Below are positions 1-36,638 of a stretch of 36,638 nt of DNA, piece by piece (positions within the stretch are counted from its first letter, which is position 1; each line of letters opens with the position of its first letter). The translations under genes were made by a program, and so were the position numbers. Source of the stretch: Thermoplasmata archaeon (GTDB taxonomy: Archaea > Thermoplasmatota > Thermoplasmata > Thermoplasmatales > Thermoplasmataceae); the NCBI GenBank assembly GCA_021822985.1, contig JAKAPZ010000009.1, positions 1-36,638 on the forward strand. The letters run 5' to 3'. The notes beneath the pieces are model-generated. The model saw only the letters and a list, made by a program, of their open reading frames with translations. It was not told the origin of the DNA and made no database searches.

Positions 1-1
1 A

Positions 2-202
2 AAATTATTCATATTCTTAACAATTACTGGCATGATGGTAGTTGTTGATAAACAGATGAGAATGCGATATCAGGCAGAACTTTCATTTTTCCTTCAGAGA
101 ATAGAGCAGATGAAACAGAACAGGGATGTTTTCGAAATAAATAAGGATGAATATGATCTGTATATGAATAAAATAAAGGAATTGAAGGCCCAGTTGTATT
201 GA
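2..202 (+). CDS. C-terminal fragment of a membrane protein, function unknown
   Basis: This frame is open from the window edge to a TGA at 200-202, so only the last 66 residues are visible and the start lies outside. The fragment opens with a hydrophobic stretch (KLFIFLTITGMMVVV), probably the last membrane span. A charged, helical tail of about 50 residues follows (IEQMKQNRDVF, DEYDLYMNKIKELKAQLY) that could form a short cytoplasmic coiled coil. I do not recognise the family. It converges on gcvT with only 29 nt between the two stop codons. Codon choice looks like that of the neighbouring genes. Confidence 0.6.
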   Translation, partial: KLFIFLTITGMMVVVDKQMRMRYQAELSFFLQRIEQMKQNRDVFEINKDEYDLYMNKIKELKAQLY

Positions 203-231
203 GGGGGAGGGGTATATTTCCACTGGAGATG

Positions 232-1278
232 TTAATTCACCATCTTGGGCCTGGAAATTTTTGCAGGATGATTTTTTCCCCTTATATTTATCATAACAAG
301 ATCTCCATTTTTGCCAGAATTTTTCTTCAGATAACCAAGAGCTATTCCTTTATTCAGAACAGGTGAAATGCTTCCACTTGTCACAATACCAATTTCATTT
401 CCTGAATTATCAAAAATAGTATAACCATGCCTTGGTATCATGTTGTTTTCTTCCATTATGAATCCTTTAAATGTCTGTGCAACTTCTTTTCTTTCAATAC
501 CATTCTTTCCAATAAAATCATGATTCATATCAACAATAAATGATATGGAAGATTCGTAAGGATTTCTGTCATGATCAAAATCCTGCCCTGAAAGAAGCAT
601 TCCTTTTTCCATCCTCAAAGTATCTCTTGCACCCAAACCACATGGACCGGATTCAATCTCCTTGAGAATGTGAACAAGATCATTCCACACTTCCACTGCT
701 CTTTTATTATCTATTATTATTTCACAACCTTTCTCTCCGGTATAACCAGTTCCGGAAATAATAACACCATCTTTTTCATAAAATTTGAAAGGTTCAGGAA
801 GTCTGTAACCAATCTTTTCCATGACTTCTTCCGACATTGGCCCTTGGACAGCTATACATGAAAGTTTGTCTGAAACATCTCTCAACACAACACCACCTGA
901 AAGATTCTTCTTCAGGTGATTCAGTATTACATCTTTCATGGAAGCGTTTGGGACACAGAGAAATTTTTCACTGTTATATTTGTATATTATAGTATCATCA
1001 ATCATGTTTCCATTTTCATCAAGGAATGCAGTGTAAATACAATCAAGATCCTTCAGTTTTCCAATATCTGTAGGAACCATTTTCTTTATAAATTCTTCAG
1101 CATTTTTTCCTTCAATGTATATATCACCCATATGCGATACATCAAAAATTCCACACTTCTTTCTCACAAACATATGTTCCTTTATTATAGAATCATAATA
1201 GAGGGGCATATCCCATCCATGAAAATCAATTATTTTTCCATTCAGTTTAACATGCTCATTATACAGTATAGTTCTCAT
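232..1278 (-). CDS. gcvT: Aminomethyltransferase (glycine cleavage T protein)
   Basis: Transfers the methylene group from the aminomethyl-lipoyl H protein to the reduced pterin carrier, releasing ammonia. The 348-residue length is close to the family norm. Family features visible are the N-terminal segment with FHGWDMPLYY and FDVSHMG, the central GYTGEKGCEI motif, and GARDTLRMEKGMLLSGQDFD, which carries the residues that bind the folate-type cofactor. The ATG start overlaps the pdxT stop in an ATGA tetranucleotide, so the two are co-transcribed and probably translationally coupled. With glyA just upstream this makes a glycine/one-carbon cluster. The P, H and L proteins of the glycine cleavage system are not in this window. 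In this lineage the one-carbon carrier could be a folate or a modified pterin; the sequence does not decide. Confidence 0.93.
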   Translation of the reverse strand: MRTILYNEHVKLNGKIIDFHGWDMPLYYDSIIKEHMFVRKKCGIFDVSHMGDIYIEGKNAEEFIKKMVPTDIGKLKDLDCIYTAFLDENGNMIDDTIIYKYNSEKFLCVPNASMKDVILNHLKKNLSGGVVLRDVSDKLSCIAVQGPMSEEVMEKIGYRLPEPFKFYEKDGVIISGTGYTGEKGCEIIIDNKRAVEVWNDLVHILKEIESGPCGLGARDTLRMEKGMLLSGQDFDHDRNPYESSISFIVDMNHDFIGKNGIERKEVAQTFKGFIMEENNMIPRHGYTIFDNSGNEIGIVTSGSISPVLNKGIALGYLKKNSGKNGDLVMINIRGKNHPAKISRPKMVN

Positions 1279-1904
1279 GATACACCTACCTTTATTTCAT
1301 AACTTCCACTGGAAACAGACCCCCCTCCCTCTACAATATTCAAAAAATATTCATGTATTCTCAAATCGTGAGTAAGTTCCGGGTGAAATGTCAATCCAAT
1401 TCTCCTGCCGCTTCTTACCATTACCGGATTTCCCCTGTCATACGCCATGACTCTGCAGCTTCCAGGATCCTTTATGATGGGGGCCCTTATGAATACAGCA
1501 GTATATTTTCCCAATCCATCAATATCAATATCTTTGATGAATGACTGGGCCTGTCTTCCGTATGCATTTCTGTTTATTTTAACGTCAAGGAGGCCCATTC
1601 CTATTACCCTATCATCTGAAGTATCAGCAGACGAAAGAATAAGTCCCGCACATGTTCCCATGAATGGCACATCATTTTCAAGCACAAGCCTTTTCACTTC
1701 ATCATATATTTCATATTCCTTTGTGAGCTTGTATATGGTAGTGCTCTCCCCGCCGGGTATAACTATTCCGGAAACATCCTTTAAATCTTCCTTTCTTCTT
1801 ACACTTATAGGAGAAAGTTCCCTGTTCTGTTCCCTGGAAATTTTTGTGAACATGTCAAGATGTTCTTCAACATCTCCCTGAAAACCGATAACCCCAATCT
1901 TCAC
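1275..1904 (-). CDS. pdxT: Pyridoxal 5'-phosphate synthase glutaminase subunit PdxT
   Basis: Class I-type glutaminase that hydrolyses glutamine and channels ammonia to PdxS in the DXP-independent PLP pathway. The full 209-residue domain is present: GGESTT at about 51-56, the nucleophile Cys85 in GTCAGL, and the catalytic His174/Glu176 pair in FHPE. The start is GTG at 1904; a TATA-like element centred about 23 nt upstream suggests a leaderless mRNA separate from glyA, whose stop is 48 nt away. It overlaps gcvT by 4 nt. The partner pdxS is not in the window. The neighbouring glyA product is itself PLP-dependent, a plausible reason for the grouping. Confidence 0.93.
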   Translation of the reverse strand: MKIGVIGFQGDVEEHLDMFTKISREQNRELSPISVRRKEDLKDVSGIVIPGGESTTIYKLTKEYEIYDEVKRLVLENDVPFMGTCAGLILSSADTSDDRVIGMGLLDVKINRNAYGRQAQSFIKDIDIDGLGKYTAVFIRAPIIKDPGSCRVMAYDRGNPVMVRSGRRIGLTFHPELTHDLRIHEYFLNIVEGGGSVSSGSYEIKVGVS

Positions 1905-1920
1905 AAGAGATAATTGAAAA

Positions 1921-1932
1921 TTAGTTAAAAAA
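1921..1932 (-). promoter_or_regulatory. TATA-like box for pdxT-gcvT
   Basis: On the minus strand the stretch TTTTAACTAA lies about 23 nt before the GTG start of pdxT, the same spacing as at other leaderless genes here. It gives pdxT-gcvT a promoter of its own in the short glyA-pdxT gap. Confidence 0.45.
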
Positions 1933-1952
1933 TTGTTTGTTTCAAAAAAATG

Positions 1953-3242
1953 TTATTTAAATAGGGAAATATATTCATAGGCTTTATGGTGGCCATAACA
2001 GTATTTCACCTCTGTAAAACCTGATTTCAGCTCCTTAACCTCATTCTTAATTTCTTCTTCGCCTGCATCAGTGGAAATGGCCCTGTGAATGATCTGGGCA
2101 ACCCTTCTTGCCTCGCTCTTTCCAAAACCTATTCTTGTTATTTCCTGTGTTCCAATCCTTATTCCGCTCGGATCCATGGAATTCTTGTTGTTGTCTGCAG
2201 GAAGGAGATTCTTGTTGAGTATGATGTTGCAGCTTTCCAGCCTTTCCGAAACCCTCTTCCCTCTTCCAAAGCCACTGACATCAGCCACAAGGGTATGAGA
2301 CTGGGTAAATCCTCTCTTCTCACCAAGGACCCTTATGCCCAGTGCATGAAGCTCTTCAGCCATGGCTTTTGCATTCTCTATTATTTTCGATGCATATTCC
2401 TGCCCAAAGTCAATTGTTTCTGCAAGAGTCACCCCAAGGGCTGCCATGGTGTTGAGGTGGTGGTTGCTCAGCACACCGGGGAAAACGCCTCTCTGAACCT
2501 TTTTCCATGTTTCATCGTCAGTGTTTCCGAGAACAATGCCATGCTGGGGCCCCGGGAGAGTCTTGTGTGTTGATCCCGTGACTATGTCTGCACCCTCTCT
2601 AAGCGGATCCTGGAACTTCCTGCCAGCTATAAGCCCCAGTACGTGTGCAGCATCGTACCACACCTTACACCCAACTTCCTGGAATGTGTCCCTGAGATCC
2701 TTCAGAGGAGCGGGAAACAGGAATACGGACTGTCCAAAAAGCGCAACCTTTGGTTTTGCCTCCTTTATTATTTTTGCAGCACCATCTGTGTCAATGGTCA
2801 TTGTTTCAGGATCATATGGATAATTTCTTATGTCAAGCCCCCTGAAGCCAAGAGCTCCAAACCTTGCTGCACTTATATGACCTCCACCGGAAAGATCCGG
2901 TGCAGTTATGGTCTCTGCAGGCTTTGTCAGTCCAAAGATTGCAGCCATGTTTGCATTCGTTCCGGATACGGGCCTCGGATCTACCTGAGGGCAGTCGAAA
3001 AGTCTCTTTCCAAGATCCGTCACCTTCTCCTCCATCAGATCCACGAAGTAGTTTCCCTGGTAGTATCTCTTGTGAGGAAGGCCTTCAGCATACCTGTGGC
3101 CAAAATCTGTGAGAAGCATTTCCATTGCAAGAGGACTCATGATATTCTCTGATGCTATCAGCGGGATACTATCTCTGAACATTCCATTGTTCTTGACTGC
3201 AAAATCCCTTATTTCAAGGGCATCCTTAAGATGCTGTTCCAT
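1953..3242 (-). CDS. glyA: Serine hydroxymethyltransferase
   Basis: PLP enzyme interconverting serine and glycine while loading a one-carbon unit on the pterin carrier. The PLP-lysine motif TGSTHKTLPGPQ is intact (Lys near 227), as are DAAHVLGL with the PLP-binding Asp and the ring-stacking His, the N-terminal LIASENI, and the C-terminal GIRIGTQE. I place the start at the ATG at 3242 (429 aa) because a TATA-like TTAAAATAC on the minus strand (plus positions about 3261-3270) is centred 24 nt before it. A TTG three codons further upstream (3251) is possible but sits too close to that box. It reads into the pdxT-gcvT unit, which completes a glycine/one-carbon group. Confidence 0.94.
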   Translation of the reverse strand: MEQHLKDALEIRDFAVKNNGMFRDSIPLIASENIMSPLAMEMLLTDFGHRYAEGLPHKRYYQGNYFVDLMEEKVTDLGKRLFDCPQVDPRPVSGTNANMAAIFGLTKPAETITAPDLSGGGHISAARFGALGFRGLDIRNYPYDPETMTIDTDGAAKIIKEAKPKVALFGQSVFLFPAPLKDLRDTFQEVGCKVWYDAAHVLGLIAGRKFQDPLREGADIVTGSTHKTLPGPQHGIVLGNTDDETWKKVQRGVFPGVLSNHHLNTMAALGVTLAETIDFGQEYASKIIENAKAMAEELHALGIRVLGEKRGFTQSHTLVADVSGFGRGKRVSERLESCNIILNKNLLPADNNKNSMDPSGIRIGTQEITRIGFGKSEARRVAQIIHRAISTDAGEEEIKNEVKELKSGFTEVKYCYGHHKAYEYISLFK

Positions 3243-3319
3243 AAGCTTCAATGCTTATTCTGTATTTTAAGACATGCGGTTTCTGCAGACGTAAAGGTTG
3301 AACCATCTTTCCCGCAATA

Positions 3320-3328
3320 GTTAAAACA
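3320..3328 (+). promoter_or_regulatory. TATA-like box for the C/D-box sRNA and tenA
   Basis: GTTAAAACA is centred about 25 nt before position 3350, the first base of the predicted sRNA terminal stem. The RNA could therefore start exactly at its mature 5' end. Confidence 0.45.
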
Positions 3329-3349
3329 GAATATGCAATAACGTAAATG

Positions 3350-3408
3350 CCGCTGTGATGAATTCAGCCTTGACTGAAAGAGTGATGAATGACAGGCAGC
3401 CTGAGCGG
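3350..3408 (+). ncRNA. Archaeal C/D-box guide sRNA (2'-O-methylation)
   Basis: Every expected element is present in order. The terminal stem is CCGC (3350-3353) pairing with GCGG (3405-3408). Box C is GTGATGA at 3355-3361, box D' is CTGA at 3374-3377, box C' is GTGATGA at 3382-3388 and box D is CTGA at 3401-3404. Both guide spacers are exactly 12 nt (3362-3373 and 3389-3400), the spacing rule of archaeal C/D RNPs. Such RNAs bind L7Ae, Nop5 and fibrillarin and direct ribose methylation opposite the fifth guide base before box D or D'. The D' guide is complementary to UCAAGGCUGAAU, which from memory resembles the conserved CAAGGCUGAA of archaeal 16S rRNA just before the 915 region. I do not recognise the target of the D guide. 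The RNA ends 13 nt before the tenA start codon. Confidence 0.88.
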
Positions 3409-3421
3409 TAGATGATCAAAA

Positions 3422-4072
3422 ATGAATAAGAGGATAATGTCTGAGATAAGTGACATACAGGGTGCCATAATGAAACACCCTTTCATTGTCGAACTGGGGA
3501 ACGGAACTCTGCCTGAAGGGAATTTTATTTATTATGTAATACAGGACACCCTTTACCTGAGAGAATATTCAAGAATCCTGAAGATAGTAGGAGAGAGGAT
3601 GGCAAGGGCAGATTACAGGGATTTCTTTATTCAGCAATCGAAAATTGTAAGTGAAGTGGAAATGGGCGAGTTGCACCTCAGGTTCCTGTCGGAAAAGGAA
3701 ATTAATCTCCCTGAACACGATATGTCCCTCACGACCTCCGCATATACAGATCACATGTACAGACAGGCGATCCAGGGCACAGAGCTACAGGCAATTCTCT
3801 CGGTTCTGCCATGTTATGTGATATATCTGGATGTAGCTGACAATATAACAGCGTCAAATGGCATACCAGTGGAGTACGCAACATGGATAAAAGAATATTC
3901 CTCTGACAGGTACAGGGAATCGGTGGAGAGAATTTCAAACATAGTTTCTGAAATGATGGAAGTTCATGGATTAAGCGAATCCGATCGAAAGGTTCTGAGG
4001 AAAAGTGCAGTTTTTGAATATATGTTCTGGGAAACTGCAATGAAGATGGAAAAATTCCCCTTCAGGCTATAA
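3422..4072 (+). CDS. tenA: TenA/THI-4 family aminopyrimidine aminohydrolase (thiaminase II)
   Basis: TenA enzymes hydrolyse amino- or formylamino-methylpyrimidine to hydroxymethylpyrimidine, salvaging the pyrimidine half of degraded thiamine. The 216-residue all-helical protein has the likely nucleophile Cys131 in LPCYVIY and the C-terminal acid Glu204 in YMFWETA, matching Cys135 and Glu205 of the Bacillus enzyme, so it is the Cys-type (TenA-C) class. No TPP riboswitch was found upstream. Instead, a C/D-box sRNA ends 13 nt before the ATG, and no promoter of its own is visible, so tenA may be transcribed with that sRNA. Its 3' end overlaps the presenilin-like gene by 6 nt on the opposite strand. 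A thiamine role also fits the YkoEDC-like transporter at 9.6-12.9 kb. Confidence 0.85.
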   Translation: MNKRIMSEISDIQGAIMKHPFIVELGNGTLPEGNFIYYVIQDTLYLREYSRILKIVGERMARADYRDFFIQQSKIVSEVEMGELHLRFLSEKEINLPEHDMSLTTSAYTDHMYRQAIQGTELQAILSVLPCYVIYLDVADNITASNGIPVEYATWIKEYSSDRYRESVERISNIVSEMMEVHGLSESDRKVLRKSAVFEYMFWETAMKMEKFPFRL

Positions 4073-4960
4073 TGCAGAAATAAGGATGGCAGAAAGCAAT
4101 CCAAGCAGGACTCCGGCATTCAGGAATGGGAGTCCCGGTGCAGGTTTTTTTACGAACAGGAAAAGGGCAACCATCGCAATCACTCCTCCCAGCAAAGGCA
4201 TTACAAAGTAAGGAAACAGTTTCCCAAAGTACACATAGGAGGAGATCACCATTATGTTGGGAATTGCAATATCACCAAAGCCAAGGAGTATGGCCCCCCT
4301 CTCTTCCGGTGGCGAATCCAGGTCTATGTCCGATGGATCGAAGTGCAGGGAACTCGGCATTACGAAGAACAATGGGGCCCCTGATTTTGCGGATGCGCTG
4401 GCAATCTCCAGCATGTGTTTTGTCTTGTAGACTGCAATATAGTCATACGCTGCAAATATTATCATCAGTATGACTGCATAATAGAGCCCGATGTCTGTAC
4501 TCCATATGGCCGCAAGCCCTGCTGAGGAAAGAACACCGGCAGCATCGATGATCACCCAGTTCTGCCTGAACAGAAGAACATAAAGGAATACCACGGGAGT
4601 CAGGAACACAAGAAACTCATATTCCAGCTCTGTCACCGGGAGATTCACGAAATTTTCGATGAAAACAATGGCGTCATAGTACAGTATGGAAGATACAAAG
4701 AAAATGGCAAAGGCTATGGCCAGGGCAAAGAGATACCTGAGAAAATTAACCTTTTTCTTCCTTGCTAGAAAAACAATGGCAGCGGACATCAGGAGAAGCG
4801 AGATGATGAAATATATGAGATATCCTGCACCGCTGGAAGGGTTGCTGGAGGTTGTGGATCCGGTCTGGGAAATGATCGTGGAAGAGATTGGAATCGCAAG
4901 AAGTGATGTTATGATGAAGAGGAAAATTAGTCCGATCTCAGGGAGTGGTTTTTTTTGCAA
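4067..4960 (-). CDS. Presenilin/signal-peptide-peptidase-like intramembrane aspartyl protease (A22 family)
   Basis: Family A22 proteases cut peptides inside the membrane. The 297-residue protein has about nine hydrophobic spans. The two catalytic aspartates sit in YD (Asp173, in AAYDYIAVY) and GxGD (Asp230, in LLGFGDIAIPN). The third signature, near PAPGLPFLNAG, corresponds to the C-terminal PAL loop. All three hallmarks and their order match archaeal presenilin homologues. The only usable start is TTG at 4960, 23 nt inside the end of topA, preceded by GGGGTGA, a reasonable ribosome site nine bases away. It is thus the distal gene of a topA operon. The natural substrate is unknown; clearance of signal-peptide remnants is the usual proposal. 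Confidence 0.88.
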   Translation of the reverse strand: MQKKPLPEIGLIFLFIITSLLAIPISSTIISQTGSTTSSNPSSGAGYLIYFIISLLLMSAAIVFLARKKKVNFLRYLFALAIAFAIFFVSSILYYDAIVFIENFVNLPVTELEYEFLVFLTPVVFLYVLLFRQNWVIIDAAGVLSSAGLAAIWSTDIGLYYAVILMIIFAAYDYIAVYKTKHMLEIASASAKSGAPLFFVMPSSLHFDPSDIDLDSPPEERGAILLGFGDIAIPNIMVISSYVYFGKLFPYFVMPLLGGVIAMVALFLFVKKPAPGLPFLNAGVLLGLLSAILISAL

Positions 4961-7307
4961 CTCTTTTTTTCACCCCTTTTGCAGTGGTCTTTTTCGTCCC
5001 TGTCTTTCTTTTCACCGGAGCACTTTTTTCTCCGGACTCTTTTTTCTTCTTCCCATTGAATTCGCAATCCATCTTCGGGCAGAACTCCTTCCTGTACTTC
5101 ACCGCATTGACGGTGAGTATTGGTGCACCGCAATGGGGGCAGACTGCATCCGAAAAGGTAATTTCACCCTTCTGTGGCAGCGGGTAGGTCTGCCTGCATT
5201 CGGGGAATTTAGAGCATCCGAGGAATCTCTTTCCGTACCTTGACTGCCTTATCATTAAAGTCCCTCCGTCCGCAGGGCATTTCCCGACATTTCTCCTTTT
5301 GGTGTTGAACTCACAGGTGGTCTTGATGCACACATCCTCTGGTGATTGTCCCCTCCTGATGATCGTGACCACTGGCAGCGAACAGACGGGGCAGTTTTTC
5401 TCTGATTCCTTTATCAGGCCCCTGATCTTTGCATAATAATCTACGCTGCATCCCCTGTGTGCGCACTTGAATCTTATGGAATCCCTGATTTTTATGGCGC
5501 TTATGTCCTCTCCATGCTCGGGACATTTTGCTACGGGCTTACCGGTTTCAAGTGCAGTTTTTATGATTTCCGTTATCCTGTCCCTGTTCTCATAGAGATC
5601 CTTCAGCACATTTGAAAGCATTGATCTTGAAACAGTCACAACATCGGCCATTTCCCTATTTCCTGAGGCTATCTCATCCATGAAACCTTCAAGTTCAGCA
5701 GTCATGTCTGGTTCAGATATTTTTGAATCCACGCTCATGACACTTTTTATCAGCGATTTTCCAAGGGGCGTCCCCCTCACGGGATTCCCCTCTATGAAAC
5801 CCCTGCCCTGAAGTTTTTCAATGATGTCATGCCTTGTACTCTTTGTACCAAGGTTGAGTCTCTCCATCTCTTTTATGAGAGAACCCATGTCATATCTTGA
5901 AGGTGGTTTTGTCTGATCCTCCTCCATTCTCCAGTTCTCTCCCTTAATCTTTTCACCCACTTCAAGATCAGGATGGTAGCTCTCCTGTATCTTCCTGTAA
6001 GGATAAATTACAAGCCAGCCCGGATCAAGAATCCTCTGTCCCTGTGTGAGGAACTTCTCTCCCGATATGTCTATGGTTGCGCTCTTAACTCCGCGTTTGC
6101 CTTCCCTGAATATGGTTGCAAGAAATCTCCTGACAATGAGTTCGTACACTCTCCATTCATCATCCCGCATCTTCGCCTTGTCAGCGTACTCCGTGGGATA
6201 TATGGGCGGATGATCAGTTGCCTGCATCTTTCCCCTTGAGGGCCTTATGACTTCCTGTTCAAGAACCATTGCAGCCTCTTTCTCAAAATATCCCTTCCTG
6301 AATTTCTCCGCGACAGCCTTCAGGTTAATGCTTTTCTGGTATACCGTATTGTCCGTTCTGGGATAGCTGATATATCCCTTAATGTACAGCTTCTCTGCTA
6401 TCTTCATGGCCTTTCCGGGCATTACCCCTACTTTGGAGGCCTCTCTCATGAATTCTGTGGTATTGAATGGGGATGGCTTGTATATTCTCTCCTCCACATC
6501 GTCGAACTTCCCGACTGTTCCGTCTTTTCCATCAATCTTCCTGAAAATTTCATCTGCCCTCTTCCTGTCAAATATTCTTCCATCCTCATGGACACCGGTG
6601 AAAACACCATCCTTCAGGAAGTCCACCTTTATTTCATAAAATGTTTCAGGAACGAAGTTCTCTATTTCCTCATCCCTCTTTATCACAAGAGCAAGCGTAG
6701 GAGTCTGAACTCTTCCTATAGAAAGAAAATCCTTTCCGATCCTTCCGGAAACAAGCGAAAAGAATCTCGTGAGGACTGCACCCCAGTAGAGATCAATCTC
6801 CTCCCTTGCCCTTGCAGAATCGGAGAGATTATAATCAACAGAGATGTAGTTGTTAAATGCATCCCTGATCTCCTTCCCGGTAAGTGCGCTGAATTTGGCC
6901 CTGTAAATTTTCCCGTTGAACGATTTCCCGTCATGAATAATATCGAGGGCCTCTGTACCTATGAGTTCCCCTTCCCTGTCATAGTCCGTGGCTACCACAA
7001 CAGAATCCACGGCCCTGCTCATCTGCCTCAGGCTCTCGTATGCAGTCTTGTTCTTCACGTTCCTGTCAAGAACAGATCCTATGAGTTTTTCAAGTGTGTC
7101 AAAACGCCATTCCTTGAGATTTTTCGGAAAATCAAGTTCTACGATATGGCCGCTGAGCGGCACAACAAAATAATTGCCATTTTCATTTTCGAATTCGATG
7201 TAATTAAGGCCTTTGGATCTTTTCTGTTTTGCCTTGCCTTCAGAAAGGAAAAAAGCTATTCTTCTCCCTGCATCGGCTTTTTCAGATATTATTAAAGTTG
7301 ATGCCAA
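4938..7307 (-). CDS. topA: DNA topoisomerase I (type IA) with C-terminal zinc ribbons
   Basis: Relaxes negative supercoils through a 5'-phosphotyrosyl intermediate. The Toprim domain carries ATDYDREGELIG (acidic residues near 108-113), and the active-site Tyr is residue 315 in GYISYPRTDN. The tail from about residue 610 holds several Cys4-type ribbons (for example CPVC...CEF, CPHC...CPKMDCEF) and ends in a very basic Lys/Thr-rich segment likely to contact DNA. At 789 aa it is a full-length enzyme. The start is TTG at 7307: the conserved N-terminus (TLIISEKADAG) begins there, no ATG is nearby, and a TATA-like TTTAATTAT is centred 24 nt upstream, so a leaderless TTG-initiated mRNA is likely. 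Confidence 0.95.
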   Translation of the reverse strand: MASTLIISEKADAGRRIAFFLSEGKAKQKRSKGLNYIEFENENGNYFVVPLSGHIVELDFPKNLKEWRFDTLEKLIGSVLDRNVKNKTAYESLRQMSRAVDSVVVATDYDREGELIGTEALDIIHDGKSFNGKIYRAKFSALTGKEIRDAFNNYISVDYNLSDSARAREEIDLYWGAVLTRFFSLVSGRIGKDFLSIGRVQTPTLALVIKRDEEIENFVPETFYEIKVDFLKDGVFTGVHEDGRIFDRKRADEIFRKIDGKDGTVGKFDDVEERIYKPSPFNTTEFMREASKVGVMPGKAMKIAEKLYIKGYISYPRTDNTVYQKSINLKAVAEKFRKGYFEKEAAMVLEQEVIRPSRGKMQATDHPPIYPTEYADKAKMRDDEWRVYELIVRRFLATIFREGKRGVKSATIDISGEKFLTQGQRILDPGWLVIYPYRKIQESYHPDLEVGEKIKGENWRMEEDQTKPPSRYDMGSLIKEMERLNLGTKSTRHDIIEKLQGRGFIEGNPVRGTPLGKSLIKSVMSVDSKISEPDMTAELEGFMDEIASGNREMADVVTVSRSMLSNVLKDLYENRDRITEIIKTALETGKPVAKCPEHGEDISAIKIRDSIRFKCAHRGCSVDYYAKIRGLIKESEKNCPVCSLPVVTIIRRGQSPEDVCIKTTCEFNTKRRNVGKCPADGGTLMIRQSRYGKRFLGCSKFPECRQTYPLPQKGEITFSDAVCPHCGAPILTVNAVKYRKEFCPKMDCEFNGKKKKESGEKSAPVKRKTGTKKTTAKGVKKRVAKKTTP

Positions 7308-7326
7308 CAGTTGCTTAATCAGTTCA

Positions 7327-7335
7327 ATAATTAAA
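7327..7335 (-). promoter_or_regulatory. TATA-like box for topA
   Basis: TTTAATTAT on the minus strand is centred about 24 nt before the TTG start of topA and supports that start as leaderless. Confidence 0.5.
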
Positions 7336-7454
7336 CGTTTCCGATCATATGCACAGAAGACCTTTAAGTCCGGGGAGCTGGCTATATTTACGTGATATTT
7401 TCAATTCCGGATCAATTTATCGTGATCTTTAAAATATAAAATGACTGCCTGAAT

Positions 7455-8735
7455 TCAGGCAATTTTCCGGGATATGAACGGCACAATCATCTCTTCCGGA
7501 CTCAACCCCCCATGCATTCCTATCATGGACTCCCCGTCATTATCAGGATCAAGTATCTTCAGGGAGGAATCAAAAACGCTTGCGGATTTTTTCATGATGA
7601 GAACAATATCACCAAGAGAATCCACATGATCCAGATTATTTTTGCTGTTTCCAAAAAAACCCTTACCTGCAAGATCTTTGATTCTTAAAGGAAAGAAATC
7701 TTCATGATATCTTCCCTGGAAGTATTCCATAGCTGATTCTATTTTGCCCTTCTCGATTCTCATGAAAGGGGCCCTCGGATCTCCGTACACAGGTGCACTC
7801 ATCCATGATCTCAACTCACGATCATGCTGGAAATCTATGATCTGTTTTCTGTCAAGCACCATGTGTCCATGATCTGCAGATATGAAAAGAGAGGTGTTTT
7901 CAGGGACGTCTGTTGAATTTACAAGCTGTTCCTTCAGCATCATGAAGATCAGTTCAATCTCCATTGCAGCATCATCCGTATAGGGGCCAACCTTATGGGA
8001 TATGGTATCTATAGTGGAGATGTAGCAGAAATGGAATGTTTTTCCTCTTGAACTGGCGAGATCTCTCTTCAGTTGAGTCATCATCTGGGAAATCGTAACA
8101 TATCCGGATATGGAGGAACCATTTCCGGTAAGCTTTGTGAGTCCGCTGTTTTTAATGGCATTTGGCAGATACATGAACGATCTGACTTCATTGGATTCCA
8201 GTTTTGAATGGACGGTCCCGTTTTTCCTGATCCATGGCATCTCGTAGCCATTGTCCAGGATGCAGGAATCCTTCCTTCCCACAGGACTCATTGATATCAT
8301 GTTGCACACTGTCCCAATTTCCGGAATGTATGAATTATAGCCAAGAATCCTGTGTTCAACTGGAAGCATGTTGGTATGGTAGGACATTGTGGCAGTGGAA
8401 GTGGTCGACGGAAAAACGCTCGTGATCAATCGCATGTCGGACATGCCAAGAAACTCTTCAAGGTATTTCATTTCATTTTTTCCTGAAGAATATCTTATAG
8501 TCGAATATCCAAATCCGTCAAGGAGCAGGAATATGGCATGATCCGGGGATTCAATGTCCAGATCCACAATTTTCTGCATTTTTCCACCATCATTTATCCC
8601 GAAGTTTGAAAGGATGAAACCCGGTATATCCATTATGCAACCTTTTCCAAATGCAGGTTTCACGAATTCACTGTGTTCATCCCACCTGTATTTATCAATG
8701 ACAGATTCAAAATCAGAACCCTTCAGGCTATTCAT
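7455..8735 (-). CDS. Alkaline-phosphatase-superfamily hydrolase (nucleotide pyrophosphatase/phosphodiesterase or PglZ-like)
   Basis: Metal-dependent phosphoester hydrolase fold. The first metal site and nucleophile region read LLLDGFGYSTIRY, followed by VFPSTTSTATMSYHT. The later metal ligands are in ISADHGHM and the C-terminal GMHGGLSPEEMIVPF. That last motif, HGG-S-EE-xxP, is typical of phosphodiesterase and PglZ-type members. The exact substrate cannot be read. The coding region overlaps the end of the upstream HAD hydrolase gene. I favour the ATG at 8735 because GGAAGGGAG lies at workable spacing before it; another in-frame ATG at 8744 directly abuts that site. No signal peptide is evident, so it is probably cytosolic. 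Confidence 0.8.
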   Translation of the reverse strand: MNSLKGSDFESVIDKYRWDEHSEFVKPAFGKGCIMDIPGFILSNFGINDGGKMQKIVDLDIESPDHAIFLLLDGFGYSTIRYSSGKNEMKYLEEFLGMSDMRLITSVFPSTTSTATMSYHTNMLPVEHRILGYNSYIPEIGTVCNMISMSPVGRKDSCILDNGYEMPWIRKNGTVHSKLESNEVRSFMYLPNAIKNSGLTKLTGNGSSISGYVTISQMMTQLKRDLASSRGKTFHFCYISTIDTISHKVGPYTDDAAMEIELIFMMLKEQLVNSTDVPENTSLFISADHGHMVLDRKQIIDFQHDRELRSWMSAPVYGDPRAPFMRIEKGKIESAMEYFQGRYHEDFFPLRIKDLAGKGFFGNSKNNLDHVDSLGDIVLIMKKSASVFDSSLKILDPDNDGESMIGMHGGLSPEEMIVPFISRKIA

Positions 8736-9483
8736 CCTTATCATCTCCCTTCCTGATCAAATCCACAAGTTCACAGAGGGATGAAATTTCTGCAACTTCA
8801 CCATCTTCCGGCCTGTCATTCCCTGAAATATTCAGCCATACGGGAATGATGCCGGCGTTCATTGCACCAACCATGTCTGCAGAAAAAGAATCCCCGATCA
8901 TCACAACACCCTCGGGCCCAATATCAAATATATTCATTGCTTTATGAAAAAGGGAGTTGTTTGGTTTGACCTCATCAATGGTCCTTGGAGTGAGGATGAC
9001 ATCAATATAATCATGAAGCTTCAGCCTGATCATAGTCCTGAACTGAATCTGAGGGTTTCCGTTCGTGATCACAGCCACCGGTATATTCATGTTCCTGCAC
9101 AACTGCAGGATATCCTTTGCACCGTCCACCATTCTCCTCTTCTTCCAGAAAGCACGCCAGAACACGCTGCTGAAATGCAATTTCTCATCATCAGCATCCA
9201 TTCCCAGATCATTCAAAATTCTCGAAAGTCTTATGCTGATATCTTCCCTGTACGAAACCTCCCTGTTCAGTACAGCCTCATAACTGAACAGTTCCCTGAA
9301 CTGATCCATCATATCCTCAACAATGGCATTTTCAAGTTCAGGAAAAGATTCCTTTATGGAATTGAAACCGGCCATGACAGGTTCCCTGTATTTCACAAGT
9401 GTATCATCCATATCAAAAAACATTGCTTTTATTTCATTCAAAGGAGGAATCAACTCCAAATCTCGGCACTTCTCTTTACGCAT
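8728..9483 (-). CDS. HAD-superfamily hydrolase
   Basis: Haloacid-dehalogenase-fold phosphatase with the complete motif set: motif I FFDMDDTLV near residue 23, motif II VITNGNP, the motif III lysine in VKPNNSLF, and motif IV GDSFSADMVGA. The 251-residue length with a helical cap inserted after motif I suits subfamily I enzymes that act on small phosphomonoesters; the substrate is not identifiable. The ATG at 9483 has an AT-rich TATA-like block about 25 nt upstream, so the mRNA is probably leaderless. It is the first gene of a two-gene unit with the alkaline-phosphatase-like enzyme, which suggests they act on the same phosphorylated metabolite; that is inference. It diverges from the ECF transporter operon. 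Confidence 0.88.
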   Translation of the reverse strand: MRKEKCRDLELIPPLNEIKAMFFDMDDTLVKYREPVMAGFNSIKESFPELENAIVEDMMDQFRELFSYEAVLNREVSYREDISIRLSRILNDLGMDADDEKLHFSSVFWRAFWKKRRMVDGAKDILQLCRNMNIPVAVITNGNPQIQFRTMIRLKLHDYIDVILTPRTIDEVKPNNSLFHKAMNIFDIGPEGVVMIGDSFSADMVGAMNAGIIPVWLNISGNDRPEDGEVAEISSLCELVDLIRKGDDKDE

Positions 9484-9580
9484 ATAAAGAGTTAGAGGAA
9501 TTTATTTATTTAATTTTATGCATATATACTAAATTGGAATATATACTAACTTGTACTTAAATATAGATTACTTACTTAAA

Positions 9581-9590
9581 CTATATATAC
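9581..9590 (+). promoter_or_regulatory. TATA box of the ECF transporter operon
   Basis: CTATATATAC lies 29-38 nt before the ATG of the S component. The surrounding 135 nt between divergent genes is very AT-rich. Confidence 0.5.
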
Positions 9591-9618
9591 GATGTATGGA
9601 ATGGTGTAATGAGAAAAA

Positions 9619-10383
9619 ATGGGATTTAATGGAATATCAGGAATATTGAACTCTCCCGGAGAGATTCCATGGGAGATAGTTGTCTTGTTCTTCGGTGCAG
9701 GCCTGTTGTTTGTCTTTCTTTGGGGGAGGAAAACAGGGGGCCTTGAAAAGTTTACAACTCTGGATCTTATTTACATAGGAATCGGAGCTGCCTTTGCAGT
9801 GGTATGGGAATTCTACATTGGCGCATTTCTCGGCAAATTCATACCATCCAATCCTTTCTTCGGAATAGGGTACACAGGAAGGCTGATTGCACTGCTCATA
9901 GTTGCAGGGCTGGTCAGAAAGGTAGGCGTCGGAATGGTTGCAATGTTCATTTTCAACCTGCTCAGCGATCTTATAAGTTATGGATTCAGCGGAGAGCCCA
10001 TGTACTTCATGTATGAGATGCTCACGTATGGGCTCATGATGGATATTGTCATTGCTGCAGCAGGCCCAAACCTCTTCGGAATAAAATCACCGGAGAGAAG
10101 AATCACGGAAAAGGACAGATCAGCACAACGGAAAGGGTTTGAATATATCACTAAAATGCCAGCAGAATATCTTGCGGCGATTGAGGGAATACTCATCGGA
10201 ATATTCTGGGTAGTTCCTGAACCGCTGTTCTATGGCGGTTTCATTTCGCCATTTCTCTATGGTGGAGTTGTTGACTGGGGAAAAATACTGTTTGACATGG
10301 TGGCGTTCATTCCCAGTGCAGTAATTATCGGAGCCATTGGTGGCCTCATAACACTGCGTATAGTGAGGGCGGTCGGGCAATGA
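9619..10383 (+). CDS. ECF transporter S component (YkoE-like), substrate unproven
   Basis: Integral membrane protein of 254 aa with about seven hydrophobic segments in two blocks separated by a charged loop (SPERRITEKDRSAQRK). In ECF transporters the S subunit binds the vitamin and topples in the membrane. The segment around LVRKVGVGMVAM and the following YGLMMDIVIAAAG recall YkoE, the S subunit for thiamine or hydroxymethylpyrimidine, and the gene order S, fused A-A, T equals ykoEDC. This is a resemblance only. A TATA-like CTATATATAC at 9581-9590 gives a leader of about ten bases before the ATG. Its stop overlaps the next start (ATGA). Confidence 0.72.
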   Translation: MGFNGISGILNSPGEIPWEIVVLFFGAGLLFVFLWGRKTGGLEKFTTLDLIYIGIGAAFAVVWEFYIGAFLGKFIPSNPFFGIGYTGRLIALLIVAGLVRKVGVGMVAMFIFNLLSDLISYGFSGEPMYFMYEMLTYGLMMDIVIAAAGPNLFGIKSPERRITEKDRSAQRKGFEYITKMPAEYLAAIEGILIGIFWVVPEPLFYGGFISPFLYGGVVDWGKILFDMVAFIPSAVIIGAIGGLITLRIVRAVGQ

Positions 10384-11981
10384 AGGCTCTGGAAATACAG
10401 AACCTGAAATTTTTTTATATGGGCAGGGAAGAACCTGCCATAGATATTGAACATCTTTCCATTGAAGATGGCGAAACAGTACTCATTACAGGACGTTCCG
10501 GTGGTGGAAAATCAACACTTGTAAACTGCATCACAGGGATAATTCCGCACGTTTTCCATGGGGAGTTTGAAGGAAAAGTGAGCGTGTACGGGCACAACAC
10601 CGTTGAAACCCCACTGTCAAAACTTTCAACCGAGGTTGGAATAGTGCTGCAGAATCCTGAAACTCAGGTTCTCAATTATACAGTAGAGGAGGAAGTTGCC
10701 TTTGGCCCGGAAAATCTGTGCCTTGAATCTGACGACATAAGCGAAAGAGTCAGAGAATCAGTTGAAATAACTGGCACATCACAGCTTATGGAAAGGGAGA
10801 CATACACATTATCAGGGGGCGAACTTCAGAGGATAGCCATAGCTGCAGTCCTCTCCATGCGCCCAAAGTTGCTCATTCTTGACGAGCCAACATCCAACAT
10901 CGATCCCGAAGGGACAGCAAAGGTATTTGATATAATAAGGAAACTCAAGGAAGAAAAAACACTCATTGTGGTGGAGCACAAGGTTGAGCGTATGCTTCCC
11001 TTCGTGGACAGGATCATTGTGATAGATGGCGGGAAGATTCTTCTGGATATCAAAAGCAGTGAACTATCGCATTATGTGGAAAAGATGGTTGAAATAGGAA
11101 TAGAGGTTCCAATACACTATATTTATGCAAGACAGAATGGAATTGATTCCGAAGACATGGAAACCATAAGGGAAAAGCTCAGGGAAATCAACATGATTCC
11201 GGCTCCTCCCAAGAGGGCAGGAGAAAGCAGAGCTGTAATGCAGGCTGCAGTGAGCGTCAGCACAAAGTCAGGAAAGAAACTGGTAGACGGGGAAATTGAG
11301 CTGCAGGAAAAACAAATACTTGCCATCATGGGCAGGAATGGAGCTGGAAAATCCACATTCCTGAAGGGATTGATGGGATTTCTCGACATTGACCTGAACT
11401 GTGAAATGCAGATAACACTTGATGGCAGGGATATAAGCAGGGAGCACATAATAAAGCGCGGGAAAGAGATAGCATTTGTCCCGCAGAATTTCGATCTGAC
11501 ACTCATATGCAAATCGGTTGAGCTGGAAGTTGCATATTCCTTGAAGAAAAGAAAGGTGAAGAACTACATGGAAAGGGTGGAAAAGCTCATGGATATGTTC
11601 TCGCTTTCCGGCCTTCGGTACAGAGATCCCCTGAGTCTTAGCCTCGGGCAGAGAAGAAGGGTTGCGATGGCATCCGCAATGGCTTCCGGAGTCAGGGTCA
11701 TCATGCTTGATGAACCAACCTCCGGGCAGGATTATTTCCACAAGCAGGTGCTGGGGAAGGAACTGACAAGGATCAAGGAATCAGGGTATTCCATCATCAT
11801 CGTCACGCATGATTCCCGTTTCGTATACAGGTTCGCTGATCGGGTAGTCGTTTTCAATGAGGGAAGGAAGGTGCTGGACGGAACTCCCGAATCCGTTTTC
11901 AGGGAGTCCATGCAGTACTCCATACTTCCCCCTTCAGATTTCCTATTGAGGAGTGATGAACATGAACTGGTTAATCCTTAA
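10380..11981 (+). CDS. ECF transporter ATPase, two fused ATP-binding domains (YkoD-like)
   Basis: Energises the ECF transporter. Two complete ABC ATPase domains are fused in 533 aa. Domain 1 has Walker A GRSGGGKST (38-46), signature LSGGELQR and Walker B LLILDEPTSNID. Domain 2 has Walker A GRNGAGKST near residue 320, a slightly altered signature LSLGQRRRVA and Walker B VIMLDEPTSGQD. The H-loop His is present in both (VVEHK, IVTHDS). Because both sites keep their key residues, both could bind ATP, although the second signature lacks one Gly. The start overlaps the S-component stop by 4 nt, and the 3' end overlaps the T component, so the three form one operon. Confidence 0.93.
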   Translation: MKALEIQNLKFFYMGREEPAIDIEHLSIEDGETVLITGRSGGGKSTLVNCITGIIPHVFHGEFEGKVSVYGHNTVETPLSKLSTEVGIVLQNPETQVLNYTVEEEVAFGPENLCLESDDISERVRESVEITGTSQLMERETYTLSGGELQRIAIAAVLSMRPKLLILDEPTSNIDPEGTAKVFDIIRKLKEEKTLIVVEHKVERMLPFVDRIIVIDGGKILLDIKSSELSHYVEKMVEIGIEVPIHYIYARQNGIDSEDMETIREKLREINMIPAPPKRAGESRAVMQAAVSVSTKSGKKLVDGEIELQEKQILAIMGRNGAGKSTFLKGLMGFLDIDLNCEMQITLDGRDISREHIIKRGKEIAFVPQNFDLTLICKSVELEVAYSLKKRKVKNYMERVEKLMDMFSLSGLRYRDPLSLSLGQRRRVAMASAMASGVRVIMLDEPTSGQDYFHKQVLGKELTRIKESGYSIIIVTHDSRFVYRFADRVVVFNEGRKVLDGTPESVFRESMQYSILPPSDFLLRSDEHELVNP

Positions 11982-12921
11982 TGCAGTAAGCTGGCTGCTC
12001 TTCTTCTTTGGGGCAGCATTCCCCGTGCTGATTCTACTGAAAGCCATAGGCCTAACAGGATTCATGAAAGTGACCAGGTACGAGAAACACAACACATTCT
12101 ATTACAGGATGAATCCATCAGTGAAGATAATACTCGGAATAATGGTCATGGTGGTTGCATCAGTTACAATATGGTGGATAGGAGCCATAATGACCGTCAT
12201 CATTCTTTCAACCTACCTGACGCTGAAGGATGGGAAGAGGAAATTCATAACCGGAATGTTTCTCACAATGATGACGGTCATAGGAACCACATGGGCCTTT
12301 GCCCCGTACACACCATATGTGATATTGCAGGAGGCATTCCACAGCAATCAGCTAACCACACTTTGGGTATGGCCTTCATACTTCACCGTAATGGGTTACC
12401 AGCCTGCCCTTACCACACAGGGACTCATCTATGGATTCCAGATATCCATGAGATTTGCCGCAGTTTCACTCATGAGCCTGGTACTGGTCATGACAAGCAC
12501 TCCGTCGCAGGTACTGAGATCACTCAACAAGGTCGGAATACCAACATCCATAACATTTTCCCTTGTTGTGGCAATGAGAACCATTCCAAGAATTTTTGAG
12601 TACATAGACACCTCAGTGAAGATCCAGTTCATGAAGGGGCTTGGATCGAATGCCCCCTCATTCCTGAGACCATTCTACATGCTTGCGGGAGCATTCAGCG
12701 GAATTGTTCCTGTGATCGTCTTCCTTGTGAGAGGGGCGAAAGACACTGCCATATCAGCAGATACCAGGGCCTTCAGGGCATATTCCAAAAGAACATACAT
12801 GCATCCAATGACCATTGGAAAAGTGGACAAGATGGCACTCTCAGCAGTGGTACTGATCGTACTGCTAACGGTTATTGTGGTAATGATGGGCTTCGGAAAG
12901 GGAATATCCTACAACGGATGA
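11962..12921 (+). CDS. ECF transporter T component (EcfT/YkoC-like permease)
   Basis: Membrane coupling subunit that links the ATPases to the S component. It has 319 aa with several membrane spans. The cytoplasmic helices carry the coupling-type motifs of the family, here around SLVVAMRTIPRI and the Ala-Arg-Thr-like ISADTRAFRAY. I choose the ATG at 11962 because GAGGAG at 11948-11953 sits eight nt before it; in-frame GTG (11953) and ATG (11956) codons overlap or abut that site. It overlaps the ATPase gene. The gene ends 150 nt before the converging KaiC-like gene, with a GC-rich palindrome in between. Confidence 0.88.
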   Translation: MNWLILNAVSWLLFFFGAAFPVLILLKAIGLTGFMKVTRYEKHNTFYYRMNPSVKIILGIMVMVVASVTIWWIGAIMTVIILSTYLTLKDGKRKFITGMFLTMMTVIGTTWAFAPYTPYVILQEAFHSNQLTTLWVWPSYFTVMGYQPALTTQGLIYGFQISMRFAAVSLMSLVLVMTSTPSQVLRSLNKVGIPTSITFSLVVAMRTIPRIFEYIDTSVKIQFMKGLGSNAPSFLRPFYMLAGAFSGIVPVIVFLVRGAKDTAISADTRAFRAYSKRTYMHPMTIGKVDKMALSAVVLIVLLTVIVVMMGFGKGISYNG

Positions 12922-12942
12922 TCCCATTTTCCATGAATTCTT

Positions 12943-12954
12943 CAGGGGCCCCTG
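12943..12954. terminator. GC-rich 12-bp perfect palindrome between converging genes
   Basis: CAGGGGCCCCTG is a perfect palindrome in the 150-nt gap between converging ecfT and the KaiC-like gene. It is followed on the plus strand by TAATTTTTCG. As RNA it could only form a four-pair stem with a GGCC loop, so a terminator role is tentative. Confidence 0.35.
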
Positions 12955-13071
12955 TGGCTTAATTTTTCGCTCTATGGCAAACGATCATTCAGGGCAGCAA
13001 AAGCAGCCAGATTCTATAAAAACAGGAATAAATTTTTCACATTCCACAAAACAAAAATGTGAAGTGAATTT

Positions 13072-14025
13072 TCATCTGACTCTCTCAAGGGAGAACGAAC
13101 CGAGATCGAAGTTGTTATTGTGCTGGTAAACCTCAACCCATTCCCTTGTCCTTACCCTGCTGAAACCCACTGCCCGGACGAACTGTTTTGAGTTTGTATT
13201 CTTGAATTCCACGGAACCATCCATGATGTAACTGATGGTCTGGTAGACCTCCTGATCAAACAGGCCCTCCTCAAGAAGATAGAAACTCACGTTAGGAGTG
13301 CTTCTCCTTTTCTGGGTGAACTGCTGTCCGAACCTCAGGAAAACCTTCTCGTCAAGCTGCGGAACGAATGCCGTCAGCGATACGAAGAGCAGCCTGTAGT
13401 ATGGATACTTCTCAAGTATCTGTTCCTCAACAGTATCCACGGCCTTTATTATGCTTGAAAGGTTTGTTATGGAATCGATCTGCACGGCATACTGGGAAGG
13501 GGAATTCAGCTGAACTGTCCTTGAATATATATCTATGAACTTCAGGAGGCCCTTCTGCTCAAAATCGTCCAGTGCGTTCACTCCAACGTTCATTATCCTG
13601 CTGATTTCGCTTTTGATGATCTTAAGATCCTTGTCTGCTGCTATTATAACTGCAGGAATGTTCTCGGAAAGCGATTTCGCAACAAAGTTATACGCAAGTA
13701 TCTCCTTCGCGGTGAAAGGGGGCCCGAACAGAACCACGTTCGAATGAAGCGGCACCCCCCCAAGCAGGAGTTCATCGATCTTCGATACGCCTGTGCCAAC
13801 CTTCTTTCCGGGATCAACATGTGGTTTCTTTTCCGCTGTATGAACGGCTTCAACTGCTATTTTAGACTTCTGTTCAGGCGTGCTTGCCTGCTTGACCTGA
13901 ATGAGGGCCTGAAGATATGTTTCAACCTCTTTCTTCTTCCTTGATGCATCTCCCATGACTTTATCCAGATCCTTAATAACTTTCTCGACTTCCTCTATCT
14001 TCTTGTTAATTTCATTTACTTCCAT
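13072..14025 (-). CDS. KaiC/RadA-like RecA-fold protein with degenerate ATP site and N-terminal coiled coil
   Basis: About 60 N-terminal residues form a Lys/Glu-rich coiled coil (NKKIEEVEKVIKDLDKVMG). A RecA-fold domain follows, recognisable from TGVSKIDELLLGGVP, the KaiC-family lead-in to the P-loop. The P-loop reads GPPFTAKE near residues 101-108 instead of GxxxxGK[ST]: the last Gly and the Ser/Thr are lost. The Walker B strand reads LLFVSLTAF with no Asp. The protein is therefore probably not an ATPase and may be a scaffold or sensor. The ATG at 14025 is preferred over the TTG before it because AGGTGA lies at good spacing, and it overlaps the stop of the upstream gene as TGATG. It shares a transcript with the sugar-acid dehydratase; any functional link is unknown. 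Confidence 0.72.
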   Translation of the reverse strand: MEVNEINKKIEEVEKVIKDLDKVMGDASRKKKEVETYLQALIQVKQASTPEQKSKIAVEAVHTAEKKPHVDPGKKVGTGVSKIDELLLGGVPLHSNVVLFGPPFTAKEILAYNFVAKSLSENIPAVIIAADKDLKIIKSEISRIMNVGVNALDDFEQKGLLKFIDIYSRTVQLNSPSQYAVQIDSITNLSSIIKAVDTVEEQILEKYPYYRLLFVSLTAFVPQLDEKVFLRFGQQFTQKRRSTPNVSFYLLEEGLFDQEVYQTISYIMDGSVEFKNTNSKQFVRAVGFSRVRTREWVEVYQHNNNFDLGSFSLERVR

Positions 14026-15224
14026 CAATTTTCACCTACATATGTTCCGGACACAACCCATGGGGGAGATTCCGGATCAAAAGGCTCCATTCCTTCAACC
14101 GTGTGACTCTCCAGAGATTTCTGATCTACATCTATTCCGAGGCCTGGCTTTCCCGAAAGCCTGAATTTTCCATTCTCGATACTATATCCTGATTTCACAA
14201 GCTTCCGTTTCCAGTCTGGCCATGACTCTTCAAAGCTTTCCTGTATAAGAAAATTGTTTATGGTAACATCCAGATTCAATGTAGCAGCTGTCTGGACGGG
14301 CCCAAAGGCGTTGTGGTATGCTACGGGCACACCCCATGCATCTGCTATTGCAGCTATCTTGAAGGATTCCATTATACCCCTTGAATTTGTAAGATCACCC
14401 TGTATTATATCTACCTTTCCCTCCACTATCTGTCTCATGAAGTCTCTTGCATTGAGAACCCGTTCTCCAAGGGCTATGGGTGTCATCAGCTGGCTTCGCA
14501 GCTCAGGAAGCCTCATCTCCAGTTCCGGGTGAAGGGGCTCCTCATAAAAGAAGCACTCATAGGGCTCAAGCCTCTGGCATGCAATTTTAGCCGCTTCGTA
14601 TGAAAACCTTCCATGAAACTCAATGAGAAGATCCATGGAGAAGTCAAACTCATTCCTCAGGGCCCTCACCACAGACTCTGCATGATCAAGGGATTTCCTG
14701 TCAATTTTATCAAAACTGTTTCCGAAAGGATCAAACTTGATCGCATCGAATCCCTTCTTCCTGACCATTTTTGCCTTTTCCACAAAATCGTCAGGCGATA
14801 CGCAGTCCGAATACCAGCCGTTGCTGTAAGCCCTGACCTGATCCCTGACCTTTCCTCCCAGCATATTGTAGATGGGTTGACTGCTCATCTTTCCTGCAAT
14901 ATCCCATGAGGCAATTTCAACGGCACTGAGTGCAGATGTTGCCTCCATGGATCTGGAAAGGTAGAATGAATGCCTGTAAAACTCCAGTACATTTGAAGTA
15001 ATATCAAGAACGTTCCTGCCAATGAATGTCCTCATCACTTCCCTGACGCTGTGGAAAACGGGCATGGTCATGAGCGTGGTGGGGGCCTCTCCATATCCTG
15101 TAATTCCATCATCTGTAGTGATTCTCACAATAATCATGGTGGAACTCCAAGGTGATGACTTTTCAGGCGTTTTTTCACTTATATTGTAAACGTCTATATC
15201 CTTGATTCTTCCAGCCATATTCAT
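14025..15224 (-). CDS. Enolase-superfamily sugar-acid dehydratase, probably gluconate/galactonate dehydratase
   Basis: Mandelate racemase/muconate-lactonising fold, 399 aa. The N-terminal capping domain contains ITGYGEAP. The barrel has the GFDAIKFDPFG strand with the catalytic Lys, the metal ligands in LLIEFHGRF, FYEEPLHPE and ALGERV, and a late His in VAYHNAFGPVQTAAT. The KFDPFG and HNAFGP motifs recall the gluconate dehydratase of the non-phosphorylating Entner-Doudoroff pathway in Thermoplasma and Sulfolobus. Other aldonic acids (xylonate, fuconate) cannot be excluded. The ATG at 15224 has an AT-rich TATA-like GCTTTAATC about 21 nt upstream. The KaiC-like gene follows with a one-base overlap. 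Confidence 0.78.
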   Translation of the reverse strand: MNMAGRIKDIDVYNISEKTPEKSSPWSSTMIIVRITTDDGITGYGEAPTTLMTMPVFHSVREVMRTFIGRNVLDITSNVLEFYRHSFYLSRSMEATSALSAVEIASWDIAGKMSSQPIYNMLGGKVRDQVRAYSNGWYSDCVSPDDFVEKAKMVRKKGFDAIKFDPFGNSFDKIDRKSLDHAESVVRALRNEFDFSMDLLIEFHGRFSYEAAKIACQRLEPYECFFYEEPLHPELEMRLPELRSQLMTPIALGERVLNARDFMRQIVEGKVDIIQGDLTNSRGIMESFKIAAIADAWGVPVAYHNAFGPVQTAATLNLDVTINNFLIQESFEESWPDWKRKLVKSGYSIENGKFRLSGKPGLGIDVDQKSLESHTVEGMEPFDPESPPWVVSGTYVGEN

Positions 15225-15350
15225 GCATACAACTCATTGGATTAAAGCTTTCCCACAAGCTTAATAAATTAGGCAATTTATGCATTCCTGCCCGGATCAT
15301 GGCAAAAGGGAGCGTTTCTCCATTCAACCTGTGCATTTTTCCGGAAAAAT

Positions 15351-16220
15351 CTACTTTTTGTCCCATATTATGGTTCCGTGCAGCAATTCTCCAAATTTCA
15401 TGATCTTCATGGGCATTAAATGCCTTCTGCACATTTCTATGGCAAGAGGATGCAATATTCTTGATCCTGACATGGAAATTCTCATGGCATCATCATAGGA
15501 AATATCTTTCATTATGGTGAAAAAAGAACTCTTCTTTGGATCCCCCGAATATATTCCCTCCACATCCTTCAGGAATATTATTTCCTCAGCACCGGAGAGG
15601 CATGCTATGGCAGCAGCACTGTAATCGCTGCTGTTCCTTCCAAGAGTTGCTATATTTCCTTCAAGGTCAAATCCAAAGAATCCGGTGGTTATGATGCATT
15701 CCGAATTGGAAAACAATTCTTCCACCTTGGGCGGAATCATTTCCAGTGATCTTTCATAATCAACAAACCGTTCTGTGCCATTCCTCGCAACAAAGAGCCC
15801 AAGAATGCTTGAAGGCGTGATCGAAACCGAATATCCCATCCTTCTTGCATAAATATAGAATGAAATAGCTGACATCATCTCTCCAAGCGAAAGAAATCTT
15901 TCCAGATCATCCTCCCTGAAGGAGTCCATGAATTCATCAAAAGATTCTGCACCATTGAAACCTGCCAGAAGATCCAGGAAAGCATCTCCTGAATCATCAA
16001 TGTAGGGAGAGAGCAGGGACAGGTGCCAGTTTATGAGATCCATCAGCCCTGTAATCCTATTTCTTCTCCCAAGACTCCATATCCTGTACAGGCCATCTGT
16101 GACACCTGAAAACGCACTGAAAACAACTATTTTTTTCTCCCGTTCCTGGACAATGCCGTCAAGTTCTCTCAGGGATGACATGTCTTTCAGGCATGATCCG
16201 CCGACCTTGTAAACCTTCAG
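15351..16220 (-). CDS. Aspartokinase lacking ACT domains, probable CTG start
   Basis: Phosphorylates aspartate, the first step towards threonine, methionine and lysine. The amino-acid-kinase core is seen from VYKVGGSCLKD (the KFGGSS-type ATP motif) through ITTGFFGFD, ATLGRNSSDYSAA and EIIFLKDVEGIYSGDP to SRILHP. It ends soon after, at about 289 aa, whereas usual enzymes are about 400-470 aa with two ACT domains, so the regulatory part is absent. The essential KVGGS motif lies upstream of the first ATG (16181). The frame is open back to a stop at 16233-16235, and the best start is CTG at 16218-16220: GGAGG lies seven nt before it and it overlaps the asd stop as CTGA. Translation coupled to asd is likely. 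Confidence 0.82.
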   Translation of the reverse strand: MKVYKVGGSCLKDMSSLRELDGIVQEREKKIVVFSAFSGVTDGLYRIWSLGRRNRITGLMDLINWHLSLLSPYIDDSGDAFLDLLAGFNGAESFDEFMDSFREDDLERFLSLGEMMSAISFYIYARRMGYSVSITPSSILGLFVARNGTERFVDYERSLEMIPPKVEELFSNSECIITTGFFGFDLEGNIATLGRNSSDYSAAAIACLSGAEEIIFLKDVEGIYSGDPKKSSFFTIMKDISYDDAMRISMSGSRILHPLAIEMCRRHLMPMKIMKFGELLHGTIIWDKK

Positions 16221-17257
16221 AAGAATCCCTCCTTATGGAGAAATTCAGCATTGAGAATGGATGAACCTGCAGCCCCCCTGACTATATTGTGAATGAGCGA
16301 GATGAAGGAAACCATGTCCCCTCTTATCCCGACATGGCCAACGGAGACAGGCATTCCTGAAGTCAGAATGTCTTTTCCCGTATTCAGGTCGAGACTGATA
16401 TTTGGTCTCTCGGGAGAATCATGAAAAATAACAGAACTGTGAGGCAGGGAAGGAAGATCAGTTCCTGAAATCCTCCCATTTCTGTAATTCCTGAATGCCC
16501 TTTTCACCTCATCCTCTTCCGGAGTATGGTGCATCTCTGCAAATACTGCCTCTGTATGCCCATCCCTCACAGGGATTCTTGTGCATATGGGATTGACTGA
16601 AATTTTGGAAGGCTCAATGGCGTTATTTTTAACTGATCCGAAAATTTTCATTGTCTCGGAAGAAATCTTCTCCTCCTCACCAGGTATATGCGGATAGACA
16701 CTGGAGATGACATCAAGAGCAGGCGTTCCCGGATATCCTGCGCCGCTGACTGCCTGCATGGTTGTGACATCAATTTTCTCCACTCCAAGCTCAACGAGAG
16801 GGGCCACGGAAAGAGCCAGGCCTATAGTGCTGCAGTTCCCGTTTGCAACAATAAAACCTCCATTTCTTCCCGCAACAATCATATGTTCACTGTTAATTTC
16901 AGGGATGAGTATTGGGACATCATGGCGCATCCTGTTGCCTGAAGCATTCGTGAATACCCTCTGGCCTTTCTCTGACAGTTCCAGTTCTAAGGAAGGTGCA
17001 GTTTTCTCGCTGACTGCACTGAATATCAGATCATATTTTCTTGACAGAATGGAGTCCACATCCGTCTTCTCAACACTGATATCAGGAAGCGAATCATCAC
17101 CGGCAAGATCCTGATATGAAATATCAGTTCTTTCCCCGGAAGCATACAGTCCTGTAATCTCAAAAAAGGGATGCACTGCAATCCTCCTGCAGAATTCCTT
17201 TCCTACAAGGCCTGTTGAGCCGATCACGCAGACCTTCAGTTTATCCACGGATACCAC
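16217..17257 (-). CDS. asd: Aspartate-semialdehyde dehydrogenase
   Basis: NADP-dependent reduction of aspartyl phosphate to aspartate semialdehyde. The nucleotide-binding GSTGLVGKEF is near residues 13-22, the nucleophile Cys142 is in ANGNCSTIGLAL, the substrate motif is AVSGAGYPG, and the catalytic His is in RDGHTEAVF. At 346 aa it is full length and resembles the archaeal/fungal type. The start is GTG at 17257; a second in-frame GTG three codons later is possible. It is the first gene of an asd-aspartokinase pair, so two consecutive steps are encoded in reverse pathway order with coupled translation. The upstream gap of 160 nt to the divergent cassette contains tandem palindromes closer to the other gene. 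Confidence 0.93.
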   Translation of the reverse strand: MVSVDKLKVCVIGSTGLVGKEFCRRIAVHPFFEITGLYASGERTDISYQDLAGDDSLPDISVEKTDVDSILSRKYDLIFSAVSEKTAPSLELELSEKGQRVFTNASGNRMRHDVPILIPEINSEHMIVAGRNGGFIVANGNCSTIGLALSVAPLVELGVEKIDVTTMQAVSGAGYPGTPALDVISSVYPHIPGEEEKISSETMKIFGSVKNNAIEPSKISVNPICTRIPVRDGHTEAVFAEMHHTPEEDEVKRAFRNYRNGRISGTDLPSLPHSSVIFHDSPERPNISLDLNTGKDILTSGMPVSVGHVGIRGDMVSFISLIHNIVRGAAGSSILNAEFLHKEGFF

Positions 17258-17370
17258 ATCCGTGTAAATGGGAACAGCATCCCCTGTATTTCATGAATGA
17301 CCAGAATTTGTATTTGTATATCCTTATTATCTCATAATAAATTATTCAAAGGAATAACGCAAACATATTA

Positions 17371-17402
17371 TTACCGATGGTAAGGAAAAATACCGACAGG
17401 TA
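17371..17402. promoter_or_regulatory. Two tandem palindromes, probable operator of the 17.4-18.4 kb cassette
   Basis: Two inverted repeats with the same half-site lie side by side: TTACC-GAT-GGTAA (17371-17383) and TACC-GACA-GGTA (17391-17402). Their centres are about 20 bp, roughly two helical turns, apart. They end right before the TATA-like GTATATTATAAA (17406-17417), where a dimeric repressor would block TBP/TFB. Confidence 0.6.
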
Positions 17403-17417
17403 AACGTATATTATAAA

Positions 17418-17888
17418 ATGGGATTCACTGGCATGGAGATGCCGGGTATAGAAGAATTCATAACAAGGGCAAAGAGGAACACTTATGCTTCCGGGGAAGG
17501 AAGGGAGAAAAATCCTAGGGTGGAAGGATCGGTGGAACTATTTTACAGATCAGGAAAATATTCCTACAGGGACATATACTTCGGTGGAAAATATTTCAAT
17601 GGCATAGAGACTATTTACATGAATGATAAACCGGTGTGGGGAATGGTATATTCAGGGGGCCTCACACAGGATAATGCAGGACAGGTATATGATTTCCTGA
17701 AAAAATGCCTCTATCTTGTGGATGAAGAGGCTCCTTTCAGGGGGCCCAAATCATACAACAATGGAGAATTCTACTATTCAAACCAGTATGAGGGAGACTT
17801 CGATCACTTCATTGGATATGAGAGCATAGAACTGCTTGACGATCTGGTGTACGAACTGCATTATTCGGGAGGTTCAATCATACAATGA
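17418..17888 (+). CDS. DUF5680-like small protein
   Basis: A 156-residue soluble protein of unknown function. The spacing of motifs (EEFITRAKRNTYASG, SYRDIYFGGKYFNGIE, PVWGMVYSGG, PFRGPKSYNNGEFYY, FDHFIGYE) matches my memory of the DUF5680 family, which in bacteria often occurs alone or with a helix-turn-helix. The TATA-like box at 17406-17417 abuts the first ATG, so a leaderless mRNA would start near 17433-17439, where two more in-frame ATGs lie. The true start may therefore be 17433 (MEMPGIEEF) or 17439. It is the first of three overlapping genes behind tandem palindromes, so expression is probably controlled by a DNA-binding repressor not encoded nearby. Confidence 0.7.
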   Translation: MGFTGMEMPGIEEFITRAKRNTYASGEGREKNPRVEGSVELFYRSGKYSYRDIYFGGKYFNGIETIYMNDKPVWGMVYSGGLTQDNAGQVYDFLKKCLYLVDEEAPFRGPKSYNNGEFYYSNQYEGDFDHFIGYESIELLDDLVYELHYSGGSIIQ

Positions 17889-18085
17889 TGAACAGCAACA
17901 AGAACAACCTCATGAAGAAGATCATGGATCAGATTGAGCTGTATGAAAAGCTCAACTCAGATCTGAGCGTTGAAATCAATACACTTGCAGAGAGTGCAAG
18001 TACACATGGGGAAGCACTGAGGAAGATCAGGAAGGATTATGCAAGAAGCAAAGAACTCATTGTGGAACTGGAGGAAATGAGATGA
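17885..18085 (+). CDS. Small coiled-coil protein, unknown
   Basis: A 66-residue, highly charged protein predicted to be entirely helical, with heptad-like spacing through the middle (IMDQIELYEKLNSDLSVEIN) and a basic-acidic tail (KIRKDYARSKELIVELEEMR). I do not recognise it. It overlaps the DUF5680-like gene by 4 nt (ATGA) and the next gene by 4 nt. A strong GGGAGGT site stands before its start. The tight packing suggests the three products are made together, and this one could be an adaptor that dimerises or pairs with the following helical protein. Confidence 0.65.
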   Translation: MMNSNKNNLMKKIMDQIELYEKLNSDLSVEINTLAESASTHGEALRKIRKDYARSKELIVELEEMR

Positions 18086-18417
18086 ACGTAGAATCACTGC
18101 GAAAGATAATCTCGCTTTCAACCCGGGAAAAAAATCTTCTGGAGAACAACCCGGAAATATATGGGAAAGTTGTGGAGAAACTTGAGGAAGTCCACAGGGA
18201 ATATGTGGAAAATCTCAGGGAGAAGGCATATCTCCATGGAAGGATAGCCTCCATTATATATGACTCATATGAGGAATTTATGAAGGTTCATGGGAATGCA
18301 GTTATACTATCCGGAATGATAGCAGATCTTGAGATACAGGGAAAATTGAGCAGAAATTCCATAGAAGGGGATATTCCCTACATCCTTGACAGATACCTGA
18401 TCCTTAAGAATCACTGA
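18082..18417 (+). CDS. Small helical protein, unknown
   Basis: A 111-residue, mostly helical protein with charged heptad-like stretches (VVEKLEEVHREYVENLREKA) and no membrane span. Its ATG is preceded by GGAGG at seven nt and overlaps the previous stop (ATGA), so it is translated as part of the cassette. The N-terminal pattern of hydrophobic residues vaguely recalls the helical A domain of archaeal GINS proteins. The length is far short and no B domain is seen, so I do not assign it. Its 3' end overlaps the converging anchored-protein gene by 7 nt. Confidence 0.62.
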   Translation: MNVESLRKIISLSTREKNLLENNPEIYGKVVEKLEEVHREYVENLREKAYLHGRIASIIYDSYEEFMKVHGNAVILSGMIADLEIQGKLSRNSIEGDIPYILDRYLILKNH

Positions 18418-18845
18418 ACTGCAATTGTCAGGTTCAGTGGGCCAGCATAATTCCCTGACGGGGTTTCAAGCACTATATTGATGTAAATTGTCCCATGGCT
18501 GATTATGGTGGAGGTTCCCGGGAGTGTTGCCCTGAAACCGTTACCTGAAACCACAGATTTGACATATGCAGGAAGGGAAGCTGAGGAAGGCACATTCAGG
18601 GGAACCGTTATGGTATACTGGGAACCTGAATTCATGGTATCCTTCCCGTAAGCAACAGAATAGTTCTCATTGAATGAGCCTGAAACATTCACATTGATCT
18701 GCTGAATGTTCACCGTTCCCTGATGGAAGGAGTTCACCGCGAAAAGAATTGCGAAAGACAGAACTATAGTGAATATGGAGGCTGCAACTATTTTCTTCCC
18801 GATGTTGGACTGGATCCATGGCCTCTTTATCTCAAGGGGAATCAT
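18411..18845 (-). CDS. Small membrane-anchored extracellular protein, unknown
   Basis: A 144-residue protein. A short basic N-terminus (MIPLEIKRPWIQSNIGKK) is followed by one hydrophobic span (about 19-37, IVAASIFTIVLSFAILFAV). A Ser/Thr/Asn/Gly-rich beta-type domain then probably faces outside (VNVSGSF, TITVPLNV, NLTIAVQ); it resembles archaeal pilin-like or surface proteins only in composition. I place the start at 18845 because CTTTATATCG on the minus strand is centred 24 nt before it, the usual leaderless spacing here. A longer reading back to 18896 would put that TATA box inside the gene. Confidence 0.65.
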   Translation of the reverse strand: MIPLEIKRPWIQSNIGKKIVAASIFTIVLSFAILFAVNSFHQGTVNIQQINVNVSGSFNENYSVAYGKDTMNSGSQYTITVPLNVPSSASLPAYVKSVVSGNGFRATLPGTSTIISHGTIYINIVLETPSGNYAGPLNLTIAVQ

Positions 18846-18975
18846 GAAAGGAAATCTGTTGAATCGATATAAAGCATATTCATGCCTATGTAACATGAAA
18901 AACGAAATATCGGTATTATGGTTTCAATTCAGAGATCACTCTCCTTATTTATAAAATACTTTTCTGCTTTCAAAA

Positions 18976-18985
18976 CTTATAAATA
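18976..18985 (+). promoter_or_regulatory. TATA box of aconitase gene
   Basis: CTTATAAATA is centred about 24 nt before the ATG at 19004, predicting a leaderless mRNA. Confidence 0.6.
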
Positions 18986-19003
18986 AAAATGCAATGAACC
19001 CAC

Positions 19004-21694
19004 ATGAATTCATCAGACTTCACAGACGTACTGACCGTGGGGCAGAAAACCTACAGGTATGTATCATTCAAGAAACTTGCAGAAAGAAGGAAGGATTTTG
19101 ACAGGCTTCCAGTTTCCATCAGGATAGCAATTGAGTCAGTTGCGAGAAATATTGGGGAAGGGGCTGTAAGAGATGAGGATTTCAAGAACATACTTTCATG
19201 GGACTCAAGAGATACCGGAGAATATGAAATACCACTGACAGTTGCCCGTGTTGCAATGCAGGATTTCACGGGAGTTCCAGCAGTTGTCGATCTTGCCTCC
19301 ATGAGAGACACCTTCAGGAAGATGAAGAAAAATCCTGAGGAGATAGAACCCAGAGTGCCAGTTGATCTTGTGATTGATCATTCAGTGCAGATCGATTATT
19401 ATGGAACTGATGATGCCCTGAAACTTAACTCGGAACTTGAATTTGAAAGGAATGCTGAGAGGTACAGATTTTTGAAATGGGCCCAGGGTGCAATGAAAAA
19501 CCTGAAAATAATACCTCCATCAACTGGAATCATACACCAGGTGAATCTTGAGTATCTCGCAAAGGTTGTGCAGGTTTCCACAGTGAGAGGGCAGGAATGG
19601 GCATACTTCGACACAGTTGTGGGAACGGATTCGCACACAACCATGGTAAACGGGCTCGGAGTGCTTGGATGGGGTGTGGGAGGCATTGAGGCAGAGGCAG
19701 CTATGCTGGGCCAGCCTGTAACATTCCTCTCGCCAATGGTCATAGGGGTAAATATCCACGGAGAACCCAGGGAGGGAGTCACGGCAACAGATATAGTTCT
19801 CACCCTCACAGAGATACTGAGAAAGAGCGATGTTGTGGGAAAATTCATAGAATTTTACGGTTCCGGAGTATCAAGGCTTCCACTTCCTGACAGGGCTACA
19901 ATATCAAATATGTGCCCCGAATATGGCGCTACCTGTGCACTGTTTCCTGTGGATGATGAGACAATCAGCTATCTCAGGCTTACAGGAAGGCCAGAGGAGC
20001 AGGTACAGCTTGTGAAGGAATACTTCACATTGCAGGGATTATTCGGAGTCCAGAAGGGAATTGACTATTCAGAGGTCATAGATTTTGATCTTTCACAGGT
20101 AAGAAGCACCATAGCAGGACCAAAACTCCCGCAGCAGAAGGTTCCACTGGAAAAGTCAAGGGACAGTTTCCTTTCATTCCTCGAAGGGAGCGGAGTAAAG
20201 TTCCAGGAAGGAAAGAATTCACAGGTAGCAGTTTCCGTCAGGAATGCTCCTGTTGTGATCAATGGGCATGAGGAAACAGTAAAGGATGGGGACATAGTCA
20301 TAGCAGCCATAACAAGCTGTACAAACACATCGAACCCCAGAGTGATGATAGGTGCAGGGCTCCTTGCAAAAAAAGCTGTGGAACTCGGGCTCAGTGTCAA
20401 CAGAAAGGTGAAAACAAGCCTGGCACCAGGATCAAGGGTTGTTTCGCAGTATCTTCAGAGCAGTGATCTTCAGAAATATCTCGACCATCTGGGGTTCAAT
20501 ATTGCAGGATTTGGATGCACAACATGCATAGGGAACAGTGGCCCCCTTGACACATCTTTGGAAAATACCATAACTGAAAACAATCTTTTCAGCGTCGCAG
20601 TTCTTTCAGGAAACAGGAACTTCGAGGCAAGAATACACAGGAGCATCAAGGCAAACTACCTCATGTCGCCGCCGCTGGTTGTGGCCTTTGCAATTGCAGG
20701 CACAATCCTTATAGACATGGAGAAAGAACCTCTCGGAAAGGATTCCAGGGGAAATCCCGTGTTCCTGAAGGATATATGGCCCTCAGAGAAGGAAATAGAT
20801 GGAATTATTGCAAAGAACATAAGCAGGGATCTTTTCGCAGGCAACTACTCAAAAATAAATAGTTTCAGCGATCTGTGGAACAGGATGGAATCCCCTGCAG
20901 GAATGATGTATTCCTGGGACAAAAAGAGCACATACATAAAAAATCCTCCATTCTTCGACGATTTCACCGGGAAGTTGCCCGATTATGTCCCTGCAATTCA
21001 AAATGCAAGGATACTGGCAGTTTTTGGTGATTCAGTCACGACCGATCATATATCACCTGCGGGGTCTATATCCAAAAACTCGCCTGCAGGGAAATACCTC
21101 TCGGAAAATTCAGTAAGTCCTGACGACTTCAACTCTTTTGGCTCAAGAAGGGGAAATCATGAGGTCATGATGAGGGGAACATTTGGCAACAGCAGGATAA
21201 AGAATCTGCTCTGCAGCAGGGAAGGCCCTTACACCAGGACTGAGGAGAACGGACCTGAACAGTGGATATTTGATGTTTCAGAACAGTACATCAGGAAAGG
21301 GACACCCTCTGTTGTATTTGCAGGAAAGGAATACGGCACAGGTTCCTCAAGGGACTGGGCAGCAAAGGGGCCACAGCTCCTTGGAGTCAGGGCTGTTATT
21401 GCAGAAAGTTACGAAAGGATACACAGGAGCAACCTCATCGGAATGGGAATACTTCCGTTACAGTTCATGCAGGGGAAGAAATTCACCGATCTGCAGATAG
21501 ACCCATACTCTCCCTTGCATATTGCACTTCCACAGAAAATTGAGCCACAGACAGAGGCCAGGCTGAAATACATGGGAAAGGACGGAAGCGATCATGAGGA
21601 GGTACTGCACATAAGGCTGGACACACCTGTAGAAGTAAGCTACTACCTCAATGGCGGCATCCTGCAGTATGTGATGAGAAACATGAAGGAGTGA
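19004..21694 (+). CDS. acnA: Aconitate hydratase (AcnA/IRP type)
   Basis: Isomerises citrate to isocitrate in the citric acid cycle using a [4Fe-4S] cluster. The three cluster cysteines are Cys439 in ITSCTNTSNP and Cys505/Cys508 in GCTTCIGNSGP. Other signatures include GTDSHTTMVNGLGVLGWGVG and, in the mobile fourth domain, FGDSVTTDHISPAG and EYGTGSSRDWAAKG. The 896-aa length and domain order match the aconitase A/IRP1 branch. It is monocistronic: a strong TATA box leaves no leader, and the gene is followed by a T-tract shared with the converging sat gene. Confidence 0.97.
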   Translation: MNSSDFTDVLTVGQKTYRYVSFKKLAERRKDFDRLPVSIRIAIESVARNIGEGAVRDEDFKNILSWDSRDTGEYEIPLTVARVAMQDFTGVPAVVDLASMRDTFRKMKKNPEEIEPRVPVDLVIDHSVQIDYYGTDDALKLNSELEFERNAERYRFLKWAQGAMKNLKIIPPSTGIIHQVNLEYLAKVVQVSTVRGQEWAYFDTVVGTDSHTTMVNGLGVLGWGVGGIEAEAAMLGQPVTFLSPMVIGVNIHGEPREGVTATDIVLTLTEILRKSDVVGKFIEFYGSGVSRLPLPDRATISNMCPEYGATCALFPVDDETISYLRLTGRPEEQVQLVKEYFTLQGLFGVQKGIDYSEVIDFDLSQVRSTIAGPKLPQQKVPLEKSRDSFLSFLEGSGVKFQEGKNSQVAVSVRNAPVVINGHEETVKDGDIVIAAITSCTNTSNPRVMIGAGLLAKKAVELGLSVNRKVKTSLAPGSRVVSQYLQSSDLQKYLDHLGFNIAGFGCTTCIGNSGPLDTSLENTITENNLFSVAVLSGNRNFEARIHRSIKANYLMSPPLVVAFAIAGTILIDMEKEPLGKDSRGNPVFLKDIWPSEKEIDGIIAKNISRDLFAGNYSKINSFSDLWNRMESPAGMMYSWDKKSTYIKNPPFFDDFTGKLPDYVPAIQNARILAVFGDSVTTDHISPAGSISKNSPAGKYLSENSVSPDDFNSFGSRRGNHEVMMRGTFGNSRIKNLLCSREGPYTRTEENGPEQWIFDVSEQYIRKGTPSVVFAGKEYGTGSSRDWAAKGPQLLGVRAVIAESYERIHRSNLIGMGILPLQFMQGKKFTDLQIDPYSPLHIALPQKIEPQTEARLKYMGKDGSDHEEVLHIRLDTPVEVSYYLNGGILQYVMRNMKE

Positions 21695-21739
21695 GTTTTT
21701 ATACCAACTTCCGATATTTTTCATCATGATCATTTTCAC

Positions 21740-21752
21740 TGATTTTTTTTAA
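21740..21752 (+). terminator. T-tract terminator between acnA and sat
   Basis: An eight-T run lies about 50 nt after the aconitase stop with no strong hairpin, the usual look of an archaeal U-tract terminator. TTTTTATA directly after the stop may assist. Confidence 0.4.
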
Positions 21753-21780
21753 GAAATGTGAATTTAAGTTCATGAGCATT

Positions 21781-22920
21781 TCAGATCTGAAACGGTTCAG
21801 GAAAAGAAGTCACAGCATCCATAACTTCCTGGCGGATCAGCAACTGGTTTTCCATTGTTCCATTGAAGATCATCCTTCTCACCTCCGTTCCGCTGAATCC
21901 GATCTTGTGTCCAGGCTCATGCCCGCAACTGTCTGAAAATGAGAATGTTTCACATCTTCTGCAGTAACTTGCAGCATTGAATTTCATAAGTTCAATGCCA
22001 AGATCTGGAAACGCCTCACAGTTTTTCTGTGCATCAAATGCGCCATAGTAATTCCCGACACCTGCGTGATCCCTCCCTATGATGAAATGGGATGCTCCAA
22101 AATTTTTCCTCATTATGGCATGGAGAAGGGCCTCCCTCGGGCCCGCATACTGCATCTCATAATTCAGGGGGGCCACCAGCACCCTCTCTTTCGGGTAATG
22201 GGAATTCACCAGTGCATCATAGGATTTCACTATGACACCGTCATTGAAATCACCACTCTTCTTCTTTCCAATTACGGGGTTTATGAATAAACCATCCGTG
22301 GTATCGAGAGCCTTCATATGCATGAACTCGTGGCCCCTGTGCGGAACGTTTCTTGTCTGGAATGCCGTTACAGTTTTCCATCCTGCCTTTTTGAAACGTT
22401 CCCTTGTTTCGGCTGGGCTTAATGTTCTGTCCGAAAACGGCAGGTCATATGGAAAAACCTTAATGAATTCTCCTGAAAGATAAAGATTCCCACGGGAAAG
22501 GAACCTTGCAAAACCGGGATGTGAAGTATCCTCCGTCTGGAATATTCTCCTTCCGGCATATACCGGATCAATACTGAATCTTTCATCGATCTTAAGAATG
22601 GCTATGGGCCCTGAAACATCCCTGAGGACAATTTCATCTCCATCCTTCAGCGATCCGAAGTTTTCCTGCCCGATGGGAAGCATGATCGGAATGGGCCATA
22701 TGGTACCGTCAGGAAGCCTCTGCTCTTTCAGTATATTCTCAATCTCATGGCTGGAGTTGAACCCCTTCAGGGGACTGTAGACTCCGGTCGAAATGAGTCT
22801 TGCAGTTATCCTTGTCCCATAGGGGACATCCACATGCTGGGAATCTGAAAATTCAGAACAGATGGCCGGATTTGCTTCCGGTATTGAAATAAGGCGCTTT
22901 CCGTGAGGATCTGGAATCAT
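21781..22920 (-). CDS. sat: ATP sulfurylase (sulfate adenylyltransferase)
   Basis: Activates sulfate to adenosine 5'-phosphosulfate (APS). The 379-aa single-polypeptide type is identified by QTRNVPHRGHE (the HxGH nucleotide-binding motif), the later GRDHAGVGNYYG, and FSGTEVRRMI near the C-terminus. Two cysteine pairs in YCRRCETFSFSDSCGH could bind zinc, a feature of some bacterial and archaeal ATP sulfurylases. The start overlaps the cysH stop by 4 nt (ATGA), so cysH-sat is one transcript. Together they reduce sulfate to sulfite without APS kinase, which is not seen here. Confidence 0.95.
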   Translation of the reverse strand: MIPDPHGKRLISIPEANPAICSEFSDSQHVDVPYGTRITARLISTGVYSPLKGFNSSHEIENILKEQRLPDGTIWPIPIMLPIGQENFGSLKDGDEIVLRDVSGPIAILKIDERFSIDPVYAGRRIFQTEDTSHPGFARFLSRGNLYLSGEFIKVFPYDLPFSDRTLSPAETRERFKKAGWKTVTAFQTRNVPHRGHEFMHMKALDTTDGLFINPVIGKKKSGDFNDGVIVKSYDALVNSHYPKERVLVAPLNYEMQYAGPREALLHAIMRKNFGASHFIIGRDHAGVGNYYGAFDAQKNCEAFPDLGIELMKFNAASYCRRCETFSFSDSCGHEPGHKIGFSGTEVRRMIFNGTMENQLLIRQEVMDAVTSFPEPFQI

Positions 22921-23672
22921 AAATTTTTCACATCCTGCTCATTACTGGAATTGATTTCAGCACTCATTCTGTGAATTCCGCACTCTTTTTTTCCGGTTTC
23001 CCACCACCACCTTCCTGCCCTCGAATCCTCCCCTTGCAATATTGCCCTTGTGCAGGGAGCACATCCAATGCTCGGGAAACCCCTGTCATGCAGGGAATTG
23101 TATGGTATTTCGTTCTGTCTTATGTAATTCCAGACCTGTTCTTCAGTCCAGTCAGCAAGGGGATTGATCTTGAAAAGCCCATCTCTGTCGGGGTCTTCCA
23201 TGATCTTCTGAACGGTGGATCTATCCACTGACTGTTCCCTTCTAAGGCCCGTGATCCATGCCTTTCTCGTGCTCAACTCAGTGTTCAGGGGTACGATTTT
23301 TCTTGCTTCGCAGCATTTTTTCCTCAGTTCCACAGATCTGTAGAAAAGGTTTGGCCCATAGTCCTTCATCATTCCACTCAAACGATCTGCATCTGGGTGC
23401 AGGAATTTAATGCTGAATCCATATTTCTGAATAGCCAGATCAATCAATGCATAGGTTTCCTCATTAAGCCTTCCGGTGTCAAGTGTGATGATATCGGGAA
23501 TGATGGAATTCTTCTCCCTGAAACTGTAAAGCATGTGAAGTATGATCATATCTTCAGCTCCAAAACTGCATGAAAATACGGCATCCTTCCCGAACCTTTC
23601 CATGGCCTGGAGAAGAGTCTCCATGGCTGAAACTTCTTCGCTTCTGGCTGTAGAAATATTGTTGTTTAGCAC
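22917..23672 (-). CDS. cysH: Adenylyl-sulfate (APS) reductase, assimilatory, Fe-S type
   Basis: Reduces APS to sulfite and AMP using thioredoxin or a similar donor. The PP-loop fold has the SCSFGAEDMI phosphate loop. The cysteine set Cys120-Cys121 (KKCCEARK) and Cys204/Cys207 (GCAPCTR) binds the [4Fe-4S] cluster that marks APS-specific enzymes, and ECGIH (Cys231) is the catalytic C-terminal Cys. The start is GTG at 23672, with AAATATTTAA-type TATA centred 24 nt upstream (leaderless); no ATG gives the full fold. It is the first gene of cysH-sat and is divergent, by 130 nt, from the ComA-like gene, whose family consumes sulfite. Confidence 0.94.
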   Translation of the reverse strand: MLNNNISTARSEEVSAMETLLQAMERFGKDAVFSCSFGAEDMIILHMLYSFREKNSIIPDIITLDTGRLNEETYALIDLAIQKYGFSIKFLHPDADRLSGMMKDYGPNLFYRSVELRKKCCEARKIVPLNTELSTRKAWITGLRREQSVDRSTVQKIMEDPDRDGLFKINPLADWTEEQVWNYIRQNEIPYNSLHDRGFPSIGCAPCTRAILQGEDSRAGRWWWETGKKECGIHRMSAEINSSNEQDVKNL

Positions 23673-23690
23673 ATATCCAAATTCCCTGTA

Positions 23691-23700
23691 AATATTTAAC
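23691..23700 (-). promoter_or_regulatory. TATA-like box for cysH-sat
   Basis: GTTAAATATT (minus strand) is centred about 24 nt before the GTG start of cysH. Confidence 0.45.
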
Positions 23701-23774
23701 GCAATTCATATACTTAAATTATGATAGAAATATGAAACAGTTGCATATTGTTTGAAATTTTATATTGATAAAAA

Positions 23775-23783
23775 TTCATATAG
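23775..23783 (+). promoter_or_regulatory. TATA-like box for the ComA-like gene
   Basis: TTCATATAG is centred about 25 nt before the ATG at 23803. It faces away from the cysH promoter in a 130-nt AT-rich gap, where one regulator could control both. Confidence 0.45.
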
Positions 23784-23802
23784 AGATTAAACATGTATCA
23801 TC

Positions 23803-24780
23803 ATGGGTCTTTTCCTGAGCGATATCATCGATGCTTCAAGGACAAAGCCGCATAAAGACGGCCAGACAATGGTACTGGACAGGATATCGGGCAATCCCTC
23901 CACATTTGCGCAATCCATTTCCCAGTATATAGATGTTGCAAAGATAGGATGGGGGATACCATTCCTTCTGGACACGGAATTTCTTGACAGGTGGGTCAGT
24001 GCATGGAATGATCTGGGAGTGAGTGTTTCCAACGGCGGGACACTTCTGGAATATTGTGTGACAAAGCAGAAACAGGAAAAGTGTCTGCGTGCACTTCACA
24101 TGCATGGATTCCGCACATTTGAGATCAGTGAAGGGATCATCGAAATACCAAATAACGAGAAGAAGGCAATGGCAGAACTGGCAAGATCTCTGGAAATGAG
24201 GCTGCACATAGAAGTTGGAAAAAAAGATCTGAGGAATCAGCTTTCGCTGAGCACCACGCTGGAGAAAATAGGAGCGGCAATGGATCTTGATCCTGATATT
24301 GTTATAGTGGAGGGAAGGGAATCAGGCAAGGGTGTGGCCATATATGATGAATCAGGGAAAATAAAGTGGGACTGGGTGGATGCCATCATTTCCGAATTTG
24401 GAATGAAGAAGATAATGTTTGAGGCACCGCAGGAAGTGCAGCAGACAGAACTCATAATAAGGCTGGGAAAGGAAGTGAATCTTGGGAATGTGGCCCTGGG
24501 AAGCGTTGCTGCCCTGGAATCCCAAAGGCAAAGTATCAGGGGAGACACCTTCGGGGCACATCCAAGGCAACCGGACATCAATGGAGGCCCATCTCCCAGA
24601 TTTGTATTTTTCATAATAAGCACACATGGTGCAATAGATCAGGAGAAAATAATGAATCTGACAGGGCTCAACAGAAGGACTACCCAGAATTCACTTTCAT
24701 CCCTCATCAGGCAGGGCCTCATAAGGGAAACCAGGGATATGACAGATCTGAGAAAGAAGCTATATTCTTTGAACTCATAA
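23803..24780 (+). CDS. Phosphosulfolactate-synthase-like (ComA) domain fused to a C-terminal winged helix
   Basis: Residues 1 to about 260 follow the ComA family: TKPHKDGQTMVLDR, the DVAKIGWGIPFLL strand, SNGGTLLEYC, FEISEGIIEIP, LHIEVGKKD, IVEGRESGKGVAIYD, KIMFEAPQEVQQ and EVNLGNVALGSVAALESQR...GDTF. ComA adds sulfite to phosphoenolpyruvate, giving phosphosulfolactate, the first step to coenzyme M; plant HSA32 is a related non-enzymatic member. Residues about 265-325 form a MarR-like winged helix (IDQEKIMNLTGLNRRTTQNS, SSLIRQGLIRET). The fusion, and the position back-to-back with the sulfite-making cysH-sat, suggest either a sulfite-consuming enzyme that regulates itself or a sensor for sulfite or PEP. 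No other coenzyme M gene is nearby. Leaderless ATG start. Confidence 0.8.
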   Translation: MGLFLSDIIDASRTKPHKDGQTMVLDRISGNPSTFAQSISQYIDVAKIGWGIPFLLDTEFLDRWVSAWNDLGVSVSNGGTLLEYCVTKQKQEKCLRALHMHGFRTFEISEGIIEIPNNEKKAMAELARSLEMRLHIEVGKKDLRNQLSLSTTLEKIGAAMDLDPDIVIVEGRESGKGVAIYDESGKIKWDWVDAIISEFGMKKIMFEAPQEVQQTELIIRLGKEVNLGNVALGSVAALESQRQSIRGDTFGAHPRQPDINGGPSPRFVFFIISTHGAIDQEKIMNLTGLNRRTTQNSLSSLIRQGLIRETRDMTDLRKKLYSLNS

Positions 24781-24933
24781 ACTTAGAAGAATTACAACTT
24801 TATGGGCAAGGAAGCCACTTATCTAGCAATGAGAGATGTCTGTAAGAAAATATCCTGAAAGAGCAATATGAGCGATCTTGTTTCGAAAACGCATAAATGA
24901 AAAACATATTATATATAATTCAATTGACACTGC

Positions 24934-25713
24934 ATGGATAATTCTACCAATTCGAAGAGATACTGCCACAAATGTGGAAACGAAGTTACGGAGGGAGATG
25001 TCTGCCAGAGTTGCGGTGCAAAACAAATGTCCTTAACAAAAGGTTCTTCTTGGGGTGAAGTGGATCATAATGCTTTGAATTACTTCAGAATGGCTTCGCT
25101 AATACAGATTTTTGGTTCGATTGGGCCACTTCTTTTGACAGTATCCAGTTCATCTTTTCTGTATCTCTCTTTCAGTACGAGTTCTGGAGGTATACCACAA
25201 ACTCTATTATTCATGCTCATCCTCGTGGTCATAGCCATCCTTATCTTCTCTGCAAGCATGTACTTATACAGCAAATCTTTTAAGGAATTGATGGAAAAAG
25301 ACAAATTCAAGTTCTCATTCCCTCACACAGGAGCCTTGATCCTGACTTTCATCGTCATATTCATTGCCCTTGGGTTGCTCTATATTGTCTCGTTATTAGC
25401 AAGCTTAACAACAGTAACCGCCACCTCGACATCATACAATGGATCATCGGTTTCTCCGGTTTTTGCAAGCATGATTGCTGTTTTTGGATTGCTCGGGCTT
25501 CTTGGCATAATATCATTTGTAGGTTATATAGGGCTCTTAATGGGACAGTGGAGAGTGGGAACAGAATACAACTCAGATTTGATACATATTGGAACAATCC
25601 TGAGTCTTATCCCAGTTATATCGATATTGGGGCCCATACTTTTCTTCATATCTTCAACCAAGATTTTGGGAAGCATGAAAACAACACAGGAAGGCCCCCT
25701 TTCGGCCCCATAA
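24934..25713 (+). CDS. Zinc-ribbon multi-span membrane protein (DUF973-like), copy 1
   Basis: A 259-aa protein that begins with a Cys4 zinc ribbon (YCHKCGNEV...DVCQSCGA, residues about 11-29). A membrane part of about five hydrophobic spans follows, with the motifs NYFRMASLIQIFGSIGPLL, YLYSKSFKEL, PHTGALIL and LGPILFFISSTKI. The layout resembles archaeal DUF973 proteins with a zinc-ribbon head; function unknown. A TATATATA box centred 23 nt before the ATG makes it a separate leaderless transcript. A hairpin terminator follows. The next gene is a diverged paralogue with the same motifs. The region is more AT-rich than its metabolic neighbours. Confidence 0.68.
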   Translation: MDNSTNSKRYCHKCGNEVTEGDVCQSCGAKQMSLTKGSSWGEVDHNALNYFRMASLIQIFGSIGPLLLTVSSSSFLYLSFSTSSGGIPQTLLFMLILVVIAILIFSASMYLYSKSFKELMEKDKFKFSFPHTGALILTFIVIFIALGLLYIVSLLASLTTVTATSTSYNGSSVSPVFASMIAVFGLLGLLGIISFVGYIGLLMGQWRVGTEYNSDLIHIGTILSLIPVISILGPILFFISSTKILGSMKTTQEGPLSAP

Positions 25714-25731
25714 ATTTTACCATACCAAAAT

Positions 25732-25760
25732 GCCTTTAATCAAAAGGCTAAATTTTTATT
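25732..25760 (+). terminator. Hairpin plus T-rich terminator
   Basis: GCCTTT (25732-25737) pairs with AAAGGC (25743-25748) around a five-base loop, followed by TAAATTTTTATTTAT. It follows the first zinc-ribbon gene by about 20 nt. Confidence 0.5.
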
Positions 25761-25901
25761 TATCACTTTTCAGAATCTGATCTTTTCATTATATTGTTGG
25801 ATATTATGAATAGAAAAAATTTTTTGTTCGATCCTTCTCTGGGTCATTCCATGCTTATGCATATAGACAATGATTAATATACAACATTATTTTTCGCTCT
25901 T

Positions 25902-26678
25902 GTGTCATTTCTAGGGCGAAAGCATTTAATTTGCGCAAAGTGTGAAAATATAATTCCTGCTATGCTAAATTGCCCACTTTGTGGAGCGAGGCAGAGAACA
26001 GTAGGATCGTCAGAAAAGAAGATAAAAGTTCAGGAGAAAGATTTTCAAACTGCAAGAATGCACTACGTTTCCATGATCCATTTCAGAACCGGCTCAATTT
26101 TAAGTGTCGCCGGCTATGCAATATCATTGCTGCTTCTGATTCTGTTGATTTATATTGATGGATTTATGCAGACAGGAAGTTTTCCCGTACAAATGTGGAT
26201 ATTTTTTCTCATTTTGTTAATAGTAGTGATCATAATGACAATCAATATAATTGAAATGTATTTCTACGCAAAATCTTTCCGGATAATGAATAATATAGGA
26301 TATACGAATTTCTCCCTTCCTTACACTGGAACAATCATACTGATTTTTACGGAAATTTTATCTATTTTTGGTGTTCTATATTATATCAATCTGATAGGAA
26401 CAATAACTACCCAAATCCAGCAATCATTTCTCTTTCTAGCTGTTTTTGTTTTGGTCATCTTATTCCTGTGGTTCATAGGGCAAGTTTGCCTTTTGACAGG
26501 AATGTGGAGAATGTGTTTAGTGTATGATTCCACATTAATGCGATCAGGAGTATGGGCCACCGTATTGTTTTCAATAATATTTCCTGTATTGCCATTTCTT
26601 GGCCCCATACTATTGTCCATTTCTTCAAACGATATTGTACAGGGCATGGAGTATGAATTGGAAAAAATGGTTGTATAG
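25902..26678 (+). CDS. Zinc-ribbon multi-span membrane protein (DUF973-like), copy 2
   Basis: Paralogue of the preceding gene: a Cys4 ribbon (CAKCENIIPAMLNCPLCGA, residues about 11-29) and then about five spans with the matching motifs MYFYAKSFRIM, LPYTGTIIL, CLLTGMWRMC and LGPILLSISSNDI. The sequence identity looks low, so the duplication is old. The start is GTG at 25902, and TTAATATA centred 24 nt upstream supports a leaderless message. It converges on the 8-oxoguanine glycosylase gene with only 2 nt between stops. Role unknown; the ribbon and membrane part suggest a membrane-tethered regulator or assembly factor, but nothing in the sequence proves this. Confidence 0.66.
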   Translation: MSFLGRKHLICAKCENIIPAMLNCPLCGARQRTVGSSEKKIKVQEKDFQTARMHYVSMIHFRTGSILSVAGYAISLLLLILLIYIDGFMQTGSFPVQMWIFFLILLIVVIIMTINIIEMYFYAKSFRIMNNIGYTNFSLPYTGTIILIFTEILSIFGVLYYINLIGTITTQIQQSFLFLAVFVLVILFLWFIGQVCLLTGMWRMCLVYDSTLMRSGVWATVLFSIIFPVLPFLGPILLSISSNDIVQGMEYELEKMVV

Positions 26679-26680
26679 TT

Positions 26681-27307
26681 TTATTTTATCAGCTTTCCTG
26701 TTGCTATTTTCCACATGTATAGATCAAGAATCCCGGGCTCAATAGAAAATTCCTCTGCCTTTTTGGTGATTATCTTTTCCATCTCATAATATCTTTTCCT
26801 GTTAAGCGGTTTGTTTTCCGAATTGAATCCAGGCGCGACCATTCTGATTATATGCTTATCCAGTATGGCAAAGGAGAAAACACCACAATTTCTCAGGAAG
26901 TGAGAAGCTTCCTTGTAACCTATTCCTGTTAGCATTTCCACGAGAAATTCCCTCGCGGCCCATGGATCGGGGTGATTCAGTATCATGGGAAGCTCTCTCG
27001 CAACCCACCTGTTTGAGGTTATGTACCTGCTCCTTGTATTGTAGAATCTGTATCTTGCATTTTTCAGTGCATTCCGGAGATCCACTTCATTCATATCCAT
27101 AAAAGGCTTTGGCCCCAACTGTTCCTGCATGCTTATGCCAAGTTCTGCAGAAGTGTTTGCCGTAAGGATGCAGAAACTGAGTTCGAAGAATATGCTTTCC
27201 GGTTCGCTATTCCTGAATGACCTGAATTGCTCCAACTTCCTTTGAACTTCTATCCTGAAATCGGAATCCATCAATTCTGCTACACTTCTTGCCCAGTCTT
27301 CAGACAT
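26681..27307 (-). CDS. ogg: 8-oxoguanine DNA glycosylase/AP lyase (Ogg2 type)
   Basis: Excises 8-oxoguanine and nicks the abasic site. The helix-hairpin-helix with the catalytic residues reads LTGIGYKEASHFLRNCG, with Lys132 the Schiff-base nucleophile, and AILDKHIIR contains Asp150. The compact 208-aa size and the C-terminal Lys-containing end (WKIATGKLIK) match the archaeal Ogg2 family characterised in Methanocaldococcus and Sulfolobus. The ATG at 27307 is divergent from the PLD-like gene, with a single near-palindromic TATA element midway. Co-regulation with that gene is likely. Confidence 0.9.
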   Translation of the reverse strand: MSEDWARSVAELMDSDFRIEVQRKLEQFRSFRNSEPESIFFELSFCILTANTSAELGISMQEQLGPKPFMDMNEVDLRNALKNARYRFYNTRSRYITSNRWVARELPMILNHPDPWAAREFLVEMLTGIGYKEASHFLRNCGVFSFAILDKHIIRMVAPGFNSENKPLNRKRYYEMEKIITKKAEEFSIEPGILDLYMWKIATGKLIK

Positions 27308-27326
27308 TTCACCCTGCTATGAGAAT

Positions 27327-27339
27327 CTTTATCAAAAAG
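27327..27339. promoter_or_regulatory. Single near-palindromic TATA box serving two divergent genes
   Basis: CTTTATCAAAAAG reads as TATA-like on both strands. Its centre (27333) is 26 nt from the ogg start at 27307 and 25 nt from the PLD-like start at 27358, the leaderless spacing used elsewhere here. No other TATA candidate exists in this 50-nt gap. Confidence 0.55.
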
Positions 27340-27357
27340 TCTTGCATCTATACGATA

Positions 27358-28260
27358 ATGAAAATATACGCAGAACCAGATTCCGGTATCACACCCGTTC
27401 TTGAATTCATCAAAAGAAGCAGGGGGCATCTCAACATGAACTATTACCTTCTTGATCATAAAGATATCATCAAGGAGATAGAGAATGCTGTCAGCAGAAA
27501 GGTGCAGGTGAGAATAATAGTTGATGGCCATCCATATGGAGGAAACCAGGGTGAAAGCATAGATTCACTGCGCAAAACCGGAGCACAGGTCAATTTTTCC
27601 CCTTCCAGATTTGATGGAAATGAAGTTTTTGATCATGCAAAATACATGTTCAACGAGAGCGAATACATGATTGGCACTGCAAACCTCACGCAGGATGCTT
27701 TTACCAAAAACAGGGAATATCTGGTGGAAGGAAATGAAAAGAAGATCTACAGATCGATGATGAGCATATTCGAGTCTGACTGGGAGGGAAAAAGGGCCGG
27801 AATATACGCAAGAAAATATTTGGTAGTTTCTCCCGATTCCCAGAACCTGTTGCTGGAAATTATAAGGGGTGCAAAAAAGCTGGATATTGAAACAGAGGAA
27901 CTTGGAGACGACAAGGCTGTTATAGAGGCCCTGGGTGCAAAGGGGAAAAGGGCAAGAATCATTCTCCCATCCAGCATTTCTCCCGCAGACAAGCTTAACG
28001 TCAAAGAACTCACAGACAGGGAGGTGAATGTAAGGTATTGTTCCGCAGATAACCTTTACATTCATGCAAAGGTAATAAACACGGGAAAGATTGTTTTCAT
28101 AGGATCGCAGAATTTTTCATCCACCAGCCTCATGAGGAACAGGGAAGTGGGAATAATAATCAGGAAGGGCGGAATTAAAAGAATTGTCTCAGCACATTTC
28201 TCATCTGACTGGAAAAAATCCTATGAACCAGGAAAAAAACCTAAGGGAAAAAAGAATTAA
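27358..28260 (+). CDS. Phospholipase-D-superfamily protein
   Basis: Two PLD-type half domains in 300 aa. The first active-site segment is [20 protein letters not shown] and the second is [20 protein letters not shown]. Each keeps the His and Lys of HxK and the downstream GTAN/GSQN motif, but the Asp of the classical HKD is replaced. That pattern occurs in small PLD-like nucleases as well as lipases. There is no signal peptide, which favours an intracellular nuclease or phosphodiesterase. I start at the ATG at 27358 because the TATA element is centred 25 nt before it; a longer reading would begin inside the ogg gene. It ends overlapping the urocanase stop by 4 nt. Confidence 0.8.
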
Positions 28261-29936
28261 GTGTCTCCCCCATATTCCTTGAATATGGGAACCTTGAATT
28301 TAACTCCCTTTTTCAGTATGTCCCTTGAACTTTCGTAGCCTGCATCTGCATGCCTTATCACTCCAATTCCGGAATCTGCATTCAGTACCTTCCTTGCCCT
28401 CTCCTCAGCCTCCTTTGAGCCGTCCACCACAAGAACAAATCCAGCATGTATTGCATTTCCTATGCCTGTCCCCCCTCCATGGTGGAGTGATACCCATGTT
28501 GCACCGGATGCAATATTGAGCATTGCATTGAGAACGGGCCAGTCTGCTATGGCATCGCTTCCATCCTTCATGTTCTCAGTTTCCCTGTATGGGGAAGCAA
28601 CAGAACCTGTGTCGTGATGATCTCTGCCGATTGCAACAGGCGCAGTCACCTCTCCGCTCTTCACGAGATCATTTATGAGAACGCCTATCTTTTCCCTTTC
28701 ACCGTAAGCTGCATAGCATATCCTTGCAGGAAGACCCTGGAACTTAACCTTCTCTCTTGCGAGTTTCAGCCAATTTACAAGTGATTCATTGTAGCCAAGG
28801 TGATATTCCAGTTCCTTATCTATCCTGAATATGTCTTCGGGGTTTCCAGAAAGTGCGACCCACCTGAATGGGCCGGAACCGACTGCAAAAAGATCCCTGA
28901 TGTAGGCAGGAACATATCCCTGAATATCGAATGCCCTCCTCTCTCCGCCCTCTTTCGCCCTGGTTCTCAGGTTATTTCCATAGTCGAACACTCTTGAGCC
29001 CTTTTCCCTGAAGGAGAGTATGGCTTTCACCTCTTTCACAATGGAAGCATACACTGCCTCCCTGTATTTTATAGGATCATCAGTTCTGAATTTTTCGGCA
29101 GACTGCGGAGAATATCCTTCCGGAATGTATCCCACATTTATGTCGTGTGCAGCAGTCTGATCCGTAACGATATCCGGGACAATTCCTCTCCTGAGAAGTT
29201 CCAGATACACGGTTGCAGCATTCCCAAGGAGGCCAATGGAAAGTGGTTTGCCTGCATGGACGTATTCATCCTTCATCCTGAGGGCCTCATCCAGATCATG
29301 GGCCTGAACATCCAGATATTTTCCTCTCAGTCTCCTGTCTATCTTATCCTGATCAACATCCACTATGATTCCAACTCCATTGTTCATGGTGATGGCAAGC
29401 GGCTGGGCCCCACCCATTTCTCCCAATCCTGAAGAAAGAATCCATTTCCCTGCCAGATTCTCTGCACCAAACTCCTTCTTTGCTATGGCATGCAGCGTTT
29501 CATATGTACCCTGCAGTATGCCCTGCGATCCAATGTATATCCAGCTCCCTGCAGTCATCTGGCCAAACATGGTGAGACCCCTCTTCTCAAGATCCCAGAA
29601 TATATCGTCCGTTGCCCATTTTGGAACTATCTGTGCATTTGAAATCAGTACCCTTGGCGCATCCTTCGAAGTCTTGAATGCACCCACAGGTTTTCCGGAC
29701 TGTATCAAGAGAGTCTCATCGGAGTAGAGTTCTCTGAGCATTGCAATAATCTCATCAAAATCTCTCCACGATCTTGCTGCTTTCCCCTTTCCTCCATAGA
29801 CTATGAGATTATCAGGATCTCTTGCGACCTCCGGATCAAGATTGTTCATAATAAGCCTGAATGCGGCTTCCTGCTGCCAGCCTCTGGTATTCAGGGTTTT
29901 CCCCCTCGGGGCCTTTATCACTCTCTTATTTTCCAT
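28257..29936 (-). CDS. hutU: Urocanate hydratase (urocanase)
   Basis: Second step of histidine degradation, hydrating urocanate to imidazolonepropionate with tightly bound NAD. The 559-aa length is typical. Motifs seen are [13 protein letters not shown] at the N-terminus, [15 protein letters not shown], the NAD-binding [15 protein letters not shown] and the later DQTAAHD region; [21 protein letters not shown] near residue 490 is strongly conserved in urocanases. Other hut genes are not in the window. The gene has AT-rich TATA-like sequence upstream (29949-29965). It borders a 600-nt stretch without intact genes. Confidence 0.96.
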
Positions 29937-30033
29937 GCCTGTTCATACTTATATACGTTTTAATTTTTTCATTACAAGGAGACTGTCAAATTATAGTTGA
30001 AATTTTACTGCATCTCAACATGGAACCGAAATC

Positions 30034-30219
30034 ATGAAATGCTTTCATAATATAGGATTATGTGCACATGCACAACGTCCGCAACATCATATCAGGTTAA
30101 GGATGAAATCCTCACTTAGGAAAGCATCTGAAATATGTATGAACTTTCCTGGAATCAGTATATCGCATGAAACAGTCAGAAATGCCGCGCCTGGCATTCC
30201 CACACACTTGAGAAGATGA
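30034..30219 (+). pseudogene. Possible transposase remnant
   Basis: A 61-codon open stretch whose central part (SLRKASEICMNFPGISISHE, then TVR) looks like the helix-turn-helix region of archaeal DDE transposases, where a phrase of the type ISHETV is common. The upstream and downstream parts are missing and the end is nonsense-like. No intact element or terminal repeats were found, so this is at best a fragment. Confidence 0.35.
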
Positions 30220-30237
30220 AAACATCAGGAAAGATAA

Positions 30238-30271
30238 TGGTATAGTATTGCAATTGGGAAACCCTATACCA
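30238..30271. repeat. 8-bp perfect inverted repeat
   Basis: TGGTATAG (30238-30245) and CTATACCA (30264-30271) flank an 18-nt loop. It might be the end of a decayed insertion element or a regulator site; there is no nearby start codon. Confidence 0.35.
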
Positions 30272-30549
30272 GAAACGATCTTTTTTCGGAAAATTGTTAC
30301 ACTTATTCATTCATTGAGTATGGTCTCAGAGGTGTAATACAAGAAAGAGATCAATATCATCATATCCATCCATGTTCAGTCCTAAACATAGTTATAATAG
30401 CAAATGTAAAGTTTAATTTGCAAAGGACAAAAAATCAAGTAATACTGATTTTATTCCTAAGTCTGTGTCAAACAGGGAGAAATGTGCCACCAATATGGCC
30501 TGTTCTGTCAAATAGGCAATATATCTTTCACTAAGTTTTTGTATCCTAA

Positions 30550-31383
30550 TCATAAATTTAGTCTCTTGATTCTTTTCGAAATTCTTCTTGATACTCTCCT
30601 GATAACTTTCTCGGATGTATAACTCTCATTGACAAAATCACGAATAAGTAGCATGCTCGCCTTCAGATTCTCAGGATTTTCCAGGTGGATAAGAGCGAAC
30701 TTATCAGACAGGATTTCATATCTTTCAATCAATATTATAAACATTCCCAGCGAGAAAATACATAAAGCTGCAATTGTCACCAAAATATACAAAAAAACAA
30801 TTAAAAGGCCAAGAATTGAAAACAAACAGATAGAGAAAACCAGGATCATCAATGATAAAACAAATGTGTGCGCCAGACGTCTCTTAATCTTATCATCTTC
30901 ATAATCGGCATGGCCAAGCTCATGTAAAATTAGTGGATCAAGTTCCTTTGAGGTGATATTTTTTGCCAATCTCTCATCGATGAAAATTTCCACATTTTCT
31001 ATGTTCCCTCTTGTAAATAATGGTGGAAATTTTCCACTATTGATGAAAGTTTTAATCAATATTCCATTTCTGGCTATTTCTTCAAATTTCCCGGAATAAT
31101 AAACTGATAGTTCATCATCGTCAATGTTTATCAAACTGTATCTGTTGTACTTTCTTAGTGTTCCAGAAAACGGAATATCATTGGTTTCTGAGCTTGGTTT
31201 AAAAAATAGATAATAATTCACAACTCCTATAATAACCAAAATAACAAGCATAAAAGCCAGAGAATAGATAAAATTGAAAGAAAATTGTGGAAATAGATAC
31301 ACCAAAATACCAGAAATAAGCAGAATAGAAAAATATATGTAAATTCCCAATATTTTTTTAGACATTTTATTCAATTTAGGCAC
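30550..31383 (-). CDS. M48-like membrane zinc metalloprotease
   Basis: A 277-aa protein with two N-terminal spans (about 10-31 and 40-61), a soluble catalytic part with the zinc motif HELGH at 154-158, a further hydrophobic pair (about 172-218), and ERYEILSDKFAL around 222-233, supplying the probable third zinc ligand. This arrangement is that of M48 (HtpX) or M56 proteases. The family is usually involved in membrane protein quality control. The start is GTG at 31383, with a TTTATAAAT box about 22 nt upstream. Codon use is AT- and Lys/Ile-rich, unlike the core genes, and it sits between transposase remnants, so it was probably acquired. Confidence 0.75.
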   Translation of the reverse strand: MPKLNKMSKKILGIYIYFSILLISGILVYLFPQFSFNFIYSLAFMLVILVIIGVVNYYLFFKPSSETNDIPFSGTLRKYNRYSLINIDDDELSVYYSGKFEEIARNGILIKTFINSGKFPPLFTRGNIENVEIFIDERLAKNITSKELDPLILHELGHADYEDDKIKRRLAHTFVLSLMILVFSICLFSILGLLIVFLYILVTIAALCIFSLGMFIILIERYEILSDKFALIHLENPENLKASMLLIRDFVNESYTSEKVIRRVSRRISKRIKRLNL

Positions 31384-31462
31384 TTCCTAATAGAAATCAT
31401 TTATAAAAAAGATAGTGTACTGAATCCGCTGTAAAATTGAAGGGGCCCTGCACAATTCAGAT

Positions 31463-31818
31463 TTGAAGAGGCGAAAATATGCAGACCAATTGGAAGTAAT
31501 GATAGGTAGTTTTCTTCAGGAAAGAAAGGAAGAAAAACTCAGTGGAATCTTTTCTCAACACATTTATGTAAGGGATGCAAGAATGCCGGCATCCTCTCTT
31601 CCATATGAAAGATCAGATGACAGAAAGGGCCCAGGAACTGTCCAAGAAATTGAAAACCGAAGACTGGAGAAGGAGAACTGGAACTGAAGAAATTACACAC
31701 CTCCATACTGTTGGAATCATACTTACGGGGTGTTTCAACACGCAGCATCAGGAATGTTGTTGAAACATTGAGTATGGGAAATATCTCGCTCGTGTTACAA
31801 ATGAAAATTTATTGTATT
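31463..31818 (+). pseudogene. Decayed IS256/Mutator-family transposase (frameshifted N-terminal part)
   Basis: Pieces of an IS256-type transposase are spread over more than one frame. In one frame, from 31463, YERSDDRKG matches the family's N-terminal signature. After a frame change, KTGEGELELKKL (from 31654) corresponds to the TRTGEIEL motif, and ESYLRGVSTRSIRNVVETLS (31714-31773) is the highly conserved YLRGVSTR helix. The segment normally found between these is deleted, and the catalytic DDE part is absent. No terminal inverted repeats were recognised. The remnant sits 50 nt from the 3' end of tRNA-Phe. Confidence 0.72.
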
Positions 31819-31867
31819 AAAGTAAAAGGAGTTACCAAAGCAGTAAATCACTGAACTTTTGGAGGTA

Positions 31868-31940
31868 TGCCGTGAGCCGGGATTGAACCAGCGACCCCCA
31901 GATCTTCAGTCTGGTGCTCTCCCTACTGAGCTATCACGGC
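31868..31940 (-). tRNA. tRNA-Phe (anticodon GAA)
   Basis: A full cloverleaf can be drawn. The acceptor stem is GCCGTGA/TCACGGC, the anticodon stem-loop is CCAGA-CTGAAGA-TCTGG with anticodon GAA at 31907-31905, and the T arm is GCTGG-TTCAATC-CCGGC. The discriminator base is A. The CCA end is not encoded, so the nearby CCA-adding enzyme is needed. No intron. Confidence 0.96.
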
Positions 31941-32040
31941 TAAGAATTCTAGGCTCATGATTATGATAATTTATTTAATCTTTAAGGAAACTGCATTTAT
32001 GAAATGCCAAGAATTTTAAGCCCTTATGCGGTACCCTTTT

Positions 32041-32421
32041 ATGATACCTGGAAAGATGAATTCCAGAGAAATGAGAAGAATGATGCAACAGATGGGTATT
32101 AAATCCACTGATATGGCAGACGTCAAAAGAGTAGTAATGGAAGCTGAGGGGAAAAAATACATTATAGATTCCCCGCAGGTAGTAGCCATAGAGGCCCAGG
32201 GGCAGAAATCATTTCAGATAACGGGAAATATGAGGGAAGTAAAGGTCACGCAGGCCGCGCCACAGAAGGAAAAGCAGGATCTGTTCCCAGCGGATGACAT
32301 AAAACTTGTTGTTGAACAGACATCATGCACAACAGAACAGGCAGTAGAGGCGCTGAAGAAGGCAGAAGGAGAACCTGCAGAAGCCATCATGTTTATACTT
32401 TCAGAGAAGAACAGCCAGTGA
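32041..32421 (+). CDS. nac: Nascent polypeptide-associated complex protein (archaeal NAC)
   Basis: Ribosome-associated homodimeric chaperone that shields emerging peptides. The NAC domain is seen from MNSREMRRMMQQMGIKSTDM through VKRVVMEAEGKKYIIDSPQVV to SFQITGNMREV. A UBA domain closes the protein (DIKLVVEQTSCTTEQAVEAL, KKAEGEPAEAIMFI). I take the ATG at 32041 (126 aa) because GAATTTTAAG is centred 25 nt before it and archaeal NACs begin with this MIPGxMN pattern; an in-frame ATG at 32026 lies too near that box. The CCA-adding enzyme gene follows after 27 nt, probably on the same transcript. Confidence 0.92.
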   Translation: MIPGKMNSREMRRMMQQMGIKSTDMADVKRVVMEAEGKKYIIDSPQVVAIEAQGQKSFQITGNMREVKVTQAAPQKEKQDLFPADDIKLVVEQTSCTTEQAVEALKKAEGEPAEAIMFILSEKNSQ

Positions 32422-32448
32422 AATGACAGAGGCATCCTATCAAAAAAG

Positions 32449-33810
32449 ATGATGATCTTGGAAGGGCAAAAACATGCAGAACTGAATTTTTCAAAAATCC
32501 TGAAAAGATACATGCCTGATGAGAATGAGAAAAGAAATAAGCATGCAATAGCTGATGATATAATGAAGAGGCTCTCTTCAGAAATAGAGAAGAGAGGAAT
32601 TGATGCAGACACGGTTCTTGTTGGATCCCTTGCAAGAGGTACAGCACTGAAGAACAGTGATGTCGACATTTTCATAAGATTTTCAAGGAATTATGAAAGA
32701 GCAAAGATGGAAAGAGCCGGACTCGATCTTGGTTTTTCCATATTCCCTGACGCCACCCCAAAATATGCGGAACATCCATATATTTCCTCTGTGGTAAGCG
32801 GAACAAAGGTGGACATAGTTCCATGTTACAGAATTGAGTTCAACACCCCAAAAATATCCTCAGTGGACAGGACACCTCTCCACACCCAGTATATGAAGGA
32901 AAGGCTTACAGGAAAAAGCATAGAGGAAGTGATTCTGACGAAGCTGTTCCTGAGGAAACAGGGCATCTACGGTTCAGAGCTTAAGACCGAGGGTTTCTCA
33001 GGGTATGTATGCGAACTTCTAATTCTACATTTCGGAACATTCTACAACTTCATGGAACAAATGTCCAGGTTGAGCGGAAGGCTGGTGATCCGTGATAATG
33101 TGAAGGAATTTCACTCTCCCGTGGTGATAATTGATCCTGTAGATCTGTCAAGAAATGCAGGTGCTGCAGTGAGCAATGACAGCCTCTCAGTTCTCAAGAC
33201 TGCATCAAAATTCTTCCTTATGTTTCCCTCTGATGATTATTTCTACTATGATGAAAATCCCGGCACTGAGCCTGTAAAGCATGAAAGGGGGACATATTTG
33301 CTTGCACTTGTCATTGAGAGGCCGGATATAATTGATGATATTCTATTCCCGCAGGTGCATCTCACGAGAAAGAAACTGGGCGAGTTTGCCGAAAACATGG
33401 AACTGCCGCTGCTGAATATTTTTGATCACGTGGAGGAAAAAACAGTCACAGTACTGATGGAATTCGCTTCTCCCTCGCTCCCTTCCATAGAAAAAAGAAC
33501 GGGCCCCCCTGCAGGGAACATGAACGTTGTATCATTCATTGAAAAGCATATGAATTCACCGGATTTTGTAAGGGGCCCATTTGTGGAGAATGGAAGAATA
33601 GTAATTGAAGTGAGAAGAAAGATCACACAGTTCAGGGATATTTTCAGGAATAACCTTGAAAACATCAATTTTGGAAAAAACCTGAACAGGCTGAAACCAG
33701 GAGCATCAATTCTTGACAATCAGGAAGAAATAAGGAAGAGCGATGCATACAGGGCATTTCTTTCTGTGAAAAGCCCTTTTCTATCCGCCCGAAAAGATTT
33801 CAAGAAATAG
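32449..33810 (+). CDS. cca: CCA-adding enzyme (archaeal class I tRNA nucleotidyltransferase)
   Basis: Adds CCA to tRNA 3' ends without a nucleic-acid template. The catalytic head has LVGSLARGTALKNSDVDIFI, the class I nucleotidyltransferase signature (GS-x-DxD), with a third carboxylate in KVDIVPCYRI. ERLTGKSIEEVILTKLFLRK and the long C-terminal body fit the archaeal enzymes of about 440-460 aa. It lies between two tRNA genes whose CCA ends are not encoded. It follows nac closely, with a weak ribosome site. The last 30 nt overlap the converging ubiquitin-like gene. Confidence 0.95.
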   Translation: MMILEGQKHAELNFSKILKRYMPDENEKRNKHAIADDIMKRLSSEIEKRGIDADTVLVGSLARGTALKNSDVDIFIRFSRNYERAKMERAGLDLGFSIFPDATPKYAEHPYISSVVSGTKVDIVPCYRIEFNTPKISSVDRTPLHTQYMKERLTGKSIEEVILTKLFLRKQGIYGSELKTEGFSGYVCELLILHFGTFYNFMEQMSRLSGRLVIRDNVKEFHSPVVIIDPVDLSRNAGAAVSNDSLSVLKTASKFFLMFPSDDYFYYDENPGTEPVKHERGTYLLALVIERPDIIDDILFPQVHLTRKKLGEFAENMELPLLNIFDHVEEKTVTVLMEFASPSLPSIEKRTGPPAGNMNVVSFIEKHMNSPDFVRGPFVENGRIVIEVRRKITQFRDIFRNNLENINFGKNLNRLKPGASILDNQEEIRKSDAYRAFLSVKSPFLSARKDFKK

Positions 33811-33975
33811 AAGGTCGTCTGATGGATTCACTATGCGATCCCCCGTGGCCGGAACTCCATTCAGGATTGATATGAATCTCTCGCCAGAGAGTTTCATCTT
33901 CTCCATTATGGCATCAATAGTCATGCTGGCCTCAATGGAATCTGTCAAACTTGTTCTTCCCTTTACCCTTATCAT
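33781..33975 (-). CDS. Small ubiquitin-like/sulfur-carrier protein ending in Gly-Gly (ThiS/MoaD/SAMP-like)
   Basis: A 64-aa beta-grasp-type protein (IRVKGRTSLTDSIEA, ISILNGVPATGDRIV, DLLFLEIFSGG) that ends in the exposed SGG needed for adenylation by an E1-like enzyme. It then carries sulfur (for thiamine, molybdopterin or tRNA thiolation) or is attached to proteins as an archaeal SAMP/Urm1-like modifier; which one cannot be decided. The ATG at 33975 lies just 10 nt after the 3' end of tRNA-Gln on the same strand, with GGTG between, so it is probably expressed from the tRNA transcript. It overlaps the end of cca by 30 nt antisense. Confidence 0.82.
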   Translation of the reverse strand: MIRVKGRTSLTDSIEASMTIDAIMEKMKLSGERFISILNGVPATGDRIVNPSDDLLFLEIFSGG

Positions 33976-33985
33976 ATCGCACCTA

Positions 33986-34058
33986 CAGCCCCGGGCAGAT
34001 TCGAACTGCCGTCGCCGGATCCAAAGTCCGATATGCTTGTCCACTACACCACGGGGCT
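33986..34058 (-). tRNA. tRNA-Gln (anticodon TTG)
   Basis: The acceptor stem is AGCCCCG/CGGGGCT, the anticodon stem-loop is TCGGA-CTTTGGA-TCCGG with anticodon UUG (34024-34022), and the T arm is GGCAG-TTCGAAT-CTGCC. The discriminator is G and CCA is not encoded. It lies 19 nt after the ferredoxin stop and 10 nt before the ubiquitin-like gene, all on the minus strand. Confidence 0.95.
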
Positions 34059-34077
34059 AAAAAATATAAAAATTGGT

Positions 34078-34509
34078 TTATGGTGTAATTTTTATGGCCC
34101 TTGTGGGGCAGACGCTCTCGCATGCCATACAGAAAATGCACTCTGTTTCCCTTACTGGATCGCACTTGTCAGTTCTGTATTTTCCATACAGATCTTCGTC
34201 TCCTGATATGCTCTTATCGTTTCCCGTACCCATCTGACCAGGGTTAAGTGCCCACTCATAAAGACTCACAGGGCAGACATCCATGCAAGCACCATCGGCG
34301 ATGCATGTTTCCCAGTCGACTGCAACCTTTGTGCCATGTATACCGTTTTTTGTAGGATATGGCTTACCATCTGCATCTGTTCTCTGTACACCCTCTCCTC
34401 TAATTTCATGATCGTGGTGTTTTCCTGTAACAGGATTGTTTGTTGCATCTTCTGCAAAGTTTTCTTCTATGGGTTTTGGCTTGTAATCAAGATCCTCTAA
34501 CTTAACCAT
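34078..34509 (-). CDS. Zinc-containing ferredoxin (two Fe-S cluster, Thermoplasma type)
   Basis: Small electron carrier for 2-oxoacid oxidoreductases. The N-terminal extension KPKPIEENF...NPVTGKHHDHE and NGIHGTKVAVDW supplies the His ligands of the structural zinc site, with the Asp of KCDPV as the fourth. The first cluster motif is CIADGACMDVCP, where Asp replaces one Cys (3Fe-4S type), and the second is CIFCMACESVCP ([4Fe-4S]). Starting at the ATG at 34509 (143 aa) gives VKLEDLDYKPKPI, as I recall for the Thermoplasma protein, and AGGTGA stands four nt before it. An ATG six codons upstream would lie at or before the expected transcription start. Confidence 0.93.
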   Translation of the reverse strand: MVKLEDLDYKPKPIEENFAEDATNNPVTGKHHDHEIRGEGVQRTDADGKPYPTKNGIHGTKVAVDWETCIADGACMDVCPVSLYEWALNPGQMGTGNDKSISGDEDLYGKYRTDKCDPVRETECIFCMACESVCPTRAIKITP

Positions 34510-34701
34510 TGAGTCACCTGACACCATATTATTAGATTGTTATTTAATTATTTGTATGAGTGGGTGTTCTGATTCCGCATAAAATTGCAATAAATCTAAA
34601 TATCATGCAATTATCGTGTTGCTTTTCTACATATAAACCTCTCAACTCTTAAAAAAACTAAATTTCTGGTAAAGTTTTAAGTTATAATGCAATATCCTCC
34701 C

Positions 34702-35718
34702 ATGAGTGAGACCTCTGGGAAAATTTTAGACAGAAAGAGTATAGGCGACTTTACGGCCACACTTATCAGACAGTTGAAATACAGGAGAAACGACTTCAAA
34801 TCCATAGGTCCCATGGGAGGATTCACTTCACTTATTGATCTTGGAAACATAGCCCTGGCATTCAACACCGACGGAGTTGGAACCAAGGTGATGATTGCAA
34901 AAGAAGCACATAAGTATGAAAGCATTGGCATAGACTGCGTGGCGATGAATGTGAATGATACCATCACATGTGGAGCGGAACCCATAGCCATGCTTGACTA
35001 TCTTTCACTCAACAATTTGGACACGGGAATTGCAAGAGAACTTGGAATTGGCCTGAATGTGGGGGCCCAGATGGCGAACATTTCCATCATTGGAGGAGAG
35101 ACCGCAATGGTGCCCGATCTTGTTACATCGCTTGATGTTGCGGGAAGTGTTATAGGAATCGTCCAGAAAAGCCAGATAATCACAGGCGAAAGAATCATGG
35201 ATGGGGATCTCATATTCAGCCTCCAGAGCAGTGGAATTCACTCCAACGGATTCACCACCGTGAGGAAAATTCTTAATGATAATAACATTGGTTTAAATGA
35301 TAAGTTCCCCGGAGAAAACAAGAAGACCTCAGATCTCATCCTTGAACCTACAAGAATTTATGTGAAGGAAATTCTTGATATCCTCAATATTGTGGACATA
35401 AAGGGTATGGCTAACATTACAGGTGGAGGTTTCAAGAATATAGTCAGGCTCAAGGATATGAAATACGTCTTTGACGATCCAGCAGAATCCCAGAATGTTT
35501 TCAAGAAACTTCAGGAACTTGGCAATATGTCCTATTCACAGATGTATGAGACGTTCAACATGGGAACCGGATTCATGGTAGTAATAGATCAGGACAGTAA
35601 GACAGATTTCGTATCGACACTCAAAACAAGAGTGCAGATTAAGGAGATAGGCCACGTGGAAAATGGCACTGGAATAGAGATACCGAAATTTGAAACAAGC
35701 CTTGCCGGGTACTATTGA
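34702..35718 (+). CDS. purM: Phosphoribosylformylglycinamidine cyclo-ligase (AIR synthetase)
   Basis: ATP-dependent ring closure to 5-aminoimidazole ribonucleotide, step five of purine synthesis. Hallmarks are LAFNTDGVGTKVMIA, DCVAMNVNDTITCGAEP, the glycine-rich SIIGGETAMVPDLV, and LQSSGIHSNGFTTVRKIL. The length (about 338 aa) is normal. I favour the ATG at 34702, since the TATA-like TTTTAAG is centred 24 nt before it; an in-frame ATG at 34687 is the alternative and would add five residues. The gene stands alone, without other pur genes in view, and leads into the region before the 23S rRNA. Confidence 0.95.
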   Translation: MSETSGKILDRKSIGDFTATLIRQLKYRRNDFKSIGPMGGFTSLIDLGNIALAFNTDGVGTKVMIAKEAHKYESIGIDCVAMNVNDTITCGAEPIAMLDYLSLNNLDTGIARELGIGLNVGAQMANISIIGGETAMVPDLVTSLDVAGSVIGIVQKSQIITGERIMDGDLIFSLQSSGIHSNGFTTVRKILNDNNIGLNDKFPGENKKTSDLILEPTRIYVKEILDILNIVDIKGMANITGGGFKNIVRLKDMKYVFDDPAESQNVFKKLQELGNMSYSQMYETFNMGTGFMVVIDQDSKTDFVSTLKTRVQIKEIGHVENGTGIEIPKFETSLAGYY

Positions 35719-35828
35719 AATTTATTAAATACACGCAATTCTTTTTTTATGCCTGACAGATAAATTTTTTGATAAAAAATATGTTCACAAAGTTAATAAA
35801 AGTTGTTTGAATTATCCATGGGATCAGT

Positions 35829-36179
35829 ATGAAAATAGTAGCAGTTGTAGATGATGAAAATGTCCTGACACCACTAGAATATGGCGAAACAATCATTCAA
35901 GTTGACACTGACACAGGCGAGAAAAAACTTTACGAGAATCCAGGCTTCGGATCACCCTATCAGGGAAAAGAGAGGGCAATGGCTGGAATTCTTACACTTA
36001 AGGCCGATGCGATACTGGTAAAGGAAGGATTTCTTTGCCCTGGATCGTACCATATGTCAAAAGGGAGAATGCAGTACATCCCTGTAGACGAGGAGAAATT
36101 TGATGAAATAGAGCCAAAACTAAACACAATAACAGGAAAGGCAGTATCAGAACTTGACTTTGGCCTTTACAGGGAGTAA
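35829..36179 (+). CDS. Small conserved-looking protein, possibly NifX/NifB-like fold
   Basis: A 116-aa soluble protein. It begins like the dinitrogenase Fe-Mo cofactor (NifX-like) fold: MKIVAVVDDENVLTPLEYGE, IIQVDTDTGEKKLYENPGFG, then a strand-helix LTLKADAILVKEGFLCPGSY with a single Cys. The similarity is one of layout only, and nitrogenase is not implied; many archaea carry lone members of unknown role. A TATA-like GTTAATAAA centred 32 nt upstream gives a leader of about eight bases. Its ATG is the only sensible start. It is followed by the 23S rRNA promoter region. Confidence 0.6.
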   Translation: MKIVAVVDDENVLTPLEYGETIIQVDTDTGEKKLYENPGFGSPYQGKERAMAGILTLKADAILVKEGFLCPGSYHMSKGRMQYIPVDEEKFDEIEPKLNTITGKAVSELDFGLYRE

Positions 36180-36404
36180 TCCCACCAATTTCTTGATATA
36201 CAAATCATTCAGAAGAAGATCTTAAATCCAGAGATATGGATTGTTTCAAAACATAGGCAAGTAGTCCACAATTTTCTTAAGATTCCAGTTTGTGCATTAA
36301 AACGAATGCGGAAAGGAAGAATCAGGTTCAACATTTTAGCAATATATTTTAGCTGTTAGCTGAAAATGCCTAAAGTTACCCATTACCACAACTTTAATAT
36401 AATG
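36180..36404. other. Non-coding region upstream of the 23S rRNA promoter
   Basis: No open frame or RNA gene stands out in this stretch, which continues through the rRNA leader to about 36524. It holds a tandem heptamer TTAGCTG-TTAGCTG (about 36350-36363) some 45 nt before the TATA box, which could be an activator site. There is no trace of a 16S gene or a tRNA, which in many other euryarchaea precede the 23S. Confidence 0.55.
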
Positions 36405-36414
36405 CATATAAATA
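36405..36414 (+). promoter_or_regulatory. TATA box of the 23S rRNA gene
   Basis: CATATAAATA lies about 115 nt before the rRNA body, with another TATA-like TTTAATATA just upstream. Transcription would begin near 36437 and give a leader of roughly 90 nt containing the small hairpin GGTTA-ATA-TAACC (36472-36484). Confidence 0.5.
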
Positions 36415-36524
36415 AGGGTGATACGCACGTTTATGCACCTTGTGAAGAGATATCATAAGGGAAGGGTATGAGGTTAATATAACCGATGAAGCCGATCAAA
36501 TAATAGTAAATTGGATTGTGCAGT

Positions 36525-36638
36525 CTGTGAAACTATCTGGGGGATGGTTCGGTTTGGGAGCCGAGGAAGGACGTGCCAAGCTGCGAAATGTCTCGGGGAG
36601 GCGCAAGGGGCCCTTGATCCGAGAATGTCCGAATGGGA
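36525..36638 (+). rRNA. 23S ribosomal RNA, 5' end (continues beyond the window)
   Basis: The sequence contains the conserved archaeal 23S start: GGGGGATGGTTCGG, then GAAGGACGTGCCAAGCTGCG, then GGGGAGGCGCAAGG and the edge GTCCGAATGGGA. The exact mature 5' end is estimated at about 36525; helix 1 pairs with the 3' end outside the window. No 16S is linked upstream. This is the split rRNA arrangement known from Thermoplasma, where the three rRNA genes have separate promoters. Confidence 0.93.

Follow-up and report, generated by a model that had tools for sequence, protein, structure and literature searches.

A ComA-winged helix fusion divergent from cysH-sat in Thermoplasmata is a candidate enzyme-regulator of sulfite homeostasis

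The window analyzed here is a stretch of 36,638 nt from a Thermoplasmata archaeon (contig JAKAPZ010000009.1 of assembly GCA_021822985.1). It carries a plus-strand gene with an ATG start (23803..24780) for a 325-residue protein in which a ComA barrel (residues ~13 to 250) is followed by a predicted winged helix (residues ~263 to 323). We designated this gene comA-wHTH. The initial annotation had assigned it positions 23672-24780; the end is correct, but the start had taken in the intergenic gap, and the gene begins at 23803. Divergent from comA-wHTH on the minus strand are cysH (22917..23672) and sat (21781..22920), which overlap by 4 nt. The cysH product is of the APS-reductase type (TIGR02055, over the cut-off) and has the Fe-S cysteine pattern C120-C121 ... 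C204-x-x-C207, and the sat product scored above the curated cut-off for sulfate adenylyltransferase. The intergenic region common to cysH-sat and comA-wHTH (23673..23802) is exactly 130 nt, as the initial annotation had stated when it proposed a divergent promoter there. Downstream of the fusion are two tandem genes for zinc-ribbon-headed membrane proteins (24934-25713 and 25902-26678), the first product belonging to DUF973 and the second having no Pfam match.

Residues 13 to 248 (23839..24546, plus strand) matched the Pfam ComA domain PF02679 with E=8.1e-64 and a score of 215.8 bits (cut-off, 25.2). An AlphaFold2 model of the full chain, computed from a 44-sequence alignment, had a pLDDT of 91 and consisted of a TIM barrel and then a winged helix. 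The best solved relatives are Methanocaldococcus jannaschii ComA (1QWG), which was the top Foldseek match of the modeled barrel (E 4.7e-24, TMt 0.89), and Bacillus subtilis YitD (1U83). These two references have 99 identical columns, and the window protein is identical at 54 of the 99, keeping K47, G49, W50, G79-T80, E83, E107, S109, K141, E170, R172, E173, G175, E207, P209, Q214, and N229. The window protein thus resembles ComA and YitD both in its TIM barrel and in having most of the residues conserved between them. In the 43 other fusions K47, E83, E107, K141, E170, R172, E173, E207, and N229 are 98 to 100% conserved, and the fusions have clade-specific motifs (such as KIGWG and IKWDWV) that are not in the reference ComA. 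Unlike ComA and YitD, the window protein adds a C-terminal winged helix, scores below the ComA equivalog TIGR03849 (212.6 bits versus a cut-off of 280), and is encoded in a genome in which comC was not found. Because the ComA residues are kept, the equivalog cut-off is not reached, and genes for coenzyme M synthesis are not evident, phosphosulfolactate (PSL) synthase activity, the condensation of PEP with sulfite, is plausible from the sequence and is treated only as that.

The Pfam MarR match of the C terminus (E=7e-4, 19.9 bits versus a cut-off of 24.6) and the NCBIfam MsvR match of the isolated domain (1.5e-6) were too weak to decide its identity, and structure prediction was therefore applied. 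The domain (24589..24771, plus strand) is predicted to have helices at residues 263-275, 280-287, and 291-303 and strands at 307-311 and 319-323. Modeled alone, it had a pLDDT of 92, and MarR-family winged helices topped its list of Foldseek matches in the PDB (best E 6e-5). Residues Q280, R291, T293, Q295, L301, D315, R317, and Y321 are invariant among the 44 relatives. As modeled, the C terminus is a MarR-like winged helix. Its core is like that of the MarR-family regulators 2NNN and PcaV (4G9Y), with a TM-score of ~0.8 for the 74-residue domain, but with only ~60 to 74 residues it does not have the MarR dimerization helices (TMt ~0.45). The ComA pattern and the terminal MarR-like winged helix read in the initial annotation were both borne out by these results.

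A PF02679 search of relatives found 28 places in 22 genomes, and every intact copy among the 28 was a full-length fusion; one copy that is ended by a contig edge (L054) and one that is split into frames (L049) are not intact. The fusion is divergent from cysH at 24 of the 28 places, mostly with sat behind cysH. The other four places, which are unlinked to cysH, hold second paralogs, each in a genome with a linked copy as well, and a cysH-divergent copy is present in all 22 fusion-bearing genomes of this first search. Within the family, sat was found in 22/22 genomes with comA versus 3/15 without it (Fisher p=2.5e-7, phylogeny ignored). Dozens of genomes have the same domain order and length and a divergent cysH, and therefore the locus is not a chance arrangement. 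The initial annotation had proposed looking for the same fusion and neighborhood in other Thermoplasmatales genomes; both recur, and the association with sat and cysH is strong.

Two further features were observed among the relatives. A deoxyhypusine synthase gene lies downstream of the fusion on the same strand at L043, L041, L042, L045, and L050, which is probably unrelated gene order. One ComA-wHTH copy has in-frame stops (G018:C1:88392-89081; L022, L049) and is beside split cysH and sat frames, with a sulfite-reductase match close by on the same contig. This module is possibly decaying as a whole, or the assembly may be poor.

A wider survey, in which the whole class was searched and GTDB genomes were scanned, added two sets of Thermoplasmata lineages, one (f14) in which the fusion is mostly divergent from cysH and one (f15) in which it mostly is not. 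The fusion was found in Ferroplasma acidarmanus Fer1 (L166), Cuniculiplasma, "Ca. Sysuiplasma," and many Thermoplasmata metagenome-assembled genomes (MAGs), as well as in Nitrososphaerales/Thaumarchaeota MAGs; few of the fusion-bearing genomes are named, and most are MAGs. The main f15 clade, which is large (for example, L180, L182, and L187), has the fusion without cysH close by, and the recurring neighbors that were checked had no clear sulfur theme. ORF calling in f15 is unreliable because of high GC. At L187 and L194, sat is just upstream of the fusion on the same strand.

Outside Thermoplasmatales, other genes with a connection to sulfite or sulfonates are next to the fusion in Nitrososphaerales MAGs. 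A gene for UDP-sulfoquinovose synthase, which condenses UDP-glucose with sulfite, as in the sulfite-consuming Agl3 (PMC4388408), adjoins the fusion at L148, L151, and L169. At L151 a YeiH-family gene (PF03601) is divergent from the fusion; YeiH is the key sulfite resistance factor of Salmonella, and its divergently encoded regulator responds to sulfite (PMC12880088). Genes for SsuA-family (SsuABC-type sulfonate) transporters are divergent from the fusion at L170, L173, and L214. The UDP-sulfoquinovose synthase at L148 (7525-9810, 761 aa) is split by a LAGLIDADG segment (residues ~391-450), which is probably an intein.

It could be argued that cysH and comA-wHTH are adjacent only because their order was inherited, with no functional link between them, and that the winged helix has some other regulatory target or none. 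The main f15 clade, without cysH, would fit this explanation, as would the few label changes in the tree, 7 for cysH linkage. However, from genus to genus the outer flanking genes differ on both sides, but the cysH/comA pair is retained, indicating that the pair itself is the conserved unit. The co-occurrence with sat and the linkage of the fusion to three other types of sulfite or sulfonate genes also argue against mere inheritance of gene order, which we consider highly improbable. In the tree, which was made with a quick method and has moderate support, the copies linked to UDP-sulfoquinovose synthase nest among the cysH-linked copies.

The region between cysH and comA-wHTH contains a 19-bp palindrome (23730..23748), the putative operator ATATGAAACAGTTGCATAT, with the pattern ATATGNAANNNTTNCATAT. 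The sole exact match to ATATGNAANNNTTNCATAT in the window genome is the one in the shared gap, and two close relatives have one match each, in the same gap. Putative TATA-like elements were located by eye for both genes: for comA-wHTH, the transcript of which would be leaderless, TTCATATA (23775..23782, plus strand), ~25 nt ahead of the ATG, and for cysH, also as a leaderless transcript, TTAAATATTTAC (23688..23699, minus strand). The palindrome, also judged by eye, is ~40 nt upstream of each gene's putative TATA-like element. This position is compatible with activation or repression and does not settle which.

Comparison with control intergenic regions was confounded by GC (0.31 versus 0.41), and therefore a permuted-motif test on 33 dissimilar cysH-comA gaps from other lineages was relied on. 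In these distant gaps the operator pattern ranked 1 of 201, the other 200 being permuted palindromes. It had 1.10 fewer mismatches than in shuffles, whereas the permuted mean was 0.02 (SD 0.22), placing the operator pattern ~4.8 SD above that mean. Examples of gaps with the palindrome are those at L043, L047, L055, L131, L133, and L134. Several lineages, such as L033/L037, L034, L039, and L155, have a weak palindrome or none, and it was absent from the Nitrososphaerales loci and from the promoter of the second paralog described below. An operator common to all lineages was not found. A scan of the window genome that allowed up to 2 mismatches gave 45 forward sites versus 10 for the reversed control, but most of the 14 near matches inspected, of which five had 1 mismatch and nine had 2, were inside ORFs. 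A wider regulon in this genome is therefore unsupported, and the regulation looks local.

The window genome (G000) encodes a second ComA-wHTH (L053:6553-7545; G000:C11), unlinked to cysH. This paralog has lost the conserved R246 and D248 (GLAGE for GLRGD) and has kept the winged helix, and it is possibly a pure regulator. Its orthologue in the sister genomes L051 and L052 is transcribed divergently from a gene for a Ras/Roc-like GTPase, and a RadA-like and a GAPDH-like gene are close by. The window protein could also be purely a transcription regulator, with a noncatalytic ComA barrel that is only a sensor for sulfite, PEP, or another sulfonate. Such a function would be consistent with the state of the second paralog, with a score under the ComA equivalog cut-off, and with the conserved linkage and putative operator. 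However, the shared ComA residues, K141, R172, E173, and E207 among them, are essentially invariant in the fusions, beyond what a bare binding pocket would need, and a solely regulatory role is considered unlikely.

The genes for potential sulfite-consuming reactions suggest what the sulfite might be for. No sulfite reductase (NIR_SIR) match was found in the window genome or in nearly all of the comA-containing relatives tested. The UDP-sulfoquinovose synthase of the window genome scored 616 versus an equivalog cut-off of 575, and this enzyme is near universal in the family. Because UDP-sulfoquinovose synthase is encoded and sulfite reductase was not found, sulfite probably feeds sulfo-sugars. 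The N-glycans of Thermoplasma acidophilum are reported to contain 6-C-sulfofucose, the biosynthesis of which is unsolved (PMC12421959). UDP-sulfoquinovose synthase is also common in genomes without comA, and thus the fusion tracks endogenous sulfite production and not sugar synthesis itself.

There were 0 matches to comC (PF02615) in the window genome and 15 family neighbors; the window genome is 81% complete, so gene absences there are provisional. A ComB-like protein was found in the window genome and in nearly all tested family members, with or without comA, and the one in the window genome scored under every equivalog cut-off. With TIGR03849 not reached, comC not found, and ComB-like scores of this kind, membership in a coenzyme M pathway was dropped. 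The alternative raised in the initial annotation, an enzyme of a sulfolactate or coenzyme M-like pathway, was weakened by the comC result and by the independence of the ComB-like protein from comA.

The main role of the protein might nevertheless be biosynthesis or detoxification, as a PSL synthase, with the winged helix serving only self-regulation or oligomerization and cysH-sat simply supplying the substrate for a sulfolactate-type product. The kept ComA residues are consistent with such a role, as are the position of the fusion beside sulfite makers nearly always in the family, the widespread ComB-like protein, and the failure to find sulfite reductase in the window genome. The shortfall against TIGR03849, the lack of comC matches in the tested family members, and the equal presence of the ComB-like protein in genomes without comA point the other way. 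Furthermore, such a role would leave unexplained why the fusion is linked to genes for UDP-sulfoquinovose synthase, YeiH, and SsuABC and why the palindrome is enriched. We give this explanation a low probability.

The explanation that we prefer, with a probability of roughly 0.55, is that ComA-wHTH is a bifunctional enzyme-regulator of sulfite homeostasis; it probably acts as a sensor or scavenger of sulfite and turns the sulfite-making genes on or off. Sat and CysH would convert sulfate to sulfite, and UDP-sulfoquinovose synthase would most likely direct the sulfite into the sulfo-sugars of surface glycans. The ComA barrel would bind sulfite and PEP and would probably still condense the two to phosphosulfolactate. 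The ligand state of the barrel (sulfite, or PEP/phosphosulfolactate) would set the binding of the winged helix to the palindrome in the shared promoter, and this binding would tune cysH-sat and the fusion's own gene to the sulfite pool, with either sign of regulation. Occupation of a palindrome would call for two winged helices acting as a pair. The initial annotation had suggested a one-protein sulfite switch. The conserved fusion, its neighborhood, the other sulfite contexts, and the enriched palindrome strengthen that suggestion; that the ligand is sulfite, that the protein binds DNA, and that it is an active enzyme are what we infer.

A broader and more tentative proposal, one that we would not yet bet on, is that the fusions form an undescribed archaeal regulator family in which a catalytically competent PSL synthase acts as the sulfite sensor. 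Across Thermoplasmata and Thaumarchaeota, one protein would read sulfite together with PEP, trap the surplus as phosphosulfolactate, and set the expression of sat-cysH, UDP-sulfoquinovose synthase, YeiH, and the genes for sulfonate uptake. A search of open-licence papers for ComA with a helix-turn-helix (HTH) or in Thermoplasma returned nothing relevant. If the proposed function is correct, archaea would have a regulator based on an enzyme that fixes sulfite, and ComA would have a role outside coenzyme M synthesis. Such a function would also hint at the way in which acidophilic archaea with no detected sulfite reductase handle toxic sulfite destined for sulfo-sugar glycans.

The proposed arrangement has similarities to known systems. 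In the YeiE-YeiH system of Salmonella, a sulfite-linked regulator gene is also divergent from its target, with 120 bp between them (PMC12880088), and the YeiH-family gene at L151 is divergent from the fusion in the same manner. However, Salmonella YeiE belongs to the LysR-type regulators and has no enzyme barrel (PMC12880088). In the ComA-wHTH family, an enzyme and a DNA-binding-type domain are in one chain and are conserved as such, and by analogy the nearest known arrangement is RbkR, an archaeal riboflavin kinase and transcription regulator. In PMC8305020, the dual function of RbkR is described as experimentally shown (citing Rodionova 2017), and the protein is placed in Haloferax and Thermoplasma, whereas the M. 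jannaschii enzyme is described as having no HTH. On that account, RbkR of Thermoplasma and haloarchaea is like the fusion in joining an enzyme and an HTH in one chain, and the split is the same, M. jannaschii ComA having no winged helix just as the M. jannaschii kinase has no HTH. As RbkR is described there, the two differ in enzyme, fold, and pathway, and the HTH is N terminal in RbkR but C terminal in the fusion.
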